From contig JACQHC010000150.1 in the NCBI GenBank assembly GCA_016199245.1, positions 1 through 50,735 on the forward strand: 50,735 bases of DNA, written 5' to 3'. The notes beneath the pieces were generated by a model that ran no database searches, had not been told where the DNA came from, and saw nothing but the letters and a program-made list of their open reading frames with translations. The position numbers were made by a program, and so were the translations under genes. Position 1 is the stretch's first letter, and every line of letters begins with the position of its first letter. Positions 1 through 50,735 of the stretch are shown here, piece by piece. The stretch comes from Gemmatimonadota bacterium (GTDB lineage: Bacteria; Gemmatimonadota; Gemmatimonadetes; Gemmatimonadales; GWC2-71-9).

Positions 1-100
1 GCCTCCCGTCATTCGCTCACATCGCCCGACATCGCCTGCGATCGCCGGTCATCGCCTGGACTTTTTCGTCGCCATCTTCGTCGTCCCTGCTCGGCCCATC
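1..100. repeat. Short-period array, 10 bp, ATCGCC units (right arm only)
   Basis: Units beginning at 11, 21, 31, 41 and 51 each carry ATYCGC or ATCGCC followed by variable bases, exactly 10 bp apart. The pattern degrades to TCGTCG-type units up to about 100. Only the C-rich arm is seen; a G-rich arm, if present, lies left of the window. Confidence 0.7.
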
Positions 101-461
101 TTCACAACAAGCCAGCCTGCGGCGCGAACTGCTTCCCTCAGGGATTCGAGTCGTGGTGATCCAGCCGGGCTCCATCATCACGCCAATCTGGGACAAGGTG
201 GCCACGATGGACCTCGAGCGGTACCGCCACACCGCCTACGCCCCGGTCCTGCCGCGCGTACTGGAACGCACTCTCCGGTCCGGACTGCGGGGCCTTCCGC
301 CGGAGGCCGTGGCGGACGCCGTGCTCACCGCCCTTACCACCTCGCGGCCGCCTACGCGCATGCTCGTGGTGCGACGCCCCTGGTTCACCTGGCTCATGCG
401 GGTACTGCCGGATTGGTGGGCTGACCGGATGGTGCGCAAGGCGGTGTGGGACATGAAATGA
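3..461 (+). CDS. Short-chain dehydrogenase, C-terminal part (5' end outside window or replaced by repeat)
   Basis: From about base 111 the frame reads as the C-terminal third of an SDR oxidoreductase: a helix ending SLRREL, then SGIRVVVIQPGSIITPIWDK, the stretch after the catalytic Tyr/Lys where the cofactor loop sits, and a basic C-terminal tail. The YxxxK segment expected just before this is absent. Bases 1-100 are instead a period-10 CATCGCC array, and the frame stays open through it to the window edge. Either the array sits in frame inside the gene or the gene is a 5'-truncated remnant. A GTG at 153 is the first start-like codon but would begin inside the fold. The gene is tail to tail with the GMC oxidoreductase, 6 bp away. 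SDR assignment is fairly sure; substrate unknown. Confidence 0.6.
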   Translation, partial: LPSFAHIARHRLRSPVIAWTFSSPSSSSLLGPSSQQASLRRELLPSGIRVVVIQPGSIITPIWDKVATMDLERYRHTAYAPVLPRVLERTLRSGLRGLPPEAVADAVLTALTTSRPPTRMLVVRRPWFTWLMRVLPDWWADRMVRKAVWDMK

Positions 462-467
462 GACCAG

Positions 468-2000
468 TTACGCCCGCCCCGCCGCGTACCGCGCGAGGAC
501 CCGGCCGCCATCCGTTCCGCGTTGGCGAGGATCGTGAGACTGGTGTTGACCACCAGCGACGTGGGGATCGCCGCACCATCCGCCACGTAGAGCCCGGGGT
601 AGTCGAACACTTCACCGTTCACGTTGACCACTCCCCGTGACTTCGTCTCAGCCATCCGGCACGAACCCACCTGATGCGCGGTGGAGAAATGCAAGTCGGC
701 GTGCGGCGCGCCTTCACCATTCACGAAATGCGTCTCAACCAGCCGGCACCCATTCCGGCTGAGGATGGACTGGAGCAGCCTCTTCGTCTCCCGGTAGTAC
801 TCGCGCAGGTCCGCCTCGACATTCAGATGAAGCCTCAGACCTCCGTTACCGTCGGCACTCAGGCGGCCGAGTGGAGGTGTCATGCCGAACGACACCAGCA
901 CCATCATGCGATGCCGGAACTGCCGCATCAGCTCGACATTGGGAGCGCCCCAGTGCCACGGCTCGCGTGCATCGCCGTCCAGCCGCAGCCGGGCCGCCGC
1001 GACCGCCTGCAGCGGCAACGGCTTCGCGGCGGTGATCGTGATGCCGCGCGAGCCAGGAACTCGTAGCTGATCATCCCGGGATGCGACCGCCCAGCGAACA
1101 TGTCCCCATCCGCAAAGCCGTCCGGGAGAATGCCGGCCGCCTTGACACTGCCGTTGAAGGCGATGTTCCTGCCGATCTGATCGCTCAGCCGGGGCAGCAG
1201 AGCGCGGGAGTTGAGGAGCAAAGACGCCGTACCCACGGTGCCCGCCGCCAGCACCAGGATCCTGGCGCGATAGCCGACCAGGTCGCGGGATCCCGTACGG
1301 CGTCGGCACGTGACCAGGTACCGGAACGGAAGATCGGCGATCGCTCCACCGCCAGGGACGTTCCCCGGCTCGCCGATCGGCGCGACCGCCCGGGCCTCGA
1401 GATCGGTTTCGATGACCGCCCCGGCAGCCACTGCTTGCGGCAAGTAGTTGAGAAGAAGCGACTGCTTCGCGCCATAGACGCACCCCGTGACACAGAATCC
1501 GCTGCCCAGGCATCCCTGGACGGCGTAGCGGGCCCGCTCGCACGAGTAGCCGAGGTTCTTCATGAGCAGGGAGAACACGAGACCACTCTTGGGAACGAGC
1601 GCGGCATCGATCTGCTCGACGCGCAGCATGCCCTCGGCCATCTCGTACCAGGGATCCATCCCCGCGCGGTCGAGCCCGGCCGGCCAGAGCTTCCCCCCGT
1701 TCTGGTCCGTGAGGTGGAACGCGCGCGTGACGGCGCGCGCAGCGAGACCATTTCATAGAATCCCGACCCGCCCCCCAACGCTTCCGCGTAGGTCAAGCTC
1801 AGGCGATCGCCTGACAGGCTCTTCAGGTACCGCAGCAGGTAGCTCGGATCCTGAGTTTGACGGAAGTCCGCGAGCGGGTTGATATGCGGGCCCTTTTCCA
1901 GGACCGTGACGCGGAATCCGGCTTCCGCCAACCGCAGGGCGAACGCCGCTCCGCCAAAGCCGCTACCGATGATCAGCACATCCGTATCGATCGTTCTCAC
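468..2000 (-). pseudogene. GMC-family FAD oxidoreductase, broken by three frameshifts
   Basis: The frame opens with a Rossmann FAD motif (VLIIGSGFGGAAFALRLAEA), continues through GGGSGFYEMVSLRAP, CVTGCVYGAKQS and an NGSVKAAG segment, and ends with the GMC C-terminal signature HQVGSCRM, a GLYVADGAAIPT block and NTSLTILANAERMA. These blocks lie in three frames. The breaks fall near 1721-1728, 1044-1051 and about 495, each in a CG run; removing one CG from each restores a single frame ending at TAA 468-470. Start and stop are in register because the net insertion is 6 bp, giving an intended product of about 508 residues. GTG 2000 is preferred over 2036 because GAGGAG precedes it. It follows a subunit-3-like gene, suggesting a membrane-linked sugar or alcohol dehydrogenase complex. 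Sequencing error is the alternative to a real pseudogene. Confidence 0.75.
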
Positions 2001-2013
2001 GGCGCGCTCCTCT

Positions 2014-2628
2014 TCATGCCGGGTTGCCGTCCGCACTCACCGTGCGCGCCAGGAACCGCTGCGGGTTGGTATAGGTCGTCGCCGCGATCCCGCGGAACTG
2101 ATAGCGCCCCTCCCAGCCGATCAGCGGGCAGCCGCGTGTGTCTTCGTAGATGCCAGCGTAGTAGGCGATTTGCGTCAGGAAGATGGCGCCCCCATAGATC
2201 CGCGCGGTCGTGCCGCCTTCGGCCAGGCCCGCCTTGATCACCTCGGTTCGCTGAGCAGTGTCAAGCGCGTCGAACCGCGCCGTCCCGAACTGCCCCGCCG
2301 ACCGCTTGCACAAATCGGCTGCCAGGTACTCCGCACAGCGCGCCAGCGGGAACGCCGGATCGGTCAGCGCCCTGGTCAGATGGGGCTCGTGGGCGTCCGC
2401 GCCGGGAATCACGGCCGTCACGAACGCTGCGAGGATGAGCCTGGTCAGTTCCGGGGATTCATCGAAGTCTTCGGGGTACAGGTGCAGCACGACGCGCATC
2501 GGCGTACACCCCACCGCCGCGAGCCCCACACCGGCAATCGCCAGGCGGCGCAGCGCCGCTCGGCGATCGAGCGGCGGCTCGGACGGCCAATCGGTCAGCC
2601 GCAGCAGGTCCATCGGGGTCTCGAGCAT
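2014..2628 (-). CDS. Gluconate 2-dehydrogenase subunit 3 family protein
   Basis: The product matches the small subunit of GMC-type membrane dehydrogenases. It has a DRRAALRRL twin-arginine-like signal followed by a hydrophobic run and a lipobox-like LAAVGC, then a helical domain with FVTAVIPGAD and a C-terminal segment containing GWEGRY. These subunits are exported with the flavoprotein and serve assembly or electron transfer. The GMC gene follows directly: its GTG start lies 14 bp past this stop. The first ATG (2628) is used; ATG 2613 is equally possible, and a TTG at 2661 would lengthen it. With its partner frameshifted, the function of this subunit is in doubt. Confidence 0.75.
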   Translation of the reverse strand: MLETPMDLLRLTDWPSEPPLDRRAALRRLAIAGVGLAAVGCTPMRVVLHLYPEDFDESPELTRLILAAFVTAVIPGADAHEPHLTRALTDPAFPLARCAEYLAADLCKRSAGQFGTARFDALDTAQRTEVIKAGLAEGGTTARIYGGAIFLTQIAYYAGIYEDTRGCPLIGWEGRYQFRGIAATTYTNPQRFLARTVSADGNPA

Positions 2629-2676
2629 ACGAGCCAACGATGGACCGCTCGCCGCAAGCAACCGTCAAGGCGCCCG

Positions 2677-2709
2677 GAAAACAAAAAGCCCGGGTCACGC
2701 TACCCGGGC
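2677..2709 (-). terminator. Rho-independent terminator after the acyl-CoA dehydrogenase operon
   Basis: Read on the minus strand, GCCCGGGT and ACCCGGGC form a perfect 8-bp stem around a 6-nt loop and are followed at once by TTTTTGTTTT. It lies 115 bp beyond the acyl-CoA dehydrogenase stop and before the subunit-3 gene, so it closes the leftward operon. It is the only textbook intrinsic terminator seen in the window. Confidence 0.85.
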
Positions 2710-2823
2710 CTGGTTGCCAGCGCCGCCGTTCGTCGCCTGCTATCGCCGCTCTCCTCGTCTTGCCTCGTTGACCCTCGCCTTTCCTCTTCCCTTCGTGGGC
2801 CTCCGTCTCCCTGCGTCGCCACC
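2710..2823. repeat. Degenerate short-period spacer
   Basis: The spacer between the acyl-CoA dehydrogenase stop and the terminator has loosely periodic pieces (TCGTCGCCTGC, TATCGCCGC, CTCCGTCTCCCTGCGTCGCC). It looks like a decayed member of the array family; periodicity is weak and no hairpin arm pair is evident. Confidence 0.35.
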
Positions 2824-4008
2824 TCACCCCCCAAACGCGTTCAGCCCCGTAATCGCCTGGCCCAGGACGAGCGTGTGGATGTCGTGCGTTCCTTCGTAGG
2901 TGTACACGCTTTCCAGGTTGGCGAGGTGCCGCATCGCCTGGTATTCGGCCAGGATGCCGTTGGCGCCCAGCAACCGCCGCGTCTCCCGCGCGACCTCGGT
3001 GGCCATGTCCACGTTGTTCCGCTTGGCCAATGACACCTGTTCCGGCGTCATCGTGCCGCGGTCCTTGAGCCGGCCGAGCTGCACGCACAATAGTTGCCCC
3101 TTCGTGATTTCCGTCAGCATTTCGACGAGACGCGCTTGTTGCAACTGGTAGCCGCCGATCGGCCGGTCGAACATGACGCGGTTCTTGGCATACGTCACCG
3201 CCTCTTCGTAACACGCCATCGCCGCGCCGACCGACCCCCAGGCGATGCCGTAGCGCGCCTGCGTGAGGCACATCAGCGGGCTCTTCACGCCGCTCGACTT
3301 CGGCAGCAGGGCGTCTTTCGGGAGCCGCACGTCCTCGAGCACCAACTCACTCGTGTCGCTGGCCCGCAGCGAGAGCTTGCCTTTCTGGTCTTTCGCCGTG
3401 AATCCCTTCACGTCCGTGGGCACGATGAAGCCGCGAATGGATTTCGGGTCGTCAATCGCGCCGGTCTTCGCCCAGATGATGGCGACGTGCGCCGTGGACC
3501 CGTTGGTGATCCACATCTTGGCGCCGTTCAACACCCATCCGTCCGACGTCTCTTTCGCCGTGGTGATCAGGCCGCCGGGATTCGACCCGTAGTCGGGCTC
3601 GGTCAGTCCGAAACACCCGACGGCCTCGCCACGCGCGAGCCGTGGCAGCCAGCAGCGTCGCTGGTCCTCGCTCCCGAGCGCGTAGATGGGATACATGACC
3701 AGCGCGCCCTGCACCGACGCGAACGAGCGCACACCAGAATCGCCGCGTTCGAGCTCCTGCATGATGAGCCCGTAGGCCACGTTGTTTAGGCCGGCGCATT
3801 CGTACTCCTCCGGCAGGTTCGCGCCAAACACGCCCAGTTGAGCCAGTTCGGGCACCAGCTGGAGGGGAAACTTCCCCTGGACGTAGTGTTCCCCGATGAT
3901 CGGGAGCACCTCGTCGTCCACCCAGCGACGCACGGTGTCGCGCACGGCGCGCTCGTCGTCTGAGAGCAGCGAATCGATCTCGTAGAAATCAACACCCTGG
4001 AAAGCCAT
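2824..4008 (-). CDS. gcdH: Acyl-CoA dehydrogenase, glutaryl-CoA dehydrogenase type
   Basis: This 394-residue flavoprotein oxidises an acyl-CoA to the 2,3-enoyl-CoA in the cytoplasm. Family marks are FGLTEPDYGSNPGG and WITNGS in the middle domain and a C-terminal TYEGTHDIHTLVLGQAITG. The catalytic base is Glu at about 372. An Arg-Ser pair in RSFASVQGALVMYPI corresponds to the substrate-carboxylate-binding segment of glutaryl-CoA dehydrogenases, which also decarboxylate to crotonyl-CoA. ATG 4008 has GAGG just upstream. It starts 6 bp after the SprT-like gene, so the two are probably cotranscribed with the metallophosphoesterase, ending at the terminator 2677-2709. The acyl-CoA dehydrogenase call is secure; glutaryl specificity is likely but rests on motif reading. 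Confidence 0.88.
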   Translation of the reverse strand: MAFQGVDFYEIDSLLSDDERAVRDTVRRWVDDEVLPIIGEHYVQGKFPLQLVPELAQLGVFGANLPEEYECAGLNNVAYGLIMQELERGDSGVRSFASVQGALVMYPIYALGSEDQRRCWLPRLARGEAVGCFGLTEPDYGSNPGGLITTAKETSDGWVLNGAKMWITNGSTAHVAIIWAKTGAIDDPKSIRGFIVPTDVKGFTAKDQKGKLSLRASDTSELVLEDVRLPKDALLPKSSGVKSPLMCLTQARYGIAWGSVGAAMACYEEAVTYAKNRVMFDRPIGGYQLQQARLVEMLTEITKGQLLCVQLGRLKDRGTMTPEQVSLAKRNNVDMATEVARETRRLLGANGILAEYQAMRHLANLESVYTYEGTHDIHTLVLGQAITGLNAFGG

Positions 4009-4014
4009 GATTCC

Positions 4015-4656
4015 TCACATGTCAGGCGTGCGCCACGCCCGGGGCTCGATGCCGAGCGCCTCAGCCTGGCGACGGAAGGCCGGCCCGTGATCCGCCGGCA
4101 GCCCGGCCTCGGTTTGCCACTGGTGCACCATCTCGTGCAACAGGGTCTGGGCCACTTCATCCCAACCGTCGCGCCGGAGGTGACGTCGGGAAATCACGAT
4201 GCAAACGGCGCGGCCCGTCCCGTCCTCCAACAGCAGCTCACCCAGTCTCGTGCGCATGCGATGCGATAGCCGGACGGGAATGAACCGCAGCCGACCCGCG
4301 AATCGCTCCCGGTTCAAGTGCGCGTGCAGCCGCTCGAGTCGCTCGACGGGCGCGGCATCGCCAGCCCGCAGCCGTGGCACACGCGTCTGTCGCGGTCCAG
4401 CGTGGGCGATGGGGAACGCCAGCAGCCGGCGTCGCGCCTCCGAGCGCCGCGCGCGGGGCGTTCGCGGCCGGACGAAGTCCACGATGGCCCGCAGCACGTC
4501 GCCCGGCGCGGCGGCGTATCCGCGGTGTACGCGCAGCACATGGCCCCGCGTCACCGACACCATGACCGAGCGGTTGTCGTGCGCCACCACGCTTCGGACG
4601 CCGTCGAGGCCCGCGGCCCGCAATCGCCGTTCCAGCAGGTCGAGATCAGGCTGCAT
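4015..4656 (-). CDS. SprT-like zinc metallopeptidase domain protein
   Basis: The C-terminal half has the SprT-type HExxH motif (H174-E175-H178 in TLLHEMVHQW) and a downstream His190 in a DHGPAF segment as third zinc ligand. Before it is a strand carrying GRAVCIVISRRHL. The N-terminal 90 residues are Arg-rich and unassigned. SprT-like domains occur in DNA-protein crosslink proteases and in uncharacterised bacterial proteins; no substrate can be inferred. The start is ATG 4656, overlapping the metallophosphoesterase stop by 11 bp, which indicates translational coupling. Longer starts would only read back into the upstream gene. Confidence 0.8.
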   Translation of the reverse strand: MQPDLDLLERRLRAAGLDGVRSVVAHDNRSVMVSVTRGHVLRVHRGYAAAPGDVLRAIVDFVRPRTPRARRSEARRRLLAFPIAHAGPRQTRVPRLRAGDAAPVERLERLHAHLNRERFAGRLRFIPVRLSHRMRTRLGELLLEDGTGRAVCIVISRRHLRRDGWDEVAQTLLHEMVHQWQTEAGLPADHGPAFRRQAEALGIEPRAWRTPDM

Positions 4657-5497
4657 CGACTGGCGCAGCCTCTGCTCGGCGCACGCGCGTGAAGGCGTGA
4701 ACGTCCGACCGCCGGAATGTCCGGCGATCCACCACCCAGCGATAGAACTCCACGTGGATCGCCTCCTCATCCACGATGATCCGGTTGAACACCGGCGGCC
4801 GGCCCCCGCGCGAGCCGCGTGACAGCGTCCCGGCGCAGGAGACGACGATCCTCCGCTCCAGCAAGTCCGCCTGTTCCTGGTGGTCGTGTCCGCACAGAAC
4901 GATGTCGGCGCCGCACGCGGCGATGCGCCGCTGCGCCTGCCGCCATCGCGCGAGCCCCATCCGGCGCGACAGCTCTCCGCGCAGGACGTTGTGATGCAAC
5001 ACCAGGACCCGGACCTGCTCGGGACGCGCTCCCGCGAACACGGACCGCACGCGCCGCACCTCGCGTCCGGGCAGGTGTCCCTTCACCGCGATGTCACGAA
5101 CGCGCGGGGTGAGGGACCCCCAGGCCATCCCGTGCGCGGTGACCGCGCCGGCCACCACAGCCTCGGGGAACGAGAGGGTTGGCGCCAGCACGGGCCCGAA
5201 GTATGAGCGGAACTTCGCGTATTTCGCCGCTGCCCCGAACGGCAGGAACGGCCGCCACCACCACTGCACGTCGTGGTTGCCCGGGACCACGTACACCGGC
5301 GCCGTCCGCTCCAGCTCGCGCACAAGCCCGCGGCCGGCCTGCAACTCACCATGACGCGCGCGCTGGGACACGTCGCCCGACAGCACGATGCAGCGCGGGT
5401 CCAGATCCGGCACCAGCGCCTCCACGGCCTCGATCAGCGCTACGTCGGCCTTGCCGCCGAAGTGCGTGTCGGAGAGATGGACGATGCTGAAACTCAT
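4646..5497 (-). CDS. Calcineurin-like metallophosphoesterase
   Basis: All five metallophosphoesterase blocks are present in order: HLSDTHFGG (D10, H12), VLSGDVS, VVPGNHDVQ, LVLHHNVL and CGHDHQEQ. The product has 283 residues and no signal peptide or membrane segment, so it is a cytoplasmic dinuclear-metal phosphohydrolase, most like the Icc/CpdA group. Substrate not determinable. ATG 5497 is chosen because a GAGGTGGGGG ribosome-binding stretch lies just upstream and the fold begins at residue 3; a longer frame to 5590 only reads through the spacer repeat. First gene of the tightly packed three-gene group ending with the acyl-CoA dehydrogenase. Confidence 0.85.
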   Translation of the reverse strand: MSFSIVHLSDTHFGGKADVALIEAVEALVPDLDPRCIVLSGDVSQRARHGELQAGRGLVRELERTAPVYVVPGNHDVQWWWRPFLPFGAAAKYAKFRSYFGPVLAPTLSFPEAVVAGAVTAHGMAWGSLTPRVRDIAVKGHLPGREVRRVRSVFAGARPEQVRVLVLHHNVLRGELSRRMGLARWRQAQRRIAACGADIVLCGHDHQEQADLLERRIVVSCAGTLSRGSRGGRPPVFNRIIVDEEAIHVEFYRWVVDRRTFRRSDVHAFTRVRRAEAAPVDAA

Positions 5498-5520
5498 GCC
5501 CCCCACCTCACCGCACTCAC

Positions 5521-5632
5521 GCGGCGATGACAGGCGATCACAGGCGACGACAGGCGACGTCGGCCTGCAGCGCTCCATCGGATGCCACATCGCCCGCCAT
5601 CGCCCGTCATCGCCTGACGTCGGCCGGCCTTC
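5521..5632. repeat. Short-period inverted array, 10 bp, GGCGATnnCA / CATCGCCnnn
   Basis: The left arm has four 10-bp units starting at 5521, 5531, 5541 and 5551, each with GGCGAY. The right arm (5581-5630) has units ending CATCGCC with the same 10-bp step and closes with GACGTCGG, matching CGACGTCGG in the left arm. Arms are separated by about 25 nt, so the whole can fold as a long imperfect hairpin. Confidence 0.85.
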
Positions 5633-5942
5633 ACGGCAGTAACTCCCGCGCCGCCCGCCGCACGACCATCCCGCTCAGCAGGTACCAGATTGCCACCGCC
5701 ATCGCGCTCACCAGGCGGCCGCGCGGGTCCGGCGGGAGCCGGAGCAGCACGTACACCACCAGCAGCGCCGTGGTGGCCGCGGCGACCAGATGACCGAGTC
5801 TCCGCGCCCGGCGCTCGATCTCCTGGCGGCACTCGCGGCACACGGCGCCGAACGGCAAGTCCACGGGCCGGTGGCAACGCGGACACTCCTTCTCACGCCA
5901 GGCGCTGAGTAACGGCGTCGGCGAACTCCATCGTCGTTGCAT
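5631..5942 (-). CDS. Zinc-ribbon small membrane protein
   Basis: A 103-residue protein with a CPRC...CREC zinc ribbon near the N-terminus, a basic stretch (EIERRARRLG) and two hydrophobic segments, LVAAATTALLVVYVLLRL and a second near AMAVAIWYLLSGMVV. The ribbon is expected on the cytoplasmic side. Its only ATG (5942) overlaps the 3' end of the isocitrate dehydrogenase gene by 50 bp; GGAGG is close before it. Function unknown. The real start could be a non-ATG codon nearer the zinc ribbon. Confidence 0.6.
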   Translation of the reverse strand: MQRRWSSPTPLLSAWREKECPRCHRPVDLPFGAVCRECRQEIERRARRLGHLVAAATTALLVVYVLLRLPPDPRGRLVSAMAVAIWYLLSGMVVRRAARELLP

Positions 5943-6909
5943 GACCTCCGAGATCCTTGGTCCGAATCCCGTCCGTCCGGATCGTGTGCGCGAGGGCCTC
6001 ACGCATGCGCCCGGCACGGGGCGCCTCGCCGACATGGTCGAGCATCATGGCCGCGGCGAGGATGAGCGCGGACGGGTTGGCGATCCCGCGTCCCGCGATG
6101 TCGGGCGCGGACCCGTGAACCGCCTCGAAGATCGCCGCCCGCTGGCCGATGTTCCCGCCGGGCGCGAGGCCCAGCCCGCCGACCAGCCCCGCGATCTCGT
6201 CGCTCAGAATATCGCCGAACATATTCGTCGTGACGATGACGTCGAACTGCGAAGGATCGAGCACCAACTTCATCGCGCACGCATCGATGATCATGTCGTC
6301 GACGGCCACGCGTCCCTCGTAGCCGCGGGAGACGTCACGCCCCACCTCGAGGAATAACCCGCTCACCGCCTTGAGGATGTTGGCTTTGTGCACGATCGTG
6401 ACTTTGCGCCGTCCGTTCGTGAGCGCGTACTCGAACGCGTATCGCACGATCCGCTCGCACCCGTGTCGCGTGACGACCGCGAGTGACTGAGCCACCGCTT
6501 TCGGGTCGCCATCCACCGGGATGTGCGCCTCGAACCCCACGTACAGCCCTTCGGTGTTCTCGCGTACCAGCACGATGTCCACGCCGTCATACCGGCCGCC
6601 CGGGACGATGGAGGTCGTGGGCCGTACGTTGGCGTACAGGTCGAACTCTCGCCGCAGCGCCACGTTCACCGAACGGAAGCCGGTGCCCACCGGCGTCGTC
6701 AGCGGGCCCTTGAGCGCCAGGCCCGTGTGGCGAATGCTCTCCACCGTCGCGTCGGGCAGCGGCGTCCCGGCGTCGTTCAGCGCGGCCACGCCGCCCAGCT
6801 GCTCGTCCCACTCGAAGCTCGCGCCTGCTGCCGCCATCACGCGCAACGTCGCTTCCATGATTTCCGGGCCGATGCCGTCTCCCCGGATCAACGTGGCGCG
6901 GTGGGTCAT
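5893..6909 (-). CDS. Isocitrate/isopropylmalate dehydrogenase family, probably NAD-dependent isocitrate dehydrogenase
   Basis: A 338-residue beta-decarboxylating dehydrogenase. It begins with the family block IRGDGIGPEI, has LKGPLTTPVGTGFRSVNV and NVRPTTSIVPGGRYDGVDIV in the substrate-binding region, ENTEGLYVG, a catalytic Lys in TIVHKANILK, and the metal-binding segment TTNMFGDILSDE. The single-domain length and ENTEGLY block fit the NAD-IDH (IDH3-like) branch, which makes 2-oxoglutarate, rather than LeuB. The start ATG overlaps the TGA of the upstream lipoprotein gene (ATGA), so the two are translationally coupled. Homoisocitrate or isopropylmalate specificity cannot be fully excluded from sequence alone. 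Confidence 0.85.
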   Translation of the reverse strand: MTHRATLIRGDGIGPEIMEATLRVMAAAGASFEWDEQLGGVAALNDAGTPLPDATVESIRHTGLALKGPLTTPVGTGFRSVNVALRREFDLYANVRPTTSIVPGGRYDGVDIVLVRENTEGLYVGFEAHIPVDGDPKAVAQSLAVVTRHGCERIVRYAFEYALTNGRRKVTIVHKANILKAVSGLFLEVGRDVSRGYEGRVAVDDMIIDACAMKLVLDPSQFDVIVTTNMFGDILSDEIAGLVGGLGLAPGGNIGQRAAIFEAVHGSAPDIAGRGIANPSALILAAAMMLDHVGEAPRAGRMREALAHTIRTDGIRTKDLGGHATTMEFADAVTQRLA

Positions 6910-7547
6910 GGCAGTCCCGGCGTGAGCGCGCGAACGGCACGTCGCAAGGCGTCCCACGGATCGGACGCCTCGGCCCGTGCCACGGTGCGCCAGCCCACCA
7001 TGCCCGTGCGGACGTCAGCGAGCGCGACGGTGAGCTCGGCCCGGCCCGCGTCCTGCGACCCCGGCACGAACACAAGCGCGGCCGGGACCATGGCATACCG
7101 CTCGCCGGTGGCGGCGGTGAGCGTGCGCATCTGGCTCCACAGCGGATCGGGAATCTGCCGGAGCGACGGGGCTCGAAGCAGCGCGGTGGCCATCTGGTCC
7201 GGGTCGGCGAACACCCCGGCCCCGCGCCGCGCCGCCTGACGGAGCTGAGCGGGCGTTACCCACGCTACCTCCGGCACTCGTTCCTTCAGGTTTTCCGTGA
7301 GCAGGGAGTCGGCCCGGTCGAGTGCGACGCGGCGCGGACCCACCGCCTCGCTCCACGAGAGGGCCTCGTCGGTCGCCACGAGCGTCAACGGAAAGATAAC
7401 CACCTTCTGGCCCGCCAGCCCGGCGGTGGGGAGCGGCGCCGTCGGCGTAGGGAGACCGTCAGCCGGCCTGGCTCCGCCACAGCCGCCCGCGCAGGCAGCG
7501 CCGCCCAGGACGGCGGCGGCTCCGAACCAACTCCGTGAAACTCGCAA
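6906..7547 (-). CDS. Putative lipoprotein, function unknown
   Basis: A 213-residue protein with an N-terminal Arg-containing signal, a short hydrophobic run and several Cys in a Gly/Ala-rich patch (GGAACAGGCGG) that can act as a lipobox, so it is probably lipid-anchored and periplasmic. The mature part contains KVVIFPLTLV and later YAMVPAALVFVPG and ELTVALADVRTGMVGWRTVA, which resemble the beta-strands of periplasmic proteins of the FlgO/TolB-N type; this is only a resemblance. It lies 56 bp after the SDR gene and overlaps the isocitrate dehydrogenase start. Confidence 0.6.
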   Translation of the reverse strand: MRVSRSWFGAAAVLGGAACAGGCGGARPADGLPTPTAPLPTAGLAGQKVVIFPLTLVATDEALSWSEAVGPRRVALDRADSLLTENLKERVPEVAWVTPAQLRQAARRGAGVFADPDQMATALLRAPSLRQIPDPLWSQMRTLTAATGERYAMVPAALVFVPGSQDAGRAELTVALADVRTGMVGWRTVARAEASDPWDALRRAVRALTPGLP

Positions 7548-7603
7548 GTGTCCGGGAACTTAAGGGCCCATTGGCGGCGGGCAAAGGCCGCGGGGGCCGC
7601 GGG

Positions 7604-8359
7604 CTACGCGAGCGTCAATCCACCATCGACCAGAATCACCTGCCCGGTGATGTGCCGCGCCTCTTCCGAGCAGAGAAAGGCGACGACGTTCGCGACGTCC
7701 TCGGGCTCGGCAACGCGATTGAGCAGCGATTCCTTCTCCGCCCGCTCGACCACTTCCGGCGGGAGCTTCGAGAGCATCTCCGTGCGCACGAAGCCCGGCG
7801 CCACGGCGTTCACGTTGATGTTCGAAGGACCCAGGTCCACGGCCGCCGAGCGCGTGAGGCCAACCAGGGCCGCCTTGCTCGCGGCGTAGTTTGCGATGCC
7901 GAAGCCGGGCGTGTACGCCTGGTGGGAGGCCACGTTCACGATCTTGCCGTAGCGTTGTTTCCGCAACGTCGGCGCCACGGACCGGATGCAGTGGAACGCG
8001 CCGGTCACGTTCGTGTCCAGCACCTCGCGCCAAGCCGCGTCCGTGAGCCGCCACAGCGCGCCGTCATGCGCGATGCCCGCGTTATTCACGAGGTAGTGCA
8101 CGCCGCCAAGCTCGCCCTTCACCGCCGCGACGAACCTCTCGACGGCCGCGGAATCGCGCACATCGCATGCGGCGCCGTACACACCGACACCGAACGCCCG
8201 GAGGGCGGTTTCGGTCAGCAGGGCTTGCGCGCTGATGTCGCGATCGGGCACGTGCAGGTAGTTGAACGCGACGTTCACGCCGCGGCGGGCGAACTCCAGC
8301 GCAATCGCGCGTCCCAACCCGGTGGCGCCGCCCGTGACGATGGCGACGCTCCCCTTCAT
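7604..8359 (-). CDS. 3-oxoacyl-ACP reductase-like SDR (FabG family)
   Basis: A classical 251-residue short-chain dehydrogenase: cofactor motif TGGATGLGRAIA, NNAG at 92-95, catalytic Ser145, Tyr158 and Lys162 (YAASK), and a C-terminal ITGQVILVDGG. It would reduce 3-oxoacyl thioesters or related ketones with NAD(P)H in the cytoplasm. ATG 8359 begins directly before the first beta-strand; the frame runs upstream through the spacer repeat but that part has no SDR features. It heads the leftward run with the lipoprotein and isocitrate dehydrogenase genes. The family is certain, the substrate is not. Confidence 0.88.
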   Translation of the reverse strand: MKGSVAIVTGGATGLGRAIALEFARRGVNVAFNYLHVPDRDISAQALLTETALRAFGVGVYGAACDVRDSAAVERFVAAVKGELGGVHYLVNNAGIAHDGALWRLTDAAWREVLDTNVTGAFHCIRSVAPTLRKQRYGKIVNVASHQAYTPGFGIANYAASKAALVGLTRSAAVDLGPSNINVNAVAPGFVRTEMLSKLPPEVVERAEKESLLNRVAEPEDVANVVAFLCSEEARHITGQVILVDGGLTLA

Positions 8360-8672
8360 CTCCCGCGGCACCGTCGGCACGGGCTCGGCCTTGGGGGCCA
8401 GCGTCGCCCCCGACGCCCGCCCGCCGCGCGAGGCGCCAAACAAGGGCGAACCAGAGCCGGAGAATGGAATGGCGCTCTGCCGGGTGGAGAGGGAGCACGA
8501 ACGTACGCCGCGCGACCGGTGAAGGCAACCACTCAGAGGCCGATCAGGGACGATTAGGGGCGATCGAAGGCGACGAGGCGCAACAGGTTCGCCCCAGATC
8601 GCCCTCGATCGTCGCTGATCGACCCCGTAAGGGTTGCCCCACCCGCACGGAGACGCCATTCTCTACCCCACT
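8360..8672. other. Divergent spacer between SDR and cstA genes (313 bp)
   Basis: Bases 8360-8530 are GC-rich with no convincing gene; 8535-8630 is a short-period inverted array. Promoters for both flanking genes should lie here, but no convincing -35/-10 pair was found by eye. Confidence 0.5.
8535..8630. repeat. Short-period inverted array, 10 bp, CGATnnnGGG / GATCGnnnCC
   Basis: Left units start at 8541, 8551, 8561 and 8571 (CGAT or CGAC followed by purine-rich bases). Right units ending GATC occur at 8600, 8610 and 8620 and read as the reverse complement. Period 10 throughout; it lies between divergent genes, so it cannot be a terminator for either. Confidence 0.8.
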
Positions 8673-10718
8673 ATGCGCAAGCTCCTCTCCATGCTGATCT
8701 GGGCCGCCATCGCGGCGGCGGGCGCGACGGGCTTCGGCGTGCTCGCCCTGCACCGGGGCGAGACCATCAACGCCGCCTGGTTGGTGATCACCGCCGTGTG
8801 CACCTACATGGTGGCGTACCGGTTTTACGCCCGATTCATCGCGCGACGCGTGATGGAGCTGGACGACCGGCGTGCGACCCCAGCCGAGCGGCTGAACAAC
8901 GGCCGAGATTTCGTCCCAACGAACAGGTGGGTGCTGTACGGGCATCACTTTGCGGCGATCGCAGGCGCGGGCCCGCTGGTCGGTCCGGTTCTCGCCGCCC
9001 AGTTCGGCTACCTGCCCGGCACCATCTGGCTCGTGATCGGGGTCGTGCTCGGCGGCGCGGTGCAGGACTTCGTCACGCTGTTCGCCTCGATCCGGCGGGA
9101 CGGCAAGTCGCTCGGCCAGATGGCCAAGGAGGAGGTCAACAAGGTCACGGGCGTGGCCGCCATGGTCGCGATCCTGGCGATCATGGTCATTCTGCTCGCC
9201 GTGCTCGCGCTGGTAGTCGTGCGTGCGCTCGCCGAGAGCCCGTGGGGCACCTTCACCATCGCATGCACCATCCCGATCGCGCTGCTCATGGGATGGTGGA
9301 TGCGCGTGGTTCGGCCGGGCCGCGCGCTCGAGGCATCGCTGGGCGGCGCCGTCCTGCTGATGCTCGCGCTCTGGACGGGGCGGCTGGTGGCCGAGCACCC
9401 CACGCTGGGCGAGTTCTTCACGCTCAAAGCCACGACACTCTCGTACTGGCTGATCCTGTACGGCTTCGTGGCCTCCGTGCTCCCGGTGTGGCTGCTCCTG
9501 GCGCCGCGGGATTACCTCTCGACGTTCCTCAAGATCGGGACGGTGATCGCGCTCGCGATCGGCATCCTCATCGTGCTCCCGCCCGTGAAGATGCCGGCGG
9601 TCACCCGGTTCGTGGACGGGACAGGGCCGATCTTCGCCGGCAAGCTGTTCCCGTTCGCGTTCATCACGATCGCCTGCGGAGCGATCAGCGGGTTCCACTC
9701 CCTGGTGGCATCGGGCACCACGCCCAAGATGGTGATGAAGGAAACGCACGCGCCGATGATCGGGTACGGCGGCATGCTCATGGAGTCATTCGTGGGTGTG
9801 ATGGCTATGTGCGCTGCGGGCATTCTCGATCCCGGCGTGTACTTCGCGATCAACGCGCCCGCCGGGTTGCTCGGCACGACCGTGGAGCAGGCGTCGCAGA
9901 CGGTGGCCGGCTGGGGGTTCACGCTCAGACCGGAGGACATGGCGGCGCTGACGCAGGCGGTGGGAGAGGAGAGCCTCCTGTCTCGCACGGGTGGGGCGCC
10001 GTCGCTCGCGGTCGGCATGGCACAGATCTTCGCCGGCGTGTCGAGTAAGATCGGCGGCCAGACGCTCACAGCGTTGTGGTACCATTTCGCAATTCTGTTC
10101 GAGGCCCTGTTCATCCTGACGACCGTGGACGCCGGCACGCGGGTTGGCCGATTCATGATCCAGGAACTGGGTGGCCAGGTGTGGCGCCGGTTCGGCGCGG
10201 TCTCGTGGTACCCGGCTAATCTGCTGGCCAGCGCGTTGATCGTGGCGGGGTGGGGCTACTTCCTGGTGCAGGGCGTGCTCGATCCCCTGGGCGGCATCAA
10301 CTCATTGTGGCCGCTGTTCGGCATCTCTAATCAGCTGCTCGCGTCCATCGCGCTCACGGTGGCGACGACGATCATCATCAAGATGAAGAAGGCGCGGTAC
10401 GCGTGGGTGACGCTGGTGCCGCTCGCCTGGCTCGCGACGGTGACGCTCACGGCCGGCGTGCAGAAGGTGTTCGCGCCGGAGCCGCGCCTCGGGTTCCTGG
10501 CGCATGCGCGGTCGCTGGCGGGCAGCGCGGATCCGTCCGCTCCCCGCCTGATCTTCAACGACTGGCTGAACGCCCTGCTCGCGCTTGCCTTCATGGCGGT
10601 GGTCGTGTTGGTCATCACCGCCGCGGCGCGGGAGTGGTTCGGCGTGTTGTCGCAGAAGAAGGAGGCGGTGGTGCGGGAAGCACCGTTCGTCGAGAGCGCG
10701 TACGCCGTGGAATCTTAG
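8673..10718 (+). CDS. cstA: CstA-type peptide/pyruvate transporter
   Basis: A 681-residue polytopic inner-membrane protein of the CstA family, whose studied members import peptides or pyruvate. Family blocks include HHFAAIAGAGPLVGPVLAAQFGY near the N-terminus, a conserved GAVQDF, a GFHSLVASGTTPKM segment, and LFGISNQLLA near the C-terminus. About 15-18 hydrophobic segments are visible. ATG 8673 is used; a frame extending to 8634 adds only array-derived residues. The stop codon shares bases with that of the convergent MFS gene. Family secure; substrate inferred. Confidence 0.9.
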   Translation: MRKLLSMLIWAAIAAAGATGFGVLALHRGETINAAWLVITAVCTYMVAYRFYARFIARRVMELDDRRATPAERLNNGRDFVPTNRWVLYGHHFAAIAGAGPLVGPVLAAQFGYLPGTIWLVIGVVLGGAVQDFVTLFASIRRDGKSLGQMAKEEVNKVTGVAAMVAILAIMVILLAVLALVVVRALAESPWGTFTIACTIPIALLMGWWMRVVRPGRALEASLGGAVLLMLALWTGRLVAEHPTLGEFFTLKATTLSYWLILYGFVASVLPVWLLLAPRDYLSTFLKIGTVIALAIGILIVLPPVKMPAVTRFVDGTGPIFAGKLFPFAFITIACGAISGFHSLVASGTTPKMVMKETHAPMIGYGGMLMESFVGVMAMCAAGILDPGVYFAINAPAGLLGTTVEQASQTVAGWGFTLRPEDMAALTQAVGEESLLSRTGGAPSLAVGMAQIFAGVSSKIGGQTLTALWYHFAILFEALFILTTVDAGTRVGRFMIQELGGQVWRRFGAVSWYPANLLASALIVAGWGYFLVQGVLDPLGGINSLWPLFGISNQLLASIALTVATTIIIKMKKARYAWVTLVPLAWLATVTLTAGVQKVFAPEPRLGFLAHARSLAGSADPSAPRLIFNDWLNALLALAFMAVVVLVITAAAREWFGVLSQKKEAVVREAPFVESAYAVES

Positions 10719-11923
10719 GGAAGCTCCTTTCGGGCGCGTGACAGGACCAGAGCGGCGACCACCATGGCGGCGGCCAGCGCCCCGCTCATGAGCAGCGCGA
10801 CCGTTCCGCCGAACGCGGCGTACAGGGCGCCGAGGAGCAGCCCACCCGGCAATGCAGCGAGTCCCACGGCTGCGTGATACACACCGAACAGCCGACCTCG
10901 TCGCTCGGCACCTCCTAGAAGAGCGACCAGAGCCCGCTCCGAGGATTCCGTCGCTCCCGCGACAAGGCCAAAGACAAGAAACCAAACCACGCCCATCGCG
11001 GGCGTGCTCGAGTGGGCGAGCGCGACGCACACGCCCGCGTAGAGCAGCCATCCCAGCTGCATCGTGCGCGCCGGGCCGGCCCGATCAGACACCCAGCCCC
11101 CGGGATAGCTCGCGGCAGTGCGGACCACGTGCAGCGCCGCCCAGGTGACGGGCACGAGCGCCACGGCGACGCCAAGATCCTGAAGGCGGAGGATGAGGAG
11201 GGTCTCAGGGAGGCGGGAGAAAGCAAAAAGGACGATCAGCGCGAACAGAGGCGATCGAGGGCGATCGAGGGCGATCGAGTACGACGGCTCTGGACGGCGA
11301 GGGGCGGCGGGAGGCGGCGCGGGCTCGGGCCTGGTCTCCTTCTTTAGCGTGAACCAGACGACGATCACCGCTGCCACTCCCGGCACGGCGGCCCATGCGA
11401 TCACAGCCGCGGGGCTCAGGCCCGCGAGCGTGAGCAGCGCGGTCGCGACCAGCGGCCCGACCGTGGCACCGGCGTGGTCCATGGCACGGTGAAACCCGAA
11501 CGCCCGGCCGTGGATCTCCGGCGCGGCAGCATCCGCGATGACCGCGTCGCGCGGGGGGGATCGCATGCCCTTGCCTACCCGATCCGCGGTCCGGAACGCC
11601 ACGACGTGCCACCCGGCAGATGCAACGGCCGTGAGCGGCCGCGCGATCGCCGCCACGGCGTACCCCAGCACCACCAGCGGCCGCCGCCACGTTGGACGGT
11701 CGGCGAGCCAGCCGGAGTACAGCCGGGCGCCCGCCGCGGCAGCGTCCGACAGCCCGTCCAGAACGCCGAGCGTCACGGCCCCACCGCCCAGCCCGCTCGT
11801 AACGAAGGCAGGCAGCAGGGGATACACCATTTCGCTCGCGAGGTCGTTCAGGAGCGAGACGGCGCCGAGGGATTTGACGACGGGGGGAAGGCGGGGAGGC
11901 GCGGCGACAACCGCTTCACTCAT
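10715..11923 (-). CDS. MFS transporter with an array-derived segment in the central loop
   Basis: A 402-residue major facilitator protein with about 12 hydrophobic segments. An early SEMVYPLLPAF block and a DRVGKGMRSPPRDAVIAD motif in the loop region are typical of one uncharacterised MFS branch. Between the two six-helix halves, a Pro-rich linker (EPAPPPAAPRRPEP) leads into residues 214-226, encoded by three near-identical 10-bp units of a GCGATCGAGG repeat. The frame is unbroken and helix 7 starts immediately afterwards. Start ATG 11923 overlaps the DUF885 stop by 8 bp; the 3' end overlaps the cstA stop by 4 bp. Substrate unknown. Confidence 0.85.
   Translation of the reverse strand: MSEAVVAAPPRLPPVVKSLGAVSLLNDLASEMVYPLLPAFVTSGLGGGAVTLGVLDGLSDAAAAGARLYSGWLADRPTWRRPLVVLGYAVAAIARPLTAVASAGWHVVAFRTADRVGKGMRSPPRDAVIADAAAPEIHGRAFGFHRAMDHAGATVGPLVATALLTLAGLSPAAVIAWAAVPGVAAVIVVWFTLKKETRPEPAPPPAAPRRPEPSYSIALDRPRSPLFALIVLFAFSRLPETLLILRLQDLGVAVALVPVTWAALHVVRTAASYPGGWVSDRAGPARTMQLGWLLYAGVCVALAHSSTPAMGVVWFLVFGLVAGATESSERALVALLGGAERRGRLFGVYHAAVGLAALPGGLLLGALYAAFGGTVALLMSGALAAAMVVAALVLSRARKELP
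11248..11285. repeat. In-frame short-period array, 10 bp, GCGATCGAGG x3, inside MFS gene
   Basis: Bases 11251-11280 are three copies of GCGATCGAG followed by G, G and T. They lie inside the MFS coding region and read in frame as part of the hydrophilic central loop. Only the G-rich arm is present on the + strand. Confidence 0.9.
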
Positions 11924-13532
11924 CCAGCTTCAGCCCCCACCGAATCAAGCTGACAGGCAGTGTTCCGTATCGCAGCACCGCATCGTGGAACCGCCGCAGC
12001 GTGTAGTCGGACCCCGCAGCGGCGCGGTACGCATCCCGGAGCGAGCGCAGCTCCCGACGCCCCACGGCATAGCAGAGCTGGTACGCCGGATACGCGCAGT
12101 AGCGCCGCACCTCCGCCTCGGCGTTCGCCCGATCGAAGTGGACCCGATCTACCAGAAGCCTCACGGCCTCGTCGAACGTCATCCCGCGAGTATGGAGCCC
12201 CACGTCCAGCACGATGCGTAACGCTCTCCACAGCAAATGCAGGCGCCGGAAGAACCGCTCTTCGAGCGTTCGATAGAAGCCCTCTTCCTCCATCATCTCT
12301 TCGCAGTACAGGGCCCACCCCTCGATCGTCAGCGGCGTGCCCAGGAGCCGCCGCAATGGCCGCCCGAGCGCCTGCGCGGTGAGGAAATGCAGATGGTGGC
12401 CGGGGTACCCCTCGTGCAGGGCCGTGGACGCCAGCTCGTGCACGCAGTGGTCCCGCAGCAGCCGTTCCGCGATGTCCGGCGCAAGCCCCGCATCCGGCGG
12501 CGTGACGTAAAACCACCCGGTCCGATCGGCCGCCAGAGCCCCGGGAGGCTGGTAGGCGGCGTACGGGATGAGCGGCCGGAGGAAGGATGGCGTCTCGATC
12601 ACGTCGAGCCGTCCCTGCGGGATCCCCGCCAGATCCCGCTCCATCACGAACACCCGGGCCCGGTCCATTTCGGCTGAATAGGCGGCCACGAGAAGATCCG
12701 CTCTGGGATGTTCCCGACGCAGGCGGTCCACCAGGTCTGGCCAGGCGCTCCCGCCGTTCAATTCCCTCGCGAACCGCTGCAGCTCGAGATCGAGCTCCGT
12801 CGCGAGCGCCAGACCGTAGCGCCACAGCTCCGGCGCCGTGCTGCGCAGCGCATGCTCGTAGTGCAGACGGAAGTTGAACGCGTCCTCGCCGACCGCGAAC
12901 GCGCCATTGGCGGACGCCATCAAGTCGGTTTCCAGGAACCGTCGGAAATCGCGCAGGGCTTCCCCGGCCCGGGCGTGCGTTTCGTCGAACGTCGAATCGT
13001 TGGGCGGTTGGAGATGGCGTCGCACTTCCTCGAGGACGGTCTCGGCACCGGCTACCACCTTCAACGCGGTGTCAACGAACACCCCGGGGCATTGGCGTAG
13101 CGTGGCGCGCGCCCCTTCAAAGAAGGCGGGGAATTCCGCGAGCCGGCCGGCGGCGGCCTTCGCGCGGTGCTCCAGCGGACGGTCGCGCCGTTCCAGCAGG
13201 AAGTACAGGCCTTCCAGGGCATGGTTGAGCCAGAACCCGGGGTTGGTGACGTGGACGCGCTCCACCGAGAACCGGTGCACGGCGACCCGGATCTCGTTGA
13301 GCAGCGCCGTGCGGTCAATCTCGTCTTCCAGGGCCGCCGGTTCTGCTTCTTCCACGGCGGCGCCGAGCGCGCGCAGGGCCGCGACGTGCTGGCGCACGTC
13401 CTCGACCGTGTAGCGACCCAACCGGTGATCGTGCTCGGCCACACCCGCCGCGGTCGCGTCCACCGGGTCGAGGTGCCAGCGGACGTCGAGATACGAAGCC
13501 GTGAGGTCGGTAAGACTAGCGGGCGGCGTCAA
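11916..13532 (-). CDS. DUF885 family protein (putative zinc metallopeptidase)
   Basis: A 538-residue DUF885 protein. The defining HEGYPGHH motif lies at about 373-380, preceded by HELAST and followed by an EGWALYCEEMMEEEGFY block whose Glu residues complete the likely zinc site. The rest is helical, as in dipeptidyl carboxypeptidase-like folds. No obvious signal peptide with this start, unlike many family members, so it may be cytoplasmic. The start overlaps the 3' end of the DRE-TIM gene by 17 bp and its stop overlaps the MFS start, so the three form one leftward unit. Peptidase activity is inferred from the motif. Confidence 0.85.
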   Translation of the reverse strand: MTPPASLTDLTASYLDVRWHLDPVDATAAGVAEHDHRLGRYTVEDVRQHVAALRALGAAVEEAEPAALEDEIDRTALLNEIRVAVHRFSVERVHVTNPGFWLNHALEGLYFLLERRDRPLEHRAKAAAGRLAEFPAFFEGARATLRQCPGVFVDTALKVVAGAETVLEEVRRHLQPPNDSTFDETHARAGEALRDFRRFLETDLMASANGAFAVGEDAFNFRLHYEHALRSTAPELWRYGLALATELDLELQRFARELNGGSAWPDLVDRLRREHPRADLLVAAYSAEMDRARVFVMERDLAGIPQGRLDVIETPSFLRPLIPYAAYQPPGALAADRTGWFYVTPPDAGLAPDIAERLLRDHCVHELASTALHEGYPGHHLHFLTAQALGRPLRRLLGTPLTIEGWALYCEEMMEEEGFYRTLEERFFRRLHLLWRALRIVLDVGLHTRGMTFDEAVRLLVDRVHFDRANAEAEVRRYCAYPAYQLCYAVGRRELRSLRDAYRAAAGSDYTLRRFHDAVLRYGTLPVSLIRWGLKLDE

Positions 13533-14781
13533 CCGGGGCGCCTGGAGTGCGGCCGAGCGCCTCGGCCGCCAAATGATGGCATTCCGCGTCGCTCAGCACG
13601 CGATCCGCGCGCTTGGCGGCCGCGAACAGGTGATCACACAGCGCGGCGTTCGTGGAATCGTACCCGTGCTCCTCGAGCCAGCACCGGACGTTCGACAGCC
13701 CTGAGACGGGAGAGATCTCAATGCGTTGCCTCAGGCCGAACGTGCCCGCCGGCACGCTGGAATACACGCGATCCGCGAGCCACGCGTCGCCTTTGCGCCG
13801 GGCCTTGATGATCGCGGCAGCATGGACGCCGGTGCCCGTGCGGAACGCATCGGCGCCCATCACCGGGTAGTTCGGAGGGAGCGGCACGCCGATCGCCTCG
13901 GCAGCCAGCTGGCAGTACTCCCTCAGCCCCGAGACGTCATGCCGGTGGGCGCCGAGCAGGCGCAGGTTCACGATCAAGAGGTCCATCTCCGCGTTGCCCA
14001 CCCGCTCGCCGATGCCGAGCGCGGTGGCGTGCACGCGGTCCACTCCCGCCTCGATCGCCGCCAGACAGTTGATCAGCCCCATCCCCCGGTCCCGGTGTCC
14101 ATGCCAGTCGATCTTAACGGCCTCGCCCGCCGGAACCACAATCTCTTCTTTGACGAACCGTACCAGATTCTTGACGCCCGCCGGCGTCGCGTGACCCACC
14201 GTGTCCGCCAGGCAGATGCGGCGCGCACCCCACCCGATGGCGTTGCCGTAGAGCGCCTTCAAGGTCTCCGGCCTTGCCCGCGTCGTGTCCTCCGTGACGT
14301 ACATGACCGGGAGCCCCTCTCGTACGGCAAACGTGACCGCCTCCTCGCTGGCTCGCAGCATCCGGTCCAGGGTCCAGTCCTCGGCGTACTGGCGAATCGG
14401 AGAGGATCCGATGAACGTGGCCGCCTCGATCGCGATCCCGACCTCCTGGGAGATCCGCACCACAGGTTCCACATCCGCGATCACCGTTCGGGCCGCGCAG
14501 TTGGGTTGGATGGGCAGCCCGGTGCCGGCGATCTCGCGGGCGAGCGCCCGCACGGACTCCTGCACGCGCGGACCCGCACCAGGCAGGCCGATATCGGCCG
14601 CCACGATGCCGAGGTCCGCCATCAGGTGGAGCAGGCGGATCTTGACGTCCAGCGGGGGATCAATGGCGGAGGGCGACTGCAGGCCGTCGCGCAGCGTCTC
14701 ATCGTTGAGGTCCACCCGCGCCGCCGGCCAGTCGAAGCCACCCTGCGCGTTCCAGTCGTGGATCAGCGCCGAGTCGTCCAT
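13516..14781 (-). CDS. DRE-TIM metallolyase (isopropylmalate/citramalate synthase-like)
   Basis: A 421-residue protein with the aldolase-type DRE-TIM signature: DETLRDGLQSP (Arg and metal-binding Asp), EAATFIGSSPIRQY, a DTVGHATP block, the metal-binding WHGHRDRGMG and HATALGIGERVGN. These occur in isopropylmalate, citramalate and homocitrate synthases and HMG-CoA lyase. The PVMGADAFRTGTGVHAAAI block resembles the post-barrel region of the synthases. It lacks the usual 100-residue LeuA allosteric domain at its C-terminus, so feedback control is not expected. The first gene of the leftward trio; a short-period array lies just upstream. Exact acceptor unknown. Confidence 0.8.
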   Translation of the reverse strand: MDDSALIHDWNAQGGFDWPAARVDLNDETLRDGLQSPSAIDPPLDVKIRLLHLMADLGIVAADIGLPGAGPRVQESVRALAREIAGTGLPIQPNCAARTVIADVEPVVRISQEVGIAIEAATFIGSSPIRQYAEDWTLDRMLRASEEAVTFAVREGLPVMYVTEDTTRARPETLKALYGNAIGWGARRICLADTVGHATPAGVKNLVRFVKEEIVVPAGEAVKIDWHGHRDRGMGLINCLAAIEAGVDRVHATALGIGERVGNAEMDLLIVNLRLLGAHRHDVSGLREYCQLAAEAIGVPLPPNYPVMGADAFRTGTGVHAAAIIKARRKGDAWLADRVYSSVPAGTFGLRQRIEISPVSGLSNVRCWLEEHGYDSTNAALCDHLFAAAKRADRVLSDAECHHLAAEALGRTPGAPVDAAR

Positions 14782-14820
14782 GGTCGAAAGTGCGTGTCAG
14801 TCGTGGGGAGAGTCAAGCCG

Positions 14821-14876
14821 AACGAGGCGATGGCGGGCGACGACAGGCGATGAGGGGCGATCTTGGCCTCATCGCA
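14821..14876. repeat. Short-period inverted array, 10 bp, GGCGATnnnn
   Basis: G-rich units end at 14830, 14840, 14850 and 14860, each with GGCGA at its end, and a short reverse-complement arm (GGCCTCATCGC) follows. It lies between the nucleotidyltransferase stop and the DRE-TIM start, both leftward genes. Confidence 0.8.
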
Positions 14877-14881
14877 CGTTC

Positions 14882-15865
14882 TCACGGCGCCGGCGCCACC
14901 TCGTCAACGGTCGCGACCACGTTGTCGAGCACCCGGCCCTCCAGCACCACGTCGTCCCCGATGAGTGCGTGCCGCACCTGGCAGCCGACGAGCCGTGTGC
15001 CCCTGCCCACGATCGCCTCCCGTACCGTGCCTCCGGACACCACCGCCCCGGTCTCGATGGTCACGTTGGGCCCCACCACGCAACGGTCGAGCGCCGCGCC
15101 CGGTTCCACGCGCACCGGGTCAACCACCGTGACGTCGGGGCGCGCCGCCGGCGCCAGAGCCCGGCCATTGCGGAGGAGGTGGAGGTTGGTTTGGAGCACC
15201 GTCTCCACCTTGCCACAGTCGTACCAGCCCGCTACTTCCGCCGTCATGATCTTCCGGCCCCGGTCGATCATGTACTGGAAGGCGTCCGTGAGGAACCATT
15301 CCCCCATCTGCTTGGGGCGCGCGAGGGTCCACTCGATCCCGTCGAACAGAGCGCGCCAATCCGCCACATAATACAGACCGATATTCGCGAGCCGCGAAAC
15401 AGGCTCCCTGGGCTTTTCCACGATACGCGTCATGTACCCTGCGGAGTCGGTCACGACCACACCGAAGCGCTGGTAGTCCTCGACCTCCTTCGCCCAGATG
15501 ATCCCGTCGGCGCGGGTCGTGTTCACCAGGGACAGATCGGCGTCGAACAACGTGTCCACGAAGATGATGAGCACAGGCCCTCGCACGTGGGGCCGCGCGA
15601 GTCCGACGGCGCCCGCGGTCCCGTCCTGAATCTTCTGTTCGATGAAACGGGCCGGGTATTTGTAATTTGCTCGAACGTAGGCTTCGACCTGCTCTTTGAG
15701 GTGACCCGTGATGAAGATCAACTCCTCGACATCCAACCCGACGAGCTTGTCCATCACGTAGTCCATCACCGGCCGCCCGGCGACACGAATGAGCGGCTTG
15801 GGGACGCGCTGGGTCAGCGGCAGGAGGCGCGTGCCTTTGCCGGCCAAGGGGATGACGACTTTCAT
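14882..15865 (-). CDS. Sugar-1-phosphate nucleotidyltransferase with left-handed beta-helix tail
   Basis: A 327-residue protein that begins with the nucleotidyltransferase loop PLAGKGTRLLPLT, followed by PKPLIRVAGRPVMDYV, a VDTLFDADL metal-binding segment, EKPREPVSRLANIGLYYV, and GWYDCGKVETVLQTN. The last 75 residues have the hexapeptide-like rhythm of a left-handed beta-helix (VVGPNVTIETGAVVSGGTV). It should make an NDP-sugar for cell-surface glycans; dTDP- or UDP-glucose type is likely but not decidable. ATG 15865 starts two residues before the first beta-strand. Upstream on the same strand is a cupin gene, separated by a large inverted repeat. Confidence 0.85.
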   Translation of the reverse strand: MKVVIPLAGKGTRLLPLTQRVPKPLIRVAGRPVMDYVMDKLVGLDVEELIFITGHLKEQVEAYVRANYKYPARFIEQKIQDGTAGAVGLARPHVRGPVLIIFVDTLFDADLSLVNTTRADGIIWAKEVEDYQRFGVVVTDSAGYMTRIVEKPREPVSRLANIGLYYVADWRALFDGIEWTLARPKQMGEWFLTDAFQYMIDRGRKIMTAEVAGWYDCGKVETVLQTNLHLLRNGRALAPAARPDVTVVDPVRVEPGAALDRCVVGPNVTIETGAVVSGGTVREAIVGRGTRLVGCQVRHALIGDDVVLEGRVLDNVVATVDEVAPAP

Positions 15866-15873
15866 GGCGCCGG

Positions 15874-16032
15874 GACGCTGCGCGTGCCGGTGGCATGCCG
15901 CAGCGCGCGTGAGAGGCGTGTGGTCTCGGCGGACGCAGTGAACCGGGGTCGCGAGATTCTCACGGGGCGCTGGCGTGCGCCGTGTCCACACGCCTCGTCG
16001 CGCGCCAAGGCATGCCGCCGGCGCGCAGCGTC
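15874..16032. repeat. Long imperfect inverted repeat, arms about 50 bp, 62-nt loop
   Basis: The left arm (15874-15923) starts GACGCTGCGCG, contains GGCATGCC and GCGCGCG, and ends GAGGCGTGTGG. The right arm (15986-16032) is its reverse complement with two small gaps and a few mismatches; about 40 of 50 positions agree, including a perfect 11-bp innermost stretch. It fills the space between the cupin stop codon and the nucleotidyltransferase start, so any transcript covering both genes would carry the hairpin. No target-site duplication was seen. Confidence 0.8.
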
Positions 16033-16405
16033 ACGTGCGCCCATACCGGTCTTTCACCCGCACCACATCCTCTACCTCCGGCGTCGACGCCTCCAGCAGG
16101 TCGGCCGCGGTCACGGCCTCCATCTGGTGAATCGTCGGCGGCGTGACGTGGTAGCTCTCGCCCTCTCGCATGCGCCGTTCGGTGAGGGTGTCGCCCTCCT
16201 GGACGCGAAAGATGATCTCCCCGCGCAGGACGTAGATCGTCTCGTCCTTCTTGCGGTGGTACTGGAGACTCAGGACGTGACCAGGCTCGATATGGAGGAT
16301 CTTGCCGACGTACCGGTCGGTGCGAGCCCAGACCAGCTCATAGCCCCAGGGCTTGGCGACACGGTAGGGAGGCTGGGCGTCTTCGGCGGGAGGATGCTCT
16401 GGCAT
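16031..16405 (-). CDS. Cupin domain protein, mannose-6-phosphate isomerase type II-like
   Basis: A 124-residue single cupin. KPWGYELVWARTDRYVGKIL and the metal-binding EPGHVLSLQYHRKKDETIYVLRG carry the first cupin motif, and PPTIHQMEAV the second. This arrangement is that of the C-terminal domain of bifunctional mannose-6-phosphate isomerase/GDP-mannose pyrophosphorylases, here encoded alone. With the downstream nucleotidyltransferase it could supply an activated sugar, but stand-alone cupins of this type are functionally diverse. The stop codon forms the outer end of the large inverted repeat that follows. Confidence 0.8.
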   Translation of the reverse strand: MPEHPPAEDAQPPYRVAKPWGYELVWARTDRYVGKILHIEPGHVLSLQYHRKKDETIYVLRGEIIFRVQEGDTLTERRMREGESYHVTPPTIHQMEAVTAADLLEASTPEVEDVVRVKDRYGRT

Positions 16406-16448
16406 TGACGCGCGCGTTGTAAGAGGTGGAACCTGACCGGGGGTGACG

Positions 16449-18572
16449 CTACGCCGCCGCCGGTTCCTCGACCCGGATCTCTTCCAGGGCGCGATGCAGC
16501 TCGGCGGCGGACTGCCAGCGCTCTTCCCGCTTCTTGGCGAGCGCTCGGAGAATCACCCGCGACAGCGATTCGGGAACCTCGGGATTGAGCTGCCGCGGAT
16601 CCAGCGGCGTCTCCTCGAGGTGTTTGGCCATCAGCGCCATCAGCGTAGGAGCGCTGAACACGTTCCGGCCGGAGACGCACTCGTACAACACCGCACCGGC
16701 CGCGTACAGGTCCGCGCGGGGGTCCACCGCCTCTCCCATCAACTGCTCCGGCGCCATGTATTCCGGCGTCCCGATCGCCGTCCCCGCCTGCGTCAGGCCT
16801 TCTCCCAGCCGGGTGCCCTCGGTGTGCCGCGCGATGCCGAAGTCCATGACCTTGAGGAAGCCGGTTGGGTCCACGACGATATTCTGGGGCTTGATGTCGC
16901 GGTGCACGACGCCCTGCTCATGCGCGACCTCGAGGGCCCGGCACAGCTGCTTGCCGACGGTGAGCGTCACGCTCACCGGAAGCCGGCCCCGCTTCCGGAT
17001 CAAGTCCTTGAGGCTGGTGCCTTCCACGTACTCCATGGTGATGTAGTACACGCCGTTGACCTCACCCAGGTCGTGCGTGCGCACGACGTTCCGGTGAGTG
17101 ATGCGCCGCGCAAGCCGGATCTCCTGCTTGAAGCGCTCCAGGCTGTTCGCGTCCGCCGCCACCACGTCGGGTTTCAGCGTCTTGATGGCCACCACTTCGT
17201 CCAGGTCGCGGTCGTGCGCCCGGTACACCACCCCCATCCCGCCCGCCCCAAGCACCTTCTTGATCTCGTACCGGCCCGCGAGCACACCGCCGATCTCGAG
17301 CATGTCGGCGGGTTGGGTGGCGATGCGCGCCGTAGCTCCCGCGGCGCCGCGAGTGACTTGCACCACTTGATCCGGCGTCAGCGCCACCGTCTGGCCGCCC
17401 GCGCTCAGGAACTCCACGAGATCCTGCTTCTCCTTCAACTCTTGCACCATGCGCCGGAACGCGCCTGCCAGCTCGCCGATCTCGTCTCTCGACCGCGCGT
17501 CGATGGGCACGTCGTATCGTCCGTCCGCTACCTCGCGGGTCGCCTGCACCAGTCGCCGCACGGGCCGCGTGATACCCCCGGCCACGACCAGTGACGACAG
17601 GACCGCGAGGGCGAGCCCGGCCGCGAAGGCACGGATAATCGTCGTGCGCAGCCGTGCGAACGGGGCGAGTTCCTCGTCCCGCGAGCGGAGCCCGACGTAT
17701 CCGGCCACCGGGTATCCGGCCGCGGTGTTGAGCGGCCCCACGGTGCCCACGAGCGTTTCGTCGCCGACGCGCCACCGGACGCCCACCTCCGCCGTGTCCG
17801 ACAGAGCGGTGCCCCAATCGCCCGCCCCGCTCATGGTCCCCTGCAGGGCCGCGGTCGCCACCGTGGACACCGTGGGCACCGGCTTCCCTTCCTGGTCGAG
17901 CACGAAGAAGAGGATATCAGAGTCGGTGTTCTGCTTGAGATGGCCCGCCAGGGTGCTGTCGATCGGCACGGCCGCCACGAGCACACCGTATACGGTCGTT
18001 CCGCCGGGGCTCTTGATCGGCACGCCCACGGCCTGGAACAAGAGGTCGTCATCGGGTGCCTCGTCCGAGCCCGGTTCGATCCAGGTCCCCGCGGCCGCCT
18101 GGCCCTCGAGCGGCAGGCCGACCAGGGCGCCCTCGCCGAGCGAGTCGCCCGCGAGGTTCCGCAGATCGGTGTGCGCCCGCAGGATGCCGGACCCGTCCGT
18201 AATCAACGCCCAGGCCGCGCCCACCTGGTCACGAAACTCATCGGCCTGGTCGAGGAGATTGGCCCGGTTGTCTTGCCGCAGCGCCTCGCTGATGCGGGCG
18301 ACGTAGTCCGGCACTTGAGCGACGACACTGGCGCTCTGCAACAGCGCCTGCCCCCGAGCCGCGAGCGCATCGTCAATGGCCGACCGGGTAGCGGCCAGCG
18401 CGCGCGTGATGGATTCGTCGGCGGCTCGGTCCGCTTGTTGCTTGGTGAGCAGCAACGAACCCCCGAGCACGACCACGACGACTGCGGCAGCTGACAGGAA
18501 GATCTTGGCGCCGAGTCCCGAGATCGGGATGCCCTTAATACCGCCTCCCGCGGCGCGCGTACGGCTGGCCAA
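16449..18572 (-). CDS. Transmembrane Ser/Thr protein kinase with extracytoplasmic sensor and HAMP
   Basis: A 707-residue receptor-like kinase. TM1 is at about 22-43, a 265-residue extracytoplasmic domain resembling a Cache-type sensor follows (WALITDGSGILRAHTD), TM2 is at about 311-333, and a HAMP linker at 334-385 (RPVRRLVQATREVADGRYDVPI). After a 50-residue linker comes a complete Hanks kinase: GAGGMGVVY, VAIKTL, HRDIKPQN, MDFGIA and GTPEYMAPEQ. HAMP domains usually feed histidine kinases or cyclases, so coupling to a Ser/Thr kinase is notable. The start overlaps the upstream cupredoxin gene by 38 bp. Ligand and targets unknown. Confidence 0.9.
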   Translation of the reverse strand: MASRTRAAGGGIKGIPISGLGAKIFLSAAAVVVVVLGGSLLLTKQQADRAADESITRALAATRSAIDDALAARGQALLQSASVVAQVPDYVARISEALRQDNRANLLDQADEFRDQVGAAWALITDGSGILRAHTDLRNLAGDSLGEGALVGLPLEGQAAAGTWIEPGSDEAPDDDLLFQAVGVPIKSPGGTTVYGVLVAAVPIDSTLAGHLKQNTDSDILFFVLDQEGKPVPTVSTVATAALQGTMSGAGDWGTALSDTAEVGVRWRVGDETLVGTVGPLNTAAGYPVAGYVGLRSRDEELAPFARLRTTIIRAFAAGLALAVLSSLVVAGGITRPVRRLVQATREVADGRYDVPIDARSRDEIGELAGAFRRMVQELKEKQDLVEFLSAGGQTVALTPDQVVQVTRGAAGATARIATQPADMLEIGGVLAGRYEIKKVLGAGGMGVVYRAHDRDLDEVVAIKTLKPDVVAADANSLERFKQEIRLARRITHRNVVRTHDLGEVNGVYYITMEYVEGTSLKDLIRKRGRLPVSVTLTVGKQLCRALEVAHEQGVVHRDIKPQNIVVDPTGFLKVMDFGIARHTEGTRLGEGLTQAGTAIGTPEYMAPEQLMGEAVDPRADLYAAGAVLYECVSGRNVFSAPTLMALMAKHLEETPLDPRQLNPEVPESLSRVILRALAKKREERWQSAAELHRALEEIRVEEPAAA

Positions 18573-19248
18573 ACTTGTTCAGGTGCTGCACGAACTTGTA
18601 CCCGCGGACATCCAGCCGGAGCTCGAGCCCCTGCACGCCATTCGCTCCGACCTGAAGGGGTTGCCCCGCCAACGGGGTTGCGCGCTCGTGCCAGACGTGC
18701 ACCGTATACTCGCCGGGTGGGACGCCGGTGATGGCGAACGAACCGTCCCCCGCAGGTTGCGCGTACCACGGCGCGTCGCGCACCACGATAAACGCGCTCA
18801 TTTGCGCGTGCACGTTACAATACACGCGGATGATTCCCGGCCTGGTGAACTGATGCGACTTCGCCTGCCCGCGACTGTAAAGCCCCAGATCGAATTGCGC
18901 TTCCTCCGACAGCGAGAAGACATTGTGGTCGAAAGCGTCGCTGTTGGGGAACGACACAGTGCTCCCGATGGGAACCACAGTCACCCGGGGTCGGAATTCC
19001 TTGTCCGCCGCGACGATCTGGGCGCTGATGGACTTCACTGCGCCGGGGCTCGCAGGCTGGAGCCAGACCACCGCCTGCCCGACATCCTGGGCGGACTTGT
19101 CACCGCGCTCGAGCACCAGCACGCGCCCCGTCACGGTGTTCGGCTGCTGGGCCGCGCTCGCGGCGGCCGTGGCCGTGAGCAGAACCAGCCCTGCCGGGAT
19201 CCGGCATCGATCGAGCGCGCGTGTTAGCCGGGCAGCGAAGCAGGGCAT
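18535..19248 (-). CDS. Exported cupredoxin-like (blue copper) protein
   Basis: A 237-residue protein with a signal peptide (hydrophobic LVLLTATAAASAAQ). The cupredoxin domain has the complete type-1 copper set: His108 in FDHNVFS, then Cys144, His147 and Met150 in CNVHAQM. The C-terminal part (GDGSFAITGVPPGEYTVHVWHE) is a carboxypeptidase-regulatory-like beta-sandwich. It resembles methylamine-utilisation-type plastocyanin proteins. It probably works in the periplasm as an electron carrier or copper sensor. It overlaps the HAMP kinase gene and faces a barrel-protein gene across a 66-bp divergent spacer. Confidence 0.85.
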   Translation of the reverse strand: MPCFAARLTRALDRCRIPAGLVLLTATAAASAAQQPNTVTGRVLVLERGDKSAQDVGQAVVWLQPASPGAVKSISAQIVAADKEFRPRVTVVPIGSTVSFPNSDAFDHNVFSLSEEAQFDLGLYSRGQAKSHQFTRPGIIRVYCNVHAQMSAFIVVRDAPWYAQPAGDGSFAITGVPPGEYTVHVWHERATPLAGQPLQVGANGVQGLELRLDVRGYKFVQHLNKFGQPYARRGRRY

Positions 19249-19314
19249 TTCGTGAACAGGTTAGCCGATTTCGGAAGAACCGTCAACGCGACTCTCAGCG
19301 ACGGAGCCAACTCC

Positions 19315-20571
19315 ATGCGTACGTGCAACCTAGTGTTCGCCGTCCTGCTGCTCTGCGCCGCTCCGCTAATCGCCCAGGAGCAGACCGCCGACACGTCACT
19401 CGCCGCGCGGCTGGCCCGGGCGGAGCGGACCATTGAGATGTTGCGCGCGCAGGTGGCGGAAGCAGCCGCGCAGCGAGCCGAGTCGCGATCCCGGCGGCGC
19501 CTTGAATTCTCCGGTCGTGTCCTGGTCAACGCCTTCTTCAACAACGGAAAGGTCAACAACAGCGACGTACCCCAGTTCGTCTTGCCGCCGGACCCGCCGG
19601 TCCTGCCGGCGAGCGCGGCGGGGGCGACCGTGCGGCAATCTCAACTCGCACTGACCGCGTTCGCCTCGGGAGTGGGCGGAGGTGAGTTCACCGGCGAGCT
19701 GGACATGGACTTCTTCGGCGGGCAGCAGCCCTCGTCCGGGGGACGCACGTTCCCTTTGATGCGGCTCCGGCGAATGCGGGCCGAACTGACCTGGCCCCAC
19801 GCCTGGCTCCTGATCGGTCAAGAGGCCCCGCCAATTGCCGAGGTTAACCCATCAAGCCTCGCGCAGATCGGGTTCACGGGATTCGCGGCGTCGGGCAATC
19901 TGTGGCTGTGGATTCCACAGGTCCGAGCCGGTATCGGCGCGGGAACCTCTGTCCGGCTCGGCGTAGAAGCCGCGGCGCTAGCGCCAACCACGGGAGACCC
20001 GCAGGCAGTATTCGCCACACAACCGGACCGCGCCGAGCGGAGCCGCCGTCCGTTCGCGCAGGGGCGGCTTCGGATCTCGTGGGAGGAGGCCCAGACCAGC
20101 GGCGAGCTCAGCATTGGCGGGCACTACGGCTGGCTCGCCATCGCTGGCGACACGCTCGCGGTGTCGAAAGCGGCCGCTGTGAGCGCGCTGCTGGCCGCGG
20201 GGCCCGTAGAGTTACGCGGAGAGGCCTTCGTCGGTGAGGCGCTGGCCGGACTCGGCGGCGGCGGGATCGGGCAGAACCTCGGCCCGGGCGACCAACCGGT
20301 GCGATCCAAGGGAGGGTGGGTACAGCTCAACATCAAGCCGGTATCTTCGTGGGAACTGGGCGGTGGCTACGGCATTGACGACCCTGAGGACCTGGACCTC
20401 AATCCACTGACGGCCCGCTTGAGGAACGTGTCGTGGGAAGGTCATGTCCATTGGCGCCCGCAGCCGCTCGTGTTCGGGGCCGAGTTCCGCCGGCTGGAAA
20501 CCAGGTACGCGGCGCCGACGGGTGTCCTGTGGGTGAACCACCTGAACGTAGCGGCCGGGTTCGAGTTCTAG
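19315..20571 (+). CDS. Outer-membrane beta-barrel protein (porin-like)
   Basis: A 418-residue protein with a signal peptide (NLVFAVLLLCAAPLIAQ), a short predicted coiled coil (ARLARAERTIEMLRAQVAEA) and then alternating polar/hydrophobic strands typical of a barrel (RLEFSGRVLVNAFF, GELDMDFFGG, AELTWPHAWLLIGQE), ending in a C-terminal Phe as required for outer-membrane insertion. It resembles the phosphate-selective porin class, though identity is not claimed. ATG 19315 opens the signal peptide; a longer frame to 19252 adds polar residues only. Transcribed away from the cupredoxin and kinase genes. Confidence 0.75.
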   Translation: MRTCNLVFAVLLLCAAPLIAQEQTADTSLAARLARAERTIEMLRAQVAEAAAQRAESRSRRRLEFSGRVLVNAFFNNGKVNNSDVPQFVLPPDPPVLPASAAGATVRQSQLALTAFASGVGGGEFTGELDMDFFGGQQPSSGGRTFPLMRLRRMRAELTWPHAWLLIGQEAPPIAEVNPSSLAQIGFTGFAASGNLWLWIPQVRAGIGAGTSVRLGVEAAALAPTTGDPQAVFATQPDRAERSRRPFAQGRLRISWEEAQTSGELSIGGHYGWLAIAGDTLAVSKAAAVSALLAAGPVELRGEAFVGEALAGLGGGGIGQNLGPGDQPVRSKGGWVQLNIKPVSSWELGGGYGIDDPEDLDLNPLTARLRNVSWEGHVHWRPQPLVFGAEFRRLETRYAAPTGVLWVNHLNVAAGFEF

Positions 20572-20617
20572 CGGGAAGCGGGAAAAACCGATACATCCGT
20601 ACTAGGACTTGATCATC

Positions 20618-22051
20618 ATGATTCCGGACCCGGGTCTCTCCCCTCCCGGATCGCCCCCGGAGCCTGCCCGCCTCATCTGCCCGCGCTGCCGCGTCGGCGA
20701 GGTGACGTACGAGCACGCCGTCTGCGGGCTGTGCGGCTACTCGGTCGCGACGGGCGAAGTAGCAGACGACCCCGTCCCACCAGCGATCGAGGACGCCGTG
20801 CGCCGCGAGCTGGGCGAGCAGTTCCGAGTGGACCGGCTGCTCGGACGGGGCGGGATGTCCCTGGTTTATCTCGCCCGCGAGCTGGAGCTCAACCGCTACG
20901 TCGCGCTGAAGGTCCTCCCGCTCCAGCTCGTGCTGGGCCCCGATGCCGCGGACCGCTTCAAGCGCGAGGCCAAGGTCGGCGCCGCGCTGGACCATCCCCA
21001 CATCGTCCCGGTACTCCGCATCGGCGCGACCGCGACCTTCCTGTGGTACTCGATGCGCTGGGCGAAGGGCGGATCGTTGCGCGAGGTCCTGAATCGGTCG
21101 GGCCCGTTGAGTTTGGGCGATGCGCTCAGCGTGATCCAACCCGTGGCGAATGCTCTGTACTACGCCCACCAGCGCGGGGTCATCCACCGCGACGTGAAGC
21201 CGGCCAACGTGCTCGTGGACGATGCCGGCTGGGTTTCCCTGTGCGATTTCGGGATCGCGAAGCTGTTCGGCGCCATCCCCCTTACCCAAACCGGCGCCAC
21301 GGTCGGAACACCGGGGTACATCCCTCCCGAGCAATGTTACGGACACGCGGTGGACGGGAGGGCGGATGAATACTCGCTCGCGATGATGACGTATGAGTGT
21401 CTCACCGGGAGCCTGCCCTTCACTGCGGACTCGCTGGGCGAGATCGTGCGAAAGCACTGCATGGAACCGCCGCCGCGGGTGACTGATGCGCGCCCGGATC
21501 TTCCCAACTCGGTCGCCGACGCTCTCTTGCGTGCGATGAGCAAGACCCCGAACGATCGCTTCGACACCGTCGTGGATTTCGTGCGAGCCATGGGCGGCGA
21601 CGTGGCGGCGCCGCCGTCACCGCTGAACGCGGGACTCGTGTCCCTGCCCGACGTTTCCACAAGTCCCACTCCTGAAGCACTCGCGAATCGAGCGCGGCTG
21701 CCATGGGTCGCGGCGGGCCTCGCGGGACTCGTCGCTTTGACCGCCGTGTCCGCGCTCCTGACCCGTGGGTCACCGAACGAAGCGCCATCGCTCGGTGCGC
21801 GAACAGCTGATTCTCTCACGCCCACGGAGGCGCCGGGGTTGCTGTGGGTCAATTCGAGCCCCTGGGGATATCTCTCCGTGGACGGCCGTCCGCTCGGAGC
21901 CACGCCGGCCATGCGCGTGGAGGTCCCCCCTGGGAGGCACCGAGTGCGGATCTCGCGCGACGGCTTCGAGCAGTACGAGCAAGACATCGAGATCGGCTCG
22001 GGTGAGGAAATCCGTCTCACGCAGATCGAGCTTCGCCGATCCGCGCGATGA
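20618..22051 (+). CDS. Ser/Thr protein kinase with N-terminal zinc ribbon and C-terminal PEGA domain
   Basis: A 477-residue protein. A CPRC...CGLCG zinc ribbon comes first, then a full kinase domain (GRGGMSLVY, VALKVL, HRDVKPAN, CDFGIAKLF, GTPGYIPPEQ), one transmembrane segment (AAGLAGLVALTAVSALL) and an extracytoplasmic PEGA domain with SSPWGYLSVDGRPLGATP and PPGRHRVRISRDGF. PEGA domains bind envelope structures, so it likely links the cell surface to cytoplasmic phosphorylation. ATG 20618 is used; TTG 20609 is an alternative. Its stop overlaps the next gene (ATGA). Confidence 0.9.
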   Translation: MIPDPGLSPPGSPPEPARLICPRCRVGEVTYEHAVCGLCGYSVATGEVADDPVPPAIEDAVRRELGEQFRVDRLLGRGGMSLVYLARELELNRYVALKVLPLQLVLGPDAADRFKREAKVGAALDHPHIVPVLRIGATATFLWYSMRWAKGGSLREVLNRSGPLSLGDALSVIQPVANALYYAHQRGVIHRDVKPANVLVDDAGWVSLCDFGIAKLFGAIPLTQTGATVGTPGYIPPEQCYGHAVDGRADEYSLAMMTYECLTGSLPFTADSLGEIVRKHCMEPPPRVTDARPDLPNSVADALLRAMSKTPNDRFDTVVDFVRAMGGDVAAPPSPLNAGLVSLPDVSTSPTPEALANRARLPWVAAGLAGLVALTAVSALLTRGSPNEAPSLGARTADSLTPTEAPGLLWVNSSPWGYLSVDGRPLGATPAMRVEVPPGRHRVRISRDGFEQYEQDIEIGSGEEIRLTQIELRRSAR

Positions 22052-23067
22052 GACTGCCTCTCACCGCGGTGGCCGCGCTGGCGCTGACGGCCGCCGGGCC
22101 GGCACCAGCGCAACAGGACCTCACGACCGTGCTCGTGACCGAGGGGATCGCGGCGTACAACGATCTCGAGTTCGCCGCCGCGGCGCGCCTGCTGCGCCGT
22201 GCGATCGACGGGAGTGTCCGGCCTCTCCCTGGAGCCGAGCGCAAGCGAGCCCTCATGTACCTGGGGGCTGCCGAGCACTTTCTGGAACAGCGCGAGCGCG
22301 CCGTGGATGTCTTCCGCGAATTGGCGCTCGACGACCCGACCTTTCGACCCGACTCCCTGGTGTTTCCACCCCGCGTCACGCGGCTGTTCGACGAGGCGAG
22401 GCAAACCGCCAAGGGAGTGGCGATCGCGCTCCCGGCCGAGCAGCGGCTCATGCCCGGCCAGCCGGGGCTCGCGATTACGATAAACGCCACGTCCCCACAC
22501 CTCATTACAGCAACGTTGCGGACCGCGCGGGGCGACGTCGTGCGTCATCTTTATGACGGTCGCATAGAGGAGCGCATCGTGCTACGGTGGAACGGACTGG
22601 ACGAGAGCGGCGACGTGCTCTCCACCGGGCTGTATCATGTCGAAGTGACATCCATGGTCACACCCGGCGCGGTGCTGCGGCTGGTCCGGATTCCGTTAGA
22701 CGTCCGGACGACCCACGCTGACACGTTGCCCTGGCCACCCCAGGGACCCAAGGCAGCAGGCGCCCCCGACCTGCGGGTCCTGGTGCCTGGCCTCGCCGCA
22801 GGGTTGGTCCTCGCGCTCCCGCCCCTGTTCGGGGACGTGGGTGCTGAAGGCGCGCGCGTTGGGCTCGGCGCAGCGGTGGCCGGTCTCGGCCTGGCGTTGT
22901 CGCTCCGCCCGCGGCGTGAGGCCGGTGCCCCTGTCGCCGAAGAGTGGCAGCGCAGCGTGGCCCGAGTGCGCGAGGAAAACGCCCGGCGCCGCCGGACGGC
23001 GTCAATTCTCGTGAGCCCAGGAGTTCCACAGCGGATGGAAGGCACGGGGGAAAGAAACGGGCGATGA
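22048..23067 (+). CDS. Exported protein with TPR-like and FlgD-like domains, kinase partner
   Basis: A 339-residue protein: a signal peptide (AVAALALTAAGPAPAQQ), a helical region with TPR-like pairs (AYNDLEFAAAARLLRRAI, YLGAAEHFLEQRERAVDVF), a beta domain reminiscent of FlgD-Ig (LRWNGLDESGDVLSTGLYHV), and two weak hydrophobic segments near 255-300 followed by a basic tail. It is translationally coupled to the kinase upstream, whose PEGA domain would share its compartment, so it may be an interacting sensor partner. The TGA stop lies inside the first unit of a period-10 array. No enzymatic function seen. Confidence 0.7.
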   Translation: MRLPLTAVAALALTAAGPAPAQQDLTTVLVTEGIAAYNDLEFAAAARLLRRAIDGSVRPLPGAERKRALMYLGAAEHFLEQRERAVDVFRELALDDPTFRPDSLVFPPRVTRLFDEARQTAKGVAIALPAEQRLMPGQPGLAITINATSPHLITATLRTARGDVVRHLYDGRIEERIVLRWNGLDESGDVLSTGLYHVEVTSMVTPGAVLRLVRIPLDVRTTHADTLPWPPQGPKAAGAPDLRVLVPGLAAGLVLALPPLFGDVGAEGARVGLGAAVAGLGLALSLRPRREAGAPVAEEWQRSVARVREENARRRRTASILVSPGVPQRMEGTGERNGR

Positions 23068-23100
23068 TGGGCGATGATGGGCGATGATGGGCGACCGAGA
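23058..23100. repeat. Short-period array, 10 bp, GGGCGATGAT x3
   Basis: Three identical units and a fourth variant at exact 10-bp steps (23061, 23071, 23081, 23091). Only the G-rich arm is present. The upstream gene's TGA (23065-23067) falls within the first unit. Confidence 0.9.
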
Positions 23101-23110
23101 ATAGGGCATA

Positions 23111-24067
23111 ATGCAGCCGGCGTATACGTACCTGTCGCGCTCTGAGCTTGCAGATCGCGTCGAACGGGCGCTCGCCAGCCTGGCGGACTGCCGCGCGTGC
23201 CCGCGCGACTGCGGCGTGAATCGACTGGAGGACAAATGGGCCGCCTGCAAGACGGGCCGCTACGCGGTCGTCTCCAGTTATTTCCCGCATTTCGGTGAAG
23301 AAGATTGCCTGCGCGGCTGCAACGGCTCCGGGACGATCTTCTTCAGTCACTGCAATCTCCGATGCGTCTTCTGCCAGAACTTCGACATCAGCCAGGCCAT
23401 CCGCCCGGGGGCGCGTTCCGGACATCGCCCCCTGGAGATCGCGGCGATGATGCTGGAGCTGCAGGATCGCGGGTGCCACAACATCAACTTCGTGACTCCG
23501 GAGCACGTGGTGCCCCAGATCGTCGAGGCCCTGGTCCCGGCCATCGACCGGGGGCTGGCGCTGCCGCTCGTGTACAACACGAGCGCCTACGACTCGCTGG
23601 AGAGCCTGGCCGTCATGGACGGGCTGGTGGACATCTACATGCCGGATTTCAAATACTGGTCGAGCGAGGCGAGCCAGAGCTACCTCAAGGCGGACAACTA
23701 CCCGGATGCCGCGCGCGCGGCGATCAGCGAAATGCACCGGCAGGTCGGCCCTCTCGCGCTCAACGCCGATGGAATCGCGCAGCGAGGCCTCTTGATCCGT
23801 CACCTCGTGATGCCGGGATGCCTCGACGAGACGCGAGCCATCCTCGAGTGGATCGCCGCCGAGCTCGGGCCGGACACCTATGTGAACCTGATGGATCAGT
23901 ACCACCCGGCGGGGAAGGTGGCAGCAACGAGTTATCCCGAAATCAACCGCCGGCTCACGACACGGGAATTCGCCGAAGCTCGCCGGATCGCGCGAGAGAT
24001 TGGGCTCCGGCGGCTGGATGAGCGCCGCCCGCATCCCGGGCTCGTGCGGCGCATCGTCTTGGCCTAG
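23111..24067 (+). CDS. Radical SAM protein of the PflA-like family
   Basis: A 318-residue protein with the 4Fe-4S/SAM motif C81-x3-C85-x2-C88 (CNLRCVFCQN) and a preceding GSGTIFF. Upstream Cys residues at 27, 30 and 34 in CRACPRDCGVNR match the N-terminal hallmark of the uncharacterised PflX-type subgroup. Further blocks are NINFVTPEH, LVYNTSAYDS, DIYMPDFKYW and RHLVMPGC, typical of glycyl-radical activase-like proteins. No glycyl-radical enzyme lies nearby, so its target is unknown. ATG 23111 lies just after an array; its stop is 13 bp from the convergent kinase gene. Confidence 0.88.
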   Translation: MQPAYTYLSRSELADRVERALASLADCRACPRDCGVNRLEDKWAACKTGRYAVVSSYFPHFGEEDCLRGCNGSGTIFFSHCNLRCVFCQNFDISQAIRPGARSGHRPLEIAAMMLELQDRGCHNINFVTPEHVVPQIVEALVPAIDRGLALPLVYNTSAYDSLESLAVMDGLVDIYMPDFKYWSSEASQSYLKADNYPDAARAAISEMHRQVGPLALNADGIAQRGLLIRHLVMPGCLDETRAILEWIAAELGPDTYVNLMDQYHPAGKVAATSYPEINRRLTTREFAEARRIAREIGLRRLDERRPHPGLVRRIVLA

Positions 24068-24080
24068 CAGATCCTCTCGG

Positions 24081-25586
24081 CTACCCCGCCGTTTCCTCGC
24101 AGTGCTCCGCGAGCCGGTCCGCGAGACGGCTCACGCGCGCCGTCCTGGACCGCACGACGGCGCGGTAGATGGCCCGCGAGAGACCGAACGTGCCGCCGAT
24201 CGCCGCCAGGGCCGCCGTGATGGCGACTTCGATCGGCAGGTCGAGCGCGGCCAGGCCGACCGAAAGGATGGTCGCCGCCAGCGCCCCACCACCGCCACCC
24301 ATCACGCCGCCGAAAACGCCGCCCGCGATGTCCTCGAGCCGTTGCTCGACCGTGATGCGCGTGCGCCCGTTTCGCGACACGATGCGCACGATCGCGTGGG
24401 GCGGATCACCCTCCCATCCCTCCCCGAACATCTCGCCCCAGTCGGTGAGCTTGAGCGGTTTCTTCGGCCGGCGGGCTGTCCAGATCAGTGTCCGGCCCTT
24501 GTGCGACGCGTAGCCCATGACGCCGAACGTGGCCCGGGCCTCCTCGATCAGCGCATCGTGCTCCGACTCCGGCACCTCACCATCGGTCACGCGCTCGGCG
24601 ACGGCGAGCGTGGGCGAGCCCAGGAAGCCGGAGCGGGATACCATGGCGGGTGCCGCAGGGGCAACCGGCGCCTCAGGCTCCGCCGAACCTGGCGCCGCCG
24701 GCGTCCGGTGCTGTGCGAGTGGCGCCGACACTCTGGCCGAGGTGGTGAAGTCGGCGGGGTTCTCGAGCGCGCTCGCGAACTCCCCCGGTGTCGGAAAGCG
24801 TTCCCCGCGCTGCACGGCCATCGCCCGAACGAGCGCCCGCTCCATGCCGCGCGGCAGGCGGTCGATCTTGGCGCGGTGCTCGGGCGAGGCATCGAGCAGC
24901 CGCCCTGCGCGCAGCGCATCCTCCGACACCCAGAGCCCCGGAATGCCGCCAACCAACGTCTCGTACGTCACGACGCCCAGGCTGTACACGTCGGTCCGGG
25001 CATCGAGATCGGTGGAGCCCGCGGCCTGCTCCGGGCTCATGTACCCCGGAGTTCCCAGAGCGATTCCGGTGCGAGTGAGCTCTGCGCCTCCAGCCGAGCT
25101 CACGGCCTTCGCGATTCCGAAGTCGGCGACGACCGCTTGCCCTTCCGGCAGGAGGATGTTCTCCGGCTTGATGTCGCGGTGCAGGACGCCCTGGCGGTGT
25201 GCGTAGTCCAGCGCGTCCGCGACCTGCCGGGTCAGCTGGAGCGCACCGGGGACATCTACCAGGCCGAGCCGGCTGAGTAGGCCGCGGAGCGACTCGCCTT
25301 CGACGTACGGCATCACATAGTACAACAGTCCGCCGGCGTCCCCGGAGTCGTAGAGCGGCAGGATGTGCGGATGGCTGAGCCGCGCGGCGATCTCGATCTC
25401 CTTGAGGAAGCGCGCTGGCCCCACAGACGCCGCAAGATCCTGGCGCAACACTTTGATCGCCACGCGGCGGCGGTGGCGCTGATCCTGCGCACGGTACACG
25501 GTCGCCATCCCGCCGCGGCCGATGACGTCCTCGATCGTGTAGCGGTCCGCCAGACCATCCAGCAGTTCCGCGGGCAGCTGGGTCAT
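24081..25586 (-). CDS. Ser/Thr protein kinase with unassigned C-terminal membrane domain
   Basis: A 501-residue protein whose N-terminal 270 residues are a complete kinase (GRGGMATVY, VAIKVL, HRDIKPEN, ADFGIA, GTPGYMSPEQ). An Ala/Pro-rich linker leads to a C-terminal region of about 150 residues that contains a compact beta-rich part (YASHKGRTLIWTARRPKKPL) and two hydrophobic segments around GGGGALAATILSVGLAALDL and VAITAALAAIGGTFGL, ending in a basic tail. The C-terminal part is not recognised. ATG 25586 is preferred over 25622 because the kinase fold begins shortly after it. Confidence 0.85.
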   Translation of the reverse strand: MTQLPAELLDGLADRYTIEDVIGRGGMATVYRAQDQRHRRRVAIKVLRQDLAASVGPARFLKEIEIAARLSHPHILPLYDSGDAGGLLYYVMPYVEGESLRGLLSRLGLVDVPGALQLTRQVADALDYAHRQGVLHRDIKPENILLPEGQAVVADFGIAKAVSSAGGAELTRTGIALGTPGYMSPEQAAGSTDLDARTDVYSLGVVTYETLVGGIPGLWVSEDALRAGRLLDASPEHRAKIDRLPRGMERALVRAMAVQRGERFPTPGEFASALENPADFTTSARVSAPLAQHRTPAAPGSAEPEAPVAPAAPAMVSRSGFLGSPTLAVAERVTDGEVPESEHDALIEEARATFGVMGYASHKGRTLIWTARRPKKPLKLTDWGEMFGEGWEGDPPHAIVRIVSRNGRTRITVEQRLEDIAGGVFGGVMGGGGGALAATILSVGLAALDLPIEVAITAALAAIGGTFGLSRAIYRAVVRSRTARVSRLADRLAEHCEETAG

Positions 25587-25666
25587 ACGCGACGTTGCGC
25601 TCCGGAGTGCGGCAATGGACACCAGACGCCGTTGGGCATTGTCACGCCGCAGCCTGCCGTCTCACA

Positions 25667-25697
25667 TTGAAACCAGATCATCGTTCGGACGTACGAT
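25667..25697 (+). promoter_or_regulatory. Possible promoter of the TPM-LemA group
   Basis: TTGAAA (25667-25672) and TACGAT (25692-25697) are separated by 19 bp, longer than ideal. The -10-like element ends 8 bp before the ATG at 25706, which would give a leaderless or nearly leaderless message. No ribosome-binding sequence is seen before this ATG, consistent with that reading. Confidence 0.3.
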
Positions 25698-25705
25698 ACA
25701 TCGCA

Positions 25706-26527
25706 ATGCTCAGTTTCATACTGGTTGCGGCGGCACAGCTCCAGATCCCGACGCCCGCTGGGTACGTCAACGACTTCGCTGGCGTAATCAACGCAGAGTC
25801 GGCGCGCCTGATGGGCACGGTCATCGACGAAGTCCGCGCCAAGTCAGGTGGCGAGATCGTCGTAGTGACGCTGCCCGAATTGGGCGGACGGCCTTCCATA
25901 GAGGTCGCGCGCGACATCGGCCGCCAATGGCGTGTGGGCGCCCGCGGTGGGCCCGGTGATCGCGCGCGGAACGCCGGGGTCATCCTCTTGCTCAAACCAG
26001 GCCGCCAACCCGGCGACGGTCTAGCTGACCTCGCTATCGCCACGGGCGCAGGCGCCGAAGGGTTTATCACCGACGCCCGCGCGGGCAGAATCCGGGACGC
26101 CATCGGACGAGCGGCGGCGGAGGAAGGCAGCTACGGCGCTGGACTCGCGGCGGGCGTGTGGCTCCTCGCGCAGGCGTACGCCCAGGAGTTCGAGTTCGAG
26201 CTGACCGGCGAGCCGCCGGTGCTGGCGGAGCGCGACGGGATGCCCGGTGTGGCCGTGGCCGGACAGTTCCTGCTTTTCATGCTGGTCTTGAGTCTCATGT
26301 TACGGCGCGCCTATCGACAGGCTGCGTACCGCCGCGGCTATTATCGCGTGCCGAGAGGTCGGGAATGGGTCGTTCTCGGCACCATGTTGCGTGGCAGCCT
26401 TCGCGGCGGTAGACGCGGAGGCTGGGGCAGTGGGTTTGGTGGCGGCGGGTTCGGGGGCGGCGGCGGGTTTGGCGGGTTTGGTGGCGGGGGTGGGTTCTCC
26501 GGCGGCGGCGCATCGGGGAGGTTCTAG
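25706..26527 (+). CDS. TPM-domain protein with Gly-rich C-terminus (paralogue 1)
   Basis: A 273-residue protein: a short signal (LSFILVAAAQLQ), the TPM fold starting at GYVNDFAGVINAESARLMGTVIDEV, and core blocks GGEIVVVTLPELGG, VGARGGPGDRARNAGVILLL and RIRDAIGRAA. A single transmembrane segment (VAGQFLLFMLVLSLMLR) follows, then a basic stretch and a long Gly/Phe tail of the type seen in YgcG-like proteins. TPM proteins are found with LemA; some are linked to photosystem or membrane-protein repair. It is followed by a close paralogue. Confidence 0.85.
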   Translation: MLSFILVAAAQLQIPTPAGYVNDFAGVINAESARLMGTVIDEVRAKSGGEIVVVTLPELGGRPSIEVARDIGRQWRVGARGGPGDRARNAGVILLLKPGRQPGDGLADLAIATGAGAEGFITDARAGRIRDAIGRAAAEEGSYGAGLAAGVWLLAQAYAQEFEFELTGEPPVLAERDGMPGVAVAGQFLLFMLVLSLMLRRAYRQAAYRRGYYRVPRGREWVVLGTMLRGSLRGGRRGGWGSGFGGGGFGGGGGFGGFGGGGGFSGGGASGRF

Positions 26528-26580
26528 TTGCCCCGGCCCCGGCCTCGCATCTTTGGGTTTGACTCCAGGCGGGGGCTCCC

Positions 26581-27486
26581 CTGCTCGCGCTGTGCGTAAC
26601 ATGCCTCTTTCAGCTTCAGCTCCCCGCACCGGTCGGGTTCGTCAACGATTTCTCGAACGTGCTCGATCCCGAATCGGTCCGTCGCATGGTCGCGCTCATT
26701 GAGGAGGTGCGCGCGAGGTCCGGCGGCGAGATTGCCGTGGTCACGCTGCCGGATCTCGGTGGACGCGCTTCTATCGAAGTGGCGCGAGACATCGGCCGAC
26801 AGTGGGGTGTCGGAGCCCGCGGCGGCCCGGGCGACCGCGCTCGGAATGCGGGACTCGTCCTTCTGCTCAAGCCCAGCGCCCGGCCCGGCGACGGGCGCGC
26901 CGAGATCGCGATCGCCACAGGAACGGGCGTCGAGGGGTTCATCACAGACGCCCGGGCCGGACGGATTCGCGATGCCATCGGACGCGTCGCTGTGGAGCGC
27001 GGGAGTTATGCGGCCGGGCTCGTGCACGGAGTGCAGTTGGTCGCACAGGCCTATGCAGAGGAGTTCGGCTTCCGGCTGTCCGGGGTCCCCCGGCCAGTGG
27101 GCCAGACGCGTGTGGTGTGGACCGGCGTCTGGCTGTTTTTCGGAACGCTGCTCATCTGGGGCATGGTGACGGGCATCCGCATGATTCAAGCAGACGACCG
27201 ACAGGTTCGTGACGTCGTGAAGAAGTACCGTCGATATGAGCGCGGCATGTTCGAGCAAAGTTGGATTGATCGAGTCACCAACAAGCGGGTTGGCTGGGTG
27301 CCCGACATCGCCGAGCCGGGAAGGCAAGGAGAAGGCCGCGGCACCTTCGGAAGTGCGTGGCTCACCACCGTGACGGGTGGTGGAGGGGATGACGGCTCGT
27401 GGTCCGGGGGCGGGTTTGGCGGCGGCTTTGGTGGCTTCGGGGGAGGCGGCGGCTTCAGCGGCGGCGGTGCCTCGGGGGTGTTCTGA
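26581..27486 (+). CDS. TPM-domain protein, paralogue 2, with apparent CTG start
   Basis: About 301 residues, clearly homologous to the preceding protein through the TPM core (GGEIAVVTLPDLGG, VGARGGPGDRARNAGLVLLL) and ending in the same Gly-rich FSGGGASG tail. A transmembrane segment (VWLFFGTLLIWGMVTG) lies in the middle, followed by a longer basic region. No ATG, GTG or TTG occurs between an in-frame TGA just upstream and GTG 26659, which would cut off the first TPM strand. CTG 26581 aligns exactly with the ATG of paralogue 1 (both 13 residues before the shared QLQ end) and has GGCGGGGG 5 bp upstream. A lost start or sequencing error is the alternative. Confidence 0.75.
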   Translation: MLALCVTCLFQLQLPAPVGFVNDFSNVLDPESVRRMVALIEEVRARSGGEIAVVTLPDLGGRASIEVARDIGRQWGVGARGGPGDRARNAGLVLLLKPSARPGDGRAEIAIATGTGVEGFITDARAGRIRDAIGRVAVERGSYAAGLVHGVQLVAQAYAEEFGFRLSGVPRPVGQTRVVWTGVWLFFGTLLIWGMVTGIRMIQADDRQVRDVVKKYRRYERGMFEQSWIDRVTNKRVGWVPDIAEPGRQGEGRGTFGSAWLTTVTGGGGDDGSWSGGGFGGGFGGFGGGGGFSGGGASGVF

Positions 27487-28205
27487 TGACCAAGGATGTC
27501 AACGCGAGAATCGACGAGCTTGCCCACGCGCTCACGGGGGCGCTCGGCACGAACCTGACTTCGCTCGTCCTCTACGGCTCCGTCGCACGGGGGGACTACG
27601 ATGCGAAGCGGTCCGACGTCAACCTTCTCCTCATCGTGCAAGACGCTTCGCCAACCGCCCTGGCGCCGGCCGGGCCGGCGATCGCCCGCTGGGCCCGCAT
27701 GGGGCAGCCGCCGCCGCTGATGTTTGCCGCGCAGGAATGGCGCGCCTCCACCGACGTGTTCGCCATGGAAATGGAAGAAATGCGTCAGGCGCATCGCGTG
27801 CTCCGAGGGGACGATCCGTTCGTCGGCCTCGAGACCTCGCCGGCCGACGTGCGTCATGAGCTGGAACGGGAGGCCCGGGGAAAGCTGGCACACCTGCGCG
27901 CGCACTACGCCGCCTGCCAGTCGGACGGCCGAGCCCTTGGCGGCCTGCTGCTCAACTCCGCCAAGACGTTCTTTGTACAGTTCCGAACCCTCTTGCGCCT
28001 CAAGGGCACGGTCCCGCCAAGGAAACTCGATGAGCTGGTGGCCGCCACTGCCAGCGTCGTCGGGTTCGATGCCAGCGCCCTGGCCTGGGTGCTGGCAAAG
28101 ACGAGCGGCGGAAAGGCGCCGGACTTGAAACCGCACGACCTGACGGGCGTACGATATGTCGAGGCGATCGAGCGGGTCGTGCGTTTCGTTGACGAGATGG
28201 ATTGA
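27486..28205 (+). CDS. MNT-type nucleotidyltransferase-like protein with altered active site
   Basis: A 239-residue protein. The N-terminal part has the polymerase-beta-like motif LYGSVARGDYDAKRSD, with Gly31-Ser32 and Asp44, but the second metal-binding Asp is replaced by Asn46 (SDVNLLL). The C-terminal half is helical and could be a HEPN-like or substrate-binding helical domain. Catalysis may therefore be weak or absent. The ATG overlaps the stop of TPM paralogue 2 by 1 bp, which ties it into the TPM-LemA operon. No antitoxin-like partner is adjacent. Function unknown. Confidence 0.75.
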   Translation: MTKDVNARIDELAHALTGALGTNLTSLVLYGSVARGDYDAKRSDVNLLLIVQDASPTALAPAGPAIARWARMGQPPPLMFAAQEWRASTDVFAMEMEEMRQAHRVLRGDDPFVGLETSPADVRHELEREARGKLAHLRAHYAACQSDGRALGGLLLNSAKTFFVQFRTLLRLKGTVPPRKLDELVAATASVVGFDASALAWVLAKTSGGKAPDLKPHDLTGVRYVEAIERVVRFVDEMD

Positions 28206-28283
28206 CGGCGAGCGCTGAGCAGGCTTCGCGTTCAACGTAGGATCTCTGATCGAGGAACGGCAAAACCAGAGTTCAGCGTTCGG

Positions 28284-28374
28284 ACATCGAGCATCGGACG
28301 TCGAGCATCGGGCATCGAGCATCGGCCATCGAGCATCGGACATCGGACATCAGACATCGGACATCGAGCATCGA
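28284..28374. repeat. Short-period array, 7 bp, RCATCGR x13
   Basis: Thirteen consecutive 7-bp units of the form RCATCGR, with four deviating units. All are in one orientation with no reverse-complement arm. It fills much of the 193-bp gap before lemA, and a GGAGA ribosome-binding site follows at the lemA start. Confidence 0.9.
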
Positions 28375-28398
28375 ACGAACGGACAACGGAGACCATAG

Positions 28399-28956
28399 AT
28401 GAGACACTATCTGATCCCGCTTCTCCCGGTCTTGGCCCTCACCAGCTGCGGCTACAACCGCATCCAGTCGCTGGACGAGCAAGTCAACGCGTTCCGCAGC
28501 CAGATCGAAGTCCAGTTGCAGCGCAGGTCGGATCTCGTGCCGAATCTGGTCCAAACCGTGCAAGGCTACGCCCAGCAAGAGCAGCAGATCTTCACGGCCG
28601 TGGCCGAGGCCCGTGCCAAGCTCGGCGGCGCGATCCAGACCGGCGACCTGGGGCAGATGGCGGAGGCCAATCAGGGCCTCACGTCGGCGCTGGGCCGCCT
28701 GCTCGCGATCGCGGAAGCGTACCCCCAGCTCAAGTCGAATGAGAACTTCCGCGCCTTGCAGGACCAGCTCGAGGGCACGGAGAACCGCATCGCGACCGCG
28801 CGCCAGGATTACAACGGCGCCGTGCGGGACTACAACGGGTTCATTCGCCAGTTTCCCCAAGTGTTGACGGCGAAAGTGATCGGGGCGAAGGAGCGGGAGT
28901 ACTTTGAGCTGACGAGCCCGGGCGCGGCGGAGGTGCCGAAGGTGGACTTTCGGTAG
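28399..28956 (+). CDS. lemA: LemA family lipoprotein
   Basis: A 185-residue LemA protein with an N-terminal signal ending in the lipobox LTSC, so likely membrane-anchored. Family blocks: YNRIQSLDEQVN, SQIEVQLQRRSDLVPNLVQTVQGYA, AYPQLKSNENFRALQDQLEGTENRIATARQDYN and YNGFIRQFP. GGAGA lies 7 bp before ATG 28399. LemA commonly neighbours TPM proteins, as here. The stop abuts a period-10 inverted array. Confidence 0.95.
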   Translation: MRHYLIPLLPVLALTSCGYNRIQSLDEQVNAFRSQIEVQLQRRSDLVPNLVQTVQGYAQQEQQIFTAVAEARAKLGGAIQTGDLGQMAEANQGLTSALGRLLAIAEAYPQLKSNENFRALQDQLEGTENRIATARQDYNGAVRDYNGFIRQFPQVLTAKVIGAKEREYFELTSPGAAEVPKVDFR

Positions 28957-29050
28957 GCAAGCCGACGCAGGCCGACGATGGCTGACGAATGGCGACATTG
29001 GGCGGGAGCAACGTCGGCTGTCGTCGGCTATCGTCGCCCTCCGTCGACTA
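28957..29050. repeat. Short-period inverted array, 10 bp, GCCGACGnnn / nCGTCGGCnn
   Basis: The left arm has units from 28961 at exact 10-bp steps (GCCGACGCAG, GCCGACGATG, GCTGACGAAT, GGCGACATTG). The right arm from 29011 (ACGTCGGCTG, TCGTCGGCTA, TCGTCGCCCT, CCGTCGACTA) is its reverse complement. It occupies the whole convergent gap between lemA and the next gene and encodes the latter's stop codon (29048-29050). Confidence 0.9.
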
Positions 29051-29929
29051 CTTGATTTCCACCCCGGCCTGCCGTTCGATCACCTTGATCAGCTCCACGT
29101 GATCCGCCTCCTCACCCAGCTCCTTCCGCGCCTCGCCGAACACCCGTTTCGCCATCACGATCGCCTCGCTCGCCACTCTCGTCTGCCGCAGCACGTCCAC
29201 CGCGATGCCGAGGTCCTTGTCGAGCAGCGCGAGGCGGAACGTGCGCGGCCACGCCCGGGTCACCACGCGTTGAGGGATGAGGTTCTCCGTCACGTTGGAC
29301 CGGCCGCTCGAGGCGTTGATCACCTCGAGAGCCTTGGCCGCCGGCACGCCGAGCTTCACCAGCGCGGCCAGCCCCTCCCCCGCCGCCTGGATTCCGACCG
29401 CGAGAAGCGCGTTGTTCACTGCCTTGAGCGCGTGGCCCGTGCCCACGGGACCCACGTGCACGATCGTGGCCGCGAAGGCCTCGACCAGCGGGCGGGCCTG
29501 TTCCACCCAGCGGGCTTCACCACCCAGCATCACGGTGAGCCTCCCGGCTTCGGCCCCTGACGTACCACCGCTCACCGGCGCATCCACGAACCCCACGCCC
29601 ACCGCGGCAAGCCGCGCCGCGACGTCTCGCGACGTGGCGGGATCACCCGACGTCAGATCCACCAGCAGCTGCCCGGAGCGCCAGGCGGGGGCTGTGGCCT
29701 CTACCACCTCGCGAACTTCCCGCGACGTGGGCAGGCACGTCATCACCACGTCGGCACTGCGGACGAGCTCGACCGCCGATGGGGCGATCGTTGCGCCAGT
29801 CTCGGCCGCGAACGCCCTGGCTCGCTGTTCGGTGCGGTTCCACACCACGGCGCCGAATTTCTTGACGAGGTGCCGCGCCATCGGCCGCCCGATGGCCCCA
29901 AGTCCGATAAAGCCGATTCCCTCGCTCAT
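29048..29929 (-). CDS. 3-hydroxyisobutyrate dehydrogenase family oxidoreductase
   Basis: A 293-residue beta-hydroxyacid dehydrogenase: Rossmann motif GFIGLGAIGRPMARHL, the substrate-binding DAPVSGGTSGAEAG, and catalytic Lys169 in GHALKAVNN. Such enzymes oxidise 3-hydroxyacids or reduce aldehydes such as succinic semialdehyde with NAD(P). ATG 29929 begins right before the Rossmann strand. The gene follows atpH in the same direction but with a spacer holding a hairpin and an array. The stop codon is contributed by an array unit. Substrate unknown. Confidence 0.88.
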   Translation of the reverse strand: MSEGIGFIGLGAIGRPMARHLVKKFGAVVWNRTEQRARAFAAETGATIAPSAVELVRSADVVMTCLPTSREVREVVEATAPAWRSGQLLVDLTSGDPATSRDVAARLAAVGVGFVDAPVSGGTSGAEAGRLTVMLGGEARWVEQARPLVEAFAATIVHVGPVGTGHALKAVNNALLAVGIQAAGEGLAALVKLGVPAAKALEVINASSGRSNVTENLIPQRVVTRAWPRTFRLALLDKDLGIAVDVLRQTRVASEAIVMAKRVFGEARKELGEEADHVELIKVIERQAGVEIK

Positions 29930-29960
29930 CCCACCCCCTCCGACGCCGCTCCTGACAACT

Positions 29961-29984
29961 GACCCCGGACTCTCGCCCGGGGTC
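29961..29984. terminator. Possible hairpin terminator after atpH
   Basis: GACCCCGG and CCGGGGTC form a perfect 8-bp stem around an 8-nt loop, between atpH and the hydroxyacid dehydrogenase gene. No T-run follows on either strand, so a terminator role is only possible. Confidence 0.3.
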
Positions 29985-30060
29985 GTATGCCGTCATGCCG
30001 TCTCTGCTGTCCTGCCGTCTCTGCCGTTCTGCATCTGCTGCCGCTCCTGCCGCTCCTGTC
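29985..30060. repeat. Short-period array, about 9 bp, TGCCGTCnn units
   Basis: Repeated ATGCCGTC, TGCCGTCTC, TGCCGTTC and TGCCGCTCC units with spacing of 8-10 bp, all in C-rich orientation. It lies between atpH and the downstream hydroxyacid dehydrogenase gene. Confidence 0.65.
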
Positions 30061-30086
30061 ACGGTCGCCCCAGCTGCCCTCCTGCC

Positions 30087-30626
30087 CTACCCTCCCAGCA
30101 TCTGCCTTCTCAACACCGCCAGCCGTCGCCGCACCGACCCGTCCATGATGCGGTCCCCGATCTTCACCACGACCCCGCCGATGATTCGCGGATCCTCGCG
30201 TACGTGCGGCACGACGTCCTTGCCGGTGATCTCGCGCAGGCGACGCGTGATCTCCGCCACCAGCGCCTGATCGGGCGCGCGAGCCAGCGTGACGCCGGCG
30301 TGGACGCGGTTCAGCTTCACGTCCACCAACGCCTGATACTGGACGCTGATCGCTCCGAACAGCCCCTGCCGGCCCCGTTTCACGACACCGGCCAGGAACC
30401 GAATGAACGGCTCCGGCGCCCGGCGGGCGAGCGCGCTGCGCAACAGCTCCTGCTTCCGCGTCTTCGGGACGCGCGGGGTCTCGAGAGCCAGTTGGATCCG
30501 CTTGTCCGCGGCAATGGCGCCCGCCACGGCGTCCAGGAGGTCCGCGAACCGCACCGTGTCGCCGGTTCGCTCGCCGGCCGCGAACAGCGCCTCCGCGTAG
30601 TTTCGGGCGATCGTCGGCTCTCTCAA
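30087..30626 (-). CDS. atpH: ATP synthase F1 subunit delta
   Basis: A 179-residue delta subunit (OSCP), which joins F1 to the peripheral stalk. It begins ARNYAEALFAAGE, the usual N-terminal helix, and its C-terminal part has REDPRIIGGVVVKIGDRIMDGSVRRRLAVLR. The start is TTG in a TTGA overlap with the atpF stop, so it is translationally coupled. The atpAGDC genes that normally follow are absent; a hydroxyacid dehydrogenase gene comes next. Confidence 0.93.
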   Translation of the reverse strand: MREPTIARNYAEALFAAGERTGDTVRFADLLDAVAGAIAADKRIQLALETPRVPKTRKQELLRSALARRAPEPFIRFLAGVVKRGRQGLFGAISVQYQALVDVKLNRVHAGVTLARAPDQALVAEITRRLREITGKDVVPHVREDPRIIGGVVVKIGDRIMDGSVRRRLAVLRRQMLGG

Positions 30627-31177
30627 CGACCCTTCCCGAGCGTGCTCAGGTACTCGGTCACGAGCCGGCGATTGGCATCGTCATCCAACCGTTCCTCTAC
30701 CAGCTTCGAGGCCGCGGCCAGCGACAGGTCTACCGCTTCACGGCGCAGTTCGCGCACGGCGCGCTCGCGCTCCGCGCCGATCTCCCGTTTGGCGCGCTCC
30801 AGCACCTGGTCCTGTTCCTGCCGTGCCCGCGCCAGCAACGCCTCGCGCTCCTTCTGCGCCACGGCCTTCGCTTCGTTGAGAATGGCGTGCGCCTCGCCCT
30901 TCGCCCCGGCGAGCAGTTTCTTGTGCTCCTCCAGCGCCGCGCGCGCTTCCGTGTTCATCCGCTCCGCGTCCTCGAGCTGCGCCTTGATCTTCCGCTCCCG
31001 CTCCTCGGTGGCCCGCAGGATGGCGGGCCAGGCGAACCACTTCAGCGCAAAGAAGAGCGCGACAAAGACAAACCACGTCCAGAAGAACAGCCCGAAGTTC
31101 ACCTCGAACGGGGAGGCGGGCCCGGCGGCGTGCTCCTCCTGCGCCGCGGCGATCAGATACAGCAACTGAGACGTCAT
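30623..31177 (-). CDS. atpF: ATP synthase F0 subunit b
   Basis: A 184-residue subunit b. One N-terminal membrane helix (FEVNFGLFFWTWFVFVALFF) is followed by LKWFAWPAILRATEERERKI and a long charged helix forming the dimeric peripheral stalk. The N-terminus is longer than usual by about 20 residues before the membrane helix (YLIAAAQEEHAAGPASP). It ends four bases into the atpH start, 10 bp after atpE. Confidence 0.93.
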   Translation of the reverse strand: MTSQLLYLIAAAQEEHAAGPASPFEVNFGLFFWTWFVFVALFFALKWFAWPAILRATEERERKIKAQLEDAERMNTEARAALEEHKKLLAGAKGEAHAILNEAKAVAQKEREALLARARQEQDQVLERAKREIGAERERAVRELRREAVDLSLAAASKLVEERLDDDANRRLVTEYLSTLGKGR

Positions 31178-31187
31178 CGCGACCCGC

Positions 31188-31484
31188 TTACACGAACTTG
31201 AACAACAACGCGAACACCAGCGCGATGATCGTGGCGCCTTCGAGCAGCACTGCGATGATCAACGCCGCGCCGCGGATCTCCGCGCCCGCCTCCGGCTGAC
31301 GCGCGATCGCCTCGGCAGTCTGCCCGCCGATTCGGCCCAACCCCAGCCCGGCCCCGATGATCGCGAGGCCGATGCCGATCCCGGCACCGAGTAGCGAGTT
31401 CGTATTCTTGGCCGCCTCGACCATGGCCTCGGTCTCGGTCATTTGCGCGGCGGCTTCCTGGAGCAACGCGAGAAGCTGATGCAT
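31188..31484 (-). CDS. atpE: ATP synthase F0 subunit c
   Basis: A 98-residue c subunit, two-helix hairpin of the rotor ring. Helix 1 is Gly-rich (LLGAGIGIGLAIIGAGLGLG), the polar loop has ARQPEA at 61-66, and helix 2 carries the essential carboxylate Glu82 (LLEGATI). The Na+-type residues (Gln in helix 1, Ser after the Glu) are replaced by Leu and Gly, so proton coupling is expected. The N-terminus has an unusual 28-residue extension (EAAAQMTETEAMVEAAK). Confidence 0.93.
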   Translation of the reverse strand: MHQLLALLQEAAAQMTETEAMVEAAKNTNSLLGAGIGIGLAIIGAGLGLGRIGGQTAEAIARQPEAGAEIRGAALIIAVLLEGATIIALVFALLFKFV

Positions 31485-31834
31485 GTGGATCCATCCTCGT
31501 CACTGGGGAGAGCATCGTTTCGCTGCGCTTATCGCGAGCACCGCCGTCTCTCCGTACAGCCGGCTCCACGATCCCCCGCCGATGACCTCTCGGTCAGCAG
31601 GGCTCGCCGGTCGGTCGACCGGCTACGATGCGGGAGCGATGCCAAGCGCGCGGATCGCTCGCCAAGTCTCATCCCTACCCTACCGGCGGCATGGGCCGCA
31701 CCCGCCAACCCTTGCCACCCCACCCGCGGAATGGGCGGCATGTGCCCCCTGCCGTCTATGCCACGTACCGCGCAATCCTGCCTGCCTTCACGTGCCGCCT
31801 ATGCCGCTCATCCCGCCCATGCCGCCCTTCGTCA
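31485..31834. other. Long spacer between atpB and atpE (350 bp)
   Basis: The atp genes around it are overlapping or nearly so, yet this gap is 350 bp. The right part (31683-31832) is a short-period array; the left part has a GCCGGTCGGTCGACCGGC near-palindrome (31609-31626) and no convincing ORF. Promoter or processing signals for atpE-F-H may lie here. Confidence 0.5.
31683..31832. repeat. Short-period inverted array, 9 bp, GCGGCATGG / TGCCGCnnA
   Basis: The G-rich arm has CGGCGGCATGGG and GGGCGGCATG pieces; the C-rich arm (31794-31825) has TGCCGCCTA, TGCCGCTCA, TCCCGCCCA and TGCCGCCCT at 9-bp steps. It resembles the array at 37067-37196 in motif and period. Confidence 0.7.
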
Positions 31835-32689
31835 CTAGTGCTCATGCTGCATGAGTCCAATGAACACGCTCGTCAACAACGCGAACACGTACGCCTGCAG
31901 GAAGGCGACAAACAGCTCCAGCAACATGATCCCCAGCACCAACCCCGCCGTCACGAAGCCGATCCCCCAGTTCCACACCTCCAGATGCCCGAACAGGAAG
32001 ATCAGGCCGAACAGCGACAGGATCACGAAGTGCCCGGCCGTCATGTTCCCGAACAACCGCACCGCCAGCGCGAACGGCTTCACGAACTTGCCGAGGATCT
32101 CGATGGGTCCCATGGCAATGGACATCGCCAGGGCGCCCGCGCCGCTGAGCCCGGGGGCCCTGGGGAAGATCGTCCGCAGGTAACCTCTGGGCCCCAGCGC
32201 TCGAAACCCGCTGATCTCGATCGTGAGAAACGCCGTGATGGCGAGTGCCCCCGTGACGGCCACGTTGCCCGTGGGCGTGGAGCCGTGCGGCACGAGGCCG
32301 AGCAGGTTCGAGTAGAGAATGAAGAAGAACAGCGCCATGATGTAGGGCGCGAACTTCTCCCCCCCGTGCCCGATGTTCGCGATGGCGATGTCGTCCCGCA
32401 CGAACAGCACCATGGCCTCGATCGCGTTCGCGAAGCCCCGCGGCGCGCGCTCACCGGCCCGCTGCCGCTCGAGCTTCCGCCCCGCGATCCACATCGTGAG
32501 AAACACGAGTACGGCGGCGATGATCAGGAAGATGACGTGCTTGGTGGGAGTCAGGTTGACCGTCAACGGCCCCAGATGGACGTCCGGCCAGCGATGCCAG
32601 GAGATGGAAAAGAACGGATCGATGCCGATCGCGTAGGCATCGGCCGTATGGTGCATCACCACTTCACCGATGTTCGGTGCTTGCGTCAT
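31835..32689 (-). CDS. atpB: ATP synthase F0 subunit a
   Basis: A 284-residue subunit a with five or six membrane helices. The essential Arg211 lies in FALAVRLFGNMTAGH, and the C-terminal helix has GIMLLELFVAFLQAYVFALLTSVFIG. It forms the proton half-channels against the c ring. The start overlaps the atpI stop (ATGA). A 350-bp array-containing spacer separates it from atpE. Confidence 0.95.
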   Translation of the reverse strand: MTQAPNIGEVVMHHTADAYAIGIDPFFSISWHRWPDVHLGPLTVNLTPTKHVIFLIIAAVLVFLTMWIAGRKLERQRAGERAPRGFANAIEAMVLFVRDDIAIANIGHGGEKFAPYIMALFFFILYSNLLGLVPHGSTPTGNVAVTGALAITAFLTIEISGFRALGPRGYLRTIFPRAPGLSGAGALAMSIAMGPIEILGKFVKPFALAVRLFGNMTAGHFVILSLFGLIFLFGHLEVWNWGIGFVTAGLVLGIMLLELFVAFLQAYVFALLTSVFIGLMQHEH

Positions 32690-33027
32690 CTGAGAAGCCG
32701 CGTCTCCATGATCAACAAGGGAATCACCACGCCGACGTACCCGAGCGCCGAGGGCAGCGGATGGAACAGCTCACGATCCACGGTCACTGCGACGGCGAAC
32801 AGCACCACGCCGAGCAACCGCAAGCCGATCCCGAGGCCCCACCGCTTCATCAGCTCGGGAAACGGCCTGGCAAGCGCCGGCCGCAGCGCGGCGCCGGCCG
32901 CCACCTGGATCGCCGTCGCGAGCAGCCCGAACGCCAGCGCGCCGGGAATCGCGCTACGCCCCCAAAACAACCAGGCCATGGACGTGGCGACTGCGGTCAA
33001 CCCGAGTCCCAGCGCCGCCTCGGTCAC
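32686..33027 (-). CDS. atpI: AtpI-like ATP synthase assembly protein
   Basis: A 113-residue membrane protein with about four hydrophobic segments (GLGLTAVATSMAWLFWG, ALAFGLLATAIQVAAGAAL, IGLRLLGVVLFAVAV, LGYVGVVIPLLIMET). Its position directly before atpB is that of AtpI, which helps assemble the c ring. The start is GTG in a GTGA overlap with the preceding stop, and its own stop overlaps the atpB start. Recognition rests more on position and topology than on motif. Confidence 0.7.
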   Translation of the reverse strand: MTEAALGLGLTAVATSMAWLFWGRSAIPGALAFGLLATAIQVAAGAALRPALARPFPELMKRWGLGIGLRLLGVVLFAVAVTVDRELFHPLPSALGYVGVVIPLLIMETRLLR

Positions 33028-33305
33028 CGATCCGCCGGTCCACCGGTCCGACGACCCGTCTTCCTCCGCCGATCGGCCGCGTCCTGCTCCGCCTCGGCCT
33101 TGAGCTTCCAGTAGACGTTCAGGAAACTGAGAACCGCTCCCGCGAGCGTGCCCACCACGGTGAACAGCGGCGTCGTTCCCAGCCAACGGTCGAGCCCAAA
33201 CCCGGCCGCCGCGAACAGCACAACGCCGCCCGCAAATGTGCAACCCAGGCCAACGTACTTGTAGCCCAGACCGAGCTCGCGACCTGCCGGGGCGGGAGGC
33301 TCCAT
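33024..33305 (-). CDS. atpZ: AtpZ/AtpI-family small membrane protein
   Basis: A 93-residue two-helix protein: LGLGYKYVGLGCTFAGGVVLFAAAGFGLDRWLGTTPLFTVVG is the AtpZ-type signature, followed by a second helix and a charged tail (KAEAEQDAADRRRK). AtpZ pairs with AtpI in assembling or modulating F0. ATG 33305 heads the atp gene set, with a divergent MoxR gene upstream; the longer frame beyond it comes from the spacer array. Confidence 0.8.
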   Translation of the reverse strand: MEPPAPAGRELGLGYKYVGLGCTFAGGVVLFAAAGFGLDRWLGTTPLFTVVGTLAGAVLSFLNVYWKLKAEAEQDAADRRRKTGRRTGGPADR

Positions 33306-33391
33306 GGGCCGCGCGAAATGTCTCGCCTTGTGAAAAGTTTCGCAAGCAAGTCGGCGGTGGCTAAAAGCCGTCGAAGAGGATACGATTTGCT

Positions 33392-33482
33392 CAACGGCAT
33401 AACGGCAACACGGCATGACCGCATGCCGTTTCCTGCCGTGGCGGTAGGGAGTGGTTGGGGTTGGGCTGCCGTCCTGCCGTCC
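33392..33482. repeat. Short-period inverted array, about 8-9 bp, ACGGCATn / CTGCCGTn
   Basis: Left units AACGGCAT, AACGGCAA, ACGGCATG; right units ATGCCGTT, CTGCCGTG, CTGCCGTC, CTGCCGTC. It lies in the divergent spacer between the atp set (-) and the MoxR gene (+), so it is upstream of both. Confidence 0.75.
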
Positions 33483-33520
33483 GAGCCGCAAGTCAGAATC
33501 GTGCCGGGAGATTGTCTCCG

Positions 33521-34543
33521 ATGGCCCAACCCGTCCGCGTTCAGGATCCCGATGTCGAATTGCTCGACCGGCTCGCCCAGGCGCGGCGCGACCTGCTCGA
33601 TCAGGTGCGCCACCGCATCATCGGCCAGCAGGACGTCCTGGAAGGGATCCTCACGGCGATCGTGTCCGGCGGGCACGCGCTCCTCGTGGGCGTCCCGGGG
33701 CTCGCGAAGACTCTGATGGTCCAGACCATCGCCGAGTCGCTGGCCCTCAAGTTCCACCGCATTCAGTTCACGCCGGATCTCATGCCGGGCGACATCACTG
33801 GGACCGAGATCATCGAGGAGGATCTCACGACCGGCAGGCGTAGCTTCCGGTTCGTTCACGGTCCGGTGTTCGCCAATATCGTGCTGGGCGACGAGATCAA
33901 CCGGACGCCTCCCAAGACACAGGCGGCGCTGCTTCAGGCCATGCAGGAGCACGAAGTGACCGTGGCCGGGAATACGTACGCTCTGCCGCGGCCGTTCTTC
34001 GTACTGGCCACACAGAATCCCATCGAGCAGGAAGGGACCTACCCTCTCCCCGAAGCCCAGCTCGACCGCTTCATGTTGGAGCTCCAGGTTCCGTACCCGG
34101 ACCGGGACCAGGAAGAGCGGATCGTGGAGGAGACCACGGGGGACGAAGACCACCCGGTCCGGGCCGTGCTCAAGGCCGATGACCTGATGGAAATGCAGCA
34201 CCTCGTGCGGCGCATCCCCGCGCCGAAGGTCGTGGTCCGGGCCGCCGTGTCGCTGGCCCGCATGACGCGGCCGCCCGACCCCGCTTCACCAGCGTTCGTC
34301 CGCGAGTATGTCAGTTGGGGAGCCGGCCCCCGGGCCTCCCAATTCCTGGTTTTGGGCGCGAAGGCCCGGGCGGCCCTCGACGGCCGGCCCATGGCCGATC
34401 TGGACGACCTCCGGAACGTCGCCCTCTCCGTCTTGCGCCACCGCGTGGTGGCCAACTTCGCCGCCGAGGCCGCCGGGCGCTCGGCCGACGACGTGTGCCA
34501 GGAGCTGGTGGACGGACGGGATTGGATGGGCGTGGGAGGATAG
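33521..34543 (+). CDS. MoxR-type AAA+ ATPase
   Basis: A 340-residue AAA+ protein. Walker A is GVPGLAKT, Walker B lies in VLGDEINRTPPKTQAALLQAMQE, and sensor 1 in VLATQNPIEQEGTYPLPEAQLDRF, all typical of MoxR/RavA-type chaperones that mature metalloenzymes or act on stress pathways. These normally precede a DUF58/VWA gene; here none follows before the MacA-like gene. ATG 33521 is chosen because homology starts within 30 residues. Its TAG stop lies in the first unit of the next array. Confidence 0.92.
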   Translation: MAQPVRVQDPDVELLDRLAQARRDLLDQVRHRIIGQQDVLEGILTAIVSGGHALLVGVPGLAKTLMVQTIAESLALKFHRIQFTPDLMPGDITGTEIIEEDLTTGRRSFRFVHGPVFANIVLGDEINRTPPKTQAALLQAMQEHEVTVAGNTYALPRPFFVLATQNPIEQEGTYPLPEAQLDRFMLELQVPYPDRDQEERIVEETTGDEDHPVRAVLKADDLMEMQHLVRRIPAPKVVVRAAVSLARMTRPPDPASPAFVREYVSWGAGPRASQFLVLGAKARAALDGRPMADLDDLRNVALSVLRHRVVANFAAEAAGRSADDVCQELVDGRDWMGVGG

Positions 34544-34620
34544 GCGGATCGACGGATGGTCCAACGAGAAGCGCAGTGGGTATTCGTTGTCGCTATCCGC
34601 CCCACCGCCTATCCGCCCAG
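34539..34620. repeat. Short-period inverted array, TAGGCGGATnn / TATCCGCCnn
   Basis: The left arm (34539-34559) has GATAGGCGGAT and GACGGATGG; the right arm (34592-34620) has CTATCCGCC, CCACCGCC and CTATCCGCC. The MoxR stop TAG (34541-34543) is inside the first unit. The arms can pair over an intervening 32 nt. Confidence 0.75.
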
Positions 34621-34701
34621 CCACTTGAAACCCCCTGTTCGCCCTCCCCGTAGGTCCCGTAGCAAACTGAGACATCCTACCAGCTTCCAGACGGCGGGCT
34701 C

Positions 34702-35799
34702 ATGAAACGACGCACGAGGGCTATCATCGGGGCCGTCATCGTTTTCGGCGCGCTCGGCGTCGTGGCCGTCGTGCGGTCCAAGGCCGACGGGTCAGACGAC
34801 GGCACCACCAAGACCGTGACCGTCACGCGGGGCGAGATCGTGGACAAGGCCCTGGCGGTCGGCACCATCGAGCCCGAGATCGAGATCGAAGTCAAATCCC
34901 AGACCTCGGGTGTGGTCAGGGCCCGTTTCGCGGACGTGGGCGACTTCGTCCGGGCCGGCGATCCCCTGCTCGAGATCAAGCCGAATCCCACACCGCTCGA
35001 ACTGGCCGAGGCGAGGCGGCAAGTCGAATTGCGCCGGCTCGAGCTCGAGAATCTCAAGCGCGATGTGGCCCGGCTCTCCACGCTGAAGCAGCAAGGCCTG
35101 GTTTCCGACCAGGAATACGAAGGCACCCAGCGGCGTCTGTCCGAGGTCGAGGTCCAGGTCCAGATGGCGGCAGAACGCCTCTCCTTGCTGGAGAGCGGCA
35201 AGGTCAGGATCGCCGACGACAACATCGAAACCGTCGTCCGTTCCCCTATTACCGGGTTCATCCTGGAAAAGACGGTCGAGATCGGCGACCCGGTGGTGCC
35301 GCTCAGCACGTATCAAGAAGGCACCGTCCTGCTCACCATGGCCGCGATGAGCGATCTGCTGTTTCGCGGCACGGTGGACGAGATCGACGTGGGCAAGCTG
35401 AAGGAAGGGATGCCCGTCACGATCAAGGTCGGTGCGCTGCCGGATGCGAAGGTGGATGGTCGCGTGGCGAAGATCTCCCTCAAGGCCCGGAAGCAGGACA
35501 ATGCCACCGTGTTCCCGGTTGAGATCGCGCTGGTGGACGCACACGGTGCCGTATTGCGCGCGGGCTACTCGGCCAACGCCGACATCATCATCGCGCGGCG
35601 CGACTCCGCCCTCACGATCCCCGAGCGGCTCGTGACCTTCGCCGGAGACTCGGCGACCGTCACGGTGCTGCTGCCGGACGGGAAGACCGAGTTGCGCAAG
35701 ATCACCACCGGCCTGTCCGACGCGCTCAACGTCGAGGTGCTCTCTGGACTGACCGAGGGAGAGAAGGTCGTGGAGCCGCCGCCGAGACAGATACGGTGA
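34702..35799 (+). CDS. MacA/HlyD-like periplasmic adaptor of an efflux system
   Basis: A 365-residue membrane-fusion protein: an N-terminal anchor (AIIGAVIVFGALGVVAVV), the lipoyl-like half SQTSGVVRARFADVGDFVRAGDPLLEIKP, a coiled-coil hairpin at about 95-165 (LAEARRQVELRRLELENLKRDVARL), the returning lipoyl half VVRSPITGFILEKTVEIGDPV, and beta-barrel and membrane-proximal domains. It should bridge an inner-membrane MacB-type transporter to an outer-membrane channel. Two FtsX-fold permease genes follow. Confidence 0.9.
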   Translation: MKRRTRAIIGAVIVFGALGVVAVVRSKADGSDDGTTKTVTVTRGEIVDKALAVGTIEPEIEIEVKSQTSGVVRARFADVGDFVRAGDPLLEIKPNPTPLELAEARRQVELRRLELENLKRDVARLSTLKQQGLVSDQEYEGTQRRLSEVEVQVQMAAERLSLLESGKVRIADDNIETVVRSPITGFILEKTVEIGDPVVPLSTYQEGTVLLTMAAMSDLLFRGTVDEIDVGKLKEGMPVTIKVGALPDAKVDGRVAKISLKARKQDNATVFPVEIALVDAHGAVLRAGYSANADIIIARRDSALTIPERLVTFAGDSATVTVLLPDGKTELRKITTGLSDALNVEVLSGLTEGEKVVEPPPRQIR

Positions 35800-35803
35800 A
35801 AAG

Positions 35804-35844
35804 CCAAAGGCGTGAGGGGTGAGGAGTAAGGGGTAAGGGGGGCC
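35804..35844. repeat. Short-period array, 7 bp, GTRAGGR units
   Basis: Four 7-bp units (GTGAGGG, GTGAGGA, GTAAGGG, GTAAGGG) in the 46-bp gap between the adaptor and the first permease. The last G-run lies just before the GTG start and probably doubles as its ribosome-binding site. Confidence 0.7.
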
Positions 35845-35845
35845 A

Positions 35846-37063
35846 GTGCTCCGAGAGTTCCTGGCCGACCTCAAGGCGCAGCGCCTGCGCACCGCGCTCA
35901 CGATTCTCGGCATCACGTGGGGCACGGTGGCGGTGGTGGTGCTGCTGGCGTTTGGAACCGGGCTCGAGCGCCAGACGCGCAAACGGTTCCACGGTCTCGG
36001 CGACCGGATTGTCATTCTGTTCGGCGGCCGCACGACCAAGGCGCACCAGGGGTTCCCCGAGGGCCGGCCCATCCGGCTCACGGAAGACGACGTAGCGTTG
36101 CTGGACGCGGAAATACCGGAAATCGTCCAGATCAGCCCGGAATACTCCAGCCGCACCACGCCGGTCCGGCGCGGCGCCAACGGCGCGAACCCGAACATCA
36201 CGGGCGTGCTGCCGGTGTATGGCGACATGCGGAACGTGATCCCCGAGGAGGGCGGGCGGTTCATCAATCAGCCCGACGTGGACGAGCGGCGCCGGGTCGC
36301 GGTCGTCGGTAACGAGCTCAAGAAGGTCTTATTCGGCGAGGAGGCGGCCGTGGGCCGGCAGGTGTTCGTCGGGGACGTTCCGTTCACGATTGTCGGCGTG
36401 ATGGCCCCGAAGATCCAGAATTCCTCGTACAACACCCGTGACCAGGACCGGATCTTCATTCCGGCCTCCACGCACCGATCCATCTTCGGTGGGCGGAACA
36501 TCGCCAACATGATCTACCGCACGAGCGACGCCACGATCACCAAGGACGTCGAGCGGCGTGTGTACGAGCTGCTGGGACGGCGGTACAAGTTCGATCCGAC
36601 CGACGAGGACGCGCTGATGGTGTGGGACACCAGCGAATGGGAGACGATGTTCGGCTACCTGTTCCTGGGCTTCAACATCTTCTTCGGGTTGGTGGGAAGC
36701 TTCACGCTCACCGTGGGGGGCATCGGCGTCGCGAACATCATGTACATCGTTGTGCGGGAGCGGACGCTGGAGATCGGGATCCGGCGCTCCGTGGGGGCCA
36801 CGCGGAACCATATCCTGCTCCAGTTCTTCACGGAGACCTTCTTCATCGTGGGGATCGGCGCGGCACTGGGCCTCGGTATCTCGCTTGCCATGGTGAGAGT
36901 GGCCGGGTTGTTCCCCACGAACGACATCGTGGGCCAGCCCGTGCTCTCGCCCACCGTGGCGCTCGTCACCGTCTCGCTGCTCGCCGGGATCGGCTTTCTC
37001 GCCGGCCTGTTTCCCGCGCGGAAGGCGGCGAGCTTGGATCCGGTGGAATGTTTGCGATACTGA
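35846..37063 (+). CDS. MacB-type ABC transporter permease (FtsX fold), first copy
   Basis: A 405-residue permease without an ATPase domain. The N-terminal helix (LRTALTILGITWGTVAVVVLLAFG) is followed by a large periplasmic MacB_PCD domain (residues about 50-260) and the three C-terminal helices of the FtsX fold around ERTLEIGIRRSVGATRNHILLQF, ending DPVECLRY. The GTG start is preceded by a G-rich ribosome-binding stretch from the array. Forms a mechanotransmission-type exporter with the adaptor upstream; an ATPase must come from elsewhere. Confidence 0.9.
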   Translation: MLREFLADLKAQRLRTALTILGITWGTVAVVVLLAFGTGLERQTRKRFHGLGDRIVILFGGRTTKAHQGFPEGRPIRLTEDDVALLDAEIPEIVQISPEYSSRTTPVRRGANGANPNITGVLPVYGDMRNVIPEEGGRFINQPDVDERRRVAVVGNELKKVLFGEEAAVGRQVFVGDVPFTIVGVMAPKIQNSSYNTRDQDRIFIPASTHRSIFGGRNIANMIYRTSDATITKDVERRVYELLGRRYKFDPTDEDALMVWDTSEWETMFGYLFLGFNIFFGLVGSFTLTVGGIGVANIMYIVVRERTLEIGIRRSVGATRNHILLQFFTETFFIVGIGAALGLGISLAMVRVAGLFPTNDIVGQPVLSPTVALVTVSLLAGIGFLAGLFPARKAASLDPVECLRY

Positions 37064-37065
37064 AG

Positions 37066-37198
37066 AGCGGCATGGGCGGCATCACCGGCATGGGCGGCAT
37101 GGCTCGCTCATGGCAATTCATGCCGCGTATGCCGCTCAATCCGCGTATGCAGCTGACGTCGTGTATGCCGCTCATGCCGCTTATGCCGCCGGTCTGAC
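37066..37198. repeat. Short-period inverted array, 9 bp, GCGGCATGG / TATGCCGCn
   Basis: Left units start at 37067, 37076, 37085 and 37094 (GCGGCATGG, GCGGCATCA, CCGGCATGG, GCGGCATGG). Right units CATGCCGCG, TATGCCGCT, CATGCCGCT, TATGCCGCC run to 37196, with one stretch broken by a nonperiodic GCAGCTGACGTCG. It fills the gap between the two permease genes. Confidence 0.9.
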
Positions 37199-37199
37199 C

Positions 37200-38447
37200 A
37201 TGTGGCGCATCCTCCTCGAGGAATTCCTCGGCGACCTCCGGGCCCAGAAGACCCGCGCCTTCCTCACCATGTTCGCCATCACGTGGGGGACCATCGCCGT
37301 GGTCCTATTGCTCGGCTTCGGCGAGGGTCTCAAGCGGACGGCGAAGGACGGATTGCTCAACGCCGGCGAACGGATGTTCATGGTGTACGGCGGCGAGACC
37401 GGCGAGGTGTTCGAGGGGTTGCCGCGCGGACGTCGCATACGGCTCACCGAGGAGGACCTGGGCCTCATCCGGCGGTCCATCCCTGAGGTGGACATGGCGA
37501 GTCCCTCCTACGGCCGCGGGAGCACGAGCCTCCGCGTGGGGGACATCCGCACCAATGCCTACATGGAGGGCGTACACCCCGAGTTCGCAGAATTGCGTCG
37601 CATGTTTCCAGCAGACGGCAGCCGGTTCATCAACGCGCAGGACCTGGAGCAGAAACGTCGGGTCCTGTTCCTCGGTAACAAGATTGCCGAGCGGCTGTTT
37701 CCGAACGAACTACCGGTCGGCAAGACCGTGATCCTCGACGGGCTGCCGTTCGTGGTGGTCGGCGTGATGGCCGAGAAGTTCCAGGACTCAAGCAACAACG
37801 GCCCGGACGAGGACCGCGCGATCATTCCGGCGTCCACGCTCCGCGCGATCTACGGTCCCCGGTTCGTGAGCCACCTGCTGATCCATCCGCGGGACCTCAC
37901 AGTCGCGGCGTCCGTCAAGAGCGAGCTCTACCGGGTACTGGGCCGGCGGTATCGGTTCGATCCCGCGGACGAGCGCGCGTTGTCCATGTGGGATTTCATC
38001 GAGAACGAGAAGGAAGTCACCAAGATCGGGCTCGGCATACAGATCTTCATGGGCCTCGTGGGCGTTTTCACACTGCTCGTAGCCGGTGTCGGCGTCGCGA
38101 ACATCATGTACGTCGTCGTGAAGGAGCGCACGCGCGAGATCGGGATCAAGCTCGCGGTGGGCGCGCGCCGGCGGCACATCGTGAGCCAGTTCGTGTTCGA
38201 GGCCATGCTGATCTCGCTCACGGGCGGGCTCATCGGTCTCGCATTCGCCACGGCGGTGATCCTGGGCGTGGACGCCATCCCCACCGAGGAGAACCCGGCC
38301 ATGCAGTACATCGCCAACCCCAAGCTCTCCTGGCCCATCGTGCTGGCGTGTGTGGGTACGCTTATCGGGATCGGACTGGCCGCGGGGATTCTGCCCGCGC
38401 GCCGCGCGGCGGCCGTGGACCCGGTGGAGTCGTTGCGGTACGAGTAG
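37200..38447 (+). CDS. MacB-type ABC transporter permease (FtsX fold), second copy
   Basis: A 415-residue paralogue of the preceding permease: N-terminal helix RAFLTMFAITWGTIAVVLLLGFG, periplasmic domain, and C-terminal FtsX helices around ERTREIGIKLAVGARRRHIVSQF, ending DPVESLRYE. The two tandem copies probably pair as a heterodimer, although homodimers cannot be excluded. ATG 37200 is used; an upstream frame to 37110 is the array read as an Ala/Tyr-rich peptide. No Walker motifs are present. Confidence 0.9.
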   Translation: MWRILLEEFLGDLRAQKTRAFLTMFAITWGTIAVVLLLGFGEGLKRTAKDGLLNAGERMFMVYGGETGEVFEGLPRGRRIRLTEEDLGLIRRSIPEVDMASPSYGRGSTSLRVGDIRTNAYMEGVHPEFAELRRMFPADGSRFINAQDLEQKRRVLFLGNKIAERLFPNELPVGKTVILDGLPFVVVGVMAEKFQDSSNNGPDEDRAIIPASTLRAIYGPRFVSHLLIHPRDLTVAASVKSELYRVLGRRYRFDPADERALSMWDFIENEKEVTKIGLGIQIFMGLVGVFTLLVAGVGVANIMYVVVKERTREIGIKLAVGARRRHIVSQFVFEAMLISLTGGLIGLAFATAVILGVDAIPTEENPAMQYIANPKLSWPIVLACVGTLIGIGLAAGILPARRAAAVDPVESLRYE

Positions 38448-38542
38448 GGGCGGTCCAGCGGCGCCACCACCCCAACCGCCGCAGACGGTCGCGCACGCCC
38501 CCGCCCGAGCTACCCGGTGCCTTCGGCCCACGGGGCTTGCGA

Positions 38543-38560
38543 CCGAGCGGACGCGCTCGG
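38543..38560. other. Short perfect hairpin after the permease genes
   Basis: CCGAGCG and CGCTCGG flank a 4-nt loop within the 220-bp gap (38448-38667) after the second permease. No T-run follows; the rest of the gap shows no gene or array. Confidence 0.3.
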
Positions 38561-38667
38561 AGAGGCCACGCGTCTTGCGCTGCTGCGGCCCGTCCACCAT
38601 CGTCAGCCGGTCCGGCCCCCCACTAGCAGGCCGGCGCGTTCGCAGACACCTCTGAAAGGCGGTGAGC

Positions 38668-39102
38668 ATGGGCACCATCAACATGGGTCGTGTGATCCTG
38701 GGCGGCCTGCTGGCCGGGTTGGTGTTCAACCTGGGCGAGACGGTGTTCAACCTCTTCCTGTTTGGCGAGCAGATGGAAGCGGCCATGCAGCGGCTAGGTC
38801 TCGAAATGCCCGGCGGCGGTGCGATCGCGGTGTACATCGTGATGGGCTTCGTAGGGGGAATCGCCACGGTGTGGCTGTACGCGGCGATCCGGCCGCGATT
38901 TGGGCCGGGACCGAAGACGGCGGTCTTCGCCGGGCTCGCTGTGTGGCTGCTCGCGTATCTGTTTCCGACCGTCGGCTACGCGACCCAGGGGATCATCCCC
39001 AACAATCTGGCCGCGATCGGGGCCGTCTGGGGATTGGCCGAGTTGTTGATCGCAGCGCAGGCGGGGTGCTGGCTGTATCGGGAGGAGACGGCGACGGCCT
39101 AG
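38668..39102 (+). CDS. Small integral membrane protein, function unknown
   Basis: A 144-residue protein with four predicted membrane segments: VILGGLLAGLVFNLGETVFN, AIAVYIVMGFVGGIATVWLY, TAVFAGLAVWLLAYLFP and AAIGAVWGLAELLIAAQAG. The GLxAGLVFNxGE start occurs in uncharacterised bacterial membrane proteins. ATG 38668 follows an AAGG sequence at a workable distance; GTG 38662 is an alternative. It is convergent with the next kinase gene across a 102-bp gap. Confidence 0.65.
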   Translation: MGTINMGRVILGGLLAGLVFNLGETVFNLFLFGEQMEAAMQRLGLEMPGGGAIAVYIVMGFVGGIATVWLYAAIRPRFGPGPKTAVFAGLAVWLLAYLFPTVGYATQGIIPNNLAAIGAVWGLAELLIAAQAGCWLYREETATA

Positions 39103-39204
39103 ACCGCCGGTGCGGCTCCGCGACCGCCAGGTCGGTGAGATTCAACTATCCAAGATCTTCGACTGGCCGCGTTAAGGCCGCGCCGCGCGGGCCGAGAGCG
39201 CCGG

Positions 39205-41868
39205 TCAGCGGCGCGGATCGCCCCCGTACTTGGTGAGCAGCGCCTGGAAGCGGGGATGGTTCCGGATCGGGTCCCACAGCGGGTCCAGCCGCAGCGTGTG
39301 CACGCTGAGATTAGACGGCCCCGCCAGCAGCAGCTCGATCTCCTCCGCGGCGGTCTCGGCTTCGCCCGCTTGCGCCAGAATGCGGGCGCGATCTTCCGCC
39401 ACCTTCGGGCCTTGAATGGCGTCATCGCGGTACACCACCGACTGCTCTAGCCAGCGGGCTTCACGGAGCGCCTCGTCTCGACGACCCAGCCCGGCCAGGA
39501 CCAGGCCGCGGGCCGCGTGGATGCGCCAGTCGTCGGGGAGTTCCCTGATCACGGAGTCCAGGAGCACTCGGGCCGAATCGAACGCCGCGCGGGCGGCCGG
39601 ACCGTTGCCGTGCAGTTGGTGCGCCCAAGCGGCGTACAGCGAAGCGGGCAGGACGAAGTTTTGCCCCTGGAAGACGGCGACATGCACCACCTTGAGGACC
39701 TGCAGCAGGCTGTCGCCCTGCCGTTCCCACTTCAGGAGTTGAACGTGTTGAGAGGCTCTGGTCCCGAGGAATCCCAGGTCCGTATCCCTGGGCAGGCGGC
39801 TCAGTACCGCTCGCAGCGTGTCGAGCTGCCCCTGCCAGAAGACGTAGGTCCATCCCTTTTCGACTGCGGCGCCGTGAAGGTCGGGCGCGAGGCTCAAGGC
39901 CCGGTCGAACGCGCGCACCGCATCGGCGTAGCGGTGCAGGGTTTGGTACGTTAACCCACCGAGACCAAAGAACAGTTGCGCGTCACGCGGGTTGAGCCGA
40001 GTGGCCTTCTCGAACGCCGCCAACACCTCGCTCCAGTTCCCCAGCCGGCGGTGCACAGCCCCGATCAACTGCCACACCCGGGCGTCGTTGGGCAGCCCCT
40101 CGCGCGCGATCGCGAACTCGTCCAACGCTCCTCGGTAGTCGCGGCGGCCCCAGAAATGCACCAGGCCCAAGGCGACATGCGCCTGCGGCAGGTCCGGCGC
40201 GAGCCGCAGCGCCGCCTCCGCTTCCTCGCGCTGGAGTGCCGCCCGCGCCGGTGAGGGATCGTAGCGAAACCAGAACATCTGTCCGTGCACTTCCGAGAGC
40301 GCCGCACGCGCCAGCGCGAAGCCTGGATCGAGCGCCAACGCCTGCTTGAAGAGCTGCTGGGCGATCTGCCAGTTCTCGTGGAGGAAGCCCGGGCGGATCA
40401 AGTACTCACGGCCCTGGAGGTAGAGCTGGTATGCCTCCGCATTCGTCGTGGGAGCTGCGGATAAGCCCCGTTGCTCGGCGCCGGTGAGCATCGCACTTAC
40501 CGCGGCCACGATCCGCTGCGCCACGTCGCTCTGAATGGCGAACGCCTCGTCCAGCGTGCGGTCGTAGCGCTCCGCCCAGAGGTGCGCGTCCGTCGCCGCG
40601 TCAATCAACTGCACGTTGACCCGCAACCGCCCGCCCACCACCTGCACACTCCCTTCCACGATGCTCCCCACTCCAAGATCGCTCGCGATCTGCCGGAGCG
40701 GCGGGATATTGGGGCCCGCGTAGCCCATCACTGAGGTCCGGCTGATCACCTTGAGGGCCGCCACCTTGAACAGCTGGGTCAAGAGCTCTTCGTGCAGCCC
40801 GCCCGCGAAATACGCATGCGGCCCCTCGGCGCTCAGATTCTGGAACGGTAGCACCGCGATGGCCGTCCGCTCGTACACGGGCTCGGCAGCACTCGGCCCG
40901 TCCGGCCCAAGGCGGAGCACGGTGAGCACGCCGCCGAGGACCACAACGGCCACGCCACCCAGCAGCGCAAGACGCTTGACCCGACGGGACACATGGCTTG
41001 CCGATGGAGGCGCCGCGGTTGAGATCGCAACTGATCCCGACTGCCCCAGAGCCTCGGCGAACTGCGCGGCCGTGCTGAACCGATCCGCCGGTGTCTTGGC
41101 CAGCGCCCGCTCGATGGATTGTTCCACGCCCGGCGGCACCGTCCCGCGCGCGGCCCGGAGCGGTGGCACCGGGTCCAGCGCATGCCGCGCCAGAATCTCG
41201 AGCGCCGTGGTCCCCGTGAACGGGGGATGGCCCACCAGCATCTCGTACAGCACACACCCCAGGGCGTACACGTCACTCCGCCTGTCCACCTCTCCCCGCC
41301 CACTCCCTTGCTCCGGGCTCATGTACTCCGGCGTCCCTATGGCGACTCCCGTCGCGGTGATCTTCTCGCCACCGGCCACGCTGATCGCCCGGGCAATCCC
41401 GAAGTCCGCCACCACCGCGTGCCGCTCTTCCAGCAGGATGTTCTCGGGCTTGATGTCGCGGTGCACCACGCCCTGCCGGTGCGCGTAGTCCAGCGCATCC
41501 GCCACCTCGCGGGCGATCTGCAACGCGTCTTCGATGCCGAGCTGCTTCTCGCGCTTCAGCCGGTCGCGGAGGGACTCCCCCGCCGCGAACGGCATCACGT
41601 AGTACAGCAAGCCGCCCGCCTCACCGGAATCGTGCAGGGGCAGGATGTGGGGGTGGTTGAGCCGGGCCGCCGTCTCGATCTCCCGCAGAAACCGCTCGGG
41701 GCCCAGCACGGCGGCTAACTCCGGCGTCAGGACCTTGATGGCCACGTCACGGTGATGCTTGAGATCCTCGGCGAGATACACCGTCGCCATCCCGCCCTGC
41801 CCTAGTTCCCGCTGGATCCGATACCGGCCCGCGAGGGTGGCGGTGAGGCGGTCGAGCGAATCGGGCAT
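39205..41868 (-). CDS. Ser/Thr protein kinase with FlgO/TolB-like and TPR regions
   Basis: An 887-residue protein. The kinase domain (residues 15-275) has GQGGMATVY, Lys45, HRDIKPEN (Asp138), ADFGIA and GTPEYMSPEQ. One membrane helix is at about 298-320. The extracytoplasmic part begins with an IAVLPFQNLSAEGPHAYFAGG block and VGSIVEGSVQVVGGRLRVNVQLIDAATDAHLWAERYDR, as in adenylate-cyclase-associated TolB-N-like domains, followed by about 10 TPR-like helical pairs. It probably senses an envelope signal through the TPRs. ATG 41868 starts a few residues before the kinase fold. Confidence 0.9.
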   Translation of the reverse strand: MPDSLDRLTATLAGRYRIQRELGQGGMATVYLAEDLKHHRDVAIKVLTPELAAVLGPERFLREIETAARLNHPHILPLHDSGEAGGLLYYVMPFAAGESLRDRLKREKQLGIEDALQIAREVADALDYAHRQGVVHRDIKPENILLEERHAVVADFGIARAISVAGGEKITATGVAIGTPEYMSPEQGSGRGEVDRRSDVYALGCVLYEMLVGHPPFTGTTALEILARHALDPVPPLRAARGTVPPGVEQSIERALAKTPADRFSTAAQFAEALGQSGSVAISTAAPPSASHVSRRVKRLALLGGVAVVVLGGVLTVLRLGPDGPSAAEPVYERTAIAVLPFQNLSAEGPHAYFAGGLHEELLTQLFKVAALKVISRTSVMGYAGPNIPPLRQIASDLGVGSIVEGSVQVVGGRLRVNVQLIDAATDAHLWAERYDRTLDEAFAIQSDVAQRIVAAVSAMLTGAEQRGLSAAPTTNAEAYQLYLQGREYLIRPGFLHENWQIAQQLFKQALALDPGFALARAALSEVHGQMFWFRYDPSPARAALQREEAEAALRLAPDLPQAHVALGLVHFWGRRDYRGALDEFAIAREGLPNDARVWQLIGAVHRRLGNWSEVLAAFEKATRLNPRDAQLFFGLGGLTYQTLHRYADAVRAFDRALSLAPDLHGAAVEKGWTYVFWQGQLDTLRAVLSRLPRDTDLGFLGTRASQHVQLLKWERQGDSLLQVLKVVHVAVFQGQNFVLPASLYAAWAHQLHGNGPAARAAFDSARVLLDSVIRELPDDWRIHAARGLVLAGLGRRDEALREARWLEQSVVYRDDAIQGPKVAEDRARILAQAGEAETAAEEIELLLAGPSNLSVHTLRLDPLWDPIRNHPRFQALLTKYGGDPRR

Positions 41869-42109
41869 GCCCGGGGGTCCGGAAAGCGACCCTCTAAGAT
41901 GCCGGGGGCCGGAGATTGCGGCCAGCAGGAACACGCTGACCCGAGATGCGGCTGGATCGGAGCCAGCAGCACTTTCATCGGCCGGATCGCTCTTTCGATC
42001 CACTACGCGAAGAAAGTTGACGTCCCCGAATCACCCTCCCGGTAGGTTGCCGCCGCCGCCGAGCCGAGGGTACGTTTTGCGTGCAGGTTCGAAACAAGGA
42101 GCGCAGCCT
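41869..42109. other. Divergent spacer between kinase and Uma2 genes (241 bp)
   Basis: A GC-rich spacer with no array. AAGGAG is placed well for the Uma2 start. A TTGACG element (42018) lacks a convincing -10 at normal distance. Promoters for both genes should be here, but none is clear by eye. Confidence 0.35.
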
Positions 42110-42664
42110 ATGGCCGCCCACCAGCTTGTCACGGCCGAAGAGCTCGAGCGAATGGGCCATCAGGACTTCGGGTACGAGTTGGTCCGCGGCGAACTGGTCC
42201 CCGTGAGTCCCGCCGGCGACCGGCACGGCAGCCTTGCGGCCCTCATGGCTGCGGCGCTCATCGCGTTCGTTCGGCCGCGTCACCTCGGCGTGGTGCACGT
42301 TGGAGCCGGCTACATTCTGGCCAGAAGCCCCGACACAGTTCGCGGCCCGGACGTGGCCTTCATCTCCCGCAAGCGCTTGGCGGCACTCGGCGGTCGGCGC
42401 CGCGGGTTTATCCCTGGCGCTCCTGACCTGGCGGTCGAAGTCCGCTCGGCCGACAAGACGTTCGCCGAACTCCAGGCCAAGGCCGCGGAATGCCTGCAAG
42501 CTGGCACGCGCCTGGTGTGGCTGGTTGATCCGCCCTCGCAAGCAATCCACATCCACCAACCGGGCCTCGTGCCGCGCGCGCTCTCGATCGGTGACGTGCT
42601 CGACGGTGCAGATGTCCTGCCGGGATTCACCCTTCCGCTCGTGGAGTTGTTTGGCGAGGAGTAG
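42110..42664 (+). CDS. Uma2 family PD-(D/E)xK nuclease-like protein
   Basis: A 184-residue Uma2 protein. The nuclease core is visible as GPDVAFIS (metal Asp), PDLAVEVRSADKT (Asp/Glu then Lys) and a later CLQAGTRLVWLVDP. The N-terminal YELVRGELVPVSP is typical of the family, found in many copies in cyanobacteria, Bacteroidota and Gemmatimonadota with unclear function. ATG 42110 has AAGGAG upstream. It lies alone between two large leftward kinase genes. Confidence 0.9.
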   Translation: MAAHQLVTAEELERMGHQDFGYELVRGELVPVSPAGDRHGSLAALMAAALIAFVRPRHLGVVHVGAGYILARSPDTVRGPDVAFISRKRLAALGGRRRGFIPGAPDLAVEVRSADKTFAELQAKAAECLQAGTRLVWLVDPPSQAIHIHQPGLVPRALSIGDVLDGADVLPGFTLPLVELFGEE

Positions 42665-42855
42665 TCGTCCGGTAGTCCAGATGAGACACGCGATTGGCCT
42701 CACATTCCGGACTTGAACACCCAGCTCGGCGGCGGATGTTCTGAAGAGCGTGCGCGTTGGGGGCAGCGAGCCGAGGTTTCAACGCCGGAGCACCGAGCCG
42801 AGCGGCCCCGCCGTCGGCCGAAAGGCGTTCGCTCTTTCCGGGCGAGGACCGAGAC

Positions 42856-45717
42856 CTACCGCGCGGTTAGCCGACCCAGCCGCTCGCGCGTCTCGGCTAC
42901 GAGCGGCCGGAACCCTTCATCCGCGTCCTTCCACAACTCGACGAAGCGACCGTAGGAGGACGCCGCGTCCTCCGGCTGACCCAACCGCTCGTAGACCTCG
43001 CCCAAGTGCCGATGCGCGAGCACCCACGGCAGGAGGCCTTCGTAGGCAATGGACTGTCGGTCGATGACGCCACGCAGCATCTCGGCTGCGTCGTTCCAGC
43101 GCCCCGCCGCCAGGTACGCTTCCGCCAGGGCCTGGGCCAGGTCGTCGCGCGTCCCGGGCTGGACCTTGCTGAGCGGCTCCAGAATCTCCACGCTGCGTTG
43201 CGGTCGCCCGGTGGCGCTCTCCAGGGTGCCTTCGAGCAACTGGCGCTCCATGCGGTCGCTGTCTCGCTCTTCGCTGCTGCCCGCCCACGCAGCGAGCTCG
43301 TCCCGCATCTTGCGGCCGGTTTCGGTGCGTCCCGCCGCGATGTAGCTGCGGCCAATGCGCGCCCGCAGCCACATCCAGCCGCTTTCGTCCGGCACTTCGC
43401 GCTGCGCCTGGTCCAGGATCGCCGTGGCTTGGTCCTGATTCCCCTGCGCGATCTGCGCCATGGCCAACCAGTGGCGATCGCGCGCCGCGCTGGCCGGCTG
43501 CCCGCCCGCGAGGTGCAACAGGGCGGCTTGTTCCAGCTCTCCCCGGGCCTCCGCCGCGTGTCCCTGATACAGCGCGAGCTGGGCGAGGGAGCGCCGCGCC
43601 GATCCTCGCTCATTGGGGTCCCCGTTCGCCAGACGGCGCTCGAACACGGCACGCGCATCGGCCAGTCGCCCTGCTCGGATGAGCGTCATGCCGTATTCGT
43701 GATTGAGGTTGCCCGCTGCCGCCCATTCAGGCCGCACGTCGAACCCCCGGCGGTAGTAGGCAAGCGCCGAATCGACTTGAGCCTGCGTGATGTAGCAGGT
43801 GGCGGTATTGATCAACGCGCCGGCATCGCGCGGGTCGATGCGCAGCACCTCCGCGTATTCGGCGATGGCCCGCGGGCAATCGCCGGCGTCACGGTAGTTG
43901 CTGCCCAGGTTATGGCGCGCGCGCAGGTCGTCCGGATAACGCTCCAGGTGCAACCGATAAAAACGAATGGCTTCGTCCCGCTGGCCGAAGTAGCCCTGAT
44001 ACTGCGCCTGAATGAAGTACTGCTCCCGCGGGCTGATCCGATCCAGCCGGGCCAGCGCGGCGTCGAAGTGCTGCCGCGCCTTGTCCACCTCGTGGAAGAT
44101 GAACGATGCGTAAGCGTTGCCCAGCGCCGTGTGTGCGCCGGCGAAGTCCGCGTCGAGCTTCAGCGCGTCCTCCAGCAGCTTCACGGCGTCCCGGTGCCGG
44201 CCGGCGTTCCATGCCTCCGTGCCCGCGGCGTACAGTTTGAGCGCTTCCAGAGAACCGGTCGTGGCCGCCGGGAGTGGTTGGCTGCCTGAGCGAATGGCGC
44301 GCAGCGACTCGCCCATCTGTTTGCGCAACTCCCTCATCAAGGCATCGAGCCCATCGAGCAGCCTGGCCTCGCCTGGAACGCGCTCCACGAGACTCACCGC
44401 CGCAATGCCGGTTGCCGGATCCACCAGGCGCAGCGTGAGCACGTACGCACCGCCCACCGCCCCGATCTCCGGTACCAGCAGCGCCCTCACGCCCGCGCGC
44501 TGGCAGATCTCGCGCCCTGTGGTCTCGTCGATGGGCGAGCGTGCGGGCTGTTGCATCAGCTGCAAGACGCTTTCGATGCGGGATCGGGGAACCACGTTGA
44601 CGTGGCGAGACTGTTGCAGCCCCACGTTCAGCGCGAGCGACAATGCCGCCACCAGCTCGGCCTCACGCTCGCCGCGCTGGAAGTCGGCCACCAACACCCA
44701 GTCCCGCTGTTCGAAGCCCAGGAGTGGCGCCGGCCCGAACGGACGGAATACCAGCATCACGAGGGCCAGGCCGGCCACGGCGAGCAGCCCGGCTCGGGTC
44801 GCCACGTTGAGCCGGCGCCAGCGGCGCAACACGGGCGTCCGAACACCAGGCTGTGGCCGGGCCTCGCCGGCCAGGGAGAGCTGTTCGCCGGCCCGAATTG
44901 CCTCCGCGAACTGCGCCGCGGTGGCAAACCGATCCGCGCGCGACGTCGCCAGCGCTTTCTCGATGGCTCGCTCGACGCCGACGGGAACGGATGCTCGCAC
45001 GGTCCTGAGCGCCGGCGGCGCCTCTACCAGCTTCCGAGCCAGGGTCGCCTGCGACGTCGAGCTCGCGAACGGCGGATCTCCTGCCAGCATCTCGTACAGC
45101 ACCGTGCCCAGACTGTAGACGTCGCTCCGACCGTCCACTTCCGCCTCGCCCGCCGCTTGCTCCGGGCTCATGTATGCCGCAGTCCCGATCGCCGCGCCGG
45201 TCCCCGTCAGCCGCTCTTTACCCGCGGCGTCCAGCGCCCGCGCAATGCCGAAGTCGCTCACCACGGCATGTCCGGCGGTCAGCAGGATGTTCTCAGGCTT
45301 GATGTCGCGGTGCACGATGCCGAGGCTGTGCGCGTAACCCAGGGCGTCGGCCACTTCGCGGGCGAGTTGGAGCGCGTCCTCCAGCGGGAGCTGAACCTCG
45401 CGCTCGAGCCGGCCACGCAGCGACTCTCCCTCCACGTAGGGCATCACATAGTACAGGAAGCCGGCGGCCTCGCCCGAGTCGTGCAGGGGCAGGATATGCG
45501 GATGGCTGAGCTTGGCCGCGATGTCGATCTCGCGCAGAAAGCGCTCGGGTCCGAGCGCCATGGCCAGCTCGGGCCGCAGGACTTTCAGCGCGACCTTGCG
45601 GTGGTGTCGCTGATCCTCGGCGAGATACACCACCGCCATGCCGCCGCGACCGAGTTCCCGTTCGACCCGATAGCGGCCCGCGAGCGCGGCGTTGAGTCGG
45701 TCGAGAGGCTCGGACAT
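42856..45717 (-). CDS. Ser/Thr protein kinase with long TPR region
   Basis: A 953-residue protein. The kinase domain (about 15-280) has GRGGMAVVY, VALKVL, HRDIKPEN, SDFGIA and GTAAYMSPEQ. A membrane helix at about 310-330 is followed by a TolB-N-like part (VLVADFQRGEREAELVAALS, NVGLQQSRHVNVVPRSRI) and roughly 12 TPR-like repeats to the end. Its kinase half and architecture match the 39205-41868 protein, so the two are likely paralogues, but the middle domains differ: it lacks the IAVLPFQNLS block of the other kinase. ATG 45717. Confidence 0.92.
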   Translation of the reverse strand: MSEPLDRLNAALAGRYRVERELGRGGMAVVYLAEDQRHHRKVALKVLRPELAMALGPERFLREIDIAAKLSHPHILPLHDSGEAAGFLYYVMPYVEGESLRGRLEREVQLPLEDALQLAREVADALGYAHSLGIVHRDIKPENILLTAGHAVVSDFGIARALDAAGKERLTGTGAAIGTAAYMSPEQAAGEAEVDGRSDVYSLGTVLYEMLAGDPPFASSTSQATLARKLVEAPPALRTVRASVPVGVERAIEKALATSRADRFATAAQFAEAIRAGEQLSLAGEARPQPGVRTPVLRRWRRLNVATRAGLLAVAGLALVMLVFRPFGPAPLLGFEQRDWVLVADFQRGEREAELVAALSLALNVGLQQSRHVNVVPRSRIESVLQLMQQPARSPIDETTGREICQRAGVRALLVPEIGAVGGAYVLTLRLVDPATGIAAVSLVERVPGEARLLDGLDALMRELRKQMGESLRAIRSGSQPLPAATTGSLEALKLYAAGTEAWNAGRHRDAVKLLEDALKLDADFAGAHTALGNAYASFIFHEVDKARQHFDAALARLDRISPREQYFIQAQYQGYFGQRDEAIRFYRLHLERYPDDLRARHNLGSNYRDAGDCPRAIAEYAEVLRIDPRDAGALINTATCYITQAQVDSALAYYRRGFDVRPEWAAAGNLNHEYGMTLIRAGRLADARAVFERRLANGDPNERGSARRSLAQLALYQGHAAEARGELEQAALLHLAGGQPASAARDRHWLAMAQIAQGNQDQATAILDQAQREVPDESGWMWLRARIGRSYIAAGRTETGRKMRDELAAWAGSSEERDSDRMERQLLEGTLESATGRPQRSVEILEPLSKVQPGTRDDLAQALAEAYLAAGRWNDAAEMLRGVIDRQSIAYEGLLPWVLAHRHLGEVYERLGQPEDAASSYGRFVELWKDADEGFRPLVAETRERLGRLTAR

Positions 45718-45732
45718 GCCGTGGTGCGGGAA

Positions 45733-45759
45733 GCCGCGCGGGAAAGATGCCCCCGCGGC
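45733..45759. terminator. Possible hairpin between pseudo-receiver and kinase genes
   Basis: GCCGCGCGGG and CCCCCGCGGC pair over 9 of 10 positions around a 7-nt loop, just after the pseudo-receiver stop on the minus strand. No T-run follows. Confidence 0.3.
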
Positions 45760-45764
45760 AGGAT

Positions 45765-46574
45765 CTAAGCCAGCGAGGACTCCCTGCGCGCCTCGCTGAT
45801 CACCGCCAGCAACTCGCTCGCCGAAAACGGCATGCGCACCGTCCGCACCGCCCCAAACTGCCGGGCGGCGGCGAGGGGATCGGCGAGGCCGTATGACGTC
45901 CTGGGAGACATGGCGACGACGGTTGCGTCCGGGAACTTCGCCCGCAATTGCCGGATGGCGTCCTGGCCGTCCAGCACGGCGGCCGCGGACAGGTCCACGA
46001 TCACGACGTCAGCGGGGCTCGCTCCATAGGAACGGAGCGCGCTCTCAACGTCACCGGCATCGGTCACGTCGTGACCCGCGCTCGCGAGCATCGACCGCAG
46101 TCCGCTCCGAATCGCCTCCGTCCCCGCCACGACGAGCACCCGCGCGATCCAGGTGTTGCTGACCACCGCGGCCTTGCCGCAGCGCGAGCAGCTGACCTTC
46201 CTCACCCTGTCCGCGCCGCGGTGCCGCTCGGGCGAGAGCACGAAGCTGCCCGCGCACGCCGGGCACGTCCCGCGGTGCCCGGGCGTGTGGAACATGCGCT
46301 GGATGCGGATCACCTCTTCGGCGGTGTACGGGATGGGCGTGTCGCGCCGGCGGCGGAGCCGGCGGTCGAACATCAGCCGCCGTTCGGCGAGCCGGCGCCG
46401 GTCCGCCACGCGGCGATTCGGGCCGCTCCACGCCGCGCGCGCGACGGCCTGCGAGACCCCACGGCGCTCGCCCTGCCGCCGGTCCTTCCCCGATCGGCGC
46501 GTGCGCGCCGTGCGCCGATCCATCACCGAGCGTCGCTGCGGGGGTCGCGGGGCTGCGGGAGTCGCCTCGGGCAT
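45765..46574 (-). CDS. Response-regulator-like protein with degenerate receiver and zinc ribbon
   Basis: A 269-residue protein in three parts. Residues 13-78 are an Arg-rich repeat of DRR/ERR units (MDRR, KDRR, GERR, ADRR, AERR, FDRR). Residues 100-135 hold a zinc ribbon with Cys104, 107, 129 and 132. The rest is a receiver fold: it keeps the phospho-acceptor position (Asp194 in VIVDLS) but the N-terminal acidic pair is VVAGTE and the conserved Lys is Met248 (RMPF). It is likely a pseudo-receiver or atypical regulator. No output domain is seen; the Arg-rich part may bind nucleic acid or anionic lipids. ATG 46574. Confidence 0.75.
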   Translation of the reverse strand: MPEATPAAPRPPQRRSVMDRRTARTRRSGKDRRQGERRGVSQAVARAAWSGPNRRVADRRRLAERRLMFDRRLRRRRDTPIPYTAEEVIRIQRMFHTPGHRGTCPACAGSFVLSPERHRGADRVRKVSCSRCGKAAVVSNTWIARVLVVAGTEAIRSGLRSMLASAGHDVTDAGDVESALRSYGASPADVVIVDLSAAAVLDGQDAIRQLRAKFPDATVVAMSPRTSYGLADPLAAARQFGAVRTVRMPFSASELLAVISEARRESSLA

Positions 46575-46595
46575 GCGTCCAAGGTAAAACGCCCA

Positions 46596-46624
46596 TTGAC
46601 CGGGCGCACGCCCCATGCCATGTT
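46596..46624 (+). promoter_or_regulatory. Possible promoter of the DUF3857 gene
   Basis: TTGACC (46596-46601) and CATGTT (46619-46624) are separated by exactly 17 bp, 28 bp before the ATG. The -10 element is a weak match. Confidence 0.3.
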
Positions 46625-46651
46625 GCGCGCACCATCCCGACAACCGACCCG

Positions 46652-48610
46652 ATGCGCTGGTGTCTATTCGTAGCCGCCGCCCCCTGGCTGGCGGCGCCGC
46701 TCCTCGCCCAGGCCCCCGTGATCACGCCGGCCGGAGATCCGTCCGTCCGGTCGGACACGATCTACCGGCTCGCCGTGAGTCCCGCCGATCATCCCGATGA
46801 GTCGTTCGTGTTCCTGCTCGATGACGGCGTGGTGGTGCACGAAGCGGACGGCCGGGGCCGCAGCACCTACCGCCAGGTCATTCAGATCCTCACGCGCGAA
46901 GCCGCCGAGCGCTGGGGCGAGCACACGTTCTCCTACGTGGACAAGCGGGAACGGCTCACGGTGAACTGGGTGCGCGTGGTGGGGCTCGACGGCAAGGTGA
47001 TCAGCGACGGCCCGACCCACGAGCAGGAAACCTCGGCGCCGGTGCCGATGCAGTACCCGGTGTACACGGACACGAAGATCCGCCGCGTCACGCTCGGCGG
47101 CGTGGCGCCGGGCACGATTGTGGACTTCAGCTACACGACCGAAGTGCTGGAGCCCGTCATGCCGAAGAGCTTTGGGAATTCCTGGAGCGTTACCACGGGC
47201 ACCCCCGTGCGCCGCTCCCGCCTCATCGTGGACGTGCCCGCCTCGCTCACCCCGCGGATTCAGGAGTGGAACGTGCGGTTTTCGCGCGAAACCCACACCG
47301 AGCGCGGCCGCCGCGTGCACGTGTGGGCCACGCGTGATGTCCCGGTCAACGATCCAGAACCCTTTGCGGCCTGGCCCAACGACGTTGACGTCTCGGTCAC
47401 GGTGGGCTCTCCGATCACGTGGGACGACATCGCGCGGTGGTACTGGGGTCTGGCCCGCGACCGATACGCCGTCACTCCCGATCTGGAGCAGGTATTCCGC
47501 CTCGCAACCGCGGGCGCTCGCACGCGCGCCGACTCCCTCCGCGCCCTGTACCGCTGGGTCGCGCAGGAGATCCGCTACGTCTCGCTGTCACTCGGCCGCG
47601 GAGGTTATCAGCCCCGCCTGGCCAGCGACGTGATTCGCACGAAGCTCGGGGACTGCAAGGACAAGGCGACGCTGCTCATCGCGCTCGCCGCCCGGATGAA
47701 CGTGACCGCCTACCCGGTGATCGTGAGCCTCGCGGGCCGCCCGGACAGCGCCATCCCGACGCCCGGCGCGTTCGATCACGTCATCGTGGCCGTGGACGAG
47801 GACGGCAAGCGGACCTTCGCCGATCCCACGGCCGAGCTCGCGCCGTTCGGCGAGCTGGCACCCGGGCTCCAGGGCGAGTTCGGACTCCTGGTCCACCAGG
47901 ACGGGCACGGCGAGCTCCTCACCCTGCCGGAAACGCCGCCCAGCGCCAACGGCAGCGCGACCGTGTTGCGGGGAGAGCTCGGGACCGACGGCTCGTTCAC
48001 GGGACACTACTCGCAGACGGTGAGCGGTTCCACCCAGTACCAGTTGCGCGAATCACTGTCGAGCGTAGGCAACCTGACGGCGAGCGAGCGAGAGCGGATG
48101 ACCCGGGCGCTCGCGGGCGGCGTGTTCGAGGGCGCGAGCGGTGACAGCCTGTCGGTGTTCGACGGACGGGACCTGGATGCCGTGCCGCGGATCTCGCTCA
48201 AGATCAACGCCGCCCGCGCGGCGACGCGGTCAGGACCGGACTACATCTTCAAGCTGCCGATCCCGAGCTACCCGCTGTCGCAGCTCGTGGCGGAGCTGGA
48301 ATCGCGTTCATCGCGCCGGTATCCCATCGATGTCGAGGAGTTGTTCGGACCGTCCACCATCGAATGGGCGCTGGAGGTCGTTGTTCCCGAAGGCTGGCGT
48401 GCTCGGCTGCCGGCGAGCGTGGACGCGACGAGCCGGTTCGGCAGCTACCGGTCGACGTATGCGCAGGACGGTCGCACGCTCCGCGTGGAACGGCTGGTGA
48501 CCGGCCAGAAGGGCGTGGAGCCGCCCGAGCGGATCGGCGAGCTGATCACGTGGTTGAAGGCGATCGCCGCCGACGACGTGCCGTATATCGTGTTCGAGGT
48601 GGCGAGGTAA
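46652..48610 (+). CDS. DUF3857 / transglutaminase-like domain protein
   Basis: A 652-residue exported protein. A signal peptide (LFVAAAPWLAAPLLAQ) precedes a DUF3857 domain (YRQVIQILTREAAERW, VISDGPTHEQETS) and a transglutaminase core with Cys335 in KLGDCKDKATLL, His376 in FDHVIVAV and Asp391 in FADPTAE. The C-terminal 200 residues are a beta-rich domain. Such proteins are periplasmic and of unknown substrate, common in Bacteroidota and Gemmatimonadota. The gene is divergent from the pseudo-receiver gene across a 77-bp gap. Confidence 0.9.
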   Translation: MRWCLFVAAAPWLAAPLLAQAPVITPAGDPSVRSDTIYRLAVSPADHPDESFVFLLDDGVVVHEADGRGRSTYRQVIQILTREAAERWGEHTFSYVDKRERLTVNWVRVVGLDGKVISDGPTHEQETSAPVPMQYPVYTDTKIRRVTLGGVAPGTIVDFSYTTEVLEPVMPKSFGNSWSVTTGTPVRRSRLIVDVPASLTPRIQEWNVRFSRETHTERGRRVHVWATRDVPVNDPEPFAAWPNDVDVSVTVGSPITWDDIARWYWGLARDRYAVTPDLEQVFRLATAGARTRADSLRALYRWVAQEIRYVSLSLGRGGYQPRLASDVIRTKLGDCKDKATLLIALAARMNVTAYPVIVSLAGRPDSAIPTPGAFDHVIVAVDEDGKRTFADPTAELAPFGELAPGLQGEFGLLVHQDGHGELLTLPETPPSANGSATVLRGELGTDGSFTGHYSQTVSGSTQYQLRESLSSVGNLTASERERMTRALAGGVFEGASGDSLSVFDGRDLDAVPRISLKINAARAATRSGPDYIFKLPIPSYPLSQLVAELESRSSRRYPIDVEELFGPSTIEWALEVVVPEGWRARLPASVDATSRFGSYRSTYAQDGRTLRVERLVTGQKGVEPPERIGELITWLKAIAADDVPYIVFEVAR

Positions 48611-48628
48611 TCGCGACTGAAGTCGCGA
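48611..48628. terminator. Possible hairpin terminator between convergent genes
   Basis: TCGCGACT and AGTCGCGA form a perfect 8-bp stem with a 2-nt loop right after the DUF3857 stop and in the 45-bp gap to the convergent DASS gene. No T-run follows directly (AAACCCCCGTTT). Confidence 0.4.
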
Positions 48629-48655
48629 AACCCCCGTTTCATCGCGAATCCTGCC

Positions 48656-50107
48656 TCACCAATACCCCAAGACTCGCCACCACGCGACGCCCACGGTCAT
48701 CCAGATCGCCAGGCTCGCCACGGATGCAATCAGCCCGACGCGCCACCACGCAGCCTGCGTGACGTAGCCCGCCCCGAAGTAGATCGGCCCGGGCGTGGTG
48801 CCGTAGTGCGTGAGCCCGGCCATCAGGTTGGAGCAATAGGCGAGCGAGAAGACGGCGATTCCCGCCGGCGCTCCCGCCGCGAGCATGACCGCGAGGAACG
48901 GCGTGTACATGGCCGTGGCATGCGCCGTGATGCTGGCGAAGCCGTAGTGCGCGTAGAAGTACACCAGGAGCAGGCCGATCAGGGCGCCCCACCACGGCCA
49001 CCCCTGTGTGAACCCCGCGGTCGCCTGCGCGAATCGGTCGGTGATGCCCGTGCCGGCGAGCGCGCCCGCGAGCTGCACCAGCCCCCCGTACCAGATGAAC
49101 ACGTCCCACCCTCCCCGTTCGGACTTCACATCTTCCCAATCGATCACTCCGGAGAGCAGCAGGACGCAAATCCCGAGCAGCGCCACCGCGGCATAGTGGA
49201 TCTCGTGGAGGGCCGTGGTCATCCACAGGGCGGCCACCAGGCTGAAGACCAGCATCATCAGCTTTTCGGAGCGGGACATGGGCCCCATCCGCTCGAGCTC
49301 CTCACGCGCGATCTCGGCGGCGCGAGGCGTGTGGGTGATCTCGGGCGGCGACAGGCGATACACCAGGAGCCCCGCGACGGCGAGGCCCAGCAGGCCCGGC
49401 ACGATCGCCCCCGCGAACCACCGGCTGTAGGACAGCTCGATACTCGCCGTTTGCATGGCGAAGGACGCGATGAGCGCGTTGGAGGCTTGTCCCGTGAGGA
49501 AGATCGCGCAGTTCACCACGCAGCACTGGTACAGCAGGATCATGAGGAAGGCGCCCAGGCGGCCCGCGGTGGGGCCGGGCTCGGAGTCATACGCGGTCGC
49601 CAGGCTCTTTGCGATGGGAAAGACAATGCCGCCGGACCGCGCCGCGTTGGACGGGATGAAGCTCGCCAGCACGAACTCGGTGAGCGCGAGCGAGTACCCC
49701 AGGCCCAGAGAGCGCTTCCCCAGCGCGCGGATGAACCAGAACGCGATGCGCCGGCCCAATCCCGTCTTGATCATGCCGCGGGACATGAAGAATGCCGCCA
49801 GCACCAGCCACACAATCGGATCGCCGTACCCCGCGAGCGCCTGCGCCACCGGCTGGATGCCGAGGATCGCCGTGGCGCCCACGCCCAGCAGCACCATGGC
49901 CCCGCCCGGCAGTGGTTGCACCGTGAGGCCAAGCACCGTCGCGACGAAGACCGCGAACAGGTGCCAGGAGTCAGCGGTGATTCCGGAGGGCCTGGGCGCC
50001 ACGGCGATTGCGAGACCGACGCCCAGCACGAGAGCCCAGCGCGCCGCGCGCTCGCGAAACCCGGGCTTCAGGGGCGGCGAATCGGTGGTGACGGCCCGCT
50101 CTGCCAC
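48656..50107 (-). CDS. DASS-family dicarboxylate/anion:sodium symporter
   Basis: A 483-residue polytopic transporter with about 11-13 hydrophobic segments. The two inverted repeat motifs of the DASS family are seen as FIPSNAARSGGIVFPI and YCSNLMAGLTHYGTTPGP, where SN(A/L) binds substrate and sodium. It would import C4-dicarboxylates, 2-oxoglutarate or related anions. Most like the 2-oxoglutarate/malate translocator branch. ATG 50107. The substrate is inferred only from family. Confidence 0.9.
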   Translation of the reverse strand: MAERAVTTDSPPLKPGFRERAARWALVLGVGLAIAVAPRPSGITADSWHLFAVFVATVLGLTVQPLPGGAMVLLGVGATAILGIQPVAQALAGYGDPIVWLVLAAFFMSRGMIKTGLGRRIAFWFIRALGKRSLGLGYSLALTEFVLASFIPSNAARSGGIVFPIAKSLATAYDSEPGPTAGRLGAFLMILLYQCCVVNCAIFLTGQASNALIASFAMQTASIELSYSRWFAGAIVPGLLGLAVAGLLVYRLSPPEITHTPRAAEIAREELERMGPMSRSEKLMMLVFSLVAALWMTTALHEIHYAAVALLGICVLLLSGVIDWEDVKSERGGWDVFIWYGGLVQLAGALAGTGITDRFAQATAGFTQGWPWWGALIGLLLVYFYAHYGFASITAHATAMYTPFLAVMLAAGAPAGIAVFSLAYCSNLMAGLTHYGTTPGPIYFGAGYVTQAAWWRVGLIASVASLAIWMTVGVAWWRVLGYW

Positions 50108-50224
50108 CTGGGCGGTTGGGCTCAGGGCAACTCCGTGGGACGGGTGAGTTTTACGCGCTGCCGGTTACAGCCGCGCCGCGAAAGTACAGTGCGCCTGGCC
50201 CCCGCGTCCACACCGAGCTTGCGC

Positions 50225-50735
50225 TCATGGGATGGTGTCGGACCGGACGGCGGGCGTGTCCACGCGCGGGCGAAGGGAATCCGCCGGACCCGCTCCCGTA
50301 TCGATCCGCGTTGAATCTCGGATCACGATCGAGTCCCGCACCACACGCAGCAGCGAGTCCAGGTCCGGCGTCGCCAGCCCGACTGTGTCAGCGGGTGACA
50401 GTGCACCGGGCGCCTCACCTACCGCCCGCCAGAGAAACGGTGCCGCGTCCATCCGGCGCCGGATTTCACTCACGTACCGCCGGTAGCCAGCCGTCCTCAC
50501 GCCGGGATGCCACGTGGAGGGGCGCGGCAGACCGGCCGCGAGCTCCGCTGCTTCGTCCTCCGTGAGCCATTCGGCCGACTTGCCGAAGTAGGTCCCCGCT
50601 GCCGCCTCGGCGCCGTACACGCCGCGCCCGAACTCCACGACATTGAGATACAGCTCGAGAATCCGCCGCTTGGAGAGATGGCGCTCGAGCCGTCTGGTGA
50701 GCACGGCCTCCTTGAGCTTGCGCAGCGGATTGCGC
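50225..50735 (-). CDS. Peptidoglycan glycosyltransferase (GT51), C-terminal part, truncated by window edge
   Basis: The frame runs off the right edge with no start. The visible 170 residues include a NPLRKLKEAVLTRRLERHL segment, RRILELYLNVVEFGRGVYGAEAAAGTYFGKSAEWLT, and GLPRPSTWHP, all typical of the C-terminal half of a GT51 lipid II polymerase of the monofunctional MtgA type. A Ser/Arg/Asp-rich tail of about 90 residues follows the domain with no transpeptidase fold, so it is a monofunctional enzyme with an added tail. An N-terminal membrane anchor is expected outside the window. Confidence 0.85.
   Translation of the reverse strand, partial: RNPLRKLKEAVLTRRLERHLSKRRILELYLNVVEFGRGVYGAEAAAGTYFGKSAEWLTEDEAAELAAGLPRPSTWHPGVRTAGYRRYVSEIRRRMDAAPFLWRAVGEAPGALSPADTVGLATPDLDSLLRVVRDSIVIRDSTRIDTGAGPADSLRPRVDTPAVRSDTIP

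Follow-up and report, generated by a model that had tools for sequence, protein, structure and literature searches.

A long hairpin between a cupin gene and a nucleotidyltransferase gene in an uncultured Gemmatimonadota bacterium is probably a copy of a MITE-like insertion family

The DNA analysed here, referred to as the window, is a stretch of 50,735 nt (contig JACQHC010000150.1) from G000, a MAG of an uncultured Gemmatimonadota bacterium (2.58 Mb, 67% complete). On the minus strand of the window, a cupin gene of the mannose-6-phosphate isomerase C-terminal type (16405..16031; PF07883/PF01050), which ends with a TGA stop codon at 16031-16033, is followed by a sugar-1-phosphate nucleotidyltransferase (NTase) gene (15865..14882; PF00483), which starts with an ATG at 15863-15865 and has no Shine-Dalgarno-like sequence upstream. 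The complete gap between the two genes, 165 nt in length (15866..16030), is occupied by a hairpin element. The first-pass annotation of the window had placed the beginning of an inverted repeat exactly at the cupin stop codon; this is correct, and the other end lies at the NTase start codon, so that the repeat takes up the entire intergenic space. In the region 15863-16033, the cupin stop and the NTase gene are in frame, no stop codon interrupts the 55 codons that separate them, and readthrough of the stop codon would give a cupin-NTase fusion; an open frame across the junction is about what is expected by chance at such a GC content and is unremarkable.

The inverted repeat is larger than had been described. 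A single gapped palindrome extends from 15871 to 16035 with an arm identity of 71% (gaps allowed), and it scores 45, the best of 300 dinucleotide shuffles scoring 30. By inverted-repeat calling, the outer arms CGGGACGCTGCGCG (15871..15884) and CGCGCAGCGTCACG (16022..16035), which are the right and left ends in the gene direction, respectively, match at 93% over 14 nt, and the inner arms GAGGCGTGTGGTCTCGGCGGACGC (15913..15936, plus strand) and GCGTGCGCCGTGTCCACACGCCTC (15973..15996, plus strand) match at 88% over 24 nt. The motif GGCATGCC at 15892..15899 has its counterpart in the opposite arm at 16009..16016. What had been read as a 62-nt loop is mostly paired, and the stem runs on to a small apex within the apical part (15937..15972). 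At the base of the hairpin, the pairs take in the TGA stop codon and finish 1 nt short of the NTase ATG. Folding of the minus-strand RNA, a check proposed in the first-pass annotation, gave -129.6 kcal/mol (z -8.2), while the z values were -8.4 for the plus-strand RNA and -7.3 for the minus-strand DNA; in each of the three cases, none of 200 shuffles was equally stable. Scanning the element for terminators and promoters returned none, and no Rfam model matched the window or the hairpin loci at the gathering level, by which a known Rfam RNA family was rejected.

The junction was compared with that in related genomes. In 27 of the 28 relatives having both genes, a set obtained by whole-genome search, the stop and start codons are spaced by -4 to +15 nt, and in the remaining one by 50 nt. 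Similarly, 56 of 57 named Gemmatimonadota loci, a set that overlaps with the former, have a spacing of -4 to +5 nt and one has 50 nt. Among the relatives examined, a hairpin at the cupin-NTase junction was found only in G000. Since the gene pair abuts in the relatives, the junction hairpin is, as judged from these relatives, a lineage-specific insertion, and the relatives display the empty site that is looked for in a MITE.

Searching the genome for further copies of the arms, which had also been proposed, recovered related copies of the element, and we refer to this group as family B. Three or four diverged relatives are located on the contigs C131, C82 and C170, the last with one clear and one weaker copy. 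The copy at C131:11980-12250 aligns with the window copy along both arms in matching order, 58 nt at 81% and 22 nt at 95%; the motif of the inner arm at 15913..15936 is common to C131 and, in weaker form, to C170. The two T.T mismatches of the inner arm at 15973..15996 with its partner arm, lying in GTGGTCTCGGCG/CGCCGTGTCCAC, are identical in the C131 copy. The apical part of the window copy is unlike that of the C131 copy, where a core resembling family A (see below) stands between the arms. The segment C170:5880-5985 matches C131 over 42 nt at 83%. A covariance model built from the first two family B copies matched C82:35422-35578, which was outside the training set, over its full length with an E value of 8.8e-7; this copy carries the GACGCTG...GGCATGCC of the window hairpin's outer arms (the 15871..15884 side), and C170:13023-13198 matches it over 116 nt at 72%. 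Every family B copy has a stop codon at a distance of 0-27 nt, and both orientations relative to the genes are seen. A DNA search of 60 relatives found no family B copy, and a plasmid search gave one 40-nt match, which lies within an ABC gene and was discarded as a chance match. Being so few and so divergent, the copies give no proof of recent mobility of family B.

No target-site duplication is recognisable at the window copy or at the copies on C131 and C82. A weak GGCGC match occurs on both sides of the window hairpin and is likely due to chance in such GC-rich sequence. In the MAG, 67% complete as it is, a search for a mobiliser detected two PF01609 matches and no PF01797; the PF01609 transposases, in C16 and C35, were rejected as the family B mobiliser, their ends being unrelated. 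Genes for Y1 (IS200/IS605-type) transposases are present in relatives (L276 in G033, L278 in G005 and L277 in G023) and are flanked by inverted REP-like repeats, which are unrelated to families A-C, and these transposases were rejected in the same way.

The family B copies are not the only long hairpins in the genome. In 798 kb, we counted 51 palindromes with a score of at least 28, compared with 2 in shuffled sequence; the sample took in contigs picked for carrying matches, and the density is therefore not an unbiased genome average. Two further families were recognised. Family A is a MITE of about 170-180 nt with the ends CRGGCTGCTGAAAAACGGGCGC and about 10 copies in G000 (C187:1188-1370, C146:3917-4092, C39:14341-14523 and some 7 others; L074-L083). 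Both ends are intact in three of them, and all three have exact 4-bp target-site duplications, CTAA, TTAG and CTAG (YTAR); the target TAR provides the flanking genes with their stop codon, twice for both members of a convergent pair. ARAGORN found no tRNA in the tRNA-like cores of family A. Family C comprises about 20 full or partial copies with the hairpin core CTGCAGTTCG...CGCTCACTGACGCG (in G000, C56:29649-29786, C191:8823, C106:23617, C39:26367 and others, L149-L166; L150 in G005 and L151 in G004). The same core is present in two other genera, where the stems differ yet stay complementary, and across the three genera 15 pairs have changed on both sides, a number reached in none of 500 shuffles. 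The excess of hairpins, together with families A and C and the target-site duplications of family A, indicates that mobile hairpin elements are part of G000.

Taken together, these data make it probable that the inverted repeat in the window is one copy of a diverged non-coding MITE-like insertion family, family B, inserted between the cupin stop codon and the NTase start codon. The element would have arrived by transposition through an enzyme acting in trans. This agrees with the initial description of the repeat as a possible MITE-like mobile remnant, to which the empty site, the related copies and the 4-bp duplications of the sister family A have been added; neither a clear target duplication nor a parent transposase was found for the window copy itself. 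The window element has self-complementary, terminal inverted repeats and behaves like the MITE-like hairpin repeats found between bacterial genes, its formal membership of the MITE class being incomplete. The bacterial MITEs Correia (NEMIS), ERIC/IRU and RUP are likewise non-coding intergenic long stem-loops of about 100-200 bp, multi-copy, co-transcribed with their neighbours and without a transposase of their own (PMC2229807). Unlike these, family B is low in copy number, strongly diverged, without a recognisable target duplication and seen here in one MAG only; its sequence was compared with theirs only through the absence of an Rfam match. REP/BIME repeats, too, are palindromic and intergenic, and the system of tyrosine transposases flanked by terminal inverted repeats (PMC3733652) resembles the Y1 genes of the relatives with their inverted-repeat flanks. 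However, REPs are palindromes of 20-40 bp with GTAG/CGTC tags (PMC3733652), whereas the window element, at 165 nt, has long gapped arms and is several times too long for a REP or BIME, and the examined part of the genome contains no Y1 transposase. We therefore regard the element as belonging to a new family within a known class, the MITE-like hairpin repeats.

The insertion site bears on how the NTase gene is translated. In 52 of 58 distinct relatives, the 20 nt preceding the NTase start include a GGAG-like site, in or near the last codons of the cupin gene. The energy of the anti-Shine-Dalgarno duplex upstream of the NTase start has a median of -10.3 kcal/mol in the 58 relatives, and the -1.7 kcal/mol of the window is the weakest value of all. 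In G033, which is without the insertion, this site is likewise weak (-4.7), and thus the loss of the Shine-Dalgarno sequence need not stem from the insertion. A spacing of about 20 nt almost abolishes termination-reinitiation coupling (PMC10666635), and reporter work has shown that stable structure directly after stop codons insulates reinitiation (PMC7518266). Given these published effects, the 165-nt gap and the absent Shine-Dalgarno sequence, we infer that the two genes may be translationally uncoupled: in the mRNA that both genes share, the highly stable hairpin would insulate NTase translation from the cupin gene, and termination-reinitiation would be lost. We put the chance that the insertion has led to a loss of coupling at about even. 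The hairpin might also be a target of RNase III, a role proposed for the Neisseria elements (PMC2229807). As the insertion breaks a tight stop/start junction, it could plausibly alter how much cupin is made relative to NTase, and such a shift would be a by-product. Like the ribosome termination structure (RTS; PMC7518266), the window element lies between two genes of the same direction and gives the RNA a very stable fold immediately downstream of a stop codon; it differs in that its structure comes from insertion of a repeat and not from local selection, and in that an effect on reinitiation is deduced here from the published work.

A hairpin so placed could keep the genes coupled. The palindrome runs exactly from stop to start, its base enclosing the TGA and ending 1 nt before the ATG, and the 55 intervening codons are open in the frame of the two genes, so that the fold might bring stop and start together and a ribosome at the TGA might open the base and free the ATG. 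Such a model concerns the effect of the element and is compatible with an origin as an inserted repeat; nevertheless, we consider it unlikely, because stable structure after the stop lowers reinitiation (PMC7518266), spacing abolishes it (PMC10666635), and there is no Shine-Dalgarno sequence near the ATG. The element may, alternatively, be more than a mere MITE, namely a structured RNA or a DNA-recognition motif that was spread by mobility and has its fold under selection, with arms that vary in sequence but keep their complementarity around conserved inner motifs. The strong covariation in the core of the sister family C in three genera is in line with this, as is the constancy of the T.T mismatches in the C111 and C131 copies, whose outer and inner stems differ. 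But the covariation between these two copies alone is not significant (p 0.18), there is neither a fixed orientation relative to genes nor an Rfam match, and template-switch correction of palindromes would likewise preserve the complementarity of the arms; selection on the fold therefore appears slightly less likely still.

The first-pass annotation had also suggested an attenuating hairpin that sets the ratio of the two gene products. An attenuator or processing signal evolved in place would fit the position between co-directional genes of conserved order and the extreme stability of the RNA fold. It would be followed by a U-tract if it acted as a terminator or attenuator, and none follows the hairpin on the transcript; furthermore, relatives with the same gene pair lack the hairpin, and related palindromes adjoin unrelated genes in both orientations. 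The element is thus probably not a dedicated attenuator, and we judge an origin in place to be quite improbable. Finally, a read-through foldback in the assembly, named at the outset as what would overturn the finding, is conceivable in principle for a MAG contig, where chimeras can occur. Arms that are only about 71% alike, and not near-identical, together with flanks that are the expected syntenic genes and not mutual inverted copies, make such an artefact not credible, and related hairpins are found on other contigs as well; we give this explanation practically no weight. Insertion of a family B repeat hence remains the preferred reading.

With the hairpin lying exactly between the stop and start codons of an otherwise abutting pair, the locus is a clean natural case, and the many relatives with an empty site allow a direct test of how a strong intercistronic hairpin affects translational coupling. 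The site of insertion is unusual for this familiar kind of element, and the findings suggest that a population of long-hairpin repeats, so far undescribed, exists in Gemmatimonadota. Families B and C are linked weakly, by 29 nt at 83% at C170:5880. It is possible, though doubtful, that the two belong to one undescribed Gemmatimonadota-wide hairpin superfamily, with short conserved cores, characteristic internal loops and freely changing complementary stems, which would be targeted just after stop codons and rewire operon coupling on landing. In addition, tandem repeats of 8-10 nt (for example GGCGATCAGG, CGATGTTC and GCGGCATG) form the arms of other palindromes, several unit types being present in the genome. 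Such repeat-armed palindromes occur in the window at 8524-8638, 28960-29049, 5525-5622 and 37066-37154 and elsewhere at C56:36746, C54:816, C18:5972 and C7:15645, and many of them lie directly after stop codons.
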